Below, piece after piece: positions 1-64,000 of a stretch of 64,000 bases of DNA. Source of the stretch: an uncultured Saprospiraceae bacterium. Its GTDB lineage: Bacteria > Bacteroidota > Bacteroidia > Chitinophagales > Saprospiraceae. The notes under the pieces are model-generated. The model did no database searches. It saw nothing but the letters and a program-made list of their open reading frames with translations, and was not told the origin of the DNA. The position numbers and the translations under genes are program-made. The stretch's first letter is position 1. The number at the start of each line of letters is the position of its first letter. Where the stretch lies: NCBI GenBank assembly GCA_937921775.1, contig CAKZUK010000070.1, forward strand, positions 1-64,000. Reading direction: 5' to 3'.

Positions 1-807
1 CACTTCTTCTAGCGTTTTGAATTGTCCATTGTGCATGTAAGGAGCGGTGAGGGCTACGTTTCTCAAGCCGGGTACTTTGAACTTACCGAGATCAGTACTG
101 TCCTTTGTAATTTTAAAACGCCCAGAATCGTTTAGCTCCAAGCTTCCATCAAATAAGCCAGTATTTCGAAATTCATCGCCTGTAAAATCAGGACTAAAAT
201 GACAATCAAAACATTTTGCTTTTTCGCTACGAAACAAAGCTCTTCCCCTGATTTGAGAAGCGGACATAGCAGTGCTATCAATATCATTCAACCAAAGGTC
301 ATGTGGCGCAGAACCATCGCTCTCCAAACTTCGAATAAACTCTGCCAAAGCCTTTAAAACTAAAGCGGAATCTGGCGCACTCGAATATATCTCATCAAAA
401 GCATTTAAGTAGAATTCCGTTTCTTGAACACGCTGAATGGCCGTTATAAAGTCAAGATGCATTTCCAAGGGATCTTCGATGGGACCAATTGCCTGCTCTT
501 CCAATGTAGCAGCTCTACCATCATAAAAAAAGTAGGGTCGAAAAGCCATATTCATGACTGAAGGTGTATTTCGAAGCCCAATGCTATCCCCCACTCCTTT
601 TGAGAATGCTAAGGTATCGGCAAAGGCAAATTCTGGTTGGTGGCAACTGGCGCATGAGATGCTGCGGTCCAGCGATAAGATTTTATCAAAAAACAACTCC
701 TTTCCTAGTTCAACTTCAGTAGACACAGGTTCCCGAGTCGTTTCTACCTTTGCAATAAAGCTTAACAGAAAGAATAGTAATATCGAAATAGTTGTAATAC
801 CCTTCAT
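1..807 (-). CDS. Di-haem cytochrome c peroxidase (3' end outside window)
   Basis: Periplasmic di-haem peroxidase of the CcpA/MauG family, which reduces hydrogen peroxide with electrons from small cytochromes. The 269 visible codons start at ATG 807 with a signal peptide (KGITTISILLFFLLSF). Two c-type haem sites are present, CASCH at residues 52-56 and CFDCH at 199-203, together with the family signatures RNTPSVMN, YDGRAATLEEQA, VPGLRNVALTAPYMHNG. The gene runs off the left edge, so the last part of domain 2 is missing here, not mutated. It follows the two YeeE-type genes by 46 bases on the same strand, so it is probably the last visible gene of the rhodanese operon and would share its upstream CRP-like operator. 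The family call is firm; the physiological substrate (hydrogen peroxide or a protein) is inferred. Confidence 0.93.
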   Translation of the reverse strand, partial: MKGITTISILLFFLLSFIAKVETTREPVSTEVELGKELFFDKILSLDRSISCASCHQPEFAFADTLAFSKGVGDSIGLRNTPSVMNMAFRPYFFYDGRAATLEEQAIGPIEDPLEMHLDFITAIQRVQETEFYLNAFDEIYSSAPDSALVLKALAEFIRSLESDGSAPHDLWLNDIDSTAMSASQIRGRALFRSEKAKCFDCHFSPDFTGDEFRNTGLFDGSLELNDSGRFKITKDSTDLGKFKVPGLRNVALTAPYMHNGQFKTLEEV

Positions 808-853
808 GAAGATCTAAAAATTTTGACTTAATCTCTCACAAAGATATGGAAAA

Positions 854-1267
854 TTAATGAGGCAATCTTGGCTTTAACATCCCATAAACAAGTGCGCCTA
901 ACAGAGCACTTCCTATCACAACTAAAATAATCCAATGTCCCTGCCCTAATAAAGTATACAAGGGTCCTGGACAAGCCCCTGTCAGTGCCCATCCCAATCC
1001 GAATATGGTACCTCCCAAGATACTGGCTACGTAGGTTTTGGGCTTATCACCGAAGGTAATGGTTTCGCCAAAATGGTTTTTCATTTTACCTGATTTAATC
1101 AGAAAATGCATGATGGCACCAGCGACTACAGCGACTCCAATGATTCCATACATGTGAAAACTTTGGAAACGAAACATCTCTTGAATTCGAAACCAAGAAA
1201 CTGCTTCAGACTTTGTCATTACTATTCCAAAAAGGATACCTACAAAAAGAAATTTTAATAATTTCAT
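854..1267 (-). CDS. DUF6691/YeeE-type sulfur transporter, small half
   Basis: Inner-membrane protein of 137 residues with about four membrane segments. It matches the short YeeE/YedE half (DUF6691) that accompanies a second YeeE protein in many Bacteroidota and Proteobacteria. The conserved cysteine motif GACPGP (Cys99) is present. In characterised YeeE proteins, membrane-embedded cysteines relay thiosulfate, so import of thiosulfate or another reduced sulfur compound is the likely role. It lies 19 bases downstream of the larger half, so the two probably form one split transporter. The exact substrate cannot be read from sequence. Confidence 0.88.
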   Translation of the reverse strand: MKLLKFLFVGILFGIVMTKSEAVSWFRIQEMFRFQSFHMYGIIGVAVVAGAIMHFLIKSGKMKNHFGETITFGDKPKTYVASILGGTIFGLGWALTGACPGPLYTLLGQGHWIILVVIGSALLGALVYGMLKPRLPH

Positions 1268-1286
1268 ATTCTATTCTGCTTAAAAT

Positions 1287-1865
1287 TTATGATAAAATAA
1301 GTGGCAATAAAACAAAAGTGGTTAAAAGCCCTCCAATGAAAAAACCAATAACTGCTACAAGTGAAGGCAACTGAAGATTAGACAATCCACTAATTGCGTG
1401 TCCGGACGTGCAACCACCTGCATAGCGTGTTCCAAATCCAACCAAAAAGCCACCAACTACCATTAGTAAAATTCCTTTTAGAGATGTCAACATTTCAAAA
1501 TTGAATAAATCATGAGGAATAAAACCTAATCCCTCGTCAAGCGTTCGGGGGGTCTGAATTCCAAGTTCACTCAAATCCGCTATAGTCGCTGAAGAGATCT
1601 GAACTGGCTCAGGACTTCCCAAGAAGTTGACCGCAATCCCACCTCCAATAATGGCACCCGCCACAAAAACCAATAGCCAATCGTGCTTTTTCCAATCGTA
1701 GTTAAAATAGTCGGCTATCTTTCCAGCACCACCAATACTACACATTGCTTGAAATGAAGAGGAAACTCCAAATCGCTGCCCCAAATAAATCAACAAAAAC
1801 ATCACGAAGGCAATCATAAGTCCTGAAATGGACCAGTGCCAAGGTTGGGAGATAAATTCTATCAT
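1287..1865 (-). CDS. YeeE/YedE family sulfur transporter, large half
   Basis: A 192-residue inner-membrane protein with about five hydrophobic segments. The diagnostic motif RYAGGCTSGHAISG occurs near residues 147-160 with Cys152, and a second cysteine lies in the QAMCSIGG motif (Cys42). These are the cysteines expected to carry sulfur through the membrane in the YeeE family. It sits between the rhodanese-like gene (66-base gap) and the DUF6691 half (19-base gap), all on the minus strand, the usual neighbourhood of sulfur-handling operons. Thiosulfate is the best-known substrate for the family; sulfide or persulfide sulfur export or import is also possible. Confidence 0.88.
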   Translation of the reverse strand: MIEFISQPWHWSISGLMIAFVMFLLIYLGQRFGVSSSFQAMCSIGGAGKIADYFNYDWKKHDWLLVFVAGAIIGGGIAVNFLGSPEPVQISSATIADLSELGIQTPRTLDEGLGFIPHDLFNFEMLTSLKGILLMVVGGFLVGFGTRYAGGCTSGHAISGLSNLQLPSLVAVIGFFIGGLLTTFVLLPLILS

Positions 1866-1931
1866 TATTATTTTTATTACTAATTAAATATTTTCCTTCT
1901 AAGTTAAGTAGGTGCTTAAGTAGTTTTGATT

Positions 1932-2294
1932 CTAAATCCTTCCTCTTCTCCAGCAGCGATAACCACCCTCTAAATTAAAAATTTGATCTTTTTCAAAACC
2001 ACCATTTCTCATTAATGCGCAAGCTCTTACACTTTTATGCCCTGTATGGGAATAAACAAATACATCGTTCCTATCTTTATAAGGTTCAATACGCTCCCAA
2101 AAGTCATCTGACTGGTAACTAATATTGATCGCCTTTGGAATACTCCCTTTTGCAAATTCATCAGGGCTACTTACATCGATGATAACCGAATCTCGAGACT
2201 TGATTAACTTACGTTGAAATGTTTTTGCTTCCAAGTTTTTAAACAAAGAGTCAAGTGTATTCTCCTGAGTGGACTTTTCAGAATAATTTTTCAT
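1932..2294 (-). CDS. Rhodanese-like domain protein with Cys-to-Ser active site
   Basis: A single rhodanese fold of 120 residues with no signal peptide. The fold landmarks are present: VIIDVSSPDEFAKGSIPKAINI (residues 37-58) and FNLEGGYRCW (106-115). The active-site loop that normally reads C-x-x-G-x-(R/K)-S reads SHTGHKS, putting Ser82 where the persulfide-forming Cys should be; the usual DVR motif is also DVS. Cysteines remain at 92 and 114 but not in the loop. It is therefore predicted to lack ordinary sulfurtransferase activity and may bind or sense sulfur species, or be a structural partner of the YeeE transporter that follows. It is the first gene of the operon and is preceded by a CRP-like operator. 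Confidence 0.9.
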   Translation of the reverse strand: MKNYSEKSTQENTLDSLFKNLEAKTFQRKLIKSRDSVIIDVSSPDEFAKGSIPKAINISYQSDDFWERIEPYKDRNDVFVYSHTGHKSVRACALMRNGGFEKDQIFNLEGGYRCWRRGRI

Positions 2295-2324
2295 GCTTGG
2301 TGGTTAGGATCTTATTATTCAATC

Positions 2325-2332
2325 CAAAGTAA
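2325..2332 (-). promoter_or_regulatory. -7 type promoter box for the rhodanese operon
   Basis: On the minus strand the bases read TTACTTTG, one mismatch from the Bacteroidota -7 consensus TAnnTTTG. It lies 31 bases before the rhodanese start and 21 bases after the CRP-like palindrome at 2354-2369. No -33 TTTG is evident, as might be expected for an activator-dependent promoter. No transcript data support it. Confidence 0.45.
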
Positions 2333-2353
2333 CAGCTATAATAGCTGCCTTGC

Positions 2354-2369
2354 TGTGATCTATATCACA
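2354..2369. promoter_or_regulatory. CRP-like operator TGTGATCTATATCACA
   Basis: A 16-base palindrome with perfect TGTGA and TCACA arms and a six-base spacer, identical in design to the Escherichia coli CRP consensus. Its centre is about 36 bases upstream of the last base of the TTACTTTG box, so roughly 40 bases before a likely transcription start, the place where CRP/FNR proteins act as class II activators. The Crp-family protein at 4281-4934 has the recognition residues (R-E-x-x-x-R) that read TGTGA in CRP. A near-identical site at 5342-5357 has the same promoter geometry. Confidence 0.75.
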
Positions 2370-2435
2370 TAAAATACAAAAGAGTGTATTAAGCAACAAT
2401 CAAATTAACTGCTAAATGTCCTGCCTATCTAAGCC

Positions 2436-4094
2436 TTACAAAATCGCTTCGCGTTTCTTAGATGAAGTAATTAATTCAAGCTCTTGTTTTGTATTAGCTA
2501 CAATATTTGAGTTATTCAATTTCGCAGCAGCAGCACTTTGACCTTTTAATGAGAGCAATCTACGTGGATGACGTTTTAATGATTTTTCAAAAATAGCTAA
2601 AGCCGCTTCTGGTTTGTTTTGCTCAAGCAACCATTCACCATAAGCTTCGTGAACAGGTTTGAGAATGACTGGAGGTCCAAAAGAATATTTTAAGCCTTCA
2701 TCCAATTCACTCGCCTTATCAAACCACTCTACTGCCTTTTCGTTTTCACCTTGTAGACTTGCACGAAATGCCTTTAGTTCCATTTCCATTACACTGACCA
2801 TGTCTATATCTAATTGGTTCGCTGGCTTATTCGCATAGCCTCCTGAACTGCACATTGCAAATTGCTTGTCGCCTAATTCCAGCATGGCTTTATTGCGATC
2901 AATTTCCATTGCCTTGATTACCTTAGTCAATTGCTCCTCATTTTTTTCATGATAGCTTCTCATTCCTTCAAGGAAAGAATACCCTGCCCTTTTTGTCAAA
3001 TTTAAGTTTTCGGTATCGATTTTAAGAAATGCGATAGCACCATCCCAAACATTATTTTCAACCATGTGCGCGCCTTTCATGGAGAGTAGGTAAGACTTTG
3101 ATACTTTACTTTTTGTTTCTTCATGATAGCCTTTCATCAAATTCATGACATGGGTAGCCTGTTCTGTTTCGCCTCTTTGCAAAAAACCGTATTGCAACCA
3201 GTTGAGTGCGTGGTAGCTGAGTGCATCCGTTTCCAAATTTTTACGTTTCATACGTTTGACACCTGCGTTCCAGGATGCGATGTTTGAGTTAACGACTTCG
3301 TTCCATTTCCCGAGTGCAACGTAAATGTGTGAAGGCATATGTAAAGCGTGTGCTGCGTCGGGTGCTGTTTTGGAGTAATTGTCAGCAGCGGTCTTCGCCA
3401 AATACGCGTGTTCAGGATCATCATAAGAATGAATTAGATAATGCAGTGCCCCAGGATGTTGCGGGTTTTCTTTGATGATACTTTGAGCGATTTGAGCACT
3501 TTTTTCGTAGAGTTCTTCATTCCTTCCATTTCGGGATGAGCCCAAAAGTGAGATGGCGTAAAATGCTGATACTTCGTGATGCTGTGGGTATTTTTTGGTT
3601 AAGGATTCCATGAAATTTTTATAAGCCAAATCCCGCTCATATTTAGTCCCCTCTCCTAGTAATAATTCAATGGCTTGAAAAAAGTCTTGCTCAATTTCAG
3701 TTTTCACTAGTAATAATCTACTTGCCGAATCGGGAGCTAATTTATTCAATGCAGCTACTGCATCTTCTTTTTCTTGTCGTTGCCAAAGTGTATGATTAAA
3801 AGTCATTGCCTCTCCCCAGTAAGCCATAACAAAAGTTGAATCCAATTGCTGTGCTTCTATGAAAGCTGCACGAGCATCTTCGTATTCAAAACTATGTAAA
3901 AGAAGCAATCCTTTTTCGAATGCTGCTTGCGCTACTTCTGCTCCAGTGACTTCGAATGAGACGTCTCCTAATTTTGATCCCTTTTGAACTGTGTCTGTAC
4001 TTGTTTCCTCTTCTTTAACAAACTCGGTGTTGCCACAAGAGGTAAATACAAAAATGGAGATAATAATAAATAGAATGGCTTTAGGTGTTTGCAT
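2436..4094 (-). CDS. TPR-repeat lipoprotein
   Basis: A 552-residue lipoprotein: signal sequence FIIISIFVFTSC with Cys20 as the probable lipidated residue, then many helical pairs of tetratricopeptide type (for example FEYEDARAAFIEAQQLDSTF and EAALAIFEKSLKRHPRR). TPR arrays mediate protein contacts; no catalytic motif is visible. The motif HALHMPSHIYVALGKW and the pairing HPGALHYLIHS are typical of a family of large TPR proteins common in Bacteroidota whose function is unknown to me. It lies between the Crp regulator (186-base gap) and the rhodanese operon (141-base gap, holding the CRP site), same strand. It is probably not cotranscribed with the rhodanese genes, because these have their own promoter signals. 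Confidence 0.85.
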   Translation of the reverse strand: MQTPKAILFIIISIFVFTSCGNTEFVKEEETSTDTVQKGSKLGDVSFEVTGAEVAQAAFEKGLLLLHSFEYEDARAAFIEAQQLDSTFVMAYWGEAMTFNHTLWQRQEKEDAVAALNKLAPDSASRLLLVKTEIEQDFFQAIELLLGEGTKYERDLAYKNFMESLTKKYPQHHEVSAFYAISLLGSSRNGRNEELYEKSAQIAQSIIKENPQHPGALHYLIHSYDDPEHAYLAKTAADNYSKTAPDAAHALHMPSHIYVALGKWNEVVNSNIASWNAGVKRMKRKNLETDALSYHALNWLQYGFLQRGETEQATHVMNLMKGYHEETKSKVSKSYLLSMKGAHMVENNVWDGAIAFLKIDTENLNLTKRAGYSFLEGMRSYHEKNEEQLTKVIKAMEIDRNKAMLELGDKQFAMCSSGGYANKPANQLDIDMVSVMEMELKAFRASLQGENEKAVEWFDKASELDEGLKYSFGPPVILKPVHEAYGEWLLEQNKPEAALAIFEKSLKRHPRRLLSLKGQSAAAAKLNNSNIVANTKQELELITSSKKREAIL

Positions 4095-4280
4095 ATCTTT
4101 TGGATTTAAGTCTTGAGTTTTTTAGCAAATTTACAAGTACTTAGTATTTTACAAATCAATAGTCATTGAGTACATAAAAACCAAGAATCCAAATATAGCA
4201 TTTTGCTTTAAAATAAAGAGATAAGTAAGCAGGTGTTCAATTTAAATTTCCTAATAACTTCTGATGTCTCAGCGCTTAGC

Positions 4281-4934
4281 TTAGGTATTCAGTTCGATGC
4301 GATTTCTGCCTAAAATGATCGCACCACTTTTTTCAAATTTTTTCAAAATTCGGGAAACGCCTTCACGAGATGAATTTAGGTCTAAAGCAATTTGCTGGTG
4401 GGTACCTAAGAGAATCTTAGAATTTAGGGCTTCAGATCTTGCGATTAGATAATTCTTTAGTCGCTCTTCCATATTATTGAAAACAATATTGTCGATGACT
4501 TCTACCAAATCAAGCATTCGATTATCATAAGCAGACATGACGAATCGGTTCCAACTTTTGTATTTCATCATCCATTCATCAACGAGTTTGATAGGCAAGC
4601 CGATAAAAGTAACATCGTCCTCAGCAATGGTTCTGATATCGCTTTTTTTACTAGCCATGCAACAAGAAAATGACATAGAACAGGTTTCACCACCTTTTAA
4701 GAAATAAAGAAAAATTTCATGGCCTCCGTCATTACCTTCACGCACCACTTTGATGCTTCCAGATATTACTAAAGGAACCATTGTAATATATCTCCCATAA
4801 TCCATCATGACTGTACCTGCCTTGGCATGCATCAATTGCCCTGCCTTAGAAATTTCTTCTACAAGCTTTGGCTCATTCAAGCTTGGGAAATGAGATCTGA
4901 CTAATTTATGTAATTCACTATTTATAGGTTCCAT
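4281..4934 (-). CDS. Crp/Fnr family transcriptional regulator with cysteine cluster
   Basis: A 217-residue regulator with an N-terminal cyclic-nucleotide-binding-type beta barrel (residues 15-125), a long dimerisation helix (about 128-160) and a C-terminal winged helix. The recognition helix reads SSREGVSRIL, with R190, E191 and R195 at the same spacing as the CRP residues that contact TGTGA. The cyclic-nucleotide phosphate-binding signature of CRP is not evident; instead the barrel carries a cysteine cluster, C85 and C91-C92 (GGETCSMSFSCCM), suggesting a redox, persulfide or metal signal. I chose ATG 4934 over the longer frame from 5057, because the extension starts inside a repeat element and starting here gives the usual family length. 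Two operators fitting its helix lie at 2354 and 5342. Confidence 0.9.
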   Translation of the reverse strand: MEPINSELHKLVRSHFPSLNEPKLVEEISKAGQLMHAKAGTVMMDYGRYITMVPLVISGSIKVVREGNDGGHEIFLYFLKGGETCSMSFSCCMASKKSDIRTIAEDDVTFIGLPIKLVDEWMMKYKSWNRFVMSAYDNRMLDLVEVIDNIVFNNMEERLKNYLIARSEALNSKILLGTHQQIALDLNSSREGVSRILKKFEKSGAIILGRNRIELNT

Positions 4935-5003
4935 GTCATTTTTGATTTCATTGACATTTACGAGATATATCGGAATAAAACAATCAGCTAGATGTTTCAT
5001 TAG

Positions 5004-5011
5004 CAAAAATA
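5004..5011 (-). promoter_or_regulatory. Candidate -7 box of the crp-family gene
   Basis: On the minus strand the bases read TATTTTTG, a full match to TAnnTTTG, 69 bases before the ATG at 4934 and just downstream of the inverted-repeat element. No -33 TTTG is found at the usual spacing. The box is short and could be chance. Confidence 0.35.
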
Positions 5012-5046
5012 CGATACAAAGACAAGAAAAAAGATAAAATGAAAGA

Positions 5047-5153
5047 TTCTTTGACAAATCCCGTGGTAGAATCCAATGATAAAATAAAATCAGCGTTCTC
5101 CTCGGACGCTTTTGCTTTTATTTTAACATTGGCCACTTTTATTTGTCAAAAAA
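5047..5153. repeat. MITE-like palindromic element, copy A
   Basis: A 107-base element with terminal inverted repeats TTCTTTGACAAAT and ATTTGTCAAAAAA (one mismatch), and an inner pair CCAATGATAAAAT/ATTTTAACATTGG. It is clearly homologous along its whole length to 18559-18663 and, with an internal deletion, to 28977-29025. The body contains no open reading frame. It lies immediately upstream of the crp-family promoter region and just past the candidate small-RNA terminator. Confidence 0.85.
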
Positions 5154-5157
5154 CGAA

Positions 5158-5194
5158 ATAAAAAAAGAGAGCCTCTTGTAAAAGTGACTCTCTT
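5158..5194 (-). terminator. Intrinsic terminator of the candidate small RNA
   Basis: On the minus strand a stem AAGAGAG (5194-5188) pairs with CTCTCTT (5171-5165) around a 16-base loop and is followed by TTTTTTTATTT. The T-run is on the minus side only, so the terminator is directional toward the crp-family gene. Confidence 0.7.
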
Positions 5195-5307
5195 AAACCT
5201 CAAAAAACCAAATGAAAATTCTTTATGCGCTTTAGCGCTATACTTATATTTTTTTAATTTAATATTAGGTATTAGCTACCTATGTATCAAAATTTATTTC
5301 TTTTCTT
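5158..5307 (-). ncRNA. Candidate Crp-controlled small RNA
   Basis: Between the promoter box at 5314-5321 and the terminator at 5158-5194 the minus strand offers a transcript of about 150 bases. It contains no ATG and no convincing reading frame from an alternative start. It has an internal GCGC-TAAA-GCGC hairpin (about 5228-5239) and ends in a stem followed by a run of seven T. The upstream operator TGTGATCTATGTCACA and the box TAACTTTG give it an activator-dependent promoter. The 5' end is estimated from the box, not observed. Alternatively the transcript could be a leader or attenuator of the crp-family gene beyond it, with read-through across copy A. Confidence 0.45.
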
Positions 5308-5313
5308 ATAAAA

Positions 5314-5321
5314 CAAAGTTA
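5314..5321 (-). promoter_or_regulatory. -7 box TAACTTTG of the candidate small RNA
   Basis: Full match to the Bacteroidota TAnnTTTG box on the minus strand, 20 bases downstream of the CRP-like site at 5342-5357. The rhodanese promoter has the matching pair at a spacing of 21 bases. The repeated geometry is the main reason to believe both. Confidence 0.5.
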
Positions 5322-5341
5322 CGGATATTTAGACGAAACTT

Positions 5342-5357
5342 TGTGATCTATGTCACA
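5342..5357. promoter_or_regulatory. CRP-like operator TGTGATCTATGTCACA
   Basis: A 16-base palindrome with perfect TGTGA/TCACA arms, differing from the site at 2354-2369 by one spacer base. It is 407 bases upstream of the crp-family start, with the candidate small RNA, its terminator and repeat copy A in between. The nearest open reading frame on the plus side is on the minus strand and reads toward it, so the site most likely serves minus-strand transcription. Confidence 0.7.
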
Positions 5358-5581
5358 TATCTATGATAAAAAAGGATAAAAGCATTTTATTCTTGAATAA
5401 GTCTTTTAAAATGGCGGTTTTTTTAATAAAAAAGAATCTACTATTAACTTTAATCCTACCTAAAGATAAACAAATAAGTATCCAATTCCTACGCTAATCA
5501 CCAAAAAAACAACAGGTCACACATTTACCTACCAAAATCAAATAATTTTATTTTTTCAAAAATTTTCGATCTGATGGGAAT
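5358..5581. other. Intergenic, nothing recognised
   Basis: AT-rich spacer between the CRP-like site and a degenerate open frame. I see no promoter pair, stable hairpin or reading frame worth naming. Confidence 0.5.
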
Positions 5582-5809
5582 TTACTGAGATTCCACGCTT
5601 CTAATCAATATACCATCAGTTCTAATTATTATAATGACAACAGACCCCACTTGCAAGGCACATCCATAATCCATTCTGAAGAAATAATGACCAAGCTTAA
5701 AATAGGTGTTTTTGGTAAATACCTTATTTCCGGAAACGGTACAGATACGCAGCTCGCCCTGAAAAGTCTTTATTATAGTTAAATTTAAAGGTAGTCTATG
5801 GCTTGACAC
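5582..5809 (-). pseudogene. Degenerate remnant resembling a T9SS C-terminal sorting domain
   Basis: A 75-residue open frame whose translation looks like the end of a type IX secretion type A sorting domain: GELRICTVSGNKVF resembles the strand-turn (LxIYNxxGxxVF), and GSVVIIIIRTDGILI resembles the final GxYxIxIRTDGxLI strand before the C terminus. No N-terminal part of a secreted protein precedes it, and the start is arbitrary. It lies directly downstream (4 bases) of truC on the same strand. It is best read as the leftover tail of a deleted cell-surface protein gene; a random open frame is the alternative. Confidence 0.35.
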
Positions 5810-5812
5810 CTT

Positions 5813-6529
5813 TTATTGTCCAGCCCCTTCAAACCAGTTCTGAATATCCAAAAATGCTTCGTCTAGCGGTGCGTTTATTATTAGTAGTTCATTGGTAAAT
5901 GGATGTGTAAAAGACATTTCCTTCGCGTGGAGTAACATTCTTTTGATTCCTAATTCTTCTATAAAATACTTGTTGTGTTTACAATCCCCGTATCTTTTAT
6001 CACCAATGATGGGATGGCGTAGGTGGGCAAAATGACGACGAATTTGGTGGCGACGACCGGTATCTAAGATGATTTCCAGAAAAGAATATCGTGAGGTCGG
6101 ATAACGATTAACGTGAAAGTCTTTTTCGATTTGTCCCAAATTCTTATAGTGTGTAATGGCTTCCTTAGCAGGTAGGTGTTCCTTGGTGACGAGTGGATAA
6201 TCAATCGTTCCAGATTCATCAAGAAAGCCGCGTACCATTGCTAGGTACTTTTTATGGATGGCTTTATCGCGCATCAGCTCAGATAATTTGCTCGCGGCTT
6301 CCTGTGTTTTCCCAAATATGAGAACACCCGAAGTAGGCCGATCTAAACGGTGAATTGGATAGATATATTGATCTAACTGGTTGCGCAACAACTGCAAAAC
6401 AAAGACTGTATCTTCCGATATTTTCGTCCGATGAACTAGTATATTTTTTGGCTTATTGATCGCTACAAAGTGAGCATCTTCAAAAAGGATGTCAAAGACA
6501 ATTGATTGGATGGTGGATTCTTCATTCAT
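5813..6529 (-). CDS. truC: tRNA pseudouridine(65) synthase TruC
   Basis: RluA-family pseudouridine synthase of 238 residues. The catalytic motif HRLDRPTSGVLIFG (residues 60-73) carries the nucleophilic Asp63. The segments NKPKNILVHR, GRRHQIRRHFAHLRHPIIGD and RMLLHAKEMSFTHPFT align closely along the full length with Escherichia coli TruC, which isomerises U65 in some tRNAs. The N-terminal S4 domain of RluC/RluD is absent, as expected for TruC. It is cytoplasmic. No operon partner is obvious; the next gene upstream is a lipoprotein 155 bases away. A different tRNA or rRNA target site in this phylum cannot be excluded. Confidence 0.9.
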   Translation of the reverse strand: MNEESTIQSIVFDILFEDAHFVAINKPKNILVHRTKISEDTVFVLQLLRNQLDQYIYPIHRLDRPTSGVLIFGKTQEAASKLSELMRDKAIHKKYLAMVRGFLDESGTIDYPLVTKEHLPAKEAITHYKNLGQIEKDFHVNRYPTSRYSFLEIILDTGRRHQIRRHFAHLRHPIIGDKRYGDCKHNKYFIEELGIKRMLLHAKEMSFTHPFTNELLIINAPLDEAFLDIQNWFEGAGQ

Positions 6530-6684
6530 AAACTGGCCGCTTCTGCAAAATGTGTCATTACTTTAAAATCACGTCCAAGGCATACACCAGATGGACAAAG
6601 AATATAGTCTGCGTTTTCCCAATTTGTGGAAAAAACTTAATAGGCATTTAACTCCTCTAAATAAGTGCTGGGTCAAACTACTTA

Positions 6685-7173
6685 TCAATTTTCAGTAAAT
6701 CGATCTGTTACAACTTCAGTCCCAAACAATATACAGCCATCACCCAAGAATATCTCTAAGCGATCCGTTTTTTTCCCAATTCCATTAAATGTTTCAAGAC
6801 CTATGGTAAAGGGTTCGATCATAAAAGTAGAATCAGAAGTAATCGTTCCCTGAAAATCAAAAAGGGTCTCCGTTGTATTTTTGATCATAACACTTACCAT
6901 CGTTTCAGAGACTTTAGCAATATCCACTGTGGCAGGAACAAGTCCTCCTTCGATTTGAGGAATAGCACAGGTAAATTCGACCATTTGACCTGTATAGCTA
7001 CTTACCAATTCATCAATAAAGCTATCTTCTTCATCTTTTTTGCAGGCTGAAAAGATGAAAATGAATAACAAACTCAAGCTTAGGTAACGGGACCAAATTA
7101 TTTGGCTTTTTCCGGTTCTGCCTGACACTGCCGAGTAGACAGGTTTTAAATAATTCCCTAAACGATTTTTCAT
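6685..7173 (-). CDS. Hypothetical lipoprotein
   Basis: An unrecognised protein of 162 residues. The segment LSLLFIFIFSACKKDEED is a lipoprotein signal with a lipobox and the acidic Bacteroidota lipoprotein export signal right after Cys, which predicts outer-membrane surface display. The mature part is about 115 residues, beta-rich, with no motif I know. The longer frame to 7209 would begin at TTG, so I prefer ATG 7173. Unusually, about 30 polar residues precede the signal peptide (including SAVSGRTGKSQ), which may mean the true start is lost or that an intergenic repeat was captured into the 5' end. It stands alone between truC and the methyltransferase. Confidence 0.65.
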   Translation of the reverse strand: MKNRLGNYLKPVYSAVSGRTGKSQIIWSRYLSLSLLFIFIFSACKKDEEDSFIDELVSSYTGQMVEFTCAIPQIEGGLVPATVDIAKVSETMVSVMIKNTTETLFDFQGTITSDSTFMIEPFTIGLETFNGIGKKTDRLEIFLGDGCILFGTEVVTDRFTEN

Positions 7174-7269
7174 GCGATTTTTTCTTAATAATTCAATTTT
7201 TGAAATCAAAATACGCCATTAGAACGCAAGAGATCAGTTCTTTGTTCCCTTAAGCAAAAATGAATTCAT

Positions 7270-7860
7270 CTAAGTACTAAGCCAGAAACGAAGTTTCGCA
7301 TCTTCATTTCCACCTACTTTGACGTAATTATCCGGTATCTCATCACCATGACTGAAGTAAGTTACCAAACGAGTTCCTGAGGGCATACGCTCTAGTTGGC
7401 CCTTCACAAAATCCGAGTAGAGGAAATATAATTCCCGATCGGTTTTCAAGTCTGTATCAAGTGATTCATTTGGTGTCCGATGTTCCATAAATGGGTTAAA
7501 AATATAGAAAGCGTTGAAATCAGCAAAATTTAGACTGGCAATGTTTCCATGTAAGAAATTGGTGTTTGTCAACTTGTATTGCTTGGCTAAGTCCTGGGCT
7601 ACTTCTACTAGTTTTGCCCGTTGTTCTATTCCTGTAAAATGTCCTTTTGTAAGTGCTGCTGCGATCAAACAAAACTTTCCAGCACCAGCTCCAATATCCA
7701 AAACTTTTATTCCTTGTTTTTCTACTAGAAAATTTGCAGCAACTTTTGCTATTTCCACGGGAGTGAAATGAAAAGCAGCTGCTTCTCGCATCTGTTCCGG
7801 AAAGAGAAGGTCGAAGTCTTCGTCATTGACTTCTTGGTTGTTCTTTATTGCATTTAGCAT
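7270..7860 (-). CDS. Class I SAM-dependent methyltransferase
   Basis: A 196-residue cytoplasmic enzyme with the Rossmann-type motif I VLDIGAGAGKFC (about residues 53-64), an acidic motif II (TGIEQRAKLVEVA) and the post-motif region NTNFLHGNIA. It resembles protein-L-isoaspartate or ribosomal-type methyltransferases only in the SAM-binding part, and the substrate is unknown. The gene follows trkH by 10 bases on the same strand, so it is the last gene of a trkA-trkH-methyltransferase operon. I know no functional link between potassium uptake and this enzyme. Confidence 0.8.
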   Translation of the reverse strand: MLNAIKNNQEVNDEDFDLLFPEQMREAAAFHFTPVEIAKVAANFLVEKQGIKVLDIGAGAGKFCLIAAALTKGHFTGIEQRAKLVEVAQDLAKQYKLTNTNFLHGNIASLNFADFNAFYIFNPFMEHRTPNESLDTDLKTDRELYFLYSDFVKGQLERMPSGTRLVTYFSHGDEIPDNYVKVGGNEDAKLRFWLST

Positions 7861-7870
7861 AAATGATTGC

Positions 7871-9331
7871 TCAAATCGTTCTCCAAAAATAAGGTGTAAA
7901 CAAAATCAATATCGTAAACAATTCCAACCGTCCCAGCAGCATCAGAAAAGACAAAAACCATTTTCCTGCATCTGGAATTTCTGCAAAATTATTGAGTGGC
8001 CCTACAGCTCCGATTCCGGGACCTACATTCCCTAAAGCCGTGGCTACTGAACCAATAGCTGTCAACAATGGCTGTTCTGTACCTGTCAAGATCAAAGCCA
8101 TTATAATAGAACCGATGACAAAGGAAATCAAATAAATCAATAAAAAAACAAGGATGTGGGTTAGAATTCTTGGAGCAACTATTTTATTGTCAATTTTAAT
8201 TCGAATTAATGCTTTGGGGTGCAGCAAACGTTTGAATTCCAAAAATGAATTTTTAAAGAAGACCAGATGTCGAATTATTTTGATACCTCCGCTGGTAGAC
8301 CCTGCAGAAGCTCCCATAAACAACAACATGAAAAACAAAAGCGTCAAGGCAGGATTCCAGCTGGTATAGTCTGCGCAGACATAACCAGTTGTAGTGACCA
8401 CTGAAATGGTTTGAAAACAAGCATTCCTAAACGATCGCTCTAAACCAAAATCTGAATTAAAATAAATCCCTGTTGTCACTATCGCTATCAACACCAAAAT
8501 GAAAATCACATAAGTCTTAAACTCATCACTTGACCATACCTTTCTCATCTTGCCCATCAGACCAAAATAAATAATCGTGTAATTCACTCCTCCCAAAAAC
8601 ATGAAAAGCGTGATCACATATTGAATAGAAGGACTCTGATCTATCATGCTGGCATTTTTGGTTGAAAAGCCACCTGTAGCCATGGTCGTCAATGCATGAT
8701 TAATGGCATCGAAAAAAGACATACCTAGAGAGTAAAGTAGTGCACAAAGCGTTGCAGTCAAGCCTACATAAATTAACCAAAGTCGCTTTGCAGTTTCTTT
8801 GATCCTTGGATGAATCTTATCTGAAGTAGGCCCAGGTGCTTCTGCCACAAAAAGTTCAATACCTCCTACTCCCAGCAAAGGAAATATAGCCACTGTCAAT
8901 ACAATGATTCCCATTCCGCCAATCCATTGCGACAAGCTTCTCCAATACAAAATCCCCTCTGGAGTGGCTTCAATATCATTGATGACGGAAGCTCCTGTTG
9001 TAGTCAAACCAGAAGCAGACTCGAAAAAAGCATTTGTAAATGATGGTAAAACGCCACTAAACCAATACGGTAAAGTTCCAAATAAAACCATTCCAATCCA
9101 ACCCAAAACAACAATCAAATAACCTTCTCTTTTCTCTACTTTTTCTCTTGTTTTGAATTTGTACCACCAAGATAGACCTCCCACCAATATCGTCACAGCC
9201 GCTGCTTTCAGAATCGCAGCAGCATCCCCACTTTCATAATAAAATGAGAATGGCAATGCTGTTAGCATTAGCGTTCCCACTACTATGAGTAGGACACCAA
9301 CTACATTTGACACTGTGCTTAAACTGAACAT
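7871..9331 (-). CDS. trkH: Trk-type potassium uptake channel subunit TrkH
   Basis: Inner-membrane K+ channel-like subunit of 486 residues, full length for the family. The four pore loops are visible, including SASGLTTTGASV, TTMATGGFSTKNAS, VVTTTGYVCADY and TALGNVGPGIGAVG, whose glycines line the selectivity filter. About ten membrane segments are present. It is cotranscribed with trkA (107 bases upstream) and the methyltransferase downstream. It imports potassium using the membrane potential, gated by TrkA. The 107-base gap to trkA holds a small hairpin GGAAGT-acac-ACTTCC (9368-9383). Confidence 0.95.
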   Translation of the reverse strand: MFSLSTVSNVVGVLLIVVGTLMLTALPFSFYYESGDAAAILKAAAVTILVGGLSWWYKFKTREKVEKREGYLIVVLGWIGMVLFGTLPYWFSGVLPSFTNAFFESASGLTTTGASVINDIEATPEGILYWRSLSQWIGGMGIIVLTVAIFPLLGVGGIELFVAEAPGPTSDKIHPRIKETAKRLWLIYVGLTATLCALLYSLGMSFFDAINHALTTMATGGFSTKNASMIDQSPSIQYVITLFMFLGGVNYTIIYFGLMGKMRKVWSSDEFKTYVIFILVLIAIVTTGIYFNSDFGLERSFRNACFQTISVVTTTGYVCADYTSWNPALTLLFFMLLFMGASAGSTSGGIKIIRHLVFFKNSFLEFKRLLHPKALIRIKIDNKIVAPRILTHILVFLLIYLISFVIGSIIMALILTGTEQPLLTAIGSVATALGNVGPGIGAVGPLNNFAEIPDAGKWFLSFLMLLGRLELFTILILFTPYFWRTI

Positions 9332-9438
9332 TTTTTATTTTTTTTCAAAAAATAAATGTGGCAAATTGGAAGTACACACTTCCGTGAAGTTTCGCATCTG
9401 TCGGTTCTATCCCCGAGTGAAAAATTCCAAGCTCCCAC

Positions 9439-10779
9439 CTACTTAAATATCTCCTCCACCTTATGAATAGCTTCTGGTTGAGCAAATACAATAATCTTAT
9501 CTTTCAACTGCAACTGAAAATCACCATTGGGAATAAAACTCTCTTCTCCTCTCACCACACCAGCAATAATCGACTTTTCTGGAAGATGTAATTCGCGAAT
9601 AGCATGACTTGTAATTCTGTTGCTACGCAAAATTTCAAACTCAATAAGTTCTGCATCAACACCATGTAAACTTGCAATGGCTTTGATCGTTCCTTTTCTT
9701 ACAAATCTAAATATATTATTGGCCGCGATTAATTTTTTATTGATCATCGTGTCAATACCAATGTTTTGCGAGATATGGGTATAGATGGTATTATCAACCG
9801 CAGCGATGGTTTTATAAACGCCACCTTCTTCCGCCATAAGACTGGTAATAATATTCGTTTCTGAATTTTTCGTAAGTGCGATAAAAGCATCCATATCATG
9901 TAAGCCTTCCTCCTGCAATAATTCAATATTTCCATAATCCGCAACAGAAACTAAGGCATTAGATAGAGACTCAATAAACCTCTTAGCACGCTCTTTATTT
10001 TTCACGATAAATGAAACACGGTATTTATTTTCCAACAATTGTGCGGTTCTGTAAGCTAGAGGTGTATCGCCAATGATCATTACTTTCTTGACAGGTTTGA
10101 GTTGCTTGCCAGCAAAACGGCTTACTTTATCAACACAATGTTTCTGAGCTGCGACATAGAGATGATCTCCTTGCCGAAGGATGGTATCGCCTTTTGGAAT
10201 AAGTGTCCTGTGATTTCGCAACAGCGCAATTCCTCTAAAGTCAAAGTCGGGAGTCAGCATATCCATCTGATTCATGGACTTACCCATAATCGAAGAAGAG
10301 TTGTCAATCGTAAAACCAACAATTGCGATTTTACCATCTTCAAATTCAAAGACATCCGTGAAGGAGGAACGACGAAGTAAGCGCTCAATTTCCTGAGCGG
10401 CAAGACGCTGTGGCGAGATCAATTTATCAACGCCCAAATTTAGAAATTTTTCTTTTTGCTCTTTGGCTAAATACTCGGGATTGTCAACTCTAGCAATCGT
10501 TGTTTTAGCTCCTAATTGCTTGGCCAATATTGCCGATAATAGGTTGGTTGTTTCTGAAGTTGTCACTGCAATAAATAGGTTAGCCTTCTCTACATTTGCA
10601 TTTTTTAAGATGCCCACAGAAGTGATATCTCCTTTTATGGTCAATACATCAAGATGCGTACTGGCATGCAGCAAAACGTCTTCATCTGTATCGATCAAGA
10701 TAATATCTTGATTTTCTTTGGTCAGCAATTCTGCCAAATGAAAACCAACAGATCCTGAACCAGCTATGACTATTTTCAT
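9439..10779 (-). CDS. trkA: Trk system regulatory subunit TrkA
   Basis: Cytoplasmic NAD(H)/nucleotide-binding gating protein of 446 residues with the duplicated TrkA_N-TrkA_C arrangement: first Rossmann domain GSGSVGFHLAELL (residues 7-19) with IDTDED, first TrkA_C ending near residue 222, second TrkA_N near 230-345 beginning VMIIGDTPLAYRTAQLL, second TrkA_C to the end. The first nucleotide site keeps GxGxxG; the second reads GDTPLA and probably binds nucleotide weakly or not at all. It is the first gene of the potassium operon. The start ATG 10779 agrees with the family. Confidence 0.95.
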   Translation of the reverse strand: MKIVIAGSGSVGFHLAELLTKENQDIILIDTDEDVLLHASTHLDVLTIKGDITSVGILKNANVEKANLFIAVTTSETTNLLSAILAKQLGAKTTIARVDNPEYLAKEQKEKFLNLGVDKLISPQRLAAQEIERLLRRSSFTDVFEFEDGKIAIVGFTIDNSSSIMGKSMNQMDMLTPDFDFRGIALLRNHRTLIPKGDTILRQGDHLYVAAQKHCVDKVSRFAGKQLKPVKKVMIIGDTPLAYRTAQLLENKYRVSFIVKNKERAKRFIESLSNALVSVADYGNIELLQEEGLHDMDAFIALTKNSETNIITSLMAEEGGVYKTIAAVDNTIYTHISQNIGIDTMINKKLIAANNIFRFVRKGTIKAIASLHGVDAELIEFEILRSNRITSHAIRELHLPEKSIIAGVVRGEESFIPNGDFQLQLKDKIIVFAQPEAIHKVEEIFK

Positions 10780-11184
10780 AAAGTGTTAAAAACCAGTGTT
10801 TTACCTGAATTCATTTTAAGATGAATGAGGATCTGATTAAGTTGGCAAATGTCTATACTTTTTAGTGAATAAACAAGTGAGCTAGACTTGTTTATTTGAG
10901 CAATAAATTGGAAAGGATTAAGTCGATATGAGGGTAGAATTGCAGCAAAAATGTAATATAGTTCGATAAGAAAGTAAAGTTTATATCTGATTTTTTTTAC
11001 TTTTAACATGCTCACAGTAGTGCAAAGTCGCAAATTTCAATTAAAATAGCAGTGGTCATTGCAATGTACTATGCTTCTGAACCCCCAGAATGCTATAACA
11101 ATTCACTTAGTTCATTAGCCAAGCCTTTGCAAACTTACACTATTATATCATACACAGCCAACACACCAAGAAAACTAAAAAGAC
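10780..11184. other. Divergent intergenic region, nothing firm
   Basis: About 400 bases between the divergent trkA and DUF4288 genes. It must hold both promoters but I find no full TTTG/TAnnTTTG pair. An open frame at 10776-11033 on the minus strand is AT-rich and lacks protein-like composition. Confidence 0.4.
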
Positions 11185-11880
11185 ATGAAAAAGAGACTTA
11201 ACACCAAGGATTTTAACGTAACTAAAAAGGAGTTAAAAAAATCGAATCCTAAAATGAAGGTACTCGCTTACCTAAAGTATCCTAACTATATGGATTGGAT
11301 TAAAGATAAACCAAAAGTAAGAAGACAAAAATTAAACAAGATCATGTCGGCGAATTATTCTATGCTGGAAAAGGCCATTCCAAAAGGAAAACTTAAACGG
11401 CTCGGCGCGAAGAAATCGCCACGCGGAATTATCATTGAAGCGAGCTACAAGGATATTGCTAGTATTAAATTGCCCGACACCGTTGATTCAGTATATATCG
11501 AAAAAATAAAAGGACATGCCCCTAAGAACATAGAACTGGAACCAGCTTTCTTTGCAGTAAAATCCAGATTCTTGATACAAATAGAAGGAAAGACCGAAGG
11601 GAAGCAAAGTTATGAAGATCGAATAATGCTGGTTCGTGCCACTTCTTTTATCGACGCAGAAAAACGGGCATCACTTAACTATGAGACCTATGCCGATCCA
11701 TATTTGAATTCATACGGTCAATTGGTTCGCTGGAAATTCGTGAAGGTCATTGACGTTTACGAAACGTTTATAGATCAGATTGATGATTTACTTGACGTGA
11801 GTGGTGTCGAGGTCTTTTCAGAACTCAAGGAACGAAAGATGAAAAAATCTGATCACTGGGAGAAGCAATGGAAAGACTAA
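11185..11880 (+). CDS. DUF4288 domain protein
   Basis: A 231-residue protein without signal peptide. The C-terminal half (about 124-225) fits DUF4288: FAVKSRFLIQIEG, then IMLVRATSFIDAEKRA and RWKFVKVIDVYET, ending VEVFSELKER. The basic N-terminal part (1-110) ends in RGIIIEASYKDIASI and VDSVYIEKI, the beta-alpha-beta pattern of small ferredoxin-like folds such as subtilisin propeptides (inhibitor I9); this is a weak impression. A short hairpin, GCATAA to TTATGC, follows the stop at 11881-11902. Function is unknown. Some DUF4288 proteins are found beside toxin loci as immunity proteins, but no toxin is adjacent here. Confidence 0.7.
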   Translation: MKKRLNTKDFNVTKKELKKSNPKMKVLAYLKYPNYMDWIKDKPKVRRQKLNKIMSANYSMLEKAIPKGKLKRLGAKKSPRGIIIEASYKDIASIKLPDTVDSVYIEKIKGHAPKNIELEPAFFAVKSRFLIQIEGKTEGKQSYEDRIMLVRATSFIDAEKRASLNYETYADPYLNSYGQLVRWKFVKVIDVYETFIDQIDDLLDVSGVEVFSELKERKMKKSDHWEKQWKD

Positions 11881-11958
11881 GCATAAGCATGCTCGCTTTA
11901 TGCGGGAATACGACCTGAAGGAAAACTACCATTGAAAATTTTAATTTAAATTGCGACT

Positions 11959-12336
11959 GTGTTCACCTTTAGAAAAAACTACTTCTTACTCAGTATACTT
12001 CTTTTCATCATAGAGGTTCTGATTGGCTTGTACGTCAGAGACAATTTCATCCGTCCTTATGGAGGAGATTTTCTAGTTGTCATCTTGATTTATCTTTTTG
12101 TAAAAACATTTTGGAAGCAATCTAATCTAGTCATTGCAATTGCAGTATTGCTGTTTTCGTTTTGTGTCGAGTTTGCACAATATTTTAAGGTGGTCGAATT
12201 GTTAGGCTTGAAAGGGAATAAATTGGCTGAAATAGTGATAGGAACCTCTTATCATTGGCACGACTTATTGGCTTACTTGCTTGGAATTTTGACTATTTAT
12301 TTTTTGGATAAAAAATGGGGAAGCAGTTCTGTTTGA
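11959..12336 (+). CDS. DUF2809 membrane protein
   Basis: A small integral membrane protein of 125 residues with four hydrophobic segments. It carries the DUF2809 signatures RPYGGDFLVVIL, CVEFAQYF and GTSYHWHDLLAYLLG. It starts at GTG 11959. The family is found across bacteria, sometimes called VanZ-like by distant similarity; its role is not established. It stands 78 bases after the DUF4288 gene and 67 before the SRPBCC gene, all on the plus strand, so a loose operon is possible. Confidence 0.8.
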   Translation: MFTFRKNYFLLSILLFIIEVLIGLYVRDNFIRPYGGDFLVVILIYLFVKTFWKQSNLVIAIAVLLFSFCVEFAQYFKVVELLGLKGNKLAEIVIGTSYHWHDLLAYLLGILTIYFLDKKWGSSSV

Positions 12337-12403
12337 ATTGACTTAGCCGATCTCCCCCCTTTTCCAAATCAAACAAATCTGTATCTTACAAAAAAAAACA
12401 TCA

Positions 12404-12853
12404 ATGAATACTAGTCTAGTCGTGTCCAAGTCAATCGTCATCAATGCCAATCCTCAACAAGTCTGGGAAGTAATGACCAAACCTGAAAAAATCAAAGTCT
12501 ACTTATATGGTACCCAAACTATTACAGATTGGAAAATAGGAAGTCCTATCATTTTCCAAGGGGAATACGAAGGTAAGACCTACAAAGACAAGGGGAATGT
12601 AATTGGCAATGTGGAAAATGAGTTTCTTAAATATAATTACTGGAGTGGCTTTTCAGGCTTAGAAGACAAAGCTGAAAATTATTCTGTCATCACCTATATC
12701 ATTCAAAAACTGAATGACAATGAAGTCCAACTCTCTTGGCTTCAACAAGGCTTCGCTGACGAAACAGGCCAGCAACACATGGAAGCTGGGCTACCAACTA
12801 TGCTAAAGGACATTAAAAAACTGGTTGAAGAGAAGCAAATCAAACTTCTATAA
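12404..12853 (+). CDS. SRPBCC/AHSA1-type START-like protein
   Basis: A 149-residue protein of the AHA1-C-like START superfamily: VVSKSIVINANPQQVWEVMT at the N terminus, the GSPIIFQGEYEGKTYKDKG strand pair, and a C-terminal long helix (GLPTMLKDIKKLVEEKQ). Such proteins form a helix-grip cavity for hydrophobic ligands. No partner regulator (usually an ArsR gene) is adjacent. Cytoplasmic, ligand unknown. Confidence 0.8.
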   Translation: MNTSLVVSKSIVINANPQQVWEVMTKPEKIKVYLYGTQTITDWKIGSPIIFQGEYEGKTYKDKGNVIGNVENEFLKYNYWSGFSGLEDKAENYSVITYIIQKLNDNEVQLSWLQQGFADETGQQHMEAGLPTMLKDIKKLVEEKQIKLL

Positions 12854-13031
12854 AACGGCATATTGCATAGCCCCTATTGACAGTGTCAGTTCCCATTTTA
12901 GTTTCAGTTTCAATGACACTAGCGTTTGACCTTTTGGTATTTAGTAGCAATTTGACAAGACATTATTCTCCCGAAAGTGAACTTTTATAAGCTCACTATA
13001 TTGCAAAACAAATCATCAAAAATACACCATC

Positions 13032-14600
13032 ATGAAAAAACTATTCTACCTACTACTCGTTTTCTTCACTAGCTATTCCCTACAGGCACAGGTTGCTGAA
13101 GCTGAAGTTGAAACTGAAGTCGCCATCGATGAAATCATCAAAAAGCATGGCATGGAAAAAAGTGAAGTTATGGAAATCGCTAGTTGGATAACGGACGTTT
13201 ATGGCCCACGGCTAACTGGTTCTCCAAAACTCGATAAAGCCACTCAATGGGCAAAAGCAGAATTAGAAAGCTGGGGAATGAAAAATGTGCACTTGGAAGA
13301 ATGGGGCCCATTTGGTAGAGGCTGGGAAATGACGCATTTTGAAATGCACGCTACAACACCATCTTACTGGCCACTCATCGCTTACCCAAAAGCTTGGTCA
13401 CCTCCTGTTTCTGGAACGGGAGAAGTTATTTATCTCGACATTCAAGATGAAAAAGATATTGCAAAATACCGTGGGAAGCTGGCTGGTAAATTTGTTTTGA
13501 TGGACACTATTCGCGATGTCGACGAACCATTCAAGGTCTTGGCGAAACGTCACGACGATGCAAGTTTATTGAAACTAGCAAACGCTGGCCCTCCTACTCC
13601 ACGTCCAAGACGTAGAAATCGCGCAGGTGGTTTTAATCTAAACAAAGCCATCTGGAAAATGCTGGGTGAGGAAAAACCGATTGCCGTTTTAGATCGATCA
13701 TACAAAGGTGACATGGGAACTGTCTTTGTTTCTGGCGCAAGAACTGGCGAAGGTCGAGCAAGAGATAATGATAGATATGTAGTCCCGCAGGTTACACTTT
13801 CCGTGGAGCATTATAATCGTATTTTTAGAATGATGCATAAAAACGTTCCTGTTGAATTGACACTTGAGCTTGGTGCAAAATATACCAACCCTGATGGTAT
13901 GGAACACAATATTATTGCTGAAATTCCGGGAACTGACTTGAAAGATGAGGTAGTTATTTTTGGAGCACATTTCGACTCTTGGCATACTGGAACTGGTGCA
14001 ACAGATAACGGTGCTGGCTCTGCAGTCATGATGGAAGTGGCTCGTATTCTTTTGCAAACGATTAAAGAAACGGGGATCAAACCTCGTCGTACCATGCGCC
14101 TAGCACTATGGACTGGAGAAGAACAAGGCTTGTATGGTTCTCGTGGCTACGTGGGTAAGCATTATGCTGAGTTTGACTCATTGGGATGGACGCCACAATC
14201 TTTAAAGCCGGCACAAAAAACAGTATCTGCTTACTACAACCTTGACAACGGAACTGGAAAAATCCGTGGCGTTTACTGTCAGGGGAATAATGATGTTGGT
14301 CCAATTTTCAGAGAATGGTTAGAGCCTTTTGAAGAAATGGATGCTTCGACACTTAGCTTGGGAAATACGGGTGGAACAGATCATTTACCTTTTGATGGTG
14401 TTGGCATTCCTGGCTTTCAATTTATTCAGGAACCGATGGCTTATTTCTCTCGTACCCATCACTCTAACATGGACAATTGGGATCACTTAGTTGGTGATGA
14501 TTTGAAGCAGGCTGCTACGATTATTGCTTACTTTGTTTGGCAGACTTCGCAGCGGAATGCCATGTTACCTAGGAAGGAAATTGATGAGGATTTGAGGTAG
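13032..14600 (+). CDS. Secreted M28 family zinc aminopeptidase
   Basis: A 522-residue peptidase with signal peptide (KLFYLLLVFFTSYSLQAQ). The two-zinc M28 site can be followed: GAHFDSWH (about 311-318), TDNGAGSAVMMEVAR (324-338), TGEEQGLYGSRGY (360-372, catalytic Glu pair), NLDNGTG (about 403) and GGTDHLPFDGVG (about 448). A PA (protease-associated) insert probably spans 130-270. Within it the basic Pro/Arg stretch PPTPRPRRRNRAGG (about 191-204) is unusual and looks like a flexible or proteolytically sensitive loop. It probably trims peptides in the periplasm or at the surface. It is monocistronic; an inverted repeat follows the stop. Confidence 0.92.
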   Translation: MKKLFYLLLVFFTSYSLQAQVAEAEVETEVAIDEIIKKHGMEKSEVMEIASWITDVYGPRLTGSPKLDKATQWAKAELESWGMKNVHLEEWGPFGRGWEMTHFEMHATTPSYWPLIAYPKAWSPPVSGTGEVIYLDIQDEKDIAKYRGKLAGKFVLMDTIRDVDEPFKVLAKRHDDASLLKLANAGPPTPRPRRRNRAGGFNLNKAIWKMLGEEKPIAVLDRSYKGDMGTVFVSGARTGEGRARDNDRYVVPQVTLSVEHYNRIFRMMHKNVPVELTLELGAKYTNPDGMEHNIIAEIPGTDLKDEVVIFGAHFDSWHTGTGATDNGAGSAVMMEVARILLQTIKETGIKPRRTMRLALWTGEEQGLYGSRGYVGKHYAEFDSLGWTPQSLKPAQKTVSAYYNLDNGTGKIRGVYCQGNNDVGPIFREWLEPFEEMDASTLSLGNTGGTDHLPFDGVGIPGFQFIQEPMAYFSRTHHSNMDNWDHLVGDDLKQAATIIAYFVWQTSQRNAMLPRKEIDEDLR

Positions 14601-14629
14601 ACGATTTTAAATGTAAAACTGCAACACGC

Positions 14630-14715
14630 TAAATGTAAAATGTAAAAGTTGTCGGAAATCGCGCCTTCCTAGGCTTGAATCTCGTTCGTTGGCGAACTTT
14701 TACATTTTACATTTA
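14630..14715. repeat. Perfect 21-bp inverted repeat, TAAATGTAAAA family copy 1
   Basis: Arms at 14630-14650 and 14695-14715 are perfect reverse complements (beginning TAAATGTAAAATG) around a 44-base GC-richer loop. A related copy is at 29271-29443, where the loop also carries a TCGTTCG...GGC-AACTT segment. It lies 30 bases after the M28 stop and could also terminate that transcript, though no T-run follows. Confidence 0.8.
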
Positions 14716-14854
14716 GTCCTAGCCATGACATTTCAAGGATATTTGATAGCTTTTACTGAATAGACATATTTTTCTTGAGCGTAAAATCAAACCTTTGGTG
14801 TTCAAGCTTGTTTAATACTCTTTAACAAAACAAAATTATAAAACACCGAAATCA

Positions 14855-15709
14855 GTGGATCAAAAACCTGTACACATAGCTGGCAAGCCTTTACTTTTTA
14901 ATGGAGCGGCAGATGAACACCTTAGTTTGACTGAAGTCAACAAAGATTCTTGTCATTTGCTGAAAGAGAAATTGGAGAATGGCTTGACCTTGCTTTGGTT
15001 TACTGAATCAGGTAATAAGCTAGTGATAGATGGTGTGCCGCACAACTTTGAGAAAAATCAGATTGTTTGTTTGACGGAGTTTCATAGACTTGAAATTGAG
15101 AAAGTTACATCATTAAAGCAAGTTAAATTCAACAAACCTTTTTACTGTATTTTGGATCACGACACACAAATTGGATGCAGAGGTATTCTATTTTTTGGCG
15201 CTTCTGATTTACCGGTCTTTCATATTCCAGATGATGAGTTGGATAAATTTGAAACCTTGTGGAAGATGTTTACACTTGAGTTTGAATCAAAAGACAACTT
15301 ACAGATTGAGATGCTACAAATGATGCTGAAGCGCTTGTTAATCTTCTGTGCTCGTTTGTATAAAGAACAAAATATTCATGGCACCGATGACAAAGGCACA
15401 GTAGAATTAATTCGTGAGTTTAATTTCCTTGTGGAAACACATTTTCGAACCATACACGGTGTTGCGGAATACGCAGAGCTGCTCCACAAATCTCCTAAAA
15501 CCTTAGCCAATTACTTTTCTAAGCATTATAGCAAATCTCCAATTCAGATTATTCGCGATCGAATTATGATTGAAGCCCGTCGTTTGTTGTTGTACTCTGA
15601 CAAACCAATTAAGGAGCTTGCTTATGAATTGGGCTTTGATAGTATTCAGACTTTTAGTCGTTCCTTTAAAAAGAAACAAGGCATCTCCCCTTCTGAGTTT
15701 CGAGGCTAA
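14855..15709 (+). CDS. AraC family transcriptional regulator
   Basis: A 284-residue regulator: an N-terminal cupin-like sensing domain (residues 1-120) and a C-terminal double helix-turn-helix (about 185-284) with VAEYAELLHKSPKTLANYF and the classic second helix-turn-helix IKELAYELGFDSIQTFSRSF followed by KKKQGISPSEFR. It starts at GTG 14855. The nearest downstream genes on the same strand encode an AhpD-like protein and a cupredoxin-like protein. AraC and carboxymuconolactone-decarboxylase genes often sit together in Bacteroidota, so control of 16121-16669 is a reasonable inference. Confidence 0.9.
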   Translation: MDQKPVHIAGKPLLFNGAADEHLSLTEVNKDSCHLLKEKLENGLTLLWFTESGNKLVIDGVPHNFEKNQIVCLTEFHRLEIEKVTSLKQVKFNKPFYCILDHDTQIGCRGILFFGASDLPVFHIPDDELDKFETLWKMFTLEFESKDNLQIEMLQMMLKRLLIFCARLYKEQNIHGTDDKGTVELIREFNFLVETHFRTIHGVAEYAELLHKSPKTLANYFSKHYSKSPIQIIRDRIMIEARRLLLYSDKPIKELAYELGFDSIQTFSRSFKKKQGISPSEFRG

Positions 15710-15769
15710 TCTCTTTTCTTTATTGACCTATTGATCTCCCTATTTTTTTAAAACTCTTAGCTTTCACCC

Positions 15770-15836
15770 AAGGTGCAGCGCACCGACTTTATTTGTAACT
15801 TTTACAAACCTCCCGTCTTTTTCGAGGTGCAGCGCA
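15770..15836. repeat. Paired GGTGCAGCGCACC hairpins
   Basis: The 15-base unit AGGTGCAGCGCACCG occurs twice, near 15770-15785 and 15821-15836, in the same orientation. Each is itself a hairpin (GGTGC-AGC-GCACC). The flanks are complementary as well (ACTTTATT after the first, AATAAAAGT after the second). It sits in the 411-base gap between the AraC gene and the AhpD-like gene. Confidence 0.75.
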
Positions 15837-16036
15837 CCGGAATAAAAGTTCTAAGCCCCAATAGAAAGCAAAACATCTCTCCAACAACTAAACTAACAAA
15901 GAGTCCCAAACATCTCAAAAAAATCCTGTCCTAAAAAAGATATGGAACATACGAGTTACAAAAAAGCCAACAAAAGGAAAAATTGACAAGTCCTCGGGAA
16001 TTATAGCCTACCCTGCCCCTCCTTTTTACCCTCATC

Positions 16037-16069
16037 TTTGCATTGTACTTTTTAACTAAGATATGTTTT
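16037..16069 (+). promoter_or_regulatory. Candidate promoter of the AhpD-like gene
   Basis: TTTG at 16037-16040, a 21-base spacer, and TATGTTTT at 16062-16069 (one mismatch from TAnnTTTG), 52 bases before the ATG. This fits the Bacteroidota -33/-7 layout. Confidence 0.45.
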
Positions 16070-16120
16070 CAAACAAAAACTAAAATATCTCAAATTATAA
16101 ATCACTAAAATAAAATTACA

Positions 16121-16669
16121 ATGACAAATTTTAAAGTTCCAACAAGAGACGAAGTATCTGAAAGCAATCAAGCAATTTTTGACAACCTTAAAGGTAAATT
16201 AGGTTTTGTTCCAAACCTATACGCTTACTATGCAAAGAACGAAACAGCACTTGCTGATGTACTTGCTTTTGGAGCTCGAAAGACTACGCTTTCTAACAAA
16301 GAAAAAGAAGTTGTAAACCTAGTCACCTCACAAATTAATGGTTGTGATTACTGTCAAGCGGCACATACAGCCATCGGTAAAATGAACGGTTTCACTGACG
16401 AGCAAGTACTTGAAGTCAGAAGTGGTAATATCTCATTCGATAATAAGTTTGATGCTTTGGCAAAATTCACAACTGCTGTAGTTGAAAACCGAGGAAAAGC
16501 ATCAACTGAATCAAAAGAAGCTTTCTTCGCCGCAGGTTACACAGAATCAAATATGATTGATACAGTGGTCCTAATTGGTGATAAAATCATCAGTAACTAC
16601 ATTCATAACATTACACAGTTTGCGGTTGACTTCCCAGCGGCACCAGTCTTAGAAACAGCGAATGTTTAA
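16121..16669 (+). CDS. AhpD-like carboxymuconolactone decarboxylase family protein
   Basis: A 182-residue all-helical cytoplasmic protein of the CMD/AhpD fold. The redox motif reads NGCDYCQAAHTAIG (about 73-86), giving CxxC followed by a His three residues later, as in AhpD. This predicts alkylhydroperoxidase-like thiol chemistry rather than decarboxylation. It is preceded by a promoter candidate and followed by a terminator-like hairpin, so probably monocistronic. The AraC regulator upstream may control it. Confidence 0.9.
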   Translation: MTNFKVPTRDEVSESNQAIFDNLKGKLGFVPNLYAYYAKNETALADVLAFGARKTTLSNKEKEVVNLVTSQINGCDYCQAAHTAIGKMNGFTDEQVLEVRSGNISFDNKFDALAKFTTAVVENRGKASTESKEAFFAAGYTESNMIDTVVLIGDKIISNYIHNITQFAVDFPAAPVLETANV

Positions 16670-16775
16670 GTCATTTTTTTTGAATAGTCCGAGTTACAAT
16701 ACTCGTTTATCATATAACCAGATTAGCTAAAGCTAAGGACTATAATGGTCCAACAATTACCAAACACTGGTTTTT

Positions 16776-16819
16776 CAGAGCCCTTTCAGTTTAATACTTA
16801 TTTAATCTGAGAGGCTCTG
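16776..16819 (+). terminator. Terminator-like hairpin after the AhpD-like gene
   Basis: CAGAGCC (16776-16782) pairs with GGCTCTG (16813-16819), with additional inner pairing CAG/CTG and TTTAA/TTAA, followed by TTAAAATCTTTTT. It separates the AhpD-like and cupredoxin-like genes. Confidence 0.55.
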
Positions 16820-16861
16820 TTAAAATCTTTTTCCAAAAAATAAAATTCTAAATAAAATATC

Positions 16862-17278
16862 ATGAAAAAATTAATGTTCGCAATCATCTTTCTAATGGGT
16901 TTATTTATCAACAGCTCATTTGCACAAGATACAATGGCTAAAGATCAACACGGCCACAATCACACAATCGAAAAAGCCGAAGTACAAACCATTCAACTAA
17001 ACCAGGTAAAAGGTGACTTTACAGTAAAAGGAATTACACTTTCAGAAGGAATTTATATTTTTGAAATCAGTAACACTGGTGTGGACCATGAAGTTGGATT
17101 TGTAATTGCTCCAAAAGGCAAAACAGATCAGGAACACCATATCAAGGAAGGCTATGTTCAAAAGACAATTAAGGATGGAGAAACATCAAATTCAAAAGCA
17201 GTAACACTTGCTAAAGGTGAGTACGTTTACTTCTGCCCGCTAAACCCAACTCCACAGTATACGATAACAGTTGAGTAA
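16862..17278 (+). CDS. Periplasmic cupredoxin-like protein without a full copper site
   Basis: A 138-residue exported protein: signal peptide to about residue 21 (FAQD), a His-rich stretch (DQHGHNH, 28-34), then a plastocyanin-like beta sandwich. Copper ligands expected from the fold are His76 (VDHEVGF) and Cys125 (YFCP). The usual C-x-x-H-x-x-x-x-M loop reads CPLNPTPQYTITV, so the second His and the Met are missing. Type 1 electron transfer is therefore unlikely; copper binding through the N-terminal histidines, or a purely structural role, is possible. A strong terminator follows. Confidence 0.75.
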   Translation: MKKLMFAIIFLMGLFINSSFAQDTMAKDQHGHNHTIEKAEVQTIQLNQVKGDFTVKGITLSEGIYIFEISNTGVDHEVGFVIAPKGKTDQEHHIKEGYVQKTIKDGETSNSKAVTLAKGEYVYFCPLNPTPQYTITVE

Positions 17279-17334
17279 TAAGTTTTGCCTAGTCCTGAAA
17301 TAAGGCTGCAGGACTAAATAAAATCTTCAGGATG

Positions 17335-17377
17335 AACTGAGTACTAAATCATTTTGGTACTCAGTTTTTTTTCTTTT
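17335..17377 (+). terminator. Intrinsic terminator
   Basis: AACTGAGTAC (17335-17344) pairs with GTACTCAGTT (17357-17366) and is followed by TTTTTTCTTTT. A textbook rho-independent terminator for the cupredoxin-like gene. Confidence 0.85.
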
Positions 17378-17467
17378 ATTTGGTAAAATAAAAGAATTGC
17401 AATAACACACTAATGGAACCGATTTTCTGAAATCACCTACATCATTCTATTGTAAGTTTGAAAGCAA

Positions 17468-18256
17468 TTAAGCATATGAGCCTACTATTTCTTGTTCCAC
17501 TGCGGTCAAGTCAGCAGGCGTTAAATAAGTATTATCTTCATCGATCAACTTTGTATCATTTGAATAAGTGTTTACCTTTTTCGACAATACACTTTGATCG
17601 ATATTTGTCGCTCCAGTAAAGCGTTCAATCTCAGAGATCCAATGCCCTGGATCAGCTATCAAATCCTCATAATTTAAGTGCATCACATCTTCTCCTACAA
17701 GCAAACCCTTAGCAATCAGCGTATAGTTTTTCCAAATTTCACAAAAACGATTCACCTCTTCGAGATCAACTATCAATTCCATTTTACGAGCCGATCGAAC
17801 ACAATCCTCTAGATTTCGATGTAAATAAATTACTTTAGTTCCTGGTAAAGCATTTTGCACTGCTCTTAAGTTCTGCGCTTGCCACTCTGGTAATTTCATT
17901 CCCCATACCGGTCTCCCCTTTTGCTCAGCAAAGCCCCCATAGTTTTCTGCCAAAGCAGCTACTAATTTCTGATAAGCCGAAAGGTAGCTATCAATATCTG
18001 GCATCAAGTCTGGAATCCATTCATTCACATTTCCATCCAACACCGATTGCAATTGTTCGTTTCTTGTATATTTAGTCGGCAGCATAAATGCCTCTTTGTC
18101 ACTCAACAAATTTGCCAAGGTCATAAAATCATTTGCACAATTCTCACCATAAATAAGCGCATTAGAAGCAGAACTCAATAAACGCTGTAATAAGGTAGTC
18201 CCTGTACGACGGACTGCTGAAGCAATACAAACAGGAGGATTGACTATTTTGGACAT
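17468..18256 (-). CDS. Sulfotransferase family protein
   Basis: A 262-residue cytoplasmic protein of the PAPS-dependent sulfotransferase fold. The N-terminal phosphosulfate-binding loop reads RRTGTTLLQRLL (residues 16-27), and the second half of the PAPS site, LHRNLEDCVRSARK, supplies the Arg and Ser that hold the 3'-phosphate. WGMKLPEWQ matches the Lys-containing segment of this family. The acceptor (lipid, sugar or exopolysaccharide) is unknown. No PAPS synthesis genes are nearby. The gene stands alone, with palindromes upstream. Confidence 0.85.
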   Translation of the reverse strand: MSKIVNPPVCIASAVRRTGTTLLQRLLSSASNALIYGENCANDFMTLANLLSDKEAFMLPTKYTRNEQLQSVLDGNVNEWIPDLMPDIDSYLSAYQKLVAALAENYGGFAEQKGRPVWGMKLPEWQAQNLRAVQNALPGTKVIYLHRNLEDCVRSARKMELIVDLEEVNRFCEIWKNYTLIAKGLLVGEDVMHLNYEDLIADPGHWISEIERFTGATNIDQSVLSKKVNTYSNDTKLIDEDNTYLTPADLTAVEQEIVGSYA

Positions 18257-18284
18257 TTTTTTTAGCAGTTTTACATTTAATACT

Positions 18285-18329
18285 CTGTAACATAAGTTAG
18301 TTAAGAAATTGAATGCATTTATGTTACAG
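18285..18329. promoter_or_regulatory. 11-bp dyad upstream of the sulfotransferase
   Basis: CTGTAACATAA (18285-18295) and TTATGTTACAG (18319-18329) are perfect reverse complements with a 23-base spacer, about 30-70 bases before the sulfotransferase start. It could be a regulator site pair or the base of a hairpin; nothing else tests it. Confidence 0.4.
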
Positions 18330-18334
18330 TGTAT

Positions 18335-18422
18335 TTAAGCAGCTGTTCAATTTAAGTTTATTGTAAAGACAAACTTGACCACCTGCTTAAGTAGTTTGAC
18401 GGAATTATTTTTGTCCCGTCAT
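18335..18422. repeat. Hairpin element plus collapsed copy of the 47797 element
   Basis: TTAAGCAGCTGTTCAA (18335-18350) pairs at 14 of 16 positions with TTGACCACCTGCTTAA (18375-18390). A near copy of the left arm, with AATTTAAATTT following, is at about 4229-4249, next to the crp-family stop. The tail from 18388 reads TAAGTAGTTTGACGGAATTATTT then GTCCCGTCATTAAT, which equals the two outer ends of the 139-base element at 47797-47935 joined together. Confidence 0.65.
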
Positions 18423-18558
18423 TAATAAAATGCAAAAGTAAGTAATTATCAATGCTTTTTGCCAATTGGTTTACCTTTATCACACTTTTCTTAAGGGCAT
18501 TTCCTCTATTCACATATTTGCTGTAAATTAACTTCTCAGTTAATTAATTATTTAAGGT

Positions 18559-18663
18559 TCTTTGACAAATACCGTGGTAGAACCCAATGATAAAATAAAA
18601 TCAACGTTTCCTTTGGTCACTTTTGCTTTCATTTTAACATTGGTCACGGGATTTGTCAAAGAA
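18559..18663. repeat. MITE-like palindromic element, copy B
   Basis: A 105-base element with perfect 13-base terminal inverted repeats TTCTTTGACAAAT/ATTTGTCAAAGAA, and inner complementary segments CCGTG, CCAATG and TAAAAT matched by ATTTTA, CATTGG and CACGG. It is homologous over its full length to copy A (5047-5153) and partly to copy C (28977-29025). It ends 19 bases before the CotH start, so it probably forms part of that gene's leader. Confidence 0.85.
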
Positions 18664-18682
18664 CGATATTTAAAAAATAGAA

Positions 18683-21439
18683 ATGAATAAGAACCTAGTC
18701 TCCCTCGTATTACTGCTTTGCCTATTTAGCCTCAGCTCATTTGCTCAAATCCACATCAATGAATATTCTGCTGCTAATCTAGAGAGCTTTCTCGACGATT
18801 ATGGCAAAACAGAAGATTGGATAGAACTTTACAATGAAGGAAACACTGCAGTCGATCTCGGCGGCTGGTATCTTTCTGACAAAGACGACAATCCTACCAA
18901 ATGGAGTATTCCTAGCGGTACTATGATTCCTGCAAATGGACATCTCGTATTCTGGTGCTCAGGAAGAGATCAGGTATCTGCTGCTAACTACCACACCAGC
19001 TTCAAATTATCACAAACTAAAGATGGTGAATTTGTAAGCTTAGCTGATGCTAGCGGTACTGTTGTAAATGTCTTTGAAATGGAAATCACTTTAGTGGAGC
19101 ATTCAAGATGCCGACAAACTGATGGTAGCAATAATTGGAGCATCGCAACCACTCCCACTCCCGGTGCTTCCAACAATGGATCGCCTCAAGTCATTGGCTA
19201 TACTCAAACTCCCACGATGGACTTAGCAGCTGGTTTTTATGACTCAGATCAAATCGTGAGCATCATCAACAACGAACCAAACTCTGTATTACGATTCACA
19301 ACAGATGGTACCAACCCTACACCTACATCTCCTGAATACACGGGCCCTCTATTGATAGAATCAACCACTGTTCTCAAAGCACAAGCTTTCAGCAATGACC
19401 CAATGATCCTCTTAGGAAAAATGGACTTCAATACCTACTTTATTAATGAAGACTTCTCACTCGCAGTATTTTCAGTCGCTGCGGATCAAGTAATCGAACT
19501 TGCCAACGGAGATGGTCCTTTGATCCCTATTGGTTCTCTAGAATACTTTAATATTGACAAAGAACGCGAAGCTACTTCCTTTGGAAGCCTCAACCGACAT
19601 GGACAAGACTCATGGGTATTGCCTCATCGTAGTTTAGACTGGATTTCCAGAGATGAAATGGGCTATTCTAGAGCAGTGCAAGCTCCTTTGTTTTCTTATT
19701 CAGAAAGAGATTCTTATCAAAAATTTATGTTTCGAAATTCTGGAGATGACAACTATCCTGCACTACCTGACAATGCTCATGAAGGAGCAACACACATTCG
19801 TGACGAATACGTTCAAACGCTTGGACTTGAAGGCGGAATGGAACTCGACTCACGTGCAGTAGAGCGTGTCGTCCTTTTCTTAAATGGACAATATTGGGGT
19901 GTATATGGTATGCGTGAACGACCAGTTGATCACGATTATACTGACGAATACTACGATCAAGGAAAGTACGATATTCAGTATCTTTCTACTTGGGGAAATA
20001 CTGAAATTGAGTATGGAGGTGATCGTGCACAAAACGAATGGATTGCCTTCCGTGATTTTATTTTGGATAATGATATGAGTGATGAAGCGAATTATCAAAT
20101 TGCAGACGACAGTCTCAACACTCTAAGTTTAATTGATTACATGATCGTCAACTTAAACGTAGTTGCTTCCGATTGGCTCAACTATAACACTGGTTGGTGG
20201 CGTGGACTTGACCCAGAAGGAAAACACAAAAAATGGGGTTACATCCTTTGGGATTTGGACGCAACATTTGATTACTACATCAACTACAGTGGTGTTCCCA
20301 ATACCGATCCAGATGCGGTGCCTTGTGACCTAGAGGATATTGCTGATTACATGGATGAGTTTTTTGATAATGATGGCGAACCACAAGATCCGGCTGATTG
20401 CAATACCATTGCAAACGGCTCTAGTCCCTACCCTGCTACTGATACCATTTATAGTTGGGTCATTTCTGTGGATGAATATTGTTGTGACACAGACTGGGAC
20501 AATATTTGTCAGGATCAATATGATAATTATCTAGATGGTACTGACCCACCACCACCACCGCCGAGCACAGGTGATGTAGGACGACATGAAAAGATATTTT
20601 TCAAACTTTTGAATGAGAATCCAACATTCAAACAACTTTACTATTCGCGTCAAGCTGACATGATGAACACCGTTTTTAGCTGTGAGAATATGATCAATAC
20701 CTTGGATCAAATGTTGGCTGTTATAGAACCAGAGATGCCACGTCAAATTGATCGCTGGGGAGGCACCCTCACTGAATGGGAAGACAATGTTCAAGACTTA
20801 AGAGCGTTTATCGAAGAGCGTTGTACGCTATTGGATGATGGTATGTTGGATTGTTATGATGAACTATCGGGACCTTATGAAGTTACCTTGATGACTCAAC
20901 CAGATGGCATTGGAGAAATTGATTTCAATACACTTGACATAGAAGTATTTCCTTGGGTTGGCAGCTATTTCGGTGGTATGGAAAATAAGATAAAGGCAAA
21001 AGTATTTGAAGAGTTTGAAATGGACTGGTCATTTAGCCATTGGGTGAGCACAAGTGGCAATGTTATTTCTCCAAATGAGCTGGAACGTAAAGCAACGCTT
21101 ACCTTGACACAAGGTGATACCCTAATTGCCGTTTTCTCAAATCCAAATTCAGTAAACGACCTAGAACAAGAAATTGGGCTGAGTGTATTCCCTAACCCTA
21201 CTCAGGATCATTTGATTTTGAAATATGATTTAGAGAAAGCAAGAAATGTAAGGGTAGAATTGCATTCGACTTTAGGTCAGCAATTGACTGTTTTTGCAGA
21301 AGCTAGTGGTTCCAGAGGAGCTGGTGAGCATAGGGTTGATTTGTCTCTAAAAGATCTAGGAGTCAGCTCAGGCATGTATTTTCTGGTACTGAAAGCAGAT
21401 GATGAATCTGTGGTCAGAAAAGTAACCATTATGGACTAG
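18683..21439 (+). CDS. CotH-type protein with lamin-tail domain and T9SS tail
   Basis: A 918-residue secreted protein. Order: signal peptide (1-21, ending SFAQ); lamin-tail domain (about 22-160, INEYSAANLESFLDDYGKTEDWIELYN); a chitobiase-type C-terminal fold (about 175-250, RFTTDGTNPTPTSPEYTGP); CotH kinase-like domain (about 255-720, VYGMRERPVDHDYTDEYY, WDLDATFDYYINYSG); a Gly/Trp-rich bacterial repeat; and a T9SS type A sorting domain (about 835-918, FPNPTQDHLILKYD to KVTIMD). The CotH domain is interrupted at about 545-632 by a Cys-rich insert containing CCDTDWDNICQDQYDNY followed by a run of six prolines. CotH kinases phosphorylate secreted proteins in spores; here a cell-surface role is inferred. 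A terminator follows the stop. Confidence 0.9.
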   Translation: MNKNLVSLVLLLCLFSLSSFAQIHINEYSAANLESFLDDYGKTEDWIELYNEGNTAVDLGGWYLSDKDDNPTKWSIPSGTMIPANGHLVFWCSGRDQVSAANYHTSFKLSQTKDGEFVSLADASGTVVNVFEMEITLVEHSRCRQTDGSNNWSIATTPTPGASNNGSPQVIGYTQTPTMDLAAGFYDSDQIVSIINNEPNSVLRFTTDGTNPTPTSPEYTGPLLIESTTVLKAQAFSNDPMILLGKMDFNTYFINEDFSLAVFSVAADQVIELANGDGPLIPIGSLEYFNIDKEREATSFGSLNRHGQDSWVLPHRSLDWISRDEMGYSRAVQAPLFSYSERDSYQKFMFRNSGDDNYPALPDNAHEGATHIRDEYVQTLGLEGGMELDSRAVERVVLFLNGQYWGVYGMRERPVDHDYTDEYYDQGKYDIQYLSTWGNTEIEYGGDRAQNEWIAFRDFILDNDMSDEANYQIADDSLNTLSLIDYMIVNLNVVASDWLNYNTGWWRGLDPEGKHKKWGYILWDLDATFDYYINYSGVPNTDPDAVPCDLEDIADYMDEFFDNDGEPQDPADCNTIANGSSPYPATDTIYSWVISVDEYCCDTDWDNICQDQYDNYLDGTDPPPPPPSTGDVGRHEKIFFKLLNENPTFKQLYYSRQADMMNTVFSCENMINTLDQMLAVIEPEMPRQIDRWGGTLTEWEDNVQDLRAFIEERCTLLDDGMLDCYDELSGPYEVTLMTQPDGIGEIDFNTLDIEVFPWVGSYFGGMENKIKAKVFEEFEMDWSFSHWVSTSGNVISPNELERKATLTLTQGDTLIAVFSNPNSVNDLEQEIGLSVFPNPTQDHLILKYDLEKARNVRVELHSTLGQQLTVFAEASGSRGAGEHRVDLSLKDLGVSSGMYFLVLKADDESVVRKVTIMD

Positions 21440-21455
21440 ATTCGTTGCAAATAAA

Positions 21456-21507
21456 ATGGGAAACACCTCACTAACTGCTCTAGACTGCAGCCTTAAGGTG
21501 TTTCCCA
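21456..21507 (+). terminator. Terminator hairpin after the CotH gene
   Basis: ATGGGAAACACCT (21456-21468) pairs with AGGTGTTTCCCAT (21495-21507), with the inner CTGC/GCAG also complementary. It is flanked by A-rich sequence on the left and CTTTACT on the right, so it may act in both directions. Confidence 0.7.
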
Positions 21508-21691
21508 TCTTTACTATACCAATTAATTTGTAAAGAAAGATTGTCTCTAATTTTGAAATGTAATCAAATCAAACTAAATTTAACTTATAAGTTGTTTTAA
21601 CGTAAAACGACAAGGACCCTACACAGAAGATTTTACTAAATTTGAATCTTGTATTATTAACTAAGTAAATTAAAAGAACTAATCTATAATA

Positions 21692-22579
21692 ATGAAACGC
21701 CTTCTAGTCACCGGAGCCTCCGGTTTTTTAGGGTGGAACGTATGTGAGTTTCCACAAGAGGATTGGGAAATCCTAGGTATTTATCACGACCATGAAAATG
21801 GTATTCCCGACTATATAAAGAGCTACCAAGTTGATTTGCGTGAAGATTACGCCTTTGAACAGGTACTCGAACGTACACAAGCTGATGCAGTCCTGCATTT
21901 GGCCGCCAATTCCAATCCAAAATATTGCGAAGAAAACCCTAGTACATCTTACTCTGTCAACGTAGGAGCTAGCCGTGCTATCGCACAGATTTGCAAGGAC
22001 TTAGCCATTCCAATGGTTTTTGCTTCAAGCGAACAAGTCTATAATGGTACAAAAGCCAATAATAATGAAGAGGATGAATTGAGTCCAAAAAATGCTTATG
22101 GAAATCAAAAGATGACCGCTGAGCAGAAAATCATGCGGATTCACCCAGAAGCCTGCATTGCACGCTTAGCCGTGATGTTTGGTGAACATGGCCCTAGCGC
22201 TAATTGTTTTATGCATGAATGGCTAAGTAGCTGGGAGAAAGGTGAAGAGGTCACTGCATTTACTGATGAGATACGCAATTTCTTAAGTGCTTACTCTGCC
22301 GCAGAAGGCTTATTCTTATTGCTCGAACGTCAGGCCACTGGGATATACAACATCGGTGGCAAGGATGCAATTTCTCGCTACGACTTTGCCCAGAAATTGG
22401 CGGAGAAGTATGGCATTAAAGACGCAAAGATCAAAGCTGCTTCTCAAAAAGACATTCCTGGCTTGGTAGACACTCGGCCTGCTGACTTGAGTATGGACTT
22501 GGCCAAAGCAGAGGAATTAGGCTTTGTAGTGAGGACAGTTGATGAAGAGTTGACGGAACTAGTCGGTGAAGACGCCTGA
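21692..22579 (+). CDS. NAD(P)-dependent sugar epimerase/reductase (RmlD-like SDR)
   Basis: A 295-residue extended short-chain dehydrogenase. The nucleotide site TGASGFLGWNV lies at residues 6-16, the catalytic YxxxK is in KNAYGNQKMTAEQ (near 131-143), and the active-site Ser is in FASSEQVYNG (near 110-119). LAVMFGEHGPSANCF and GIYNIGGKDAISRYDFA are typical of the dTDP-4-dehydrorhamnose reductase-like branch. It probably modifies a nucleotide sugar for surface glycans. No other sugar-nucleotide genes are adjacent, so the substrate is open. A terminator follows. Confidence 0.85.
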   Translation: MKRLLVTGASGFLGWNVCEFPQEDWEILGIYHDHENGIPDYIKSYQVDLREDYAFEQVLERTQADAVLHLAANSNPKYCEENPSTSYSVNVGASRAIAQICKDLAIPMVFASSEQVYNGTKANNNEEDELSPKNAYGNQKMTAEQKIMRIHPEACIARLAVMFGEHGPSANCFMHEWLSSWEKGEEVTAFTDEIRNFLSAYSAAEGLFLLLERQATGIYNIGGKDAISRYDFAQKLAEKYGIKDAKIKAASQKDIPGLVDTRPADLSMDLAKAEELGFVVRTVDEELTELVGEDA

Positions 22580-22609
22580 ATTGAACTGTGAATTAGATTT
22601 GGAATTGAA

Positions 22610-22647
22610 AATGCCCTCTAACGTAAAATTACGCGTTAGAGGGCATT
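22610..22647 (+). terminator. Intrinsic terminator after the SDR gene
   Basis: AATGCCCTCTAACG (22610-22623) pairs with CGTTAGAGGGCATT (22634-22647) around a ten-base loop, followed by CTAATTCATT. The stem is 14 perfect pairs. Confidence 0.75.
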
Positions 22648-22775
22648 CTAATTCATTCACATTCTAATATAATTTGCCATCATAAGTCTTTTTCTCTCTC
22701 AAAGAGCTTTAATAGTTCAAAATAATAAAGAATTCATATACAGAACCTTTCTTACTCAAACAGAAATCATTAAGT

Positions 22776-23336
22776 TTGCAGCAGATGGATACAAAGCAAA
22801 AAAAAAGTAAACTCTCCAGAGAAACAGTCAATGTTTTCAGAACCACTCAACGAAACAATATTGACTTAACTGGTATCGCCGATAACAAAGCCAACGTTTT
22901 GTTATCAGTAAATGCGATTATGCTTACCTTTATTATTCCGCTTGTACTTGGCAACATCGATTACATAGTTGACAGATATATATTTATCCCACTAATTATT
23001 TTTGCTGCCACCTGTTTCGCTACTATATATTTAGCTGCTCAAGTTCTGAAGCCTTCTGATTTTGACAAAAAACGGCACTCTCTTGATCCCAACGTTAAAT
23101 CAAGTCCATTCTTTTTTGGTAATTTTTACAAAATGGAAGTAGATGAATACTACGCTTTCTTGAGAGATGGTCTGGCTGACGAAAATTTTGTCAAAGCACA
23201 CCTGGCACAAGACCTTTATTACATCGGCCGCCGTCTCGGAAATAAAATGGCTCATATCAGAATTGCTTTCAACATTTTTATTGCCGGCATATTCCTGACG
23301 CTTATTTCTACCATTCTTGTTTTGATTGTATTTTAG
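22776..23336 (+). CDS. PycTM (Pycsar effector type, DUF5706) membrane protein
   Basis: A 186-residue protein with membrane segments at about 41-60, 69-92 and 162-186. The family signature ADNKANVLLSVNA (35-47) precedes the first segment; PFFFGNF (111-117) and HLAQDLYYIGRRLGNK (142-157) are the usual soluble motifs. In Pycsar anti-phage systems this fold is the effector that damages the inner membrane when a uridylate cyclase makes cCMP or cUMP. Here no cyclase gene is adjacent: an SDR enzyme lies before (behind a terminator) and an ABC exporter after. Stand-alone PycTM proteins are common in Bacteroidota, so it may be a housekeeping relative or be served by a cyclase elsewhere. Confidence 0.75.
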   Translation: MQQMDTKQKKSKLSRETVNVFRTTQRNNIDLTGIADNKANVLLSVNAIMLTFIIPLVLGNIDYIVDRYIFIPLIIFAATCFATIYLAAQVLKPSDFDKKRHSLDPNVKSSPFFFGNFYKMEVDEYYAFLRDGLADENFVKAHLAQDLYYIGRRLGNKMAHIRIAFNIFIAGIFLTLISTILVLIVF

Positions 23337-23618
23337 ATTTTTTCTTTTTTCTAGCAATTGGAACTATTCTAAGCTGCATCTGGTTTTCCTACCATATTTA
23401 ACAATTCACGAACTTTCATTTCAAAAGAAGTACACACTACTTCTTGAAAATACTATCAGTTTTAGACAGACTGGTCATCGCCACTCTACAGGAATATCCA
23501 CTTTCCTTTCGAGTATTAGCAAAGTCATAGGAAAATAAAAATAGGCTCAACTATTCTCTTAGTTTATAACTAATTCATTGTTACAAACTAGCAGGACCGT
23601 TTAGTGCTTAAATCAATT
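23337..23618. other. Intergenic, no gene recognised
   Basis: About 280 bases between the PycTM gene and the exporter. The region is T-rich just after the PycTM stop and holds no hairpin of note. A plus-strand open frame of 70 codons (23326-23538) has no protein-like features. Confidence 0.4.
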
Positions 23619-23637
23619 AAATTTGTTTAACAAATTT
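23618..23637 (+). promoter_or_regulatory. TAAATTTG box overlapping a perfect palindrome
   Basis: TAAATTTG at 23618-23625 fits the -7 consensus. It overlaps AAATTTGTTTAACAAATTT (23619-23637), a perfect palindrome with nine-base arms around one base. The pair is 13-33 bases before the ABC exporter ATG. A repressor bound there would block the promoter, which is the typical operator arrangement; the regulator is unknown. Confidence 0.5.
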
Positions 23638-23650
23638 CAACTAAAAAGCT

Positions 23651-25420
23651 ATGAGTATTTTTAACAATCCATATTTCTCAATGATGAGAACGGCATGGAA
23701 GTATGCAGGTACCGAACGCAAAAAATACATCAATGTTTATACGCGTTTTGTAGTCAGCAATTTAGTGCATGCACTAGAGCCAATCCTATGGGGAATGTTC
23801 ATCAATCAGATTCAAATCAAAGGTGCAGATATTCTCAACTCGACCTGGATGTACGTTGGTGCCTACCTATTGGTTCGCTTGGTCGACTGGATATTTCATG
23901 GTACTGCTCGCGTTATGGAACGAGAGTTGGCATTCAGCATGAGTAAAAACTTTTTGCAAGAGCTGTATTTCAAGTCTGTTCACCTTCCGGTAAAATGGCA
24001 TCAAGACAATCACAGTGGTGCTACCATCAACCGAATTAGAAAAGCTTATGAAGCACTCAAGGAATTTTTCGGACACGGATTTGAGTACATGCATGCCTTG
24101 TCAAAATTCTTATTGTCTTTTGCAGCGATGATTTATTTTGCACCTTTTTATGGCTGTATTGCCTTACTCTTTGGAGCGGGTATTGTTTACATCATTTTGC
24201 TTTTTGACAAATCATATATCGCAACATTAAAAGAAGTCAATGAAGGTGAACACAAGGTCTCCTCCACCCTTTTCGACAGTCTCTCAAATATCATTACGGT
24301 GATCACTTTAAGATTGGAAAATCGGATGGAGCAGGACATTGTAAAACGTGTAATGGAGATCTTCCCTGCTTTCAAAAAGAACATTAGAATCAATGAATGG
24401 AAGTGGTTTGTTGTTGATACGCTGGTGGGGTTCATCTACGCATTTATTTTGATTGGATATGTACATGACAATTACGTAGTTGGTGAAGTATTTTTAATAG
24501 GTGGATTAGTTACCTTAATGGGATTTGTAAAGAAGTTTTCATCTGTTTTTCACAACATCGCATACTTGTACACCAACGTAGTACGATATGATACTGATGT
24601 AAAAACTGCCCTCAATATTATCGAAGCATATGATGCCTTGCATAAAGAGGAAGACAATTCTCAATTGGAACATAATTGGAAAACCATCAAAATTGATGCG
24701 CTTAACTTTAAGCACCAGCTTATGGAAAATGCGGATGCAAAAAGGTATGTACCGGGTTTGGTGAACTTAAGCATTGACATTCAGCGTGGTCAAAAAATTG
24801 CGTTCATCGGCGAAAGTGGTAGTGGCAAAAGTACCTTACTAGCCTTATTAAGGGGCCTCTATCCTGCCAATGAAGTACAATTGCATTTGGATGATCAATC
24901 CTACAGCAACCTAAATGTTATCTCAGATCAGGTAACCTTGTTTCCACAAGAACCCGAAATCTTTGAAAACACCATTGCATACAACATTACATTGGGACTT
25001 GACCATGAGCAAGGAGACTTAGAAAAGGTGAGCAAAATCGCTCGTTTTCAAGAAGTAGTGGCCCAGTTACCAAATGGTTATGCTTCCAGCATCAAGGAAA
25101 AAGGTGTCAACTTATCTGGTGGACAGAAGCAACGTCTGGCACTCGCAAGAGGTATTTTTGCTGCAAAAGACAGCGACTTAATTCTTCTTGATGAGCCTAC
25201 GAGTTCTGTCGATCCAAAGACGGAGTTGTTGATCTATGATGAGCTCTTTGCAGCTTACAAAGACAAAGCGATTCTGTCTTCTTTACATCGCTTGCATTTG
25301 TTGCCAAAATTTGATTACATCTACATCATGGATCAAGGTTCAATTGTCGATGAAGGAACATTTGAGCAATTGCGTGGTAATAGTGCTGTTTTTCAAGAAA
25401 TGTGGGCACATCAAGAATAA
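23651..25420 (+). CDS. ABC exporter half-transporter (fused permease and ATPase)
   Basis: A 589-residue half-exporter that should dimerise: a six-helix membrane domain (about 15-320) followed by an ATPase domain. Walker A GESGSGKST is near 388-396, the Q-loop FPQEPEIF near 435-442, the signature LSGGQKQRLALARG near 487-500, Walker B LILLDEPTSSVDP near 509-521 and the H-loop histidine in SSLHRLHLL near 540. The MsbA/ATM-type fold fits lipid, peptide or drug export; no substrate gene is adjacent. The C-terminal WAHQE suggests no extra domain. A palindromic operator candidate precedes the start. Confidence 0.92.
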   Translation: MSIFNNPYFSMMRTAWKYAGTERKKYINVYTRFVVSNLVHALEPILWGMFINQIQIKGADILNSTWMYVGAYLLVRLVDWIFHGTARVMERELAFSMSKNFLQELYFKSVHLPVKWHQDNHSGATINRIRKAYEALKEFFGHGFEYMHALSKFLLSFAAMIYFAPFYGCIALLFGAGIVYIILLFDKSYIATLKEVNEGEHKVSSTLFDSLSNIITVITLRLENRMEQDIVKRVMEIFPAFKKNIRINEWKWFVVDTLVGFIYAFILIGYVHDNYVVGEVFLIGGLVTLMGFVKKFSSVFHNIAYLYTNVVRYDTDVKTALNIIEAYDALHKEEDNSQLEHNWKTIKIDALNFKHQLMENADAKRYVPGLVNLSIDIQRGQKIAFIGESGSGKSTLLALLRGLYPANEVQLHLDDQSYSNLNVISDQVTLFPQEPEIFENTIAYNITLGLDHEQGDLEKVSKIARFQEVVAQLPNGYASSIKEKGVNLSGGQKQRLALARGIFAAKDSDLILLDEPTSSVDPKTELLIYDELFAAYKDKAILSSLHRLHLLPKFDYIYIMDQGSIVDEGTFEQLRGNSAVFQEMWAHQE

Positions 25421-25431
25421 ATGAATGGACA

Positions 25432-25600
25432 ATGAAATTGGCAATTTCAGTGACAGTGTGATACTGTTATTGTTATTGCCATTTTTATTTAATTGAGATT
25501 CACTTTGACACAAACCTGCGCTAAATGATATTGTAATTGTCATTTACAGTCCCAATATCATTTCATTACCACTGTAACTGACACTGCCATTTTATTATCG
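25432..25600. repeat. Long imperfect inverted repeat after the exporter
   Basis: The left part (GGCAATTTCAGTGACAGTG, from about 25440) is roughly complementary to the right part (CACTGTAACTGACACTGCC, to about 25591), with ACAATTACAATATC-type pairing nearer the centre. Pairing is imperfect. Related CAGTGTCAGTT sequence occurs at about 12882. It lies between two plus-strand genes and holds no reading frame. Confidence 0.5.
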
Positions 25601-25640
25601 CTGCAATTCCAATTCTTTTCCCTTTCTTTGCAAAAAAATA

Positions 25641-26369
25641 ATGAGCCTCAATTTTATCATAGCAAGCTTAGCCTCCCTTCTTCTCGGTATATCCAAAGGT
25701 GGCTTAAAAGGAATGGGAATATTGGTGGTGACGATGATCGTGCTGGTCTATGGAGCTAGAAATTCCACTGGAATCTTAGTTCCTCTATTTATCGTAGGAG
25801 ACATACTAGCAGTCATTTACTTCAAGAAGCATGTGAAGGTAAAGTATTTGATTCAGTTTATGCCAGCCATGTTGATCGGTGTAGTAGTAGCGGTATATGT
25901 AGGAAATGGTTGGGACGAAATCGTATTTAAAAAATGGATGTCAGCGATCATTCTTTTAAGTGTGATTTACATGTTTTGGTCTGAGTACAAATCAATTATT
26001 ATTAAGTCAGACAACTATCTGTTTAGTAATATAATTGGTTTCTCTGCTGGCTTTACTACTATGGTGGGAAATCTAGCGGGGCCCTTTGCTAATATATTCT
26101 TTCTCGCTACTCGCTTACCTAAAAACGAAATTGTCGGCACCGCCGCTTGGGTATTTTTCATCATCAATATTTTCAAAGTCCCTTTTCACATTTTCTCTTG
26201 GGAAACGATTCATCGCGAATCGCTTTTGATTGACTTGCAACTAGCTCCCTTTGTAATCCTTGGCTTCTTTTTGGGCACCCGATTATTGGGTCTTTTTAAT
26301 GAGAAGAATTATCGTAGGTTTTTGTTATTTGTGACGGCTATTGGAGCTGTAGTGATACTTTTTAAATAG
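25641..26369 (+). CDS. TSUP family (TauE/SafE) permease
   Basis: A 242-residue inner-membrane protein with seven to eight hydrophobic segments. The two TauE/SafE repeat motifs are present: GISKGGLKGMGILVV (near 17-31) in the first half and GFSAGFTTMVGNLAGPFANIFFL (near 132-154) in the second. The family exports or imports small organic and inorganic anions such as sulfite, sulfoacetate and taurine metabolites. Substrate cannot be assigned. It is monocistronic and convergent with the TonB receptor. Confidence 0.88.
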   Translation: MSLNFIIASLASLLLGISKGGLKGMGILVVTMIVLVYGARNSTGILVPLFIVGDILAVIYFKKHVKVKYLIQFMPAMLIGVVVAVYVGNGWDEIVFKKWMSAIILLSVIYMFWSEYKSIIIKSDNYLFSNIIGFSAGFTTMVGNLAGPFANIFFLATRLPKNEIVGTAAWVFFIINIFKVPFHIFSWETIHRESLLIDLQLAPFVILGFFLGTRLLGLFNEKNYRRFLLFVTAIGAVVILFK

Positions 26370-26384
26370 AGTTGGGAATTGGAG

Positions 26385-26454
26385 ATTGGAAGTTCCCCAT
26401 ATCGCAGAGTTACCGCATTTGTTACTCAGGGTAAAATGAAACTTCCAACTTCCT
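26385..26454. repeat. Inverted repeat between convergent genes
   Basis: GATTGGAAGTT (about 26385-26395) is complementary to AACTTCCAACTTCC (about 26441-26454). Sequence of this GGAAGTT/AACTTCC kind also occurs at about 52690-52730, 55245-55270 and 56286-56371, pointing to a dispersed family. It lies between the TSUP and TonB genes and may serve as a bidirectional terminator. Confidence 0.5.
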
Positions 26455-26461
26455 ACTTTTC

Positions 26462-28888
26462 TTAGCGCCCTACACGGCCAGCTTCTGCCTCTATTCCCGT
26501 CTTACGCTTACGCGATTTCACATTTTGATTTCCAAAATTATAGCTGACACTTAATGTTACTTTTCTACTATCCCAAGTTCCACTACCTTCAGATACCAAT
26601 CCATTAAATCGTGAAATACCACTCCATCCGTTCTCATAAAATAAATCGCTTGCGCTCAACTTTACGTTTAGATTGTTATTAAGAAATCGCTTTTGCAAAC
26701 CAATATCTAATCCCCAAGTAGGTTCATATTTAAAAACACCGCCCCAAATCCCTGGACCAGAGTAATAACCTGATACTTCACCAGTAAATCCTTCAGGCAA
26801 ATTAAAGGTATGTTGCTGGTAAACGGTGTAACTAAACACCTGTAAATCAACTGATCCACCTTCTCCATATTCTGCCTGATTATCAATATACGAACCACTT
26901 AGATTGAAGAAAGCAGACCACCATTTATTAATCTGTGTGGGTATGCTTAGGTTGGCACTAATGACTGTTTGATCATCCAAGTTATCCCATTGAATGAAAT
27001 TCGTTTTGTCATCTCTTTCATCCGGACCGATCAATCGGGTGATTTGATTAGAGGTTCGACTATAGCCTATTTTGAAATTATACATGTAATTCAAGGTGTA
27101 ACCCAACTCGATATTATTGACAATCTCAGGGTTTAATCTTGGATTTCCTTTCATAAGAGATATCTCACTCAATTGGTTTTCAAAAGGATTTAATACATCG
27201 TAATCAGGTCGATTAATTCGACGTCCATAATTCAAAGCCACGGTATGCTTTGGTTTTACTTGCCAAGTCAGACCTGCGCTTGGAAACCATTCTGGGTAAT
27301 TGAGATTGAAAGGTTCCTCAGATAAACTTTCATCAAAAACCTGCAACTGCCCATCTGCGTCGGTTTGTTCAAAACGAAGACCTGCAGAATAAGTCAATTT
27401 TGGATTAATCGTTCCTGCGTAACTAACATAAGCTGCGTACACATTTTCGTTATAATCAAAAATATTTGATCGCTGATTGTTTTGGGTGAGCTTATCACCA
27501 TCTACGTTGAAAAACAAAAAAGTATTATCAGATACGACACGACTTAACTTAGAACCCAAGCCTAGTTTACCTCCCATAAACTTCTGTTCATAATCCAGTT
27601 TGAAAGTATAAATATCAATGTCAGTTGGTGTTTCAATAGCATTATTATTAACCGACAAAATATCCTCCTCATTTGGCCCATAGTATAAATTAGGTTGAGC
27701 ACGAGCTGTCTCATTAACAAAGCGACCAAAGTCCAAATCTAGGTTGAGCGTCTGCTCTGTTTTACGATTATTGAATCTGTAATTGAGATTATACTGACTT
27801 TGATCTTTTGTTCCATTTTCAGTATTATTGGCAACCAAAATACTATCGAAAGCGATCATTTCAGAAAAAGGTGCAATGCCAATTCGGTTGGTATTCTCAC
27901 TTTCTTTTAGGGTATGATTTCCACTTACAATAAAACCCATCGTATGCTTATCTCCCATAAAGAAATCAGTTCCAATACGGTAATTTGTATTATCATTGAT
28001 GTGTTTACTATTGTTGGTCTCATCCAAAAAGATTCCATTCTGGGTACTTTCAAAAATAATATCGTGAAAGGATCTTCGACTTCCGTAACCAACATTACCG
28101 AAAACATTCATCCGACTGTTTCGATAGTTACCACTTGCTCCTAGATTATAGGAAGCATATCGACCTTTCCCGTAGCTACCATTGACGGTTCCATTTGCAC
28201 CATGTTCCTTATTCCGTTTCAATCGGATATCAATAATACCCGCATTACCTTCTGCCTCATAGCGTGCTCCAGGATTTGTGATAATATCGATCCGATCAAT
28301 TTGTTCTGCTGGAATATTTTTCAAGTAATTGCTAAGATCATCACCCGACAAAGGCAAACGTTTTCCATCTACATAAAGGAGCACTCCTGCACGACCTAAG
28401 ACAGTTATGTTTTCATTGTTGTCAACCGTTACACTAGGCGCTTTTCGCATAAGTGAAAGCGCATCTGAGCCCACACTATTAATTGTTCCTTCCACATTAA
28501 AAACGGTTCGATCTGGTTTAATTTCTACAAGGGCTCGTTTTGCGGTGACCATTGCTTCTCCTAGCTCAATTGAGCTTAGCCCAAACTGCAAAACACCTAA
28601 TTGCATATCTTCATCAGCCTTCAGGTTTAAGTCCCTTCTTGTCAGGTCATCTAGTCCAACGTAGGAGGCAATCAGATAATAATCCCCTGCTTTCAAACCT
28701 TGCAATTTAAAGTTACCCTTATCATCGCTGGCTTCTACTTTGTACAGACTGCTATCCGCTGCATTGTAAAGTGCTACATTGGCATAATCGACAGCAGTAC
28801 CGTCATTATTTTGCAACTGACCGCTTATTGAAGAAGCATATATTTGGGAGAGAAAAGAACTAAGTAATAGAAGTAGAGTAACACGCAT
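26462..28888 (-). CDS. TonB-dependent receptor, outer-membrane beta-barrel family
   Basis: An 808-residue outer-membrane receptor: signal peptide (1-18), carboxypeptidase-regulatory-like domain (about 20-100, SGQLQNNDGTAVDYANVALYN), plug (about 120-225, with NSVGSDALSLMRKAPSVTVD and NPGARYEAEGNAGIIDIRLK), then a large barrel of the OMP_b-brl_3 kind ending SVSYNFGNQNVKSRKRK. The last 20 residues form a basic tail beyond the final strand, which is unusual because barrels normally end in an aromatic residue. No SusD partner is adjacent, so it is probably not a glycan SusCD pair; peptide, siderophore or metal uptake is likelier. Confidence 0.9.
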   Translation of the reverse strand: MRVTLLLLLSSFLSQIYASSISGQLQNNDGTAVDYANVALYNAADSSLYKVEASDDKGNFKLQGLKAGDYYLIASYVGLDDLTRRDLNLKADEDMQLGVLQFGLSSIELGEAMVTAKRALVEIKPDRTVFNVEGTINSVGSDALSLMRKAPSVTVDNNENITVLGRAGVLLYVDGKRLPLSGDDLSNYLKNIPAEQIDRIDIITNPGARYEAEGNAGIIDIRLKRNKEHGANGTVNGSYGKGRYASYNLGASGNYRNSRMNVFGNVGYGSRRSFHDIIFESTQNGIFLDETNNSKHINDNTNYRIGTDFFMGDKHTMGFIVSGNHTLKESENTNRIGIAPFSEMIAFDSILVANNTENGTKDQSQYNLNYRFNNRKTEQTLNLDLDFGRFVNETARAQPNLYYGPNEEDILSVNNNAIETPTDIDIYTFKLDYEQKFMGGKLGLGSKLSRVVSDNTFLFFNVDGDKLTQNNQRSNIFDYNENVYAAYVSYAGTINPKLTYSAGLRFEQTDADGQLQVFDESLSEEPFNLNYPEWFPSAGLTWQVKPKHTVALNYGRRINRPDYDVLNPFENQLSEISLMKGNPRLNPEIVNNIELGYTLNYMYNFKIGYSRTSNQITRLIGPDERDDKTNFIQWDNLDDQTVISANLSIPTQINKWWSAFFNLSGSYIDNQAEYGEGGSVDLQVFSYTVYQQHTFNLPEGFTGEVSGYYSGPGIWGGVFKYEPTWGLDIGLQKRFLNNNLNVKLSASDLFYENGWSGISRFNGLVSEGSGTWDSRKVTLSVSYNFGNQNVKSRKRKTGIEAEAGRVGR

Positions 28889-28976
28889 AAAAATATTTTA
28901 TTAGTTTTTAAGAGAGGCGACTTGCTTGAAACACGATTTACTCAATTGTGTTGCAATAAAGGTCTTGTATTTTTGA

Positions 28977-29025
28977 CTCTTTGACAAATCCAGTAGTAGA
29001 AGCCAATGTTATTTGTCGTAGAACG
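28977..29025. repeat. MITE-like element, copy C (internally deleted)
   Basis: CTCTTTGACAAAT, then CCAGTAGTAGAAGCCAATG, then ATTTGTCGTAGAACG. Both ends and the left 20 internal bases match copies A and B, but about 55 central bases are missing. Similarity to copy B continues after the right end (GAACGGTATTT against GAACGATATTT). Deletion derivatives of this kind are typical of non-autonomous elements. Confidence 0.75.
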
Positions 29026-29165
29026 GTATTTTATAGATACTTGAAAGCACAAAGGTACAATAAGCTAATGAAGTTGTTACCTAGCTGTTATTTTGAACTA
29101 AAATAATCTAGTGGTACAGCTAAGGATAGATATAAAAAAAAATGAAAGCTCAGCTTAGCTGGACC

Positions 29166-29181
29166 CCGGACTTTAGTCCGG
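29166..29181. repeat. Short GC-rich hairpin CCGGACTTTAGTCCGG
   Basis: Seven-base arms around TT, followed by CCAAAAAAAAG. Lies in the repeat-rich gap 28889-29628. Could be a terminator for rightward transcripts, but no plus-strand gene precedes it. Confidence 0.55.
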
Positions 29182-29270
29182 CCAAAAAAAAGAAAATTTC
29201 GGACTAAACAGGCCGACCAAGAATCCAGTTGCTTGAATATTTTGGCCGCATCGCTTTTAGGAATGTTTCT

Positions 29271-29443
29271 AAATGTAAAACCGCAAAACGCTGTGCTGAG
29301 CGAAACTGTCTACTTGGCGCAGCCAGATAGAGTCGAAGTATGATAAATTTAAAATGTAAAAGTGACCAAAAATCGCGGCTTTCTAAGGTAGCATGTCGTT
29401 CGCGGGCAAACTTTTACATTTTAAATTTTGCGGTTTTACATTT
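29271..29443. repeat. Nested inverted repeats, TAAATGTAAAA family copy 2
   Basis: Two perfect nested pairs: outer arms of 18 bases at 29271-29288 (AAATGTAAAACCGCAAAA) and 29426-29443, inner arms of 19 bases at 29345-29363 and 29410-29428. The loop contains TCGTTCGCGGGCAAACTT, matching the loop of copy 1 at 14685-14700. Two related segments with TGTCTA...AGCCAGATAGA(G/C)TCGA occur at about 29308-29337 and 29463-29491. Part of AAAACGCTGTGCT recurs at about 63600-63612. Confidence 0.75.
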
Positions 29444-29628
29444 TACATCCAGGCTGGTGGCCTGTCTAGTTAGCCAGATAGACTCGACAGGTTTAAACTC
29501 TATTCCGCTGCTAAAACCAATTGCTGGTCGCCCTCTAAAGTCCAAAATTCGACAAAATTCTACGAAGGAAGTGCAATAAATTCCAAGCCAAACAAAAGAA
29601 TAGTGCAAACAGACTTGCCTTATCGAAA

Positions 29629-31014
29629 CTAAACCTCCGTATTAGCTTTAATAAGCTCCGCATACCAAAGTGCAGAAGCCTTCGGTGTTCGCACAAGTGT
29701 TTCATAATCAACATGATGGATTCCAAAACGCTTGCTATAGCCAGAAGCCCATTCGAAGTTATCCATAAATGACCAAACGAAATAACCTTTTAGTTGTACG
29801 CCATTTTCAATGGCTTCGTGGCAAGCTTCAAGGTAGGTTTTTATATAATCGAGGCGATTTTGATCGTCTACTTTGCCATCTATCATTTCATTATCCATAG
29901 CACAACCATTTTCAGTGATGTAGATCTCTGGAGAATCGTAACGTTCATTGATCCATTCCAATAGTTTTCGGCAACCCCAAGGAACAAGGTTCCAGCCCAT
30001 AGCTGTTTTCTTCCATTCAGGATCAGAACTTAGGTTAATCATTTGATCTTCTGCCATACCACTATTATCATAAACGCTGGTTTCTATCAAACCTTCAGAT
30101 CCATCTGAGACCAACATAGTACTATAATGATTGAGCCCAAAAAAGTCGGAAGAGTTTTTCAAAAGAGCCTTTTCACTATCTGTAAAAACAGGAAGCCGCT
30201 CTCCCACTCGATCTCGCATACACTTTGGATAATCACCCAAATAAATCGGATCAGCAAACCAAGCTAAAAAGAATTCCATGGCTCTTTGCGCAGCAGCAAT
30301 ATCCTTTGGGTCATCGGTAGCAGGTTCCCGCCAATCACAATTATTAGTGATCCCAATTTTTCCTTTTTGATTTGTTTGAAATTCCTTGCGGTAAACGTCT
30401 ACAGCCTTTGCATGTGCAAGCAGCACATTATGACCTGCTTGATAAGGCTCTGCATTCGAAACCCGACCAGGCGCAAACAAACCCATTCCATATCCCAAAA
30501 CAGTTATCACCCAAGGCTCATTAATGGTAATCCAGTTTTTGACCCGATCACCAAAATGCTGATAACATACTCTAGCATAATCTGCAAACAAATCAGAGAT
30601 GTCATCGCCCAACCAACCATCGTTCTCAAACTCCAATGCCAATGGCATATCCCAATGATAGAGCGTTACCCATGGCTCAATATCATTAGCCAGCAATTCA
30701 TCAATAAGGTCGGAGTAAAACTGAATGCCTTTTTCATTGATTTTATCTGCTCTTCCGTTTGGCAGAATTCGTGGCCAAGCAATTGAAAAACGATAAGCTT
30801 GCAAACCCAAATTCTTCATGAGTTGTACATCTTCTTTCATCTTGTGATAATGGTCACAAGCGAGATCACCTGTGTCGTTGGAGTCTACCTTACCTGGAAT
30901 TTGGCAAAAGGCGTCCCATATGGATGGGCCTTTGCCGTCTTTGTTGGCAGCTCCTTCTATTTGAAATGCTGAGGTGGCAGTACCCCAGAGGAAATCTTTT
31001 GGGAAGTGTTTCAT
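29629..31014 (-). CDS. GH1 beta-glucosidase
   Basis: A 461-residue family 1 glycoside hydrolase, full length, no signal peptide, so cytoplasmic. The N-terminal signature DFLWGTATSAFQIEGA (6-21), the acid/base motif TINEPW (about 163-168) and the nucleophile motif YITENGCA (about 350-357) are intact, as are WSFMDNFEWASGYSKRFG residues that bind the sugar. It hydrolyses beta-linked glucosides or galactosides after import. No transporter is adjacent. It is convergent with nothing and separated from glmM by a hairpin. Confidence 0.95.
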   Translation of the reverse strand: MKHFPKDFLWGTATSAFQIEGAANKDGKGPSIWDAFCQIPGKVDSNDTGDLACDHYHKMKEDVQLMKNLGLQAYRFSIAWPRILPNGRADKINEKGIQFYSDLIDELLANDIEPWVTLYHWDMPLALEFENDGWLGDDISDLFADYARVCYQHFGDRVKNWITINEPWVITVLGYGMGLFAPGRVSNAEPYQAGHNVLLAHAKAVDVYRKEFQTNQKGKIGITNNCDWREPATDDPKDIAAAQRAMEFFLAWFADPIYLGDYPKCMRDRVGERLPVFTDSEKALLKNSSDFFGLNHYSTMLVSDGSEGLIETSVYDNSGMAEDQMINLSSDPEWKKTAMGWNLVPWGCRKLLEWINERYDSPEIYITENGCAMDNEMIDGKVDDQNRLDYIKTYLEACHEAIENGVQLKGYFVWSFMDNFEWASGYSKRFGIHHVDYETLVRTPKASALWYAELIKANTEV

Positions 31015-31100
31015 AACTTATTAATGAAAATTAGAAATTATTAGTCCGTTCTGTTTTAAATCTTATGCTGATTTTTTAGCATCCACAGCAGTTTGAAAAC

Positions 31101-31159
31101 ATATAGGCAGTAGCACATAGATCATTCAATCGATCAAACTATGTATTACTGCCTATATA
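31101..31159 (-). terminator. Hairpin downstream of glmM
   Basis: ATATAGGCAGTA (31101-31112) pairs with TACTGCCTATAT, and inner ACATAG pairs with CTATGT. It lies 27 bases past the glmM stop in the minus direction and before the beta-glucosidase start. The T-run is weak, so termination is likely but not certain. Confidence 0.6.
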
Positions 31160-31185
31160 CTAAAACGCCGTAGAAGAAATCATGA

Positions 31186-32568
31186 TTACACCGTAGTCAA
31201 ACTCTCAATCGAAGCTTTCATCTTGGCCACCAAGCTTTCCGCTTGCTCCACAGATTTTGCTTCTGAGTAAATACGAACAATTGGTTCTGTGTTTGACTTT
31301 CGCATGTGTACCCAACTATCAGCAAAATTAATTTTAAGCCCGTCAATGGTATTGCAATCTTCGTTCTTAAACTCTTGGTGCAAACCATCAAGGATTGCGT
31401 TTAGGTCCAAACCTTTTTCCAATTGAATTTTATCTTTTACCATGTGGTAAAGTGGGTAACTAGCCTTTAGCGCCGACATCGTTTTTCCATTCTTAGCAAG
31501 ATGAGAAAGCATCAAAGCGATACCAACTAAAGCGTCTCTTCCGTAATGCAATCCGGGAATGATGATGCCACCATTTCCTTCACCACCGAGTACCGCATCT
31601 ACTTCTTTCATTTTAGTTACTACGTTGACTTCACCAACAGCACTAGCAAAATATTTGCCTCCATGCTTTTCTGTCACATCACGTAATGCTCTTGTTGAGG
31701 AAAGATTGGATACCGTATTTCCACTTTTAATTCCAAGCATATAATCTGCAATAGCAACCAAGGTATATTCTTCCCCAAACAAAGTTCCATCTTCACAAGC
31801 AAAAGCGAGGCGATCAACATCAGGGTCAACCGAAATTCCTAGATCTGCCTTTTCAGAAACCATCTTGGCAGAAAGCTCAGTGAGGTGCTTAGGAAGTGGT
31901 TCTGGATTATGTGCAAATTTACCATTAGGCTCACCATTAATCATCACATACTCACAGCCCAAACGATCCAAAAGTGGTGGAATTGAAATGGCTCCTGACG
32001 AATTAACTGGATCAATTACAATTTTAAATTTACGAGCTTTTATTGCATCTACATCAATCCAGTCCATTGCCAGAATCAAATCAATATGACGTTCAATCCA
32101 GCCTGCTGCTTTTTCATAGGTTCCCAACTCATCAACCTCGGCATATCGAATGGCTCCTTCATCCAACATTTTGAGCAATAGCTCACCATCAGCTTTTGAG
32201 ATAAACTCTCCTTTTTCATTCAAAAATTTAAGTGCATTCCAATGAGCCGGATTATGACTAGCAGTTATGATGATTCCAGCACCTGCTCCAAGCGCAGTTA
32301 CCGCAATTTCTACCGTGGGAGTAGTTGATAGCTCAAGGTCAATTACGTCAATCCCTAGACCATTTAAAGTGGCGCTCACCAGTTGAGTGACCATTGGTCC
32401 TGAAATACGGGCATCGCGCCCCAATACTACCTTTTTCGTATTGCCTTTTTGGAGTAGCCAATAGCCGAAAGCAGCTGTACATTCTACAATGTCTTGTGGA
32501 GTTAGATTATCCCCTGCCGATCCACCGATCGTTCCTCTTATTCCTGAGATTGATTTAATTATTGACAT
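31186..32568 (-). CDS. glmM: Phosphoglucosamine mutase
   Basis: A 460-residue alpha-D-phosphohexomutase. Catalytic phosphoserine loop TASHNPAHWNALKF, metal loop DPDVDRLAF, sugar loop EGNGGIIIPGLHYGRDA and phosphate loop RKSNTEPIVRIYSEAKS are all present. The size and loop sequences fit the Bacteroidota GlmM that turns glucosamine-6-phosphate into glucosamine-1-phosphate for peptidoglycan and lipopolysaccharide. Phosphoglucomutase activity cannot be excluded from sequence. I chose ATG 32568 (MSIIKSISGIRGTIGG), not the longer frame from 32601, because the family N terminus begins there. Confidence 0.9.
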   Translation of the reverse strand: MSIIKSISGIRGTIGGSAGDNLTPQDIVECTAAFGYWLLQKGNTKKVVLGRDARISGPMVTQLVSATLNGLGIDVIDLELSTTPTVEIAVTALGAGAGIIITASHNPAHWNALKFLNEKGEFISKADGELLLKMLDEGAIRYAEVDELGTYEKAAGWIERHIDLILAMDWIDVDAIKARKFKIVIDPVNSSGAISIPPLLDRLGCEYVMINGEPNGKFAHNPEPLPKHLTELSAKMVSEKADLGISVDPDVDRLAFACEDGTLFGEEYTLVAIADYMLGIKSGNTVSNLSSTRALRDVTEKHGGKYFASAVGEVNVVTKMKEVDAVLGGEGNGGIIIPGLHYGRDALVGIALMLSHLAKNGKTMSALKASYPLYHMVKDKIQLEKGLDLNAILDGLHQEFKNEDCNTIDGLKINFADSWVHMRKSNTEPIVRIYSEAKSVEQAESLVAKMKASIESLTTV

Positions 32569-32598
32569 ATGAGTGATTTTGTGTGTTATTAGAAGCGG

Positions 32599-32606
32599 CA
32601 AAGTTA
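32599..32606 (-). promoter_or_regulatory. Candidate -7 box of glmM
   Basis: TAACTTTG on the minus strand, a full match to TAnnTTTG, 30 bases upstream of the ATG at 32568. No matching -33 element is evident. Confidence 0.4.
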
Positions 32607-32759
32607 ATAATAAAATTATTATTGGGAAGTGTTTTTCTGAGACGATATCTCTAGATGTGACGGAGCTAAGTCTTTCAAGCTAAGCGTGAAGATTATTATT
32701 AGTGGATTGTTTTCCAAAGCATATTTGAATCCCTAAAATATAAGGGTAATGGGCACATT

Positions 32760-35700
32760 CTAATTCGTTCCTGTTCTTACAAAGCGAACAACATGCAAGC
32801 GACCATTTTCCGAAAGACTTAAGGTATAAACACCATTTGCCAAGTTGTTGACATCAATGGTATGCGGCTGAGAGCGATTTTCCGAAAGGGAATAAACAAG
32901 ACGTCCAAGGGCATCATGAATCATCAAAGTATAATCTTGCAATTCAGGACTTAGACCAATATTTAGTTTATCAAAGACAGGATTTGGATACAGCCAAACA
33001 AGTGGACTTGCTGATTCAATCTCCTCATTTGAGATAAACAAAAGTACTTCAAACTCTTCTACTACTTCTGGAGCTGCGCTATATACTGGATTGCCTGGCT
33101 GACTTGCGGTGACTTGTACGTATCCTACTACACCATTCAATGTAACTAAATTCCCAGTAATACTTGCAGGTCCTGTAATTGAAAAACTGACTGGCAATCC
33201 AGAACTTGAAGATGCTAGTACTTCAAAAGCTTGATCAGTTATGAGCTTATCAGCTATTGATTCAAAGCTTATTGTTTGTGGAACCAGACTTACGTCAAAA
33301 CTTTGTTGTGATGCTGAAGCTGGATAGTAATCACTGTCCCCAGATTGATCGGCTTGAACGACTACAGTACCGACGATACTAGTTAATGTAATCGTGTTTC
33401 CAACAATAGTAGCTGGCCCCGAAACAATGCTATAGCTAACTGGTAAGGAAGAGCTGGCTGTGGCCGAAATATTGAATGGTAAATCTATCACAAATTTATC
33501 TACAAGGGGAGCAAAATCTATACTCTGACTCAATAATATCGCTTCTGTTATTTCAAAAGATTGAGTAACAGGAGCAGCTGGATTATAATCGATATTACCA
33601 GCTTGACTTGCTTCTACTGTTACCGTTCCTACTACGCCATCAAGAGTGATGGTATTACCGGCAATGGAAGCTGGACCGGAAAGTATCGTATAGCTGATGG
33701 CAAGACCAGAACTTGCAACAGCGAATACATCAAAAGATGCTGCTGTCGTTTCTTTGTCAGGAATAGCAGTAAAGTTGATACTTTGATTCAATAATACTGC
33801 CTCCGTTACTTCAAAAGATTGACTTACTGAAACGGCTGGATTGTAATCGCTATTCCCTGGTTGACTTACTTCTACAGTTATTGTTCCTACTACTCCGTCA
33901 AGAGTAATGCTGTTGCCAGCAATGGAAGCTGGGCCAGAAAGAATGGTATAACTAACTGCTAATCCAGAACTTGCTGAAGCGAATATATCAAAAGGAATAT
34001 CTGTTGTTTCTTTGTCAGGGATCGCAGTAAAATTGATCGTTTGGTTAAGCTGTGTATTATTTTGAGCACCTGGAGTTGGAGCGACTGGCAGCCAACTCTC
34101 CGGTAAGGCATTGTCTAAAACTGGAGCAATCAATTGCAAAGTTGCACCTGTACCTGCAGCTACAGTTGGCCAAGGAGCATTGTCATCGTATGACACCTCA
34201 TCACTGAAGGTATTGTTTGCATTTCGGATAGCAATCAACTCTCCCCCATTTGATAGTTTAAAATCACCGTTGGCAGAATTACCAAAACTTCCAATGAAAT
34301 TGCTAACAGAAGGAAACATACTCGAAAACAAGTTTGCGTCTTCAACAAGAACCAGGTATTCATCTGGAGCAAGCATTGTGTTATCTGGAATACTAAAGTA
34401 TTCACCACTCTCATCTTCAAAGTACCAAGCAGAAAGGTCAACCATTGTACCACTATTGTTATATAATTCTATCCAGTCACCTGAATCAAAGTTATCGGCA
34501 GATTCGTAATTAATTTCGTTGATCACAACATCGGCTATTTGGCTAGACCCCAAAACAAAATGAGCTATAATATCAGTATCGCCAGACAAGATCACTTCCC
34601 CACTCGCTTCTGCCAGAGGCAAACCCGTCCAGTGAGAAAAGATATATCCTGGTGCAGCAACTGCTGAAACAGGGATTGCAATTCCTTCAAAATGTTTTCC
34701 AGAAAAAGGAGCATAGTTTTCATCAACTGTCAGCGTACTCCACGCTACTTTTCCACCTACAAGCGGCTCTACAGTGATGGATATTTCAGACTGGCCTGTA
34801 ACGTCATCAAACTCCTGTTCGAAATCTTCCCATACTACTGGTGTCCGATTTTCTGCGAAATACTCAACGATACTTATTTTGTTTGGATAATCCCAAATGA
34901 TGTTATTAAATCGCTCATTGTAAAAAGCAATTTCATCGGTATAGGCTGTTTCAAATTCACCTAACCTTGCCAGCAAACGCTGGGTGTTATACAAAACGTT
35001 TAGTTGATCCGCCGCTCGATTGAGGTAATCTGTTCGAGCTTGATCGTTTTCCAAAATTCTTCGCAAGAGTAGCGTTGCCCAAGGTACATTATAATATTCA
35101 TCTCCCATTGGATCCATGACCATGGCAACAGAATTGGAATTTGGATCACCTGATTCCCAAATTTCATTAATGGGTCGGAGTCCAAAACCGAAATCTAAAT
35201 CATAGGTTAACCATCGCCATTTAGCATCTGGTGTTTGTTCGCGATAACGTCTGTTATTATTCCCTGGCCAATCCGTATTATCAATAAACAATCCAAATAG
35301 AATATAATCGATGTAGTGATCGATGTCCATTTTAGTTTTCAGGGAGTCCATCATGACTTCCGTTTCAAAAGAATGATCTTCATAAAATTCTCTAAAGTCC
35401 AACCACTCCGTATCTGTACCACGTACTAAGTCGTCATTTTTAAACATGATATCGACTTCGTCGTCATCAATTCCTTTTCTTCTTTCGATGTAGCGATGGT
35501 CCATTTTTTCGCGCATGTTATGTACACCAAAATAAGTTCCATTCAAGTAAACAACAGCTGGTCGATAATCCTGTAAATCTAAGTTGGGTTCTTTTATCAA
35601 ACCATCCACGTCTTCGATTTCACGAACCAGACTACTTGCCATAGCGTCTCGAAACATCGTGCTATTGAAATCTTGTCCCGAATTCCGTAGAATAAACGCA

Positions 35701-36767
35701 TCATATTCATCGTCTGACCGGTTTGGGAAAATCTGATAATTTATTTTTGAATCACCATAATCATCACGCATGATGATACCCAAAGTTTTTCGAGGCCAAA
35801 AGATCGTGACAGCACCTTGTAAACGGATACCTGCATCCACAGCAAATCCTTGATCACCGTTTGGTTCAAACATTTCAATATGTGCAGGATGTTCCAGACC
35901 TGCTCCTGGATTTTCATATAATCCAATTTCAGAATCCCAAAAATGCTCATCTTCAGTTGAGATACAAACTACTGCAAATTCATGATCTAGTCCATATAAA
36001 TAAGTATGCGTCATGACCCGACTTTCGATACCATTTAAAATAGCAATAGCCCGTATTGTAGTCGTTGTATCCAAAGTGAATGGACTCGTATAAGTCGGAT
36101 AGTTCGCATCTGGTCTGGAACCATCTAGTGAATAATGAATATCAGCGTTTGTAATGTTAGAATTAATTGCAAGCGAAATTTGAGTGTCGTAATGTCCGCT
36201 CAGATGAGAAGCAAAAGGTTTTTCTATAAGATCTATGACTCCCCCATCGTTAGAAGTTCCTGGTGTAGATGTAGAATAAGAAGCCCAGGATGACCCACCG
36301 TTTGGCTGGCGACCAAGTGAGATATCGCTTAGTTGGGAACCATAAGTATAGGAGTCAATTAGTGTTTCATTGCTATCAAAAAGCCCAATACTTTCTCCTG
36401 CACTAGTTAATTTAAAATCAGCATGGAGAATTCCCTGCGTATCATCCTTGTCACACCAAAAGATCAGATAACCGCCAGCGGCTATGGTGGTGATAGAAGG
36501 ATCGGTATTTGGTATTTGCCAAAAATCATCTTCATCCAAATTATCATCTGCCAGATACATGCCACCGACATTGATACTAGATGTGCCATAATTGTATATT
36601 TCAAGCCAATCTTCATATTCCCCAGCATTGTCTTCAACTGTTGCATCATTTGAGGCCATGAATTCATTAATTAACAGCGTCTGCCCTTGAGCTTGCGTTA
36701 ACAAACAAAGCTTAAGAAAGAACACAGCAAAGAGGATTCTCTTAGAGAGAAAATATGAGTTTGACAT
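32760..36767 (-). CDS. Giant CotH/LTD cell-surface protein with four tandem repeats and T9SS tail
   Basis: A 1335-residue secreted protein. Order: signal peptide (1-28), lamin-tail domain (about 30-165, INEFMASNDATVEDNAGEYEDWLEIYN), chitobiase-type fold (about 185-255, HYSLDGSRPDANYPTYTSPF), CotH domain (about 265-640, GVHNMREKMDHRYIERRKG, YDLDFGFG), a bacterial repeat (about 660-740), second lamin-tail domain (about 745-895, INEINYESADNFDSGDWIELYN), four tandem MBG-like repeats of about 86 residues (about 905-1245, each with SYTILSGPASIAGN-type cores and DKETT), and a T9SS type A sorting domain (about 1253-1335, YPNPVFDKLNIGL). It parallels the CotH protein at 18683. Probably a surface adhesin or exoprotein modifier. 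Confidence 0.9.
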   Translation of the reverse strand: MSNSYFLSKRILFAVFFLKLCLLTQAQGQTLLINEFMASNDATVEDNAGEYEDWLEIYNYGTSSINVGGMYLADDNLDEDDFWQIPNTDPSITTIAAGGYLIFWCDKDDTQGILHADFKLTSAGESIGLFDSNETLIDSYTYGSQLSDISLGRQPNGGSSWASYSTSTPGTSNDGGVIDLIEKPFASHLSGHYDTQISLAINSNITNADIHYSLDGSRPDANYPTYTSPFTLDTTTTIRAIAILNGIESRVMTHTYLYGLDHEFAVVCISTEDEHFWDSEIGLYENPGAGLEHPAHIEMFEPNGDQGFAVDAGIRLQGAVTIFWPRKTLGIIMRDDYGDSKINYQIFPNRSDDEYDAFILRNSGQDFNSTMFRDAMASSLVREIEDVDGLIKEPNLDLQDYRPAVVYLNGTYFGVHNMREKMDHRYIERRKGIDDDEVDIMFKNDDLVRGTDTEWLDFREFYEDHSFETEVMMDSLKTKMDIDHYIDYILFGLFIDNTDWPGNNNRRYREQTPDAKWRWLTYDLDFGFGLRPINEIWESGDPNSNSVAMVMDPMGDEYYNVPWATLLLRRILENDQARTDYLNRAADQLNVLYNTQRLLARLGEFETAYTDEIAFYNERFNNIIWDYPNKISIVEYFAENRTPVVWEDFEQEFDDVTGQSEISITVEPLVGGKVAWSTLTVDENYAPFSGKHFEGIAIPVSAVAAPGYIFSHWTGLPLAEASGEVILSGDTDIIAHFVLGSSQIADVVINEINYESADNFDSGDWIELYNNSGTMVDLSAWYFEDESGEYFSIPDNTMLAPDEYLVLVEDANLFSSMFPSVSNFIGSFGNSANGDFKLSNGGELIAIRNANNTFSDEVSYDDNAPWPTVAAGTGATLQLIAPVLDNALPESWLPVAPTPGAQNNTQLNQTINFTAIPDKETTDIPFDIFASASSGLAVSYTILSGPASIAGNSITLDGVVGTITVEVSQPGNSDYNPAVSVSQSFEVTEAVLLNQSINFTAIPDKETTAASFDVFAVASSGLAISYTILSGPASIAGNTITLDGVVGTVTVEASQAGNIDYNPAAPVTQSFEITEAILLSQSIDFAPLVDKFVIDLPFNISATASSSLPVSYSIVSGPATIVGNTITLTSIVGTVVVQADQSGDSDYYPASASQQSFDVSLVPQTISFESIADKLITDQAFEVLASSSSGLPVSFSITGPASITGNLVTLNGVVGYVQVTASQPGNPVYSAAPEVVEEFEVLLFISNEEIESASPLVWLYPNPVFDKLNIGLSPELQDYTLMIHDALGRLVYSLSENRSQPHTIDVNNLANGVYTLSLSENGRLHVVRFVRTGTN
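33270..34050 (-). repeat. Four coding tandem repeats of about 260 bases
   Basis: Within the giant CotH gene the unit with TTTGATTCAATAATA...CCTGGTTGACTT recurs about four times (starts near 34050, 33790, 33530 and 33270 reading leftward). The two middle units are the most similar in DNA; the outermost is most diverged. Recombination between units could shorten or lengthen the stalk of the protein. Confidence 0.7.
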
Positions 36768-37158
36768 ATCTCAAAAAATTAAGTTTGCTTGTAAGGTGAA
36801 ATAACGGTTTGAATTAAACCGAATTGGGCTGATTCAAGAACAAAGTTTGTTTGTCCAATGTTCTACATAGAGCTGAGAACAAAAATAAACAATTATTGAA
36901 AATAATAAAAGTAAAATGGCGACTATTAGGATAAGAATGACGCAATTCTGTTAATATAATTTTACTTAAAACCTATTATCTAACATAAATCTGGTAGAAA
37001 TTATAACATTGTCTAGACAAAGTGAGGGAGGGCCAAAATTGTTAAACTAACTAGACATAGCAGGTTGCCTACCGTAAAAGGTAGCTTGCAATGTACTATA
37101 ACTTGACTTTATCTAGCCTCAGACTTCTGTTTTCTGCCTATGATAAAGCTGCAAATGA
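36768..37158. other. Intergenic with weak hairpin and palindrome
   Basis: Between two minus-strand genes. Contains the 12-base palindrome TTGTCTAGACAA near 37010-37021 and a hairpin CTACC-gtaaaa-GGTAG near 37069-37084, downstream of the DUF3570 stop and possibly its terminator. I see no gene and no clear promoter pair for the giant CotH gene. Confidence 0.4.
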
Positions 37159-38343
37159 TTAATAGGATTTTATTTTAAATGATAAATCCAAACTAGCAGA
37201 AAAGCCTTTCAAACCAGTGCTGCGTGTGTAGTACGATGATCGGATATTGATTTTGTCTAACATAAATAATTTTCGACTGAGCTTAAAACGTGCTACTCCA
37301 TAGAGTGGCGCATATGTAAAACCTAGTCCAATGTTTTGGCTGGTAAGTTCCGACAAGTCGTAATCAGATGTGTAAAATGTTTCATCAATCGAATGAGTAG
37401 AAATCGGTGCAAAATAGTCAGAAGCGCTTTGAGTGTGATAACGATAAAAAGGATAAACCGTAAACGCTGTTCCAACTTTAACTGGTACCTCTAAGCTCGC
37501 AGTGTGCGCACTTATTCCAAAATCATCCCAGTAAAATCGGTAGTAAGATCTTAATACCACATTATCAGCCGGGAAATAGTTAAGACGAAGTCCGATAGGA
37601 ATTTTCAATCGACTATCTGGTAGTCGTTCGATATCCAAACGGTTCTGTTCTGCGAAATAAACCCGGTGAAAAGGAGTCGATAAAAATCCAGTCATGTAGA
37701 TGGCCTCTCCCGAAATCGACATTTGTAAGCGCTTATTTAGAACTTGTGAATAGGTCGCTTGAAAGTTATAAGATTGTCGTTTAGATGAAGCGACCGTTCC
37801 TTTTACTTCGTTCCGAATTTCTCTTGGATAAATCAAATCCCAAGAATCGAAAAAAGCTTGGCCGTTAACATTGATTTCTGAATTACCTTTGTTCCATTCT
37901 TTGGTATAAGAAATCCGACCTGAAATAGAATTATAATCGTACTCAGTAGAAAAACCGAGCCCAAGTCCATAGGTCTCTCCTCTTCCCAAGTTTTTTCGTG
38001 AATAGCCTAGGTTTCCATAGGTTCTTAAATCTTTGCTAGAAGCAGAAGAAACATTATCATCGATATTGTCAGTGGAAGCTGAAGTATAAAAATCAGCGCC
38101 AAGATTTATACTAATGGCATTGATCGTGTCTAAGGGAAGGTTGACAACAATGAGGGATGCAAAATCTTGTAACTCTTCTGTCCCTACTCCACCAGTCACT
38201 GCAGCATTGTCTCCATCTTGTTGATAATAACCGAACAGAAAATTAGCGTCGATTTCTTTTTCATTACCTTTCATTTGATAATCGCTTTGTGCGAAAAGGT
38301 TTAATGAGAAAAGACTGACTAGGACGAAAAGGATGATTCGCAT
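37159..38343 (-). CDS. DUF3570 outer-membrane beta-barrel protein
   Basis: A 394-residue exported protein (signal peptide to residue 19, FAQSD). The rest is alternating hydrophobic/polar strands with aromatic girdles (YGLGLGFSTEYDYNSISGRISYTKEW, LGLRLNYFPADNVVLRSYYRFYWDDFG) and ends in an amphipathic strand SASLDLSFKIKSY, all marks of an outer-membrane barrel. It fits DUF3570, a family that occurs beside DUF4266, ApbE and a thioredoxin. It is the last gene of that operon, 173 bases after the DUF4266 gene. Function is unknown; a channel or scaffold for the lipoprotein is conceivable. Confidence 0.8.
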   Translation of the reverse strand: MRIILFVLVSLFSLNLFAQSDYQMKGNEKEIDANFLFGYYQQDGDNAAVTGGVGTEELQDFASLIVVNLPLDTINAISINLGADFYTSASTDNIDDNVSSASSKDLRTYGNLGYSRKNLGRGETYGLGLGFSTEYDYNSISGRISYTKEWNKGNSEINVNGQAFFDSWDLIYPREIRNEVKGTVASSKRQSYNFQATYSQVLNKRLQMSISGEAIYMTGFLSTPFHRVYFAEQNRLDIERLPDSRLKIPIGLRLNYFPADNVVLRSYYRFYWDDFGISAHTASLEVPVKVGTAFTVYPFYRYHTQSASDYFAPISTHSIDETFYTSDYDLSELTSQNIGLGFTYAPLYGVARFKLSRKLFMLDKINIRSSYYTRSTGLKGFSASLDLSFKIKSY

Positions 38344-38516
38344 ATGTATTGTTTTATTTACGCTTAAATTTAATTACAAATTATTGAACGAAGTAAAAAG
38401 TGAGAAATGGAGACTTATAAGTCTGGAGTTTGAAATTAGAAAATCACTTGGCCAAAAACAACAAATGCGAGCCTCCTCAATCGAAGAAACTTCCCAGTCC
38501 CCCCTCCAATTTGAGC

Positions 38517-38735
38517 TCAATTACAACCACAACCTCCACCAACCTTTCCTCCATTAGCGCCAGCGGCACCTTCGCGATAAGCAGCAAAATTTGTTTCGAA
38601 TATTTCAATTTTCTTAGCGGCCAGTTCCATTTCTGCATCGTTGAGATACATTTTTTGATATGCCTTTACGGAAACGCAAGAACTGGTTTGTGCAATCACA
38701 AAAACCAAACAGCTTATTTGCATTAATTTTTTCAT
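38517..38735 (-). CDS. DUF4266 small lipoprotein with C-terminal GGGCGCN
   Basis: A 72-residue lipoprotein: signal peptide with lipobox TSSC (Cys20), a helical middle (KMYLNDAEMELAAKKIEIFETN, 28-50 partly shown) and a Gly-rich C terminus AGANGGKVGGGCGCN with Cys69 and Cys71. The mature protein is about 53 residues. The double Cys at the very end is characteristic of DUF4266 and looks like a modification or metal site. It is 8 bases downstream of apbE, whose product attaches FMN to proteins, and in one transcript with a thioredoxin-like protein. Function is unknown. Confidence 0.85.
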   Translation of the reverse strand: MKKLMQISCLVFVIAQTSSCVSVKAYQKMYLNDAEMELAAKKIEIFETNFAAYREGAAGANGGKVGGGCGCN

Positions 38736-38743
38736 AATCTTAT

Positions 38744-39742
38744 TTAATAGTGTCTAAGTTTTAAACGTTCCGAACCAATAATTTTATTATCGTCGGTGAT
38801 AATTAGGCATTCTATTCCTACCAGTTGATTGATAAGTTCTAAGCCTTCCAATTGACCTAATACGAAAACTGAGGTTGCCAAAGCGTCTGCGACTTCTGCA
38901 TCTGGGCAGACAATGGTGACGCTTTTGATGCCAGTAGTTGGATAGCCAGTACGAGGGTCAATGATGTGTGCATAGCGCTTTCCGTTGTATTCAAAAAAGC
39001 GTTCATAGTCACCGGAGGTTACCACTGCCATGTCATCGATATTTAGCCAGCCTAGCGATTTATTTTTATCTGTTGGATTAGCAATTTTAATGGTCCAAGC
39101 ATCTGGATGACTGTTTTCGCCCCAGCTGATCAAGTCTCCACCTGCATTGACTAAGCCTCCGCGAACACCTTTCATTTTTTTCATTTTAGCCATTGCTTTA
39201 TTGGCAGCATATCCTTTTCCAATGGCACCAAATCCGATTTTCATACCTTTCTTTTTTAAGAAAACAGTGTTCGCTTCGGAATCTAAAACTATATTTTTCC
39301 AATTGATAAATTGGCTAGCAGTACTTATTTCTAAGCTATTAGGCATTGTGGTCATAGAACCATCAAATTTCCAAATACCATCCATTGAAGCAAAAGAAAT
39401 ATCGAAGGCTCCGTTTGTCAATTTAGATATCTTTTTGGATCGAAAGATTAGGTCGTATAATTCTTTGTCGACTCTGACAGGTTTTACACCAGCGTTTTGG
39501 TTGATTAAGCTTGTTTGAGAATTTGCATCCCAGGATGAAATTAATTTTTCAATTCTAGTAATCTCAACAATGCCTTTATTTATTGCGTCCCAGGCGATCG
39601 TGTCATTTTCAGCGACCGCGGTTAATTCAAATCGAGACCCCATCAATTTGACCACTTTCTTTTGTGCAGACAAGAGTTGGTTGTTGGCTTTACATTGTGT
39701 AAAAGCTAACAAGAATATTAAAAATAAAAAATTCGTTTTCAT
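38744..39742 (-). CDS. apbE: FAD:protein FMN transferase (ApbE family)
   Basis: A 332-residue exported enzyme (signal peptide with possible lipobox, FTQCKAN). It shows the ApbE signatures: MGSRFELTA near the N terminus, GAIGKGYAANKAMAKM, NAGGDLISWG, AHIIDPRTGYPTTG and ADALATSVFVLG. ApbE uses Mg2+ to move FMN from FAD to Thr in target flavoproteins. No such target motif (D-x-x-(S/T)-G-A-T) was found in neighbouring genes. The start ATG overlaps the thioredoxin stop as TAATG, so the two are translationally coupled. Confidence 0.92.
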   Translation of the reverse strand: MKTNFLFLIFLLAFTQCKANNQLLSAQKKVVKLMGSRFELTAVAENDTIAWDAINKGIVEITRIEKLISSWDANSQTSLINQNAGVKPVRVDKELYDLIFRSKKISKLTNGAFDISFASMDGIWKFDGSMTTMPNSLEISTASQFINWKNIVLDSEANTVFLKKKGMKIGFGAIGKGYAANKAMAKMKKMKGVRGGLVNAGGDLISWGENSHPDAWTIKIANPTDKNKSLGWLNIDDMAVVTSGDYERFFEYNGKRYAHIIDPRTGYPTTGIKSVTIVCPDAEVADALATSVFVLGQLEGLELINQLVGIECLIITDDNKIIGSERLKLRHY

Positions 39743-40185
39743 TAATTACGTTCCTTTAATTCTGAGATAAAAATGCTTGTTGACTGTCCATGAAAATCAG
39801 GTTGAGATAGAATATTCTCATCTGAATCAATCAGTACTACTTTGGGAAATGAGCCTTGCCTATTGTATTTTTCAGCCAATGCTTCGTTATGTGTGGTTTG
39901 TTCCTTGGATAAGCGATTCTTTTTCCTAGCGGGAAAATCGAGATATAAAATTACAAAATTTTCTTTAGCAAACTCGATAAAGGCAGTATCCTCGAGAATG
40001 TCTTTTTTGAATTGAATGCAGGGCTTGCACCAATCCGATCCTGCAAATACCATTAGGATAGCTTTACTGTTTGTCTGAGCAGATATTTTAGCTTCATCAA
40101 TATTTGTAAACCAATCCTCAGACTGGCATTGAGTGGAAAACTGAGTTCCTGCTAAAAAGAGAAAGACGATGATGATTCGATACAT
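39742..40185 (-). CDS. Periplasmic thioredoxin-fold protein
   Basis: A 147-residue exported protein with signal peptide (1-18 or lipobox at Cys20). The redox motif FAGSDWCKPCIQFKKDIL places CKPC at 53-56, followed by the thioredoxin-like strand order and FPKVVLIDSDE. It resembles thioredoxin_7/DsbD-gamma-like reductants. As first gene of the operon with apbE, DUF4266 and DUF3570, it may keep the C-terminal cysteines of the lipoprotein reduced. That link is an inference from gene order. Confidence 0.88.
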   Translation of the reverse strand: MYRIIIVFLFLAGTQFSTQCQSEDWFTNIDEAKISAQTNSKAILMVFAGSDWCKPCIQFKKDILEDTAFIEFAKENFVILYLDFPARKKNRLSKEQTTHNEALAEKYNRQGSFPKVVLIDSDENILSQPDFHGQSTSIFISELKERN

Positions 40186-40361
40186 GGGCTAAAAGTTTGG
40201 ATTAATGTACACTTAATAGATGTAATCGAGCAAGGAAAAGTTGCCTGATTTTATATAAACTCTCCAATAATGAGAAAAAGTATGAATGTAGGTCGATACT
40301 GAGAAAAAAAATAATTTTAGTACCTGATTTATTGGTTGATATTAAGAACTTCTGTAGTTTA

Positions 40362-40516
40362 GGGATGCGGCCTAAATAACTGTCCGAATTGAGAGGTAAA
40401 CATTCTAGCTATATTTCTCGAAAAAGCCTCGTCATAGCTCGCTATGTCTACGTTTTTTCGATCATCTAGCTCAATATTTACGATCTCAATTCGGACATTT
40501 ATTTAATCCTTATCCC
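40362..40516. repeat. 155-bp near-complete palindrome
   Basis: The left half (40362-40438) aligns with the reverse complement of the right half (40441-40516) over almost its whole length with only small gaps. The outer arms share GTCCGAATTGAGA and TAAATAA, the inner ones TCGAAAAA, and the centre is CATAGC-TC-GCTATG. It carries no reading frame. It occupies the divergent region between the thioredoxin operon and the gene at 40619. RNA from either strand would fold into one long hairpin; it may also be a mobile palindromic element. Confidence 0.85.
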
Positions 40517-40618
40517 TTAATGATTATTTTTAATCCAATTACAAAATTTTATCGATTGATATTATTTAAAGCTACTTTTTATGGCTGCGCATAAATCATG
40601 GGAAACTAAAAGAAAAAG

Positions 40619-42235
40619 ATGGAAGAGAAAATGAAAAATAATATCTTCTCCGAATGGCTAGAAAAGCTACAGCAAGAAAGTTGGCAGTTAGAGTTGCTAA
40701 TTTCAGGATTCGCATTATTTGGTATTTGGGAAAGTCGAGATTTGGTCGATCAAGCCGGCCGGTATATTGGGATTAATTCAGCTGTAGATGGATGGACTGA
40801 TGATATACTGATCGTCTTCTTATTAATGCTTCAAGCTGCTTGGCTCATTTTCTTTATTAATCTACTTTTTCATGTAATGCTCAGAGGGCTTTGGATTGGA
40901 GCAATAGGATTGAGATATGTGTCGGGAGATATCGACTATGACAGTCTGGAGTATTCAGAAGAATTTAATAAGTATTTTAAAAAACGAGTCGGTCGATTTG
41001 ATGATTATATTGAGCGACTGGAAAAAGTATGTAGCGTTATATTCGCTTATACCTTCTTGTTGTTTTTCATTTTTCTTTCGTTTGCCATGTTTGTGGCTGT
41101 TTCTATTCTATTAGGGAAAGTATTGGGTCAACTATTTGGAGACTACGAGGGCATTGTTACCGTCATAATGTTGACCTTTATATTTCTGGGGCTTGTAGTA
41201 TTTTTGGATTTCATAACTTTAGGTGCACTTAAAAAAGTCAGGAATAAAAACTTCACAAAATATTACGCCTACCTATATCGCTTCTTCTCCTACATTACTT
41301 TGTCGTTCATTTACCGTCCACTGCTTTACAACTTTATTGACTATAAATATACGCGCCGCTTATTTTGGTTTTCGATTCCCTACGTATTAGGGATCACTTT
41401 AATCTTGCCTAATTTCTTATTGGACGGGACGCCGCACTTCCCTTCTCTTGACTATAAAGACAATGAATATGAACAATTTTCAAAACAAATAGTCAACAAG
41501 AAAATGTATGATAATGAAAGGAATACTGATGATAACATTAGTAAAGGTGAAAAGAGTCAAATTCGATTTATCAGTCTGGCCAGCAGAGAATTCTCCGGAT
41601 CGCATGGAAAATTATTCCTTAGGCAAAGAAGTTCTGATGAAAAACTATTAAGCTATAAATATGGAATCACTCCATACCGAAATTCAGGATTAGGCCATAA
41701 ATTTTTTGGTAATAGTCAAACCGACAGTTCGATACTAAAGCTTGAAAGACAAAAGTCAAAAATAGTTAGGGGACTGATACGTGCACGTAAAGCAGAAAGA
41801 GAAGCGAGAGGTGAAGTGGACACAACGGGGAACAAAACTCCATTTCAGATTGGAATGGAAGCAGGTATGTACAAAGATAAAACACCAACTGCATCAAACA
41901 ACTACTGGGATCAACAAATTGATAGCACTCGTACTGTTTGGCGAAATAAAATAATAGCCGCAGAAGAAGATAAACTTAGCCGTATTAAAAATGCATTAAT
42001 AGAAACAAATCAAATTTTTATCGATGGAGAATCTATAAACGATCAACTGAGTTGCAAGTTTTATCAGCATCCAAATCTTGATGAAAAAGGGTTGCTATGC
42101 TATTTTCCGCTAGATAGTTTTGACTTGGGAGAACATATTTTGACTTTAGATAGATCTTTTTATGACAAAAAATTTAGGGACTCGACTCAGCATATTATTT
42201 TCAATATTCCTTTTTGGAAAATAACTAAAAACTAA
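40619..42235 (+). CDS. Unrecognised membrane protein with large C-terminal domain
   Basis: A 538-residue protein I do not recognise. About five hydrophobic segments are visible (near 26-40, 66-90, 140-170, 180-205, 250-270), with charged loops such as YSEEFNKYFKKRVGRFDDYIERLEK between the second and third. Residues 280-538 are hydrophilic and rich in Lys/Asp/Ser and probably extracytoplasmic or cytoplasmic depending on topology. A hydrophobic N-terminal helix (ESWQLELLISGFALFGIWE) suggests insertion without signal cleavage. It is convergent with the Dabb lipoprotein gene and divergent from the palindrome. Confidence 0.7.
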   Translation: MEEKMKNNIFSEWLEKLQQESWQLELLISGFALFGIWESRDLVDQAGRYIGINSAVDGWTDDILIVFLLMLQAAWLIFFINLLFHVMLRGLWIGAIGLRYVSGDIDYDSLEYSEEFNKYFKKRVGRFDDYIERLEKVCSVIFAYTFLLFFIFLSFAMFVAVSILLGKVLGQLFGDYEGIVTVIMLTFIFLGLVVFLDFITLGALKKVRNKNFTKYYAYLYRFFSYITLSFIYRPLLYNFIDYKYTRRLFWFSIPYVLGITLILPNFLLDGTPHFPSLDYKDNEYEQFSKQIVNKKMYDNERNTDDNISKGEKSQIRFISLASREFSGSHGKLFLRQRSSDEKLLSYKYGITPYRNSGLGHKFFGNSQTDSSILKLERQKSKIVRGLIRARKAEREARGEVDTTGNKTPFQIGMEAGMYKDKTPTASNNYWDQQIDSTRTVWRNKIIAAEEDKLSRIKNALIETNQIFIDGESINDQLSCKFYQHPNLDEKGLLCYFPLDSFDLGEHILTLDRSFYDKKFRDSTQHIIFNIPFWKITKN

Positions 42236-42279
42236 AATTTGAGAAATATCGTAGCTTGATTTTTATTTTATGATTGCTT

Positions 42280-42768
42280 TCATTCAGCAACAGTATAATC
42301 ATAAGTAACCGGAGCGCTTTCAAGAAAAACACTGAGTTTCATTTTTACATTTTGATGAATTGAGTCCTTCTGATAAATTTTCAATCCATTCATATCTTTA
42401 AACACCACTTGCATCACCAGTTCGTTTTCTTTCATAGACCTTTCATCTCCTACTTCAAGATAATCACCGTAGATTAGATTTTCAATAGTACTTATCTTTC
42501 TCAAACTTTCAATAACTTCAATGAATTGACTGAGCTCCTTCTCTTCTAAATCACTTTTCAGATTGAAGAACACCAAATGAATTAGCTTACCATTAAGGCT
42601 TGGAATTCCTTGTTTTGCGGCGTCTCTTAGCTTTTGAATTTCTGTTGTTTTTTCAATGAGCAAGTTTTCCAAAACTCTAATTTCGCCACTGAATTTCCCA
42701 GGCCGCTCACAGCTACATAGAAAGCCATAAGAGCAAACAAGTATCATTACTACTTTTTTAAATGCCAT
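42280..42768 (-). CDS. Dabb-domain lipoprotein
   Basis: A 162-residue lipoprotein: lipobox FLCSC (Cys19-20), a short coiled coil (EIRVLENLLIEKTTEIQKLRD), then a stress-response alpha/beta-barrel (Dabb) domain starting LIHLVFFNLKSD and containing MNGLKIYQKDSIHQNVKMKL and APVTYDYTV. Dabb domains dimerise and often serve as small enzymes or scaffolds; here the fold is placed outside the cytoplasm. Neighbours give no function. The two adjacent cysteines make the exact lipidation residue uncertain. Confidence 0.75.
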   Translation of the reverse strand: MAFKKVVMILVCSYGFLCSCERPGKFSGEIRVLENLLIEKTTEIQKLRDAAKQGIPSLNGKLIHLVFFNLKSDLEEKELSQFIEVIESLRKISTIENLIYGDYLEVGDERSMKENELVMQVVFKDMNGLKIYQKDSIHQNVKMKLSVFLESAPVTYDYTVAE

Positions 42769-43040
42769 GAGTCTACAATTTTATTAAAAAATTGCTACTT
42801 AATTAGAAAAAGCACTCTTCCTAACATAGAGTAGTCATTGTATAAAGCAAGGATCCCTTTAGAGCAAAGGTGAACCTTTTTCTATAAAAAAGAAAAGGTA
42901 AAACACATTTCTTCTTCAATGGAAATTTAGCAAAATTTAAACGCGCGAGCTATTATTTGAAAACGCTTATTACTCAATCACAATTCAAGATTTATTTTTT
43001 CTGCAAATAAGCAAAATAATGTTTTCAAAGGTTTGTTTTT

Positions 43041-44141
43041 TTATTCCGAAACAATATTAATTGTTCCTATTTCTACGGATTGTGTAGCAGAAGATTTAGT
43101 CGTGACCTTTAAAACACAAGTATAAATACCTGCCGTAAAATCAAGTCCCGCTAACAAAACCTTTTGCTGACCGATCATTAACTGACCGTTGATAAGCTGA
43201 TGAACCAATCGTCCATTTATATCATAAATTATCAGATCAACGAGACCCTTGCTCTCAAGTTCAAATTGGATCCAACTTGAAGCAGCTACCGGATTAGGAT
43301 ACGCCGTTAAACCAAACACTGAAGATCCTAGCTCTTTTGTTGGCAACACTAGTTCAAAGCCTACATAGTCTACCGTATTCCCTTGAGGAATTGCTAGCGT
43401 GTCTATTGCTTGCGCATAACCTATATCAGCGGGTGAGCTCAAGCCAGGAGTTGTAACAGTAAGCGGATTCTCAAAATTGGAATCGTATTTTGTGATTCGA
43501 TTGGGGCTCCAAGAAGAGATATAATAATTCCCATCGCTGTCATCATCAATTCCGTCTATGTTACCTAATGTAGTAGTTGTGATTATAGATACAGAATTAT
43601 CGCTCAAGTCAACTTGTCGAATATCCGCGTTATTACCCCAAGTTACAAAAATCAATCGATCATTTATACCATCATAGATAATACCGTTAGGTGTTTTTGT
43701 AGTATTGCTTACGATGATTTCTTGAGTAGGATTAGTCAAGTCAGCAACATTAATCTTATAGATCGTCTTATTGCTAAAATCCGTGGCATACAATGTTTCA
43801 AGGCCGTCAGTGGTAAGCCCATTTAAAAACCCTGCTCCTGATAGATTTATTGACATAACTTCTTCAGCAGTTTCCAAGCTATAAGCTCTCAACACATTTC
43901 CTGAAAGCCCAAAAACATTATCACCTAGTACTTCTAACCCATGAGATGAACTTCCATTCCCAAAATAGGATAAGGTTCCATCACTGGCTCTAGCAAGTAT
44001 GTTATTTCCGTTTGAAATTAAAAATCGATTTTGAGAAGGATCATACTCTACACTTTCTGCAGACTGATAAGTCTGGGCAGCAAGGCTGGAGCAAAGAAAA
44101 AATAGAACTAAAACTACAGAAAGGTCTTTAGTAGAAATCAT
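43041..44141 (-). CDS. NHL/SMP-30-like secreted protein with T9SS tail
   Basis: A 366-residue protein with signal peptide (to about 22, LAAQ). The mature part is a beta-propeller-like series of YWTD/NHL-type repeats (for example LNGLTTDGLETLYATDFSNKTIYKINVADL and GIDDDSDGNYYISSWSPNRITKY). A T9SS type A sorting domain follows (about 285-366, AYPNPVAASSWIQFELESKG, GIYTCVLKV). It is probably secreted and anchored to the cell surface. Substrate or ligand unknown. Confidence 0.85.
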   Translation of the reverse strand: MISTKDLSVVLVLFFLCSSLAAQTYQSAESVEYDPSQNRFLISNGNNILARASDGTLSYFGNGSSSHGLEVLGDNVFGLSGNVLRAYSLETAEEVMSINLSGAGFLNGLTTDGLETLYATDFSNKTIYKINVADLTNPTQEIIVSNTTKTPNGIIYDGINDRLIFVTWGNNADIRQVDLSDNSVSIITTTTLGNIDGIDDDSDGNYYISSWSPNRITKYDSNFENPLTVTTPGLSSPADIGYAQAIDTLAIPQGNTVDYVGFELVLPTKELGSSVFGLTAYPNPVAASSWIQFELESKGLVDLIIYDINGRLVHQLINGQLMIGQQKVLLAGLDFTAGIYTCVLKVTTKSSATQSVEIGTINIVSE

Positions 44142-44465
44142 AACTTATTGAGTTCGAATCATTTAAAATAATTGCTAAAAAGTGTGGGCTAATATCAATC
44201 AGAAAATCACCAGATTTATGCATAAAGTAGAATGCTAATATAAAGGAAATAAAATCACTTTTTTTTATTCTTTTATAGTTCCTCATCCTTTTGTCGCTCA
44301 GTATTCCATTTAAATCTTAAATCACACCCAAAGTTTTCAATTATTATTTTTAATAAAAAAAACTTTATTTATAGGCTTTTGCCTAAACCCATGAACAAAC
44401 CAACATGCATAAATATTTACATCAACTAATATATTCAACAATGAAAAATCATGGCCTCAAACAGC
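44142..44465. other. Intergenic, no gene recognised
   Basis: AT-rich spacer upstream of the NHL-like gene (minus strand) and downstream of the haloperoxidase gene. Nothing beyond the terminator at 44466-44501 stands out. Confidence 0.4.
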
Positions 44466-44501
44466 AAGAGCGCCAATAAAAATTAATTCATTGGCGCTCT
44501 T
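44466..44501 (-). terminator. Hairpin after the haloperoxidase gene
   Basis: AAGAGCGCCAAT (44466-44477) pairs with ATTGGCGCTCTT (44490-44501), twelve perfect pairs around a twelve-base AT loop, 28 bases past the minus-strand stop. It has no clear T-run on the minus side but CTTTTAGC on the plus side. Confidence 0.7.
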
Positions 44502-44528
44502 CTTTTAGCTTGAAAAACTAAAGCTTTT

Positions 44529-47500
44529 TTACATTTTTACGATACGCTTTGTCGCAACCAACTGTTGGTCAATATCTCTAAATAACAAGAAATAAACTCC
44601 TTGCGGAAATTCATCAAATGCAACATTTGCACGTTTTTCCTGAAACTTAAGCAACATCCCTTCTCTCAAAACTTTTCCTTCAGAGCTGAGAATGCTAAGA
44701 TACCTATCGTCATTGTCATCAGCTTCAATACTAAGTTGGTCAAGCACCGGATTCGGATAAACGTTGATCTGATTCATTTCTTCTAAATCAATCACACCTA
44801 CCATCAAATCCTCACCATCGCAATCCTCGTCAATATCATTATTGATCACCTCAGTAGCTGCTGGGTTGATCGCAAAATTTGCATCGTCACAATCCGTACT
44901 ATCTATCACAAAACCTACGATAGGCGTTTCCCAACAGGTCACAATAAAAGAATCAGTTGTTCCATAAGAGTCTTCATCTTCATCGAGATAATAAGTGTAT
45001 AAGTCCAGACCATCGTCAATCTCATCGTTACAGTTATTATCGATCCCATCGCAGGTTTCTGTAGCATCTGGATTGATCGCATCGTTATTGTCATTGCAGT
45101 CTAAATCATTGTCAACATAACCTACGATTGGTGTATCCTGGCAAGTATCAACCATCATATTTGCATCACCAAAACCATCATTATCTGCATCAAGGAAGTA
45201 AGTAAAGATAGGAAGACTATCATTGATCATTTGATCACAATCATTATCAAGTTCATCACAGATTTCTAATGCTGCTGGGTTGATCAAAGAATCTTGATCA
45301 TTGCAATCCCAAGAGTTGACAACGTATCCTGTAATCGGAGTATTTTGACAGGTATCTTTTGAAAAATTAATGTCTCCAAAACCATCACTATCTCCATCTA
45401 AATAATAGGTAAACAATGTCAAGCTATCATCAACCATAAGGTCACAATCATTGTCAATACCATCACAAATTTCCAACACCCCAGGATTGATTAAAGAGTC
45501 TTGATCGTTGCAATCCCAATCATTAGCTACGTAGCCAGTAAGTGGAAAAGCTTGGCAAGTATCTGCTGAAATATTTACATTACCATAGCCATCATTATCG
45601 GCATCTAGGTAATACGTATATATTGTTAGTCCATCATCAATTTGATTATTGCAATCATTATCTTTCCCATCACACAACTCCGGAGCACCAGGATAGATAG
45701 TAGCATCGTTGTCATCACAATCAGCATAGTTATAATAGCCATCCTGATCAAGATCCCTATAAAAATAATCCTCCGCAAGATTGAATGCATCAACACCAAT
45801 TTCTATTCCCATCAAACGGCCTGGAATATCATCTGCAGGAGGATGAATACCTCCCCAAATTCGAGATAAGCTACATTGGTCCGAAGCATCTCGATAAGTT
45901 GCCCATTGCAAAGTTACATCAACAGAAGGCCCATTTTCAAATACAAGAAAATCATTTTGTGGTGCACTAAACTCGCCCATTCCTCCAGGGAAATATTCGT
46001 CACCTGTCAGCATCGTCAATACTTCAGCTGCAGCACGAGAGTAAGTTGAGTGACCTGATACGTAGCCCGCAAAAGGTGGCGTTACAAAAGAAGGTCTTTG
46101 ATAAGGCCACCAGCTTTCTGCTAGTATCCAATCTACTCCTGCAACCTGAGTCGTAGGATCAGTAATATACTCATGTCCTCTCCAAGCAAAGACTTTTATT
46201 TTTCCAACATTTTCATCAGCTGTTCCTGCTAAGAGATCACCTGTTTCAACCAATTCAATAAAACCTGGAATTAATTGAATTCCTCCTGGATGGTAAGACA
46301 TCAAAGTATCAGAAGAAGACTGACCAAGACCAGCCATATATCGAATCGCTGAGATTGGTCTTAAGTAGTCATACCAACCCTTGATTCCCCAAGCAGTGAT
46401 AGCCGAGTCATGCATCGCACCACCTAGTGCAAAGTATCCTTTTATATCCCATTCTAAACTATCCAAAATGGCTCCTTGTCCGTTGAACTGTCGAACTATA
46501 AGTGGATTGTCATTGACATAATTTAAAATGGTGTACCAGTGTCCTGGGGGTGTTTCTGAGTCAGGGCCATCTGCCCAAAATTCTGCTAATACACGTGCGT
46601 AATCTGCACGAGGTACCATTTGTGGCTGATATGCTTGTCCAGTGACTGGATTCATTGCTCGCCCAGGGCTAGTATCTCCTCCATCTATTAGATTATAAAA
46701 GTTAGGATATTCAGCAATCGTAGTTGGATAGGATTGAACATTTCCGATGGATGCAGGAGAAATATCCCACATCGTTTGATCGTCAAAATCAAGATGAGAT
46801 GACCAAATAGAAACTAATGAGAAGCCCCAAATATACTCATCCATAGTGGTAGCCGTAGCTGAAGTATCATACAATGGCGGCATTCCTGGGTCATGATAAA
46901 CTTGATAATCAAATAAGTCTCGCTCATAAACAGTCAAATCATCAGCTTGCAAAGCAAAGTTAGAAACCTGCCCCCATTCTGGACTTAAAAATTCAGGCGT
47001 ATTAAAAGGAATTTCATTACCAGATTGATCAATAAAGACTTCCAAAGTAAGTGGCTGCCAGCGGTTAGGATCTATCATGTCTGGGTTGCCAGGAAATTCC
47101 GTTACTAAAGGGTCATTGACCGGTTGGTAAAATTGATTAATGTATGCGTTTTCTTCGTTTGAGTTGTCTTGAGCACCAAAGTCAATGATACAGTTTCCAA
47201 TATAATTTCCAAGTGCTGCCGGGTTTCCAGTAGAATAATCAGTACCCGAAAAATACGGCTGAAAACCCAGACTTACCATTTGGCCGTAAGCTTGATTTTG
47301 TATAGCAAAGGAGTTGGGTGAATCTTGAAATCGGTGAATGATAACTCGAAGAATGGCGTAACTGATGGCTTCCTCCCTTGCAGCATCCAAGTCTTCGCTA
47401 GTTGTAAAGCCATCAAAGGGACAGTTAAATCCATCAACTGTTTGGCCTAAAAAGTACGGATCTGCTATTGAGTCAAAAACAGCCCAAGCATCGTACATCG

Positions 47501-47672
47501 CCGCTGAAGAGTGAAAGAGGTTTCGAGCATGAACAGTAGGTCTAGCGAAATCATTTCGAATTCCAAAAAGAACCACTTCATTCCATTCTCTGGCAACTGA
47601 ATGCTGCGCGCTGAGAACAGAAATATTTGCGAATAGTAGTATTAAAACTAAGCGTGTATAGTTTAAATTCAT
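44529..47672 (-). CDS. Vanadium-dependent haloperoxidase-like protein fused to MopE repeats, T9SS tail
   Basis: A 1047-residue secreted protein. Signal peptide (1-22, SAQHS); a vanadium haloperoxidase/PAP2 catalytic region (about 25-630) with vanadate-site motifs GYVSGHSTYSRAAAEVL (about 537) and SRIWGGIHPPADDIPG (about 600); five Asp/Cys-rich MopE-type metal-binding units (about 640-950, with CDGKDNDCNNQIDDG, CDGIDNDCDLMVDDS, CDELDNDCDQMINDS, CDGIDNNCNDEIDDG and a Cys-poor last unit DIDEDCDGED); a T9SS type A domain (about 965-1047, YPNPVLDQLSIEADD). Haloperoxidases use vanadate and peroxide to oxidise halides; bromide or iodide oxidation is possible in a marine host. The Lys and Arg partners of the vanadate site were not pinned. 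Confidence 0.9.
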   Translation of the reverse strand: MNLNYTRLVLILLFANISVLSAQHSVAREWNEVVLFGIRNDFARPTVHARNLFHSSAAMYDAWAVFDSIADPYFLGQTVDGFNCPFDGFTTSEDLDAAREEAISYAILRVIIHRFQDSPNSFAIQNQAYGQMVSLGFQPYFSGTDYSTGNPAALGNYIGNCIIDFGAQDNSNEENAYINQFYQPVNDPLVTEFPGNPDMIDPNRWQPLTLEVFIDQSGNEIPFNTPEFLSPEWGQVSNFALQADDLTVYERDLFDYQVYHDPGMPPLYDTSATATTMDEYIWGFSLVSIWSSHLDFDDQTMWDISPASIGNVQSYPTTIAEYPNFYNLIDGGDTSPGRAMNPVTGQAYQPQMVPRADYARVLAEFWADGPDSETPPGHWYTILNYVNDNPLIVRQFNGQGAILDSLEWDIKGYFALGGAMHDSAITAWGIKGWYDYLRPISAIRYMAGLGQSSSDTLMSYHPGGIQLIPGFIELVETGDLLAGTADENVGKIKVFAWRGHEYITDPTTQVAGVDWILAESWWPYQRPSFVTPPFAGYVSGHSTYSRAAAEVLTMLTGDEYFPGGMGEFSAPQNDFLVFENGPSVDVTLQWATYRDASDQCSLSRIWGGIHPPADDIPGRLMGIEIGVDAFNLAEDYFYRDLDQDGYYNYADCDDNDATIYPGAPELCDGKDNDCNNQIDDGLTIYTYYLDADNDGYGNVNISADTCQAFPLTGYVANDWDCNDQDSLINPGVLEICDGIDNDCDLMVDDSLTLFTYYLDGDSDGFGDINFSKDTCQNTPITGYVVNSWDCNDQDSLINPAALEICDELDNDCDQMINDSLPIFTYFLDADNDGFGDANMMVDTCQDTPIVGYVDNDLDCNDNNDAINPDATETCDGIDNNCNDEIDDGLDLYTYYLDEDEDSYGTTDSFIVTCWETPIVGFVIDSTDCDDANFAINPAATEVINNDIDEDCDGEDLMVGVIDLEEMNQINVYPNPVLDQLSIEADDNDDRYLSILSSEGKVLREGMLLKFQEKRANVAFDEFPQGVYFLLFRDIDQQLVATKRIVKM
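44800..45750 (-). repeat. Five coding MopE repeat units of about 215-220 bases
   Basis: The MopE-type units recur about every 73 codons, with cysteine pairs at the start and end of each Asp-rich loop. Units three and two are the most alike. The fifth unit has lost the first cysteine and the surrounding CDG, so it probably binds metal less well. Confidence 0.7.
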
Positions 47673-47796
47673 GGGTCTAAGGTTTAGTATATGAGTCGGA
47701 GAATTCTCCTAATAAGTCAAATTCCCTTTGATAATTATTTTTGATTAAAAAGGTAGCTTGAAAGACAAAAATACCAAATAATTGGTAATTTTTCAT

Positions 47797-47935
47797 ATAA
47801 GTAGTCTAACGGAATTATTTAAATATTTCCTTTTAATGGTTTTGAAAAATTCCCACACTAATTCCCTACCGGTCAATCGTTTAGGAAATTGTTTAAAAAC
47901 CGGAAATATCTAAATAATTTGGTCCCGTTACTTAT
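47797..47935. repeat. 139-bp imperfect hairpin element
   Basis: The left arm (ATAAGTAGTCTAACGG, then AATTATTTAAATATTTCC) matches the reverse complement of the right arm (ATAAGTAACGGGACC, then AAATTATTTAGATATTTCC). Its outer ends recur, joined, at 18388-18422. It lies upstream of the haloperoxidase gene in a 349-base gap. Confidence 0.65.
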
Positions 47936-48021
47936 CATAGTGCTATCAATTTGAAGTTAGTTTAGAATAATAGTAGATCTGCTCTATTCTTTTGCTTAGA
48001 ATTCAATAAGATATAGGTGAA

Positions 48022-48417
48022 TTATTCAAAAAATGTACGATCAATTTGAGCTACAAAGTCTAGTTCTGCTAGCTGGATCAATACTTTTCGCCAATCTTTC
48101 TGATGCGTATCTCCCATGCAAAGCCATTGATCTTTGCTGCAAGCGATCCGCCCTCTACTCTTCTTCATAATCTTGAGTTTGGGATCAATTTTACGAACAA
48201 TTGCAGCTGATTTCTCATCTGCAGGAATACAGTATTCGTAATCTGTCGCAACTTTAGAGCCAGATTTAGTACCTAATCCATCTTCACCAATTTGCTCAAG
48301 ATCAAAGGTAATTTTGGGGGAATTTTGAGGAAGCGTAGTATTATTGCATTTTGCCGAAAGGCATAAAAGAGAAATAACAATAAAAAAGACGCCTAGCTTG
48401 CTAAATTGCTTTGTCAT
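48022..48417 (-). CDS. Hypothetical exported protein
   Basis: An unrecognised 131-residue protein with a hydrophobic N terminus (FFIVISLLCLSAKC). Cys24 is a possible lipidation residue, but the preceding Lys is atypical for a lipobox, so ordinary cleavage is equally possible. The mature protein is polar with three more cysteines (YCIPADE, IACSKDQWLC) and a C-terminal LIQLAELDFVAQIDRTFFE. The clustered cysteines suggest disulfides. It is followed upstream by a terminator-type hairpin, so it is independent of the next small gene. Confidence 0.65.
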   Translation of the reverse strand: MTKQFSKLGVFFIVISLLCLSAKCNNTTLPQNSPKITFDLEQIGEDGLGTKSGSKVATDYEYCIPADEKSAAIVRKIDPKLKIMKKSRGRIACSKDQWLCMGDTHQKDWRKVLIQLAELDFVAQIDRTFFE

Positions 48418-48446
48418 ATCGTTTTGAATTATGGCCCAAAATACAA

Positions 48447-48484
48447 AATCCCGAATTATGAATAGGTATTCAAAATTCGGGATT
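48447..48484 (-). terminator. Intrinsic terminator between two small genes
   Basis: AATCCCGAATT (48447-48457) pairs with AATTCGGGATT (48474-48484), with inner TGAATA/TATTCA also pairing. On the minus strand it is followed by TTGTATTTTGGG. It ends the transcript of the gene at 48522-48755. Confidence 0.75.
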
Positions 48485-48521
48485 GTTGTTAAGATTTTAT
48501 AATCTAGTAGATAAGACCTTA

Positions 48522-48755
48522 TTATTTTTCTGCCTTAGCCTTCTTTTCAATTTCCTTAGGCAGGTTATTTTCTTCAAATTTTTTGCCATTCCACTTACCA
48601 AGCCACTCAATCTGCTTTCCTACATCATTGTACTTATTGTAAATGTACAAAGCCGTGTCAGCCGTATCTCTTGATAATGTTATGTTGTTCGGAATAGAAT
48701 TGATAGTTAAATAATACTTACCAACTCCGTAGTCGAATTTCTTAGAACTCCTCAT
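48522..48755 (-). CDS. Small hypothetical protein
   Basis: A 77-residue protein with an aromatic, polar N-terminal part (FDYGVGKYYLTINSIPNN) and a Lys/Glu-rich C terminus (NLPKEIEKKAKAEK). No signal peptide or known motif. I chose ATG 48755; the longer frame from 48806 lacks any support. It looks like a real small gene because a strong terminator follows and coding bias is present, but nothing tells its role. Confidence 0.55.
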   Translation of the reverse strand: MRSSKKFDYGVGKYYLTINSIPNNITLSRDTADTALYIYNKYNDVGKQIEWLGKWNGKKFEENNLPKEIEKKAKAEK

Positions 48756-48897
48756 AATAAAATATAAATCTACGGTTGGGAAATCCGTAATTAAAAAATA
48801 ACACAATTGCCTTTTCCCTTAAGACAACATGAAAGGAACTTGGGTGCTCATTCGAGATGAGTCAATTCCCTATTTGATATAGCTAAGGAGAACCTAA

Positions 48898-49254
48898 CTA
48901 CAAGCTCTCAACTCTAGCTTTAAGGTTGTGTTGCTCTACAATCTTTTCAGTGAAAGCTTTAGAACCACGTGGTGCCAACAAATAAAGTCGACCACCTTTT
49001 ATTTCAGCCATTCGGCTTAATAATTTCCATTTTGAAACAATCTTTTGGACATCATCTGCTTTTTGAGCAATTTCAACATAGCACTTTGACGTAGAATGCA
49101 AACCAGTAATATCTGGAATTACATCATCTTCACCATCACCCGTACGGGTAAACTTAGAAGGCGTATCATAGTTTTCTGTGTTAGCCTTGATTGATTTGAT
49201 TCCCTTTTTCTTAGCCCAGGCAATAGCTGTTTCAAATAATTCAACGTTTTCCAT
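48898..49254 (-). CDS. Small hypothetical protein, possibly nuclease-like fold
   Basis: A 118-residue soluble protein with no signal peptide. The arrangement FETAIAWAKKKGIKSIKANTENYD, then PDITGLHSTSKCYVEIAQK, then a helix and GGRLYLLAPRGSKAFTEKIV is reminiscent of the alpha-beta core of restriction-endonuclease-like proteins (PD then E-x-x-x-K). The spacing of E and K is not the canonical E-x-K, so this is a weak guess. It stands alone upstream of the small gene at 48522. The start ATG 49254 (second Met) is preferred over 49260. Confidence 0.55.
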   Translation of the reverse strand: MENVELFETAIAWAKKKGIKSIKANTENYDTPSKFTRTGDGEDDVIPDITGLHSTSKCYVEIAQKADDVQKIVSKWKLLSRMAEIKGGRLYLLAPRGSKAFTEKIVEQHNLKARVESL

Positions 49255-49547
49255 ATGCAAGAATAATTTAATTAGTTCAAGATTTACAAATCTGAAAACA
49301 ATGTTAAAATAACGAATAATATTCGTTAATTCATAATATTCAGGTGAAATGAAGAAGAAAATTTGGCAAAGTCAACGAAAATGACAGGGCTTAGATAGGA
49401 TATGGCCTGACATCTGGGTTATTTGTGGTTTAAAGTTCGAAACTCATTCTCAATTTTCAACATATAATACAACGCATAAAACAGCTATTTTGTTTCCTAA
49501 ACCCTTGATTTATATTGATTTCTCATGATTTTGAGCTTCAAATTGTG

Positions 49548-50105
49548 CTAAATATTACGAATAACTTTACACGGATTTCCTGCAGCAAATACATTTGCTG
49601 GCACATCCTTTATGACTACACTTCCTGCACCAATGGTAGTATTGTTTCCTATTGTCACTCCTTGACATACAATTACACCTCCTCCAAACCAAACATTATT
49701 GCCAATTGTAATGGGAGATGCTAACTCTGGCCCTTTATTACGCTCTAGGGCATTAAGCGGATGATAGGCAGTATAAAGCTGTACGTTGGGACCAAACATT
49801 ACATTATTGCCAATGCGCACCTCTGCACAGTCGAGAATCGTTAGATTGAAATTGGAAAAGAAGTTTTCACCAATATGGATATGTGTCCCATAATCGCAGT
49901 AAATAGGAGCTAATACCTCAAACTTATCACCTGTACTTCCCAACAATTCCTTAATTATTGCATCTCCCCTTTCTCTATCCTCATAGGCTAGTTGGTTAAA
50001 TTGACGAAAAAGTTGCTTACAGCGCTTACGCATCTCCATCAATTGCGGATCGCCTGGCTTATACAATTCACCATCTAGCATTTTTTGTAAGTCTGTGTTT
50101 TGCAT
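49548..50105 (-). CDS. Maltose/galactoside O-acetyltransferase family protein
   Basis: A 185-residue cytoplasmic left-handed beta-helix acetyltransferase. An N-terminal mac domain (MLDGELYKPGDPQLMEMRKRCK, about 9-30) precedes hexapeptide repeats (IGNNVMFGPNVQLYT, ITIGNNVWFGGGVIVCQGVTIGNNTTIGAGSV). The catalytic His is in LYTAYHPLNA. The C terminus AAGNPCKVIRNI is standard. It acetylates the 6-hydroxyl of sugars, probably glucosides or galactosides, using acetyl-CoA. The actual acceptor is unknown; no sugar operon is adjacent. Confidence 0.92.
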   Translation of the reverse strand: MQNTDLQKMLDGELYKPGDPQLMEMRKRCKQLFRQFNQLAYEDRERGDAIIKELLGSTGDKFEVLAPIYCDYGTHIHIGENFFSNFNLTILDCAEVRIGNNVMFGPNVQLYTAYHPLNALERNKGPELASPITIGNNVWFGGGVIVCQGVTIGNNTTIGAGSVVIKDVPANVFAAGNPCKVIRNI

Positions 50106-50278
50106 ATGGAAGAGTTTTAAACTGAATTTTTCAACAATCGAAGAACCAAATTAATATAAAACGCCAATTTCTTCCACTTAGGGTAATTCAAATTGCAAAA
50201 AAACAATTTGAATAAATCCCCTATTCACAAATGCTTTGTAGTTTTGCAACCAATGAATAAACTATCTAAAAAATATAA

Positions 50279-51241
50279 ATGCCGCTCATAAAAAATTCAT
50301 CTTATCCTGGTCCTCCCTTTTATCAATTCAATAGTCATCTACAAACCATACTCCCTGCTCTAATCCGAAAAGTAAAGAGCTTCAAATATGAGCGTGAACG
50401 ATTTACCTTATCTGATGGTGATTTCCTAGATTTAGATTGGATTGATTCCAAAAGTAAAAACCTCGTTATTCTATCTCATGGACTTGAAGGAAACTCTGAT
50501 AGACACTACGTAAAAGGAATGGCCCAAACCTTTAAAAACAAAAAATGGGATGTACTCGCTTGGAACTGCCGCTCCTGCTCTGGTGAAATGAACCGCAAAA
50601 TGCGCATGTACAACCATGGTGAAATCGGTGACCTTAGCGAAGTAATCAATCATTCCCTAAAAAGAAAAAACTACGAAAAAGTTGTACTCATCGGCTTCAG
50701 CATGGGCGGTAATATCAACATGAAATATCTAGGTGTCAACGCAGACAATCTTCCTGAGCAAATCTATAAAGCGGTTTCATACTCTGCCCCGCTTGACTTG
50801 GTCAGCTCAGTGATAAAACTCGATCAACCAGAAGCTGCTTTTTACAAAAAGCGCTTTCTAAGAATGCTCGAGCCAAAAATCAAACTTAAATCAGAGCAAT
50901 TTCCCAATGCTATTGATTTTAGCAATTACAAGAAAATTGACAAGTGGGAAGACTTCGATAACTTCTTTACTGCTCCACTCAACGGTTATAAAGACGCACA
51001 AGATTTTTATAATCAAGGATCTTGCATTAACTACATCAGTAAAGTCAATATTCCAACATTGATCGTCAATGCCATCAACGATCCTATTTTGACACCCGAA
51101 TGTTTTCCATATGAGTTTTGCGAAAAGCATCCTTATCTCTACCTCGAAACACCTCCGAAAGGTGGCCATGTTGGCTTTACCATGCCACGTGAGTTGAAAT
51201 CTTGGGCTGAGTATCGGGCTCTTGAATTTATTGCTAGTTAG
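50279..51241 (+). CDS. YheT family alpha/beta hydrolase
   Basis: A 320-residue alpha/beta hydrolase. The nucleophile elbow is GFSMGGNINMKYLG (Ser about residue 141), the acid in NAINDPILTPE (about 267) and the base in GGHVGFTMP (His about 297). The oxyanion region LSHGLEGNSDRHYVKG (about 65-80) and CRSCSGEMNRKMRMYNHGE are typical of the YheT branch. These act on lipid or aryl esters in the cytoplasm or at the membrane; function in this phylum is not settled. A -7 like box TAGTTTTG lies at 50239-50246. Confidence 0.88.
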   Translation: MPLIKNSSYPGPPFYQFNSHLQTILPALIRKVKSFKYERERFTLSDGDFLDLDWIDSKSKNLVILSHGLEGNSDRHYVKGMAQTFKNKKWDVLAWNCRSCSGEMNRKMRMYNHGEIGDLSEVINHSLKRKNYEKVVLIGFSMGGNINMKYLGVNADNLPEQIYKAVSYSAPLDLVSSVIKLDQPEAAFYKKRFLRMLEPKIKLKSEQFPNAIDFSNYKKIDKWEDFDNFFTAPLNGYKDAQDFYNQGSCINYISKVNIPTLIVNAINDPILTPECFPYEFCEKHPYLYLETPPKGGHVGFTMPRELKSWAEYRALEFIAS

Positions 51242-51254
51242 TTTCCCTTGAGCA

Positions 51255-51400
51255 GGGATGAGAACACGGATTGAACGGATAGAACAGATGAGAGCGGATT
51301 TTCTTCTTTTATCGCAGGCTGGCTTTCATCTCAATTCATTACATTCACGTAAAAAATCGGTCTTAATCCGCTCAATCAGTTAGATCCGTGTTTCCATCCC
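51255..51400. repeat. 146-bp imperfect hairpin element
   Basis: GGGATG...ACACGGAT...GAGCGGATT on the left is complementary to AATCCGCT...ATCCGTGTTTCCATCCC on the right. It lies between the YheT and sbcD genes. A fragment GGGAATGAGACAGGGATTTGACG near 58150 resembles its left end. No reading frame. One of several long palindromes in the window. Confidence 0.65.
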
Positions 51401-51478
51401 CTCTTCAGACAAAAAACTAGGGCAGCAAAGACGGCTAAATCATAAATTTTACCTTCTTTTACAGAAAATAACACACAA

Positions 51479-52621
51479 TTGAAGATACTCCACTTTTCAG
51501 ATACACATTTGGGTTACAGTGAACTAGACAAAATTGGTAGCAGCGGAATCAATCTCCGTGAGCAGGATTTTTACGATTCTTTCACGCATGTTATTGATGA
51601 AGCCTTGCGTATCAAGCCTGATGTCATTATTCATTCAGGCGATTTTTTTCATCGCCCCTCCCCTGCCAATCGACCTATGATTTTTGCTTTGGAGCAATTG
51701 ATTCGAATTTCAGAAGCAGGGATCCCATTCGTTGTGATTGCAGGAAATCACGAAACGCCAAAAACGGTTTATACTAGCCCTATTTTGAAAGCCTTTCGAA
51801 CCATCAAAGGCGTGCATCCTATCTTTTCTCAGTTTTATGAAACGATTGAAATTGGAGATTTAGTAGTACATGGATTGCCACACATTAATGATGATAAAGT
51901 TCTGCGAGAAGAGATGGACAAGATCAATCCGGTAGAAGATAAATTCAACATTATGATGCTACATACTTCCATCGGCAAAGAATACTTAATGGAGGAATAT
52001 GGGGAGCAACTATATCCAAAAGAACGACTGGAATTACTTGACAAATTCGATTATGTAGCACTGGGACATTGGCATAATTTTCAAAAAATATCTAAGCTCA
52101 AGAATGGTTGGTATTCCGGTTCAACCGAACGAATGAGCGATACCGAGGCTGGCAAAGACAAAGGTTACTGCATCCTTAATTTAGAGAAAGGAAAGGTTTG
52201 CGAACCAGCGTTTTTTCCGATTCAAGCACGTGAATGGTTTCGATTAGACATTAAGAAATGTAATGACAAAGAATTAGAAAACATTGAGCTAGAGCTAAAA
52301 GAATTTATTGCAAAAACGGATATTAAAGATGCGCTTTTGAGCATTTACTTTCAGGATATAAAAGTCTCGCAATCCATCCAGTTGACCAACCGACATATTC
52401 ACGAAATGATGCCAGGAGCTGCGCATATTCACGTCAAACGAAAGTTTAAAGATGACTATGATAATTCTATTGGAATGCAACAGCAAACGGAAAGCTTGGA
52501 TGACTTGCTTACCAATTTTATAGGAGATGAATATCCAGATGAGACGATTGCGAAACCATTGATTAAAAAAGCGAAATTCTATTTTGACTTGTTTGAGTCT
52601 GGGGAGTATCGGAACCGGTAG
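51479..52621 (+). CDS. sbcD: SbcD-type exonuclease subunit (Mre11 family)
   Basis: A 380-residue metallophosphoesterase with the manganese-site motifs in order: SDTHLGY (7-13), HSGDFFHR (about 56-63), AGNHETPK (about 95-102), LHTSIGKEY (about 163-171) and LGHWHNF (about 195-201). It starts at TTG 51479 and the family N terminus MKILHFSDTHLG follows immediately, so the weak start is real. It forms the SbcCD nuclease with the downstream gene, cutting DNA ends, hairpins and protein-blocked breaks. The 130-base gap to sbcC holds another repeat fragment. Confidence 0.95.
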   Translation: MKILHFSDTHLGYSELDKIGSSGINLREQDFYDSFTHVIDEALRIKPDVIIHSGDFFHRPSPANRPMIFALEQLIRISEAGIPFVVIAGNHETPKTVYTSPILKAFRTIKGVHPIFSQFYETIEIGDLVVHGLPHINDDKVLREEMDKINPVEDKFNIMMLHTSIGKEYLMEEYGEQLYPKERLELLDKFDYVALGHWHNFQKISKLKNGWYSGSTERMSDTEAGKDKGYCILNLEKGKVCEPAFFPIQAREWFRLDIKKCNDKELENIELELKEFIAKTDIKDALLSIYFQDIKVSQSIQLTNRHIHEMMPGAAHIHVKRKFKDDYDNSIGMQQQTESLDDLLTNFIGDEYPDETIAKPLIKKAKFYFDLFESGEYRNR

Positions 52622-52659
52622 CTCGGTAATCAAAATCAAAATGGCAATCAAAATTTCAA

Positions 52660-52730
52660 TTTTCCCTCTTACGTGAATATACGATCGCGGGAAACTTCGG
52701 ACTTCCGTCTTCGGTCTTCCGACTTTTTTA
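52660..52730. repeat. GGAAACTTC-type repeat fragment between sbcD and sbcC
   Basis: Contains TACGTGAATATACGATCGCGGGAAACTTCGGACTTCCG-like sequence broken by small changes. It resembles 56286-56371 (TTTTTACGATATTGGGAAACTTCCGACTTCC) and 26385-26454. A half of the dispersed GGAAGTT family. No reading frame. Confidence 0.45.
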
Positions 52731-52751
52731 AAAAACTAAACTACAAGCACC

Positions 52752-55157
52752 TTGATCCTACATACATTAAAACTAAATAACTTCAAACAATACGGCAATC
52801 TTGAGCTCGACTTCAAGGAAGGCCTTGTAGGCATTGTGGGACGAAATGGATCTGGAAAGTCATCTGTTTTTGAAGCTGTTTTGTTGTGTCTTTTTGGGGA
52901 TATAAAATTGGATAAAAACTTTTTTCGCTCCAGCTGGGCTAATTCAAAAGATCCGGTTGTTTTGGACCTATCATTTGAAGTTAGAAATAAGCGATATAGA
53001 ATCTTACGAGAATTCCGAGGCAAGGCTTTAGCTCACCAAGCACAGTTTTATGATCAGGATGAGAAGTCATTGGCGGCTGGGGCCAAACCGGTTACAGAAG
53101 CAGTGACTGAGCTTTTGGGAATGGACAAAGATTCATTCACCCGCTCTATCTTTTCAGGTCAAAAAGAACTAGGTGAAATATCCAATACCAAAGGCGAAGA
53201 ACGACGAAAGATGATTCGCAAAATGGTAGGTTTGGACAAGCTAGACAAAATTCAAAACATCATTCGAGAAGACCGAAATAAAAACAAACATGAAATCAAA
53301 GGTCAGGAAAATCTACTCTATGAAGATGCAGATATTAAAGCTTTTGAAAAAGAGCTAAAAGAACAGAACAAAGAGTTGGCAACGCTTGAAAAAAAGGAAG
53401 CTAAAACCAAAAAGGAATTTGATGAAAAACAAAAACTATATCTAGCTGCTCAGAAAGCTTCTGAGCAACAAAATGAACAATACAAACAACACAACGAACT
53501 TTATCATCAATTGAATAAGTTTGAGGGTGGAATTGAAAATTTAAAAGCGCAATCCAACGAATATAAAATTAGAATAAAAGAGCTAAAGGAACTTGAGAAA
53601 TCACTCAAAAAAATAAAACCGCAGATTGATGCTTTCGAAAAACAAAAGACTGAATTACAAAAATTAGAAACTCAGAAATCAGCTTTTGAACAAATCGCTT
53701 CCATCAATCAAAAGAAACAAATATTTGGCGAACGACTGATCAGTTGCAAGCAAAAAATCACTGAACTTGAAAAAGAAATCAAGGAAGCTGGAAGCATTCA
53801 AAAAGCCTTGTCTGATATTTCGGAAACGATACAAACAGAAACAGAGCGAATAACAAAGGGAGAAAAACTAAAAACAGATCTCAACACACAATTCGGAGCC
53901 ATTCAAGGCAAAATTGCTGACCGAAATAATAGCATTCAAAATATTACAAAACTTGGAAAGGATGCAGAGTGTCCTACCTGTTTTCAACCACTTCTCGCTT
54001 CTTATGATCAAACCATTGCACGCTTACAAAGCGACATTGCTGCCTTTGAAACGAAACAATTAAGTGAATTAAAAATCAAACTTGATTCAACCATTAAGGG
54101 TCTAGAAAAAATCAAACAATCTAAAAACGAAAACCTTGAAAAGGAAAGTAAACTCAAAAGCGATCTTCGAGTAGAAGTAGAAAAACTAAAAGAACTCGCA
54201 GATAAAAAAGTAGAACTAGAATCTGTAAATAAACAAGTAGAACAGTTCGATCAACAAATCAAAAGCCTTGGAAAAGTAAGCTTCGATCCAAAAACTTACC
54301 AAATCCTTAAAAACGAAATTCAAGCATTCGAAAAAACATACATCAAGTACCACAGTCAAGTCGATGACGTGGCAAAAAACCCCGGACTAGAAGAGAAAAA
54401 TCAAAACTTAATTGAGCGAATCAAAAAAGGACAAGTCGCCGTCAAAGATCAACAAAGCAAAATAAAAGCACTAGGCTTCAAAGAAAAACAACATGAAGCC
54501 GCTATGGCAAAACAGCAGAACCTAGAAAAAGAACGGGATGCTATCACCGATATATTGACTTCAAACAAAGAAGCCATCTATACTTTAAAGTCAATCATCC
54601 AGGAAGTTGACAACAAAATCAAACACAACGAGAAAATACTAAAGACCATCAAGACCCAACGCGACGAACTCCAACAGCTGGAATCCCTCGACGCCCTATT
54701 CTCAAAATTCAAAACCAATATCCTCGAACGTGTAAAACCCGTCATCTCACATCACGCCAGCCACCTTTTCAATCAAATCACCAAAGGGCGCTACGAAAGC
54801 ATTAAAGTGGACAACAACTTTGAATTCCACATCTTCGACAATGGCGACTACTACCCCATTACTCGTTTCTCTGGTGGCGAAATCGACCTCGCCAATCTCT
54901 GCCTCCGAATCGGTATCAGTAAAGCCATTTCTGATCTATCTGGTAGTAGTGCAGCGAATAGTTTGTTGTGCTTTGACGAGATATTTGGCTCACAGGACGA
55001 GGAACGACGTTTTGAGATTCTCAATGCTTTGGATTTACTAAAAGAGCAGTATCGTCAGATTTATATTATCTCACATATTGAATCCATCAAGGATCACTTT
55101 CCTAATATCCTTCAGGTTCGTAAAACTCCTGATGGGAGTGCTGCTGAGTGGACGTAA
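52752..55157 (+). CDS. sbcC: SbcC-type ATPase subunit (Rad50 family)
   Basis: An 801-residue SMC-like ATPase. N-terminal Walker A GRNGSGKSSVFEAVLLC (about 30-46), then a long antiparallel coiled coil broken at the zinc hook ECPTC (Cys406 and Cys409), then the signature FSGGEIDLANLCLRIGIS (about 706-723), Walker B LLCFDEIFGSQDEERR (about 735-750) and the H-loop ISHIES (about 772). It starts at TTG 52752, matching the family N terminus ILHTLKLNNFKQYG. It is shorter than Escherichia coli SbcC (about 1050), a trimmed coiled coil. Downstream of sbcD, same strand. Confidence 0.95.
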   Translation: MILHTLKLNNFKQYGNLELDFKEGLVGIVGRNGSGKSSVFEAVLLCLFGDIKLDKNFFRSSWANSKDPVVLDLSFEVRNKRYRILREFRGKALAHQAQFYDQDEKSLAAGAKPVTEAVTELLGMDKDSFTRSIFSGQKELGEISNTKGEERRKMIRKMVGLDKLDKIQNIIREDRNKNKHEIKGQENLLYEDADIKAFEKELKEQNKELATLEKKEAKTKKEFDEKQKLYLAAQKASEQQNEQYKQHNELYHQLNKFEGGIENLKAQSNEYKIRIKELKELEKSLKKIKPQIDAFEKQKTELQKLETQKSAFEQIASINQKKQIFGERLISCKQKITELEKEIKEAGSIQKALSDISETIQTETERITKGEKLKTDLNTQFGAIQGKIADRNNSIQNITKLGKDAECPTCFQPLLASYDQTIARLQSDIAAFETKQLSELKIKLDSTIKGLEKIKQSKNENLEKESKLKSDLRVEVEKLKELADKKVELESVNKQVEQFDQQIKSLGKVSFDPKTYQILKNEIQAFEKTYIKYHSQVDDVAKNPGLEEKNQNLIERIKKGQVAVKDQQSKIKALGFKEKQHEAAMAKQQNLEKERDAITDILTSNKEAIYTLKSIIQEVDNKIKHNEKILKTIKTQRDELQQLESLDALFSKFKTNILERVKPVISHHASHLFNQITKGRYESIKVDNNFEFHIFDNGDYYPITRFSGGEIDLANLCLRIGISKAISDLSGSSAANSLLCFDEIFGSQDEERRFEILNALDLLKEQYRQIYIISHIESIKDHFPNILQVRKTPDGSAAEWT

Positions 55158-55397
55158 AAAGACAGAGGTACAAATTAAGTTCCTTAAAATCCGTCTCAGA
55201 AATTGGGCCTTATAGTTCCAAGCAAGAACTCACATTCACTGTAGGCTTCCATCTTTCGTCTTCGGTCTTCGAACTATCTCAACCACTACTTTTCATTTTA
55301 ATTAAAATCCATTACTCGATATTCTAACGATTCTCGTCGAACTTTCCCTCAATTTTTAATATATTGGAGTAATTTATCCACTGAATCGAATGTATAT

Positions 55398-56267
55398 ATG
55401 AAAAACCTATTCCTACTATTTCTTTTTCTATCCCCCATACTACTTTTGGCGCAAGCTGATCAATCCAATGGTACCTCGCTAGACGAATACCGTTTTTTGT
55501 CAAAAGGCTATGCCTATCAAATCCAAATGGGCATAGACCCTTTTAAGGAAGGCTATGATTTAGAAACGATTGCTTCCAGTAAAAAAGAGGTGGAGTATAT
55601 TGGTCTTTATGAAGCAGATACCAATATTCCAAAAGGAATTTTATTGATTTTCAAAAGCAATACGAACGAGTCTACTTATATTTGTTTGCCAAACAATCAG
55701 TCAAATAAACGCGTTTGGGAGCTATACGAAATGGACCGAAAAGCCATTGTTGATCCAAACATCTGGGAAAGCTATGATGCAGCCATGCGCGATTTGGCTT
55801 TTCAATTGATGGGTAGTGCACCTGCAAGCCAGAAGCTACCAATTGAATACGCTGAGTCAGAAAAGGAAACAGGAACTGAGATCAAAGAAAAAACTAAGGA
55901 GATCACAAAATCAGACAAATTAGTAGTGAAAGGTGTGAACTCTAAAGTTGAAAAACAATCGAATCAATCGAAAAATACAGAAGAAATAAACCCTGATGTC
56001 AATATTACAATGGATGCTTATCTCGTTAATAATGGTGTAATTGAAGCGCCGGTAGTTCGAGGACTTTATAAAGGAAAAGGAATTTTGGTTATCAAATTCT
56101 GTTTTGATCATAAGGGAGATGTAATTGAAGCAAGATACACCATGAAAGGTTCAACAACCTACAAGGAAAATCTAAAACAAATGGCGCTGGAAAGCGTAAG
56201 AAAAGCAAGATTTGCCCCAAGCTCCAAAGATGAGCAATGCGGTAAAGCTACTTTTCATTTTAAATAG
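55398..56267 (+). CDS. Exported protein with TonB-like C-terminal domain
   Basis: A 289-residue protein with signal peptide (1-21, LLLAQADQ). A middle region (140-205) is rich in Lys/Glu/Ser and low in complexity. The C terminus (about 218-289) resembles the TonB C-terminal fold: GILVIKFCFDHKGDVIEARYTMKGSTTYKENLKQMALESVRKARFAPSSKDEQCGKATFHF, which I quote only in part here (VIKFCFDHKGDVIEA, ALESVRKARFAPS). Two cysteines may form a disulfide. There is no N-terminal transmembrane anchor, unlike true TonB. It may link cell-envelope proteins. Confidence 0.75.
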   Translation: MKNLFLLFLFLSPILLLAQADQSNGTSLDEYRFLSKGYAYQIQMGIDPFKEGYDLETIASSKKEVEYIGLYEADTNIPKGILLIFKSNTNESTYICLPNNQSNKRVWELYEMDRKAIVDPNIWESYDAAMRDLAFQLMGSAPASQKLPIEYAESEKETGTEIKEKTKEITKSDKLVVKGVNSKVEKQSNQSKNTEEINPDVNITMDAYLVNNGVIEAPVVRGLYKGKGILVIKFCFDHKGDVIEARYTMKGSTTYKENLKQMALESVRKARFAPSSKDEQCGKATFHFK

Positions 56268-56285
56268 GGGTACATATAGACCCCC

Positions 56286-56371
56286 TTGGAAGTGGGAGGA
56301 GAGAAAGACCGAAGTTCTCGTCTAACGTGTTTTTACGATATTGGGAAACTTCCGACTTCCAATTTCCAACT
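56286..56371. repeat. GGAAGT/AACTTCC inverted repeat fragment
   Basis: TTGGAAGTGGGAGG...ACCGAAGTT on the left is imperfectly complementary to GAAACTTCCGACTTCC and AATTTCCAAC on the right. It shares a core with 52690-52730. It separates the TonB-domain gene from the coiled-coil gene. Confidence 0.5.
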
Positions 56372-56419
56372 TAATTTTCAAACACCGAGTGAATCGGAAC
56401 AACATAACACTTAATTAAA

Positions 56420-56971
56420 ATGGCGAAAGATTTAAAAACACTATTTGGAAACGCACACAACCTAGATATTAAAAGTGTGGAATTTTTGACCAATTCATTG
56501 GAAAGAAGCAACCTTCCTGGCTTTGATTATATTGAATACAAGCAATCACTAGGTGCTTTGTCTGAAATGGACATGGACGAAAGCACTGCATTCAAATCTG
56601 CTTTTGCAACAGCTTCCACCATGGGCTTGACTAAAGCTAAACTTATTGAAACAGCTAGTCATTATAAAAGCGTGATCCTAAAAGAGAAAACGCATTTTGA
56701 TGAAGCGCTAAAGAATAGAACACAGCAAAAAGTAGAAGGTAAGCGACAGGAAGTTGAAAAATTGAAAGAGCAAATCAATAAACATAGAGAGAAAATTGCA
56801 CAACTAGAAGAGCAGATGAAAAAGTATCAAACCACCATTGACGGTGCTGACGCACAAATTCAGTCGGAAACTGAAAAAATCGAATCAACTCGTGAAAATT
56901 TTGAACATACACATCAAAGCATTCTAAATCAAATTGATAAAGACATAGCAAACATCAATCAATATTTGTAA
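56420..56971 (+). CDS. Coiled-coil protein paired with the PspA-like membrane protein
   Basis: A 183-residue soluble protein without signal peptide. Residues 1-95 form short helices with FLTNSLERSNLPGFDYIEYKQ and a conserved-looking SALATASTMGLTKAKLIETA-like helix (exact: FATASTMGLTKAKLIETASH). Residues 95-180 are a continuous coiled coil (QEVEKLKEQINKHREKIAQL and following heptads). It lies 89 bases before the membrane-anchored PspA-like gene on the same strand, with no terminator between, so the two are probably cotranscribed and may interact through their helices. I know no family for it; function is inferred only from pairing. Confidence 0.65.
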   Translation: MAKDLKTLFGNAHNLDIKSVEFLTNSLERSNLPGFDYIEYKQSLGALSEMDMDESTAFKSAFATASTMGLTKAKLIETASHYKSVILKEKTHFDEALKNRTQQKVEGKRQEVEKLKEQINKHREKIAQLEEQMKKYQTTIDGADAQIQSETEKIESTRENFEHTHQSILNQIDKDIANINQYL

Positions 56972-57060
56972 ATTTCGGCCTTAAACAGGTATTCTTTGTT
57001 TAGAACACCTAAATTATAAGCAGAATCATTCAAAGATATTAATCAAATTCATTTAAAATT

Positions 57061-58077
57061 ATGGCAAACCCTATCGATACGGATAGCTTTAAGCAAAAAT
57101 CTTTTTGGCAGAAACCGGAAGGTGTCACCGGTACTATTTTCTTAGTAGCACTTGTTGCAGGTGGTGGATTTCTTCTTTTCAAGTTTCTTCCACTCCTAAT
57201 TGGGCTGGCTTCTAACTTGATCGCTTTAACTGGTATGTTACTCGTCCTAGCCTTGATCATCTATATGGTGCTCGATCCTAAAATGCGTAACCTCGTAGGC
57301 TACATGTACAAAAGTATCATGCGCTCGATTACAGGTATGTTTGTGACCATCGACCCTGTCGGTATCCTCAAAAGCTATGTAGAAGACCTTGCAGACAACC
57401 TCCGCAAAATGAGCAAGCAGATCGCTGCCCTTCGGGGACAAATGCGCAAGCTGTCGACCATTATGGATGACAACAACAAGGAAATTGACAAAAACTTATT
57501 GCTTGCAAAAGCAGCTCAAAAGAAAGGCAACCAATCTGCTTTGACACTGTCAACTCGTAAAGCAGCGCGACTAAAAGAAAGTAACGCGAAATACAAAAAC
57601 CTCCATTCAAAAATGGATGTAATGCACAAGATTCTTTCTAAGATGTATCAAAATTCTGAAATACTTTTGGAAGATACTAAGGATCAGGTTAATCTAAAAG
57701 AACAGGAACGCAAGGCCATCCGTGGCTCCCACTCTGCCATGAAATCAGCAATGAGCGTCATCTCTGGTGATCCAGATAAGCGCGCAATGTTTGATGCTGC
57801 AATGGAAAACATTGCGGATGATGTGGCCAATAAGGTAGGTGAAATGGAGCGCTTCATGGAAATGTCTTCTAGCTTCATGGACTCCGTTGATTTACAAAAT
57901 GGTGTATTCGAAGAAGAAGGTTTGAAGATGTTGAAGAAGTTTGAAAAACAAAGCTCCCTTATGTTGATGGGTGATTCTTCTCCTACTGAGACTTTGGATC
58001 TAGATTCTCCAAGACCTGAGTTACGCGATAATTCTAGTTCTAACAGCAATGAGTCTTATGACAATTTGTTTGAGTAG
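57061..58077 (+). CDS. Membrane-anchored PspA/IM30-like (ESCRT-III superfamily) protein
   Basis: A 338-residue protein: cytoplasmic N terminus, two adjacent membrane segments (about 23-40 and 43-70), then a long helical domain (about 95-298) and an acidic Ser/Asn-rich tail. From Asp98 the sequence (DPVGILKSYVEDLADNL ... KKGNQSALTLSTRKAARL, residues 98-171) lines up without gaps with the Escherichia coli PspA segment beginning DPQKLVRLMIQEMEDTL and ending EDLARAALIEKQKL, including the Gly/charged hinge and the Ala-rich helix. The next helices also keep the PspA order (an AMKSAMSVISGD-FDAAMENIADDV segment against DVRRQLDSGKLDEAMARFE). PspA polymers protect inner membranes; here the usual amphipathic N-terminal helix is replaced by a membrane hairpin. 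The match was made by eye from memory of PspA. Confidence 0.65.
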   Translation: MANPIDTDSFKQKSFWQKPEGVTGTIFLVALVAGGGFLLFKFLPLLIGLASNLIALTGMLLVLALIIYMVLDPKMRNLVGYMYKSIMRSITGMFVTIDPVGILKSYVEDLADNLRKMSKQIAALRGQMRKLSTIMDDNNKEIDKNLLLAKAAQKKGNQSALTLSTRKAARLKESNAKYKNLHSKMDVMHKILSKMYQNSEILLEDTKDQVNLKEQERKAIRGSHSAMKSAMSVISGDPDKRAMFDAAMENIADDVANKVGEMERFMEMSSSFMDSVDLQNGVFEEEGLKMLKKFEKQSSLMLMGDSSPTETLDLDSPRPELRDNSSSNSNESYDNLFE

Positions 58078-58096
58078 CAGCGTTGGTAATTAGCAT

Positions 58097-58136
58097 AAAA
58101 AAACCGAATTTGCTTTGTTGCAGATTCGGTTTTTTT
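58097..58136 (+). terminator. Intrinsic terminator after the PspA-like gene
   Basis: AAAAAAACCGAAT (58097 on) pairs with ATTCGGTTTTTTT, ending in TTTTTTT and 20 bases past the stop. Reads well in both directions. Confidence 0.85.
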
Positions 58137-58710
58137 GATTCCCCTTAACGGGAATGAGACAGGGATTTGACGCCAGATCAGACGGGGACTTGGACGGAGA
58201 CTTCTACTTCGTTCAGTACAGTTTTTTTTCTGGGAATGTAGATAATCGTTATTAGTAAGCGCATCTCTAGAACCAAGAGATTGATCAGTTGTGCCATTAA
58301 TATTCCTGTAAATTTAGTTATGTTAAGTAAAAAGGAGTGAGCATAAATTTCATATTTAACCTTATCTCTTAATTTATTACCAAAATATCATTCTCCTGTT
58401 CACTTGGTACGCACTTAATCGATAGGAGAAAAATCACAAGAGAGAAAAAAGGTTAGGGATAATAAAACTAAGCTTAGTAGAAATTCAAGTTAGTTAGTTA
58501 GTTAGTGGTGTGGATTCTGGGGGCTAGTATCATTTACTAAAAAAAGGAGGGTTTATCTCTTGAAAAAGGAATAAACCATGACGAAATCAGAGTAAAAGAT
58601 AAAGCATTGCTGTTTCATTAACCATCATTTTGTAATTTATATAATTTATGTGTAAATTCACAAGACGTGATTGAATAATCATAACAATTTATTTGTAAAA
58701 ACTAAATATA
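58137..58710. other. Intergenic with repeat fragment and TTAG microsatellite
   Basis: Holds a fragment near 58148-58175 like the left arm of the 51255 element, a four-unit GTTA tract (58489-58506), and TGTGTAAATTCACA near 58648-58661. That last palindrome has a shorter spacer than the two CRP-like sites and is not counted with them. The promoter of the gliding-motility gene must lie in the last 150 bases but I cannot name it. Confidence 0.45.
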
Positions 58711-60882
58711 GTGAGGATTGCAGTATTAATTTTTACTTTACTAATACTACAAGTCAATATTAGTAATTGTGCGCATATTGTAGGTACAGATATGTCTTAT
58801 GAATGCCTAGGAGAAGGTAGTAATTATAACACTAGGATATACAGGATTACATTTATTCAATATGCTGAATGTAGTTCCCAAGGTTTTGACGAACAAATTT
58901 CTTTATCGCTATGGAATATGGATGATCATACTGAGGTCATCTTTCTTCGAGATACAATAGTAGAAATAGCAAACCCTAATTATCCTTGTTTAGAGTTCCC
59001 TCTTGATATTTGTATTAACAAAGCTACTTTTTCTATCGAACTAGAGTTAGCTGTTAGTGATTCGAGCTATTTTTTGGTGAAACAATTTTGTTGTAGAATA
59101 GGTGGAATTACGAATATAACATCAGTTGGTAGTTCTATTGGAACAACTCAATATGTAGAAATTAATTCAGCAGCGCAATATTTTTGTAACAATAGTCCCT
59201 CATTCCAAGCAATACCTCCGACTGGATTATGTGTGTTAGAGAACATCTCTGTATTACAAAATGCTATAGACGTTGATGGAGACCAGTTGATTTATGAGTT
59301 TTGTTCTCCTTTAGATGATTTCCCCGGAGAATTTTTCTCATATCCCCCTCCTCACCTTCCTGTGCAATTTGTTCTTCCAACCTATAGTGAAATTACTCCT
59401 TTAGGAAACGGTGTTTTAAATATAGATGTAAATTCTGGCTTCTTATCTGGCGAACCTATGCTTACAGGTAAGTTTGCCGTCGGGATATGCGTAAAAGAAT
59501 ACAGAAATGGTCAATTATTAAGTACTATACGGAGAGATATTATATTGAATATAATTACTTGTCCATCTCCTGTTGCAAGTATTGACGCAGATAGTGTTTT
59601 GGAGAATGGTATTTTTTTAAATCACACTTGTGAACAAGAGATAGAACTCATAAATACAAGCGCTCCTATTAACTTAATAGATGATTTTGTATGGATATTT
59701 AATATAGAGGGAATGCTCGACACTTTTTTTGAGTGGGATCCAAGCATATTTTTTCCTGAACCAGATATTTATTCTGGTCATTTAATATTAAATCCTGATT
59801 CCACTTGCCCCGATACTGCTAATATTTTAATAAATGTTGTGGCGAATAATATACCTAGCTTTATAGTCGAGTACGACACATGTGTAAGTGGCCCTGTACA
59901 GTTTTTAAATGATTCTTATTCTGCTAATACTATAACGGATTGGGAATGGTCTTTTGGTGATAGTACGACCTCTATCAACGAGAATCCTTTAAAGTATTAT
60001 GATGTATCTGGTTTATTTAATGTTTCATTGAAAGTCACAGATAACTTTAATTGTGTAGATAGTGTTGAAAAAATTATAGAATGGAAACCCGCACCGGAGA
60101 CAATCATTATTTCTCCAGATGTATTTGAAGGATGTAAACCCCTTTCTGTTTTTTTTGACAACCTCTCATGGCCTATTGATTCTACATACAGTGTCCATTG
60201 GAATTTTGGTGATGGGCTTGGAAGTAGTAATATTCTAAGGCCATACTATACTTATAGAGAGGAAGGTAGCTATTCCGTTTTTGTTTCTGTTACTTCTCCA
60301 TTGGGTTGTTACGTAGATACAACGTTTAATAATTTATTAACTGTGCATCCTCTTCCTGTTGCTCAATTCAATTATACTCCTGAGGTTCTTTCCAATATAG
60401 AACCAGAGATTCATTTAATTGACAATTCCCAAGGGGCGATCTATTCGCAGTGGGCTTTTGATGAAATGGATATTATATTAAATGAGGAACTTACTTACAC
60501 TTTTACAGATACTGGACACTATACTATTCGGCTTATAGTGTCGGATATAAATAATTGTAAAGATACAATAACTCAAGTAGTAGATGTTACTCCAATGAAT
60601 AAATACTTTTTACCAAATGCCTTTACCCCTAATAATGATGGAGTTAATGATATTTTTAAAGGAAAAGGAGTTCTCATTAATGTTAGTTCTTTCAAGATGA
60701 CTATATGGAATCGTTCGGGGCAAAACGTTTTTGAAACAATTAACCCAAATCAAGGTTGGAATGGGCGATTCCAAAACATTGGGAAACCATCCCAAACAGG
60801 TGTCTTCATTGTAACTGTTTCTTATGAAGACTCTAGAGGGAATGTTTATAACATTAATACCCCTTTTTTACTAATTAGATAG
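58711..60882 (+). CDS. PKD-domain surface protein with gliding-motility (type B) sorting tail
   Basis: A 723-residue secreted protein starting at GTG 58711. Signal peptide (1-20, ISNCA), Cys-rich N-terminal domain (about 22-290), PKD-like domains with FGDSTTSINENPLKYYDVSG (about 415-435) and NFGDGLGSSNILRPYYTYREEG (about 500-522), and a CHU_C/gliding-motility C-terminal domain (about 635-723, FLPNAFTPNNDGVNDIFK, IWNRSGQNVFET). The type B tail sends proteins through T9SS to the surface, often fully secreted. It probably acts as an adhesin or gliding-associated protein. Confidence 0.88.
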   Translation: MRIAVLIFTLLILQVNISNCAHIVGTDMSYECLGEGSNYNTRIYRITFIQYAECSSQGFDEQISLSLWNMDDHTEVIFLRDTIVEIANPNYPCLEFPLDICINKATFSIELELAVSDSSYFLVKQFCCRIGGITNITSVGSSIGTTQYVEINSAAQYFCNNSPSFQAIPPTGLCVLENISVLQNAIDVDGDQLIYEFCSPLDDFPGEFFSYPPPHLPVQFVLPTYSEITPLGNGVLNIDVNSGFLSGEPMLTGKFAVGICVKEYRNGQLLSTIRRDIILNIITCPSPVASIDADSVLENGIFLNHTCEQEIELINTSAPINLIDDFVWIFNIEGMLDTFFEWDPSIFFPEPDIYSGHLILNPDSTCPDTANILINVVANNIPSFIVEYDTCVSGPVQFLNDSYSANTITDWEWSFGDSTTSINENPLKYYDVSGLFNVSLKVTDNFNCVDSVEKIIEWKPAPETIIISPDVFEGCKPLSVFFDNLSWPIDSTYSVHWNFGDGLGSSNILRPYYTYREEGSYSVFVSVTSPLGCYVDTTFNNLLTVHPLPVAQFNYTPEVLSNIEPEIHLIDNSQGAIYSQWAFDEMDIILNEELTYTFTDTGHYTIRLIVSDINNCKDTITQVVDVTPMNKYFLPNAFTPNNDGVNDIFKGKGVLINVSSFKMTIWNRSGQNVFETINPNQGWNGRFQNIGKPSQTGVFIVTVSYEDSRGNVYNINTPFLLIR

Positions 60883-60939
60883 CACCCTACCAAGTAAATA
60901 GATACAACATTATGTACGTAAGATTGAAATTATTGAAAA

Positions 60940-61353
60940 CTAGTAAGATTTTTTATTGAGAAAAGCATAAACCCAATATAAGAATAAAGATAAATTTGAA
61001 ATAATAAAGGCAAAAGAAATAATTTCGGCAAAAATAACACTGAACCAGGGGGGGGGATTTATATTTAAAATATCACTTAAAATAAGACACATAGTAATCA
61101 ATAGGTACAAAACGGTTATTGAGTAAGTAATTTTTAGTACTCGTAATATAGAATGATCTTTGTTTTTTGAAAGCTTATTTACAGATAAATATAATAAACT
61201 AAGCACAAATAAAACAATGCAAAATAAGCCCATCAAGTAAGATGAGGGAAACATAATTCTATCCCACATTCTACAATCATTATAAATGGATAATAGCATG
61301 AGTATAAATATTAACGTCCAAATCAAACGTGGAAACTTAAATATCTTTATCAT
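60940..61353 (-). CDS. Small membrane protein with in-frame C9 tract
   Basis: A 137-residue integral membrane protein with four hydrophobic segments (about 9-23, 38-58, 74-92, 104-130). No family recognised. Codons for Pro100-Pro102 are CCC CCC CCC, a run of nine cytosines (nine G at 61048-61056 on the plus strand), just before the last segment. A gain or loss of one base would remove the last membrane segment, so the gene could be switchable by slippage; a sequencing or assembly error at the run is equally possible. Confidence 0.6.
   Translation of the reverse strand: MIKIFKFPRLIWTLIFILMLLSIYNDCRMWDRIMFPSSYLMGLFCIVLFVLSLLYLSVNKLSKNKDHSILRVLKITYSITVLYLLITMCLILSDILNINPPPWFSVIFAEIISFAFIISNLSLFLYWVYAFLNKKSY
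61048..61056. repeat. Homopolymer G9 inside a coding region
   Basis: Nine consecutive G on the plus strand (C on the coding strand of the small membrane protein). The rest of the window is AT-rich and has no other run of this kind that I noticed. Confidence 0.9.
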
Positions 61354-61375
61354 TTTTAATTAACATTTTTGAGAA

Positions 61376-61411
61376 ATGGCGATACTCCTTGATCAGTAAG
61401 AGTATCGCCAT
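61376..61411 (-). terminator. Intrinsic terminator after the subtilase gene
   Basis: ATGGCGATACTC (61376-61387) pairs with GAGTATCGCCAT (61400-61411) around a twelve-base loop. It lies 23 bases beyond the subtilase stop and is followed on the minus strand by TTCTCAAAAATG. Terminates the minus-strand transcript. Confidence 0.7.
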
Positions 61412-61433
61412 AAGTATTTAATTTCTTAAACAG

Positions 61434-62702
61434 TTATTGTAGTGCATCATATACGTCTATTACACCCCAACCAAATTTTCCGTGTTCTAAAGTAGAGTTG
61501 CTAGATGCTTGAACCATTTTTAGTATGACATCATCTCTTGATTGAGTAACATCTTGAGCCCAAATTAAGGCTGCTATTGCCGAAACGGATGCAGTAGAAG
61601 ATGAAGAACCTGAAGCATAATCCGGTATATCACCATCACAAGTAAGAGCCAAAGTTGTTCTATTATTATTAGAATTGTCTTGAATTATTACAGCAAAATC
61701 AACAGTACCAAAAAGGTCATAATGACAGATGTTACAAGCCTCAACAAAACTACCAAGTGGGGATCCATCCCAATCGGTAGGCTCTTTAATACCTGTTGTA
61801 CCTATAGTTGCAGCACTAGTTGCAGGAAATGCTGTAATAGTTTGAAGAAGAGTACCAGTAAATGGAGAAGTACCAGCTGCACATATTATAAGTTTGTCAG
61901 CAATAGCTGCGGCGTCTATTGCATATTCAATATTTGGACTCTGATAAGGAGGAAGTTGAGCAATGGACATACTAATTATCCTAATATTGTTATTAAGAAT
62001 AGTATTCAGTAAGCCATCCTCAACTGCGAGTTTTTCCAGTCCAGTAAGTATTAAAGGATTATGTACCACTCTGTAATTATATAAATCACAATTATAAGCA
62101 ATACCAGTTACGTTATTATCAATTCCTCTAGGTGCTGCTACCATTCCTGCCATACGAGTTCCGTGTCCACAACGATCATGTGGCCCAATCACAACCGGGT
62201 TTCCAGGCACTTCAATTAGACGGCTAATAAATCCTCCTGAACCATTTGGAAACAAAGCTGTTCCCAATGTTGCCCCCAAAAAATTTATTCTATCCTCATA
62301 TCTATCAACAGAAAGCCCCTGCTCAAAATCACCATCATTATCTAAGTTCTCCTGATTAATGGAAACTCCCGAATCTAGCACAGCAACACCAATATCATTT
62401 CCTTGAGAAAGTATCCATGCACCATTTTCATGAATACCATTTTTCTCGTAGTTCCAAGGTTTTTTACTCTCATTAGGATCAAGATCGAGTAAATCATCAC
62501 CTGAAATTTCAGGAACATTGCAACGGCAGCCTGCGTTATTTAATAAGGACACATATTCTTTATTATTGGTAGTCAAAAAAAGCTCACCAGAGGGCTCAAT
62601 AGAGTATACTAGCGGTGACTCGGCTAGTTGCTTAATAACATCAAACGAACTTGTCTTAAGATAAAGAAAAGGAGATATATTCTTCTTACTTACAGGAGTC
62701 AA
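61434..62702 (-). CDS. S8 family subtilisin-like serine peptidase
   Basis: A 422-residue subtilase. Catalytic triad: Asp110 (VAVLDSGVS), His180 (GHGTRMAGMVAAPRG) and Ser369 (GSSSSTASVSAIAALIW), where the usual G-T-S-x-A is S-S-S-T-A. The oxyanion Asn is probably in LIICAAGTSPF or an adjacent turn; I could not fix it. There is no signal peptide and the start is TTG 62702 overlapping the stop of the lipoprotein gene (TTGA), so it may be cytoplasmic or exported in a non-standard way. Residues 1-75 could be a propeptide. Confidence 0.85.
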   Translation of the reverse strand: MTPVSKKNISPFLYLKTSSFDVIKQLAESPLVYSIEPSGELFLTTNNKEYVSLLNNAGCRCNVPEISGDDLLDLDPNESKKPWNYEKNGIHENGAWILSQGNDIGVAVLDSGVSINQENLDNDGDFEQGLSVDRYEDRINFLGATLGTALFPNGSGGFISRLIEVPGNPVVIGPHDRCGHGTRMAGMVAAPRGIDNNVTGIAYNCDLYNYRVVHNPLILTGLEKLAVEDGLLNTILNNNIRIISMSIAQLPPYQSPNIEYAIDAAAIADKLIICAAGTSPFTGTLLQTITAFPATSAATIGTTGIKEPTDWDGSPLGSFVEACNICHYDLFGTVDFAVIIQDNSNNNRTTLALTCDGDIPDYASGSSSSTASVSAIAALIWAQDVTQSRDDVILKMVQASSNSTLEHGKFGWGVIDVYDALQ

Positions 62703-63067
62703 ATTAACAAAATTAGGGTCTCCTGAACTAAATATTTTAAGACTTCTTCTTTTTCTTCTAGCCAGCTATGAGGAGATGATTTAAATTGATTTATCATTTC
62801 ACTTAAACCATTTACAGAAGAAGGCTTGTAGCCAACAATAAAAGTAGAATCTGTATACATTCCAATACTATAAAGAAACAAGGGATCTAATTCTCCTTCT
62901 GTTTTCCAATCTATCTTCTCAGATGATTCTATAATGTTAAGGATATATTCGCGCTCGTACAACCCTTCATCAAGGCTACTTTGTTTGTTAATTTCTGTTT
63001 TCTGGCATGCGGTTAAGTTCATTAAAATAATAATTGCTATTAAAATAGCCTTTGATACATTTTTCAT
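62699..63067 (-). CDS. Small lipoprotein coupled to the subtilase
   Basis: A 122-residue protein with a lipobox (ILMNLTAC, Cys21). The mature part is acidic and unrecognised (LYEREYILNIIESSEKIDWK). The stop TGA overlaps the subtilase TTG start by the bases TTGA, so the pair is translationally coupled; the lipoprotein could be an inhibitor, substrate or anchor for the protease. I chose ATG 63067 over the frame from 63106, which would put 13 residues made of A-rich repeats before the signal peptide. Confidence 0.7.
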   Translation of the reverse strand: MKNVSKAILIAIIILMNLTACQKTEINKQSSLDEGLYEREYILNIIESSEKIDWKTEGELDPLFLYSIGMYTDSTFIVGYKPSSVNGLSEMINQFKSSPHSWLEEKEEVLKYLVQETLILLI

Positions 63068-63070
63068 TTT

Positions 63071-63090
63071 GTTTTGTTTTGTTTTGTTTT
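63071..63090. repeat. Four GTTTT tandem units before a start codon
   Basis: Four copies of GTTTT on the plus strand, so CAAAA repeats just upstream of the lipoprotein ATG at 63067. A change in unit number would alter the spacing of any upstream translation or promoter signal. No direct evidence of variation. Confidence 0.8.
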
Positions 63091-63708
63091 TTAATTTTTG
63101 CACCATACATAATATTGCACTGTTAGTGATTTAGCAAAAAAAAGTAAATAGGCCAAGATATTTATAGTTTTTTAACAAAAAAATGCGAAGACGTAATATT
63201 ATTACTATGTTCCTTACTTTCGTAAGTATAGTTTTGTAGCGTTTTTCAGAAAAAAATTTAGATTACTATTATCTCTACCCTCTTTTTAATAAGATACTTG
63301 CCCTATTTAAGTATAATTGAGTAACAAAAAAACGGTCGTTTTATTATACTATCCCCCACCCTTTCATCCTCCGGATACCTAACACAAATAAAAGTATAAA
63401 AAACTAGTCTACTTAATCAAAGTATAACACACTAAATCCGACAACTTTAATTATACTCCCTTGACATTTAGATACACTCGAATCTCCACAAAACATCCAA
63501 CTTCAAACCTTCATCTTGATCATTTTGTTTCGCGACTTAATATTAAAGTTGTTAACTAATATTCAAAAGCAAAACTACATCGCAGCAAAGCCGTAAATCA
63601 AAACGCTGTGCTAGGCGTAGAAGAAGTATTACAATTACAAGCTCAATGTGCTATTGCTTAGCTAGCTTAAAAACTTTATTTTTTTAGCCAACTGATACAA
63701 ACACATAA
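63091..63708. other. Intergenic, no gene recognised
   Basis: About 620 AT-rich bases. Holds AAAACGCTGTGCT at 63600-63612, shared with the 29271 element, and little else. No promoter pair, stable hairpin or reading frame is convincing. Confidence 0.4.
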
Positions 63709-63755
63709 AATAAAGACCCCCTGCTTGCAAAGTTTGCAAGCAGGGGGTCTTTATT
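63709..63755 (-). terminator. Strong intrinsic terminator of the FKBP gene
   Basis: AATAAAGACCCCCTGCTTGC on the left is perfectly complementary to GCAAGCAGGGGGTCTTTATT on the right, with AAA-GTTT in the loop region. It follows the minus-strand stop at 63799 by about 45 bases. One of the most stable hairpins in the window. Confidence 0.9.
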
Positions 63756-63798
63756 CAGCAAGAATCGTTTTCAGCTTCGCCGAAAAAACGAACTCCAA

Positions 63799-64000
63799 CT
63801 AGTTAAAATTAACCAGCTCAATATCAAAAAGAATAGGCGTATTAGGGGCAATAGCAGTACCACTACCTGTAGTTCCATAAGCCAATCCTGATGGGATTAA
63901 TAAAGTACCTTTTCCACCTTTCTTAAAGTACGGAACTCCTTCGCCCCAACCTGCAACTACCGCTTGCAAATTAAACGTAGCCGGAGAACCATTTGTAGTT
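63799..64000 (-). CDS. FKBP-type peptidyl-prolyl isomerase, C-terminal end
   Basis: The last 66 codons of a gene whose start lies beyond the right edge. The translation (VAGWGEGVPYFKKGGKGTLL, then IPSGLAYGTTGSGT and IAPNTPILFDIELVNFN) is the conserved end of the FKBP fold: the GW..G strand, the IPxxLAYG loop and the IPPNxxLxFDVELxxI strand. It accelerates proline isomerisation; in Bacteroidota such proteins are often exported, but the signal region is not visible here. The family call is firm. Confidence 0.9.
   Translation of the reverse strand, partial: TTNGSPATFNLQAVVAGWGEGVPYFKKGGKGTLLIPSGLAYGTTGSGTAIAPNTPILFDIELVNFN

Follow-up and report, generated by a model that had tools for sequence, protein, structure and literature searches.

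The window analysed here, a 64,000-nt stretch of contig CAKZUK010000070.1 from an uncultured Saprospiraceae bacterium, contains two CRP-like palindromes on either side of a gene for a Crp-family protein. The question raised by this locus is whether the palindromes are operators of that protein and, if so, which transcripts they would control. The initial annotation proposed that both occupy the class II activator position and that the protein between them controls a sulfur operon and a second transcript. Our comparative analysis favours, with a probability of about 0.82, a reading in which the Cys-rich Crp protein would be the activator of a reactive-sulfur regulon that includes the rhodanese-YeeE/YedE operon and an sRNA, binding at -41.5. 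The relevant features of the window are the following:

854..1267, minus strand: YeeE/YedE-type sulfur transporter, second half (DUF6691; PF20398 36 bits, PF04143 32 bits)
1287..1865, minus strand: YeeE/YedE-type sulfur transporter, first half (PF04143 65 bits)
1932..2294, minus strand: rhodanese-domain protein, gene 1 of the sulfur operon (Pfam PF00581, 57 bits)
2325..2332, minus strand: -7 type box TTACTTTG, putative promoter of the sulfur operon (box position from PMC9723704)
2354..2369, no strand assigned: candidate operator 1, TGTGATCTATATCACA
4281..4934, minus strand: Cys-rich Crp/Fnr-type regulator of 217 aa (PF13545; C85, C91, C92; helix S189-R190-E191-G-V-S-R195)
5004..5011, minus strand: candidate separate crp promoter box TATTTTTG (sequence match only)
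5160..5195, minus strand: predicted intrinsic terminator of the sRNA, hairpin GAGAGTCAC...GAGGCTCTC followed by T7
5160..5309, minus strand: predicted small noncoding RNA of ~150 nt (no ATG ORF, fold z, conserved family)
5196..5218, minus strand: conserved 23-nt sRNA module TTTTCATTTGGTTTTTTGAGGTT (family-wide recurrence)
5314..5321, minus strand: -7 type box TAACTTTG, putative promoter of the sRNA (box position from PMC9723704)
5342..5357, no strand assigned: candidate operator 2, TGTGATCTATGTCACA (minus strand TGTGACATAGATCACA)

Re-reading of the sequence bore out both palindromes, their coordinates and their spacings. Operator 1 is separated by 21 nt from the box TTACTTTG (2332-2325, minus strand) and operator 2 by 20 nt from the box TAACTTTG (5321-5314, minus strand). 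Both TAnnTTTG-like boxes lie where the initial annotation had placed them, with the qualification that TTACTTTG has one mismatch to TAnnTTTG. For E. coli CRP, class II sites are centred at -41.5. In Flavobacterium psychrophilum promoters, the box has been mapped at -12 to -5 (PMC9723704); if the same holds here, a 21-nt gap puts the operator centre at -41.5, so that operator 1 would be centred at -41.5 from a predicted +1 at 2320, and operator 2 at -40.5 from a predicted +1 at 5309. The -40.5 position of the second site counts against the proposed reading; in a sister species of the same genus, operator 2 is centred at -41.5.

A palindrome without a box is weak evidence, since the bare palindrome occurs six times in the 6.28-Mb host genome (259 contigs, Saprospiraceae) compared with three times for the reversed control. 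When the box is added at a distance of 20-22 nt, exactly two matches remain in the 6.28 Mb, both of them the sites of the window, and the control gives none. That annotation had also named random occurrence in coding DNA as an argument against operator function. Three of the four remaining genomic palindrome copies do lie within coding frames, but none of the four combines the box and the spacing. A third palindrome of the window, at 30843-30858, was rejected as an operator, being located within a 461-codon frame and having no fitting box. In the sister species, the operator 2 16-mer is identical (L007:2467) and operator 1 is kept as TGTGACATACATCACA with all ten conserved positions retained (L007:5898); boxes are found at 21 nt from both operators, while the DNA between and around the two sites has drifted. 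These results confirm that the two-site observation is real and far above chance.

The same arrangement recurs across the family. Using 51 loci that carry the Crp protein (724 kb in total), we searched for exact matches to TGTGA-N6-TCAC with a TAnnTTTG-like box downstream at gaps of 5 to 45 nt. The gap was 21 nt in 34 of the 45 cases, 22 nt in four and 20 nt in one, so that gaps of 20-22 nt made up 39/45 and all other gaps together only six; dinucleotide-shuffled DNA of the same loci gave 0.5 matches over all gaps. This dominance of the 21-nt gap supports the class II position that had been proposed for the window sites. No exact operator with a box was found nearby in 24/51 Crp loci, which counts against the proposed reading and indicates that in many cases the crp gene is not linked to the genes it would control. 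The strict operator and box pattern was present in 125 of the 298 Saprospiraceae genomes, representing 67 of the 112 genera, with one match to the reversed control. At 131 distinct family-wide sites, the next gene encoded a persulfide dioxygenase (32 sites), a rhodanese (14), YeeE (8) or SulP (8), i.e., 62/131 sites with one of these genes directly downstream, whereas crp was downstream at two sites, one of them the sRNA site of the sister species. About half of the sites have downstream genes left unclassified by our sulfur queries, a further point against the proposed reading; by eye, the 59 sites of this remaining class include rhodanese, thioredoxin, SQR-like, peroxiredoxin and YgaP-like genes, the YgaP-like ones with an HMM score below the cut-off and the others assigned by eye only. 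In the window, operator 1 is located upstream of a minus-strand operon made up of the rhodanese, the YeeE/YedE half, which has a weak match to the thiosulfate transporter TsuA, and the DUF6691 half.

The protein encoded between the two sites belongs to the Crp/Fnr superfamily (PF13545, 34.9 bits; PF00325, 22.3 bits), and its AF2 model (pLDDT 83.6) matches CRP/FNR structures, with a Crp-type HTH and a beta-roll fold. The numbering of the recognition residues R190, E191 and R195 given in the initial annotation is correct for the 217-aa protein. R190 and R195 are invariant in the 51 orthologs, of which 48 have E at position 191 and the other three V, the latter located in L013 (Cochleicola), L014 (Galbibacter) and L015 (a Chitinophagaceae MAG). 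No TGTGA site with a box was found in these three loci, which instead carry the TGTAA-type sites TGTAACATTGGTTACC, TGTAACATCGGTTACC, TGTAACAATGGTTACA and TGTAACCAATGTTACT at the same 21-nt gap, followed by genes for TauE, persulfide dioxygenase and YeeE; L015 also contains the hybrid operator TGTAACAAAAGTCACC. TGTGA and TGTAA sites numbered 46 and 2 in E191 loci and 0 and 5 in V191 loci (Fisher p 7e-6, for related and hence non-independent loci), and the change rests on three loci and probably on one or two evolutionary events. In E. coli CRP, the replacement of E181 by V or similar residues shifts the preference at the same half-site position. The coincidence of E191 to V with TGTGA to TGTAA at that position ties the Crp protein to the operator. 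Together with the conserved sites, the 21-nt gap and the sulfur targets, this covariation supports the proposed control of the sulfur operon by the Crp protein.

The only cysteines of the protein are C85, C91 and C92, arranged as C85-x5-C91-C92 in the sensor domain. C85 and C91 are present in 51/51 orthologs and C92 in 50/51, the exception being a C92S in a distant relative. The score against the CRP equivalog model was 24.3 bits, compared with a cut-off of 266, no match to the Pfam cyclic-nucleotide domain PF00027 was obtained at E<=0.001, and an FNR-like N-terminal Cys cluster for [4Fe-4S] is absent. From the invariant cysteines, the failure of the CRP and cyclic-nucleotide models and the sulfur target genes, we infer that the signal is probably reactive sulfur, either persulfide or sulfide. 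A conserved cysteine set is likewise a property of BigR, SqrR, CstR and FisR; given the different fold, this is a functional analogy and not membership.

The second transcript, whose existence is supported by comparison, had been left without an identity in the initial annotation; it appears not to be crp but a noncoding RNA that ends before it. The segment 5309-5160 has no ATG ORF, its longest frame being 14 codons from a TTG, and its fold has a z of -2.41 (-2.68 in the sister species). The predicted transcript from 5309 would terminate at 5160, well before the start of crp at 4934. Allowing up to one mismatch, we found the 23-nt module in 204/298 Saprospiraceae genomes and 88/112 genera (none for the reversed control), with its GGGG form unchanged in at least 20 genera; among order-level genomes outside Saprospiraceae, it was seen at one contig edge only. 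The module followed by a terminator occurs in 1-5 copies per genome, mostly away from crp, with five in the host genome. A T run follows the module on the sRNA strand in 66/75 family members, which fixes the direction of transcription. The stems vary in sequence, and 67/70 fold below -5 kcal/mol; an RNAalifold consensus fold of all the hairpins yielded nothing because the stems differ in sequence and length, and individual folds were used instead. Rfam gave no hit at the gathering threshold for the window sRNA and none at E<=1 in nine loci. Comparison thus argues that the second transcript is a noncoding RNA of a new Saprospiraceae sRNA family.

Upstream of the family members, TAnnTTTG boxes are found in 32/74 and TGTG(A/T)C-N13-19-CGTC-like, i.e., ECF-like, elements in 17/74, where 0.05 would be expected; based on these mixed elements, the sibling sRNAs seem to answer different signals. 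No match to PF17209 (Hfq) was found in the host genome, which is 93% complete, although controls were detected. Pairing of the module with translation starts ranked 3 among 40 shuffled modules, and no near-perfect module target was found in the host genome. The reverse complement of an ATG context is part of the module, and in the frequent natural variant TTTTCAATTGG the complement of the ATG is lost; in view of this variant and the rank of 3/40, we do not claim general pairing at translation starts. The sulfur operator was seen upstream of the sRNA in the window genus only, no such combination being found in other genera at 66-126 nt, a range shorter than the spacing in the window itself. In other genera, the operator is followed by short, unrelated segments that lack ORFs and end in a terminator (L178, L210 and two in L211), so that sRNA arms may recur in the sulfur regulon.

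Several other explanations of these sites have to be weighed. The two palindromes could be read by another Crp/Fnr protein, e.g., a true CRP or FNR homologue, the Cys-rich Crp having its targets elsewhere. The genome encodes five clear Crp-type HTH proteins, and in many family genomes the operators are far from crp, which would fit this possibility; nevertheless, R-E-x3-R is found in the 4281-4934 protein alone, the other four having helices AKESVIR or SRQTVT(S/T)V, and the operators recur beside the Cys-rich crp and sulfur genes and covary with residue 191, making a different reader very unlikely. It is equally improbable that operator 2 represents the -35 half of a promoter for an ECF sigma factor (TGTGAC-N16-CGTC), of the kind used by sibling sRNAs. 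The window site fits that pattern and is itself one of the 17 ECF-like members, but in the sister species the palindrome is complete and the TAACTTTG box present while CGTC is missing, and an ECF promoter would leave the reverse half-site unexplained. An ECF and a Crp promoter could coexist at operator 2.

For the sRNA segment, we consider it unlikely that 5309-5160 is a leader or attenuator of crp and not a free RNA: the first gene to follow on the minus strand is indeed crp, at ~225 nt from the terminator, but it has a candidate box of its own at 5011-5004, and the family of modules with terminators is mostly found away from crp. The nature of the signal leaves more room for doubt. Cys-ligated sensors are known in the Crp/Fnr superfamily, FNR being an example, and C-x5-CC could ligate a metal, so that the invariant cysteines might hold a metal, an Fe-S cluster or heme and the regulon might answer oxygen or NO, with the sulfur genes as downstream targets. 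We regard this as possible but doubtful, since most of the classified targets are sulfide or persulfide genes and the protein has C85, C91 and C92 only. On balance, the structural claims of the initial annotation are right, and comparison makes its regulatory proposal, that of a Crp activator acting on both transcripts, well supported.

In the mechanism that we propose, a Crp dimer would recognise TGTGAY-N4-RTCACN in front of TAnnTTTG promoters of the Bacteroidetes type, at the class II position (centre -41.5). Occupancy of operator 1 would switch on the rhodanese and the split YeeE/YedE sulfur transporter, and that of operator 2 the ~150-nt noncoding RNA, which might then act on mRNA targets. 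The likely trigger would be the oxidation of the C85, C91 and C92 thiols by sulfane sulfur or persulfide or, alternatively, the release or binding of a cofactor by the cysteines, in either case rather than cAMP. As a more speculative extension, which we hold tentatively, a family of cAMP-independent Crp activators would sense reactive sulfur by means of a Cys-rich pocket, and its regulon would repeatedly recruit sRNAs, from the new Saprospiraceae family here and unrelated ones in L178, L210 and L211.

A literature search, with subscription papers outside its reach, retrieved no description of the Cys-rich Crp regulator or of the sRNA family. What appears to be new is the family-wide regulon at -41.5, the covariation of residue and operator, the Cys-rich sensor segment and the sRNA family of the second transcript. 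A Crp-type sulfur activator, if true, would be a new design with a testable regulon, in which one precisely spaced operator is used across much of a large environmental family. The E/V191 switch would be a natural counterpart of the classic CRP specificity mutants, and the sRNAs, which have members in roughly two thirds of the Saprospiraceae genomes sampled and share a 23-nt element that hardly varies, would represent an uncharacterised type of riboregulator.

With E. coli CRP at class II promoters, the system shares TGTGA-N6-TCACA, the -41.5 centre (from predicted starts here), the R-E-x3-R helix and the Crp fold; unlike E. coli CRP, it has a Cys-rich sensor segment, TAnnTTTG promoters, a sulfur regulon and no cyclic-nucleotide domain match. 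The protein nearest in sequence and fold with a solved structure is the Eubacterium rectale Crp/Fnr protein 3dv8, from structural genomics (61 bits; 26% identity in the fold search), which belongs to a different phylum and has cysteines at two matching sequence positions. Yersinia Crp (PMC4376681) is likewise a Crp-type protein that controls sRNAs; its regulon is linked to temperature and carbon and it belongs to another phylum, whereas here a sulfur Crp is associated with an unrelated sRNA family. The YeeE-family transporters SoxT and TsuA (PMC11582611) have in common with the window the Sulf_transp family and the adjoining sulfur genes and regulator, but the window transporter is split into 192 and 137 aa and is far below the cut-off of the TsuA model. 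Among persulfide regulators, the papers compared name repressors of the ArsR and MarR types as well as sigma-54 activators. In Acinetobacter baumannii, BigR, a repressor that senses persulfide, controls a comparable yeeE-yedE-pdo2 operon, and FisR is a sigma-54 activator (PMC7315123). There, as proposed here, genes for persulfide dioxygenase and YeeE/YedE have a regulator of their own that responds to sulfur; unlike BigR and FisR, the window regulator would be a Crp/Fnr-type activator, and by analogy an activator with a different fold seems to take the role of BigR here.

In other genomes, exact matches to the sulfur operator, the palindrome predicted to bind Crp at the class II position, are located ahead of segments lacking an ORF:

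L178:1501 (G110, contig C221), exact class II operator and ORF-free segment
L210:1001 (G078, contig C25), exact class II operator and ORF-free segment
L211:1001 and L211:1401 (G078, contig C32), exact class II operators and ORF-free segments

Downstream of these operators (both sites in L211 included), approximately 100-122 nt without an ORF are followed by a hairpin or T-run terminator. The segments are candidates for further sRNAs, unrelated in sequence to that of the window. The window's own genome, G000, contains an additional palindrome:

C202:8115-8130 (L006), minus strand, intergenic palindrome TGTGATTAAGATCACA

It is separated by 22 nt from AAAATTTG, downstream of which a strong terminator is present and an ORF is absent; it was not counted as an operator-plus-box site because the box AAAATTTG is too weak.

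Protein-coding genes are also located behind the sulfur operator. A ~75-aa membrane-like protein with the shared sequence LTLGLAPFFPEPHxxGKxRWVxGGAxGM recurs immediately 3′ of it (L197, L213, L219, L225, L229, L235, L248, L249, L292 and L297), as does a 137-aa membrane-like protein in two genomes (L184 and L202); no Pfam match was obtained for the single copy searched of the former or for the L184 copy of the latter. In L263, L265 and L267, a sulfur-type operator at -41.5 precedes a gene for a 310-aa protein that, by eye, resembles the phenylacetate-CoA oxygenase subunit PaaA. Between crp and the sulfur operon lies:

Window 2436-4094, TPR protein, 552 aa

The sister species also carries this protein (82% identity).

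Siblings of the window sRNA occur as tandem pairs, with copies ~100-340 nt apart (L137-L141 and L048); tandem copies are likewise present in G080 and G169, where they include triplets. Upstream of siblings in L034, L048, L130, L131, L134-L136, L141 and other loci, we identified TGTGAC-N13-19-CGTC, which looks like a promoter of the ECF-sigma kind and thus suggests that part of the sRNA family is under stress-sigma control.
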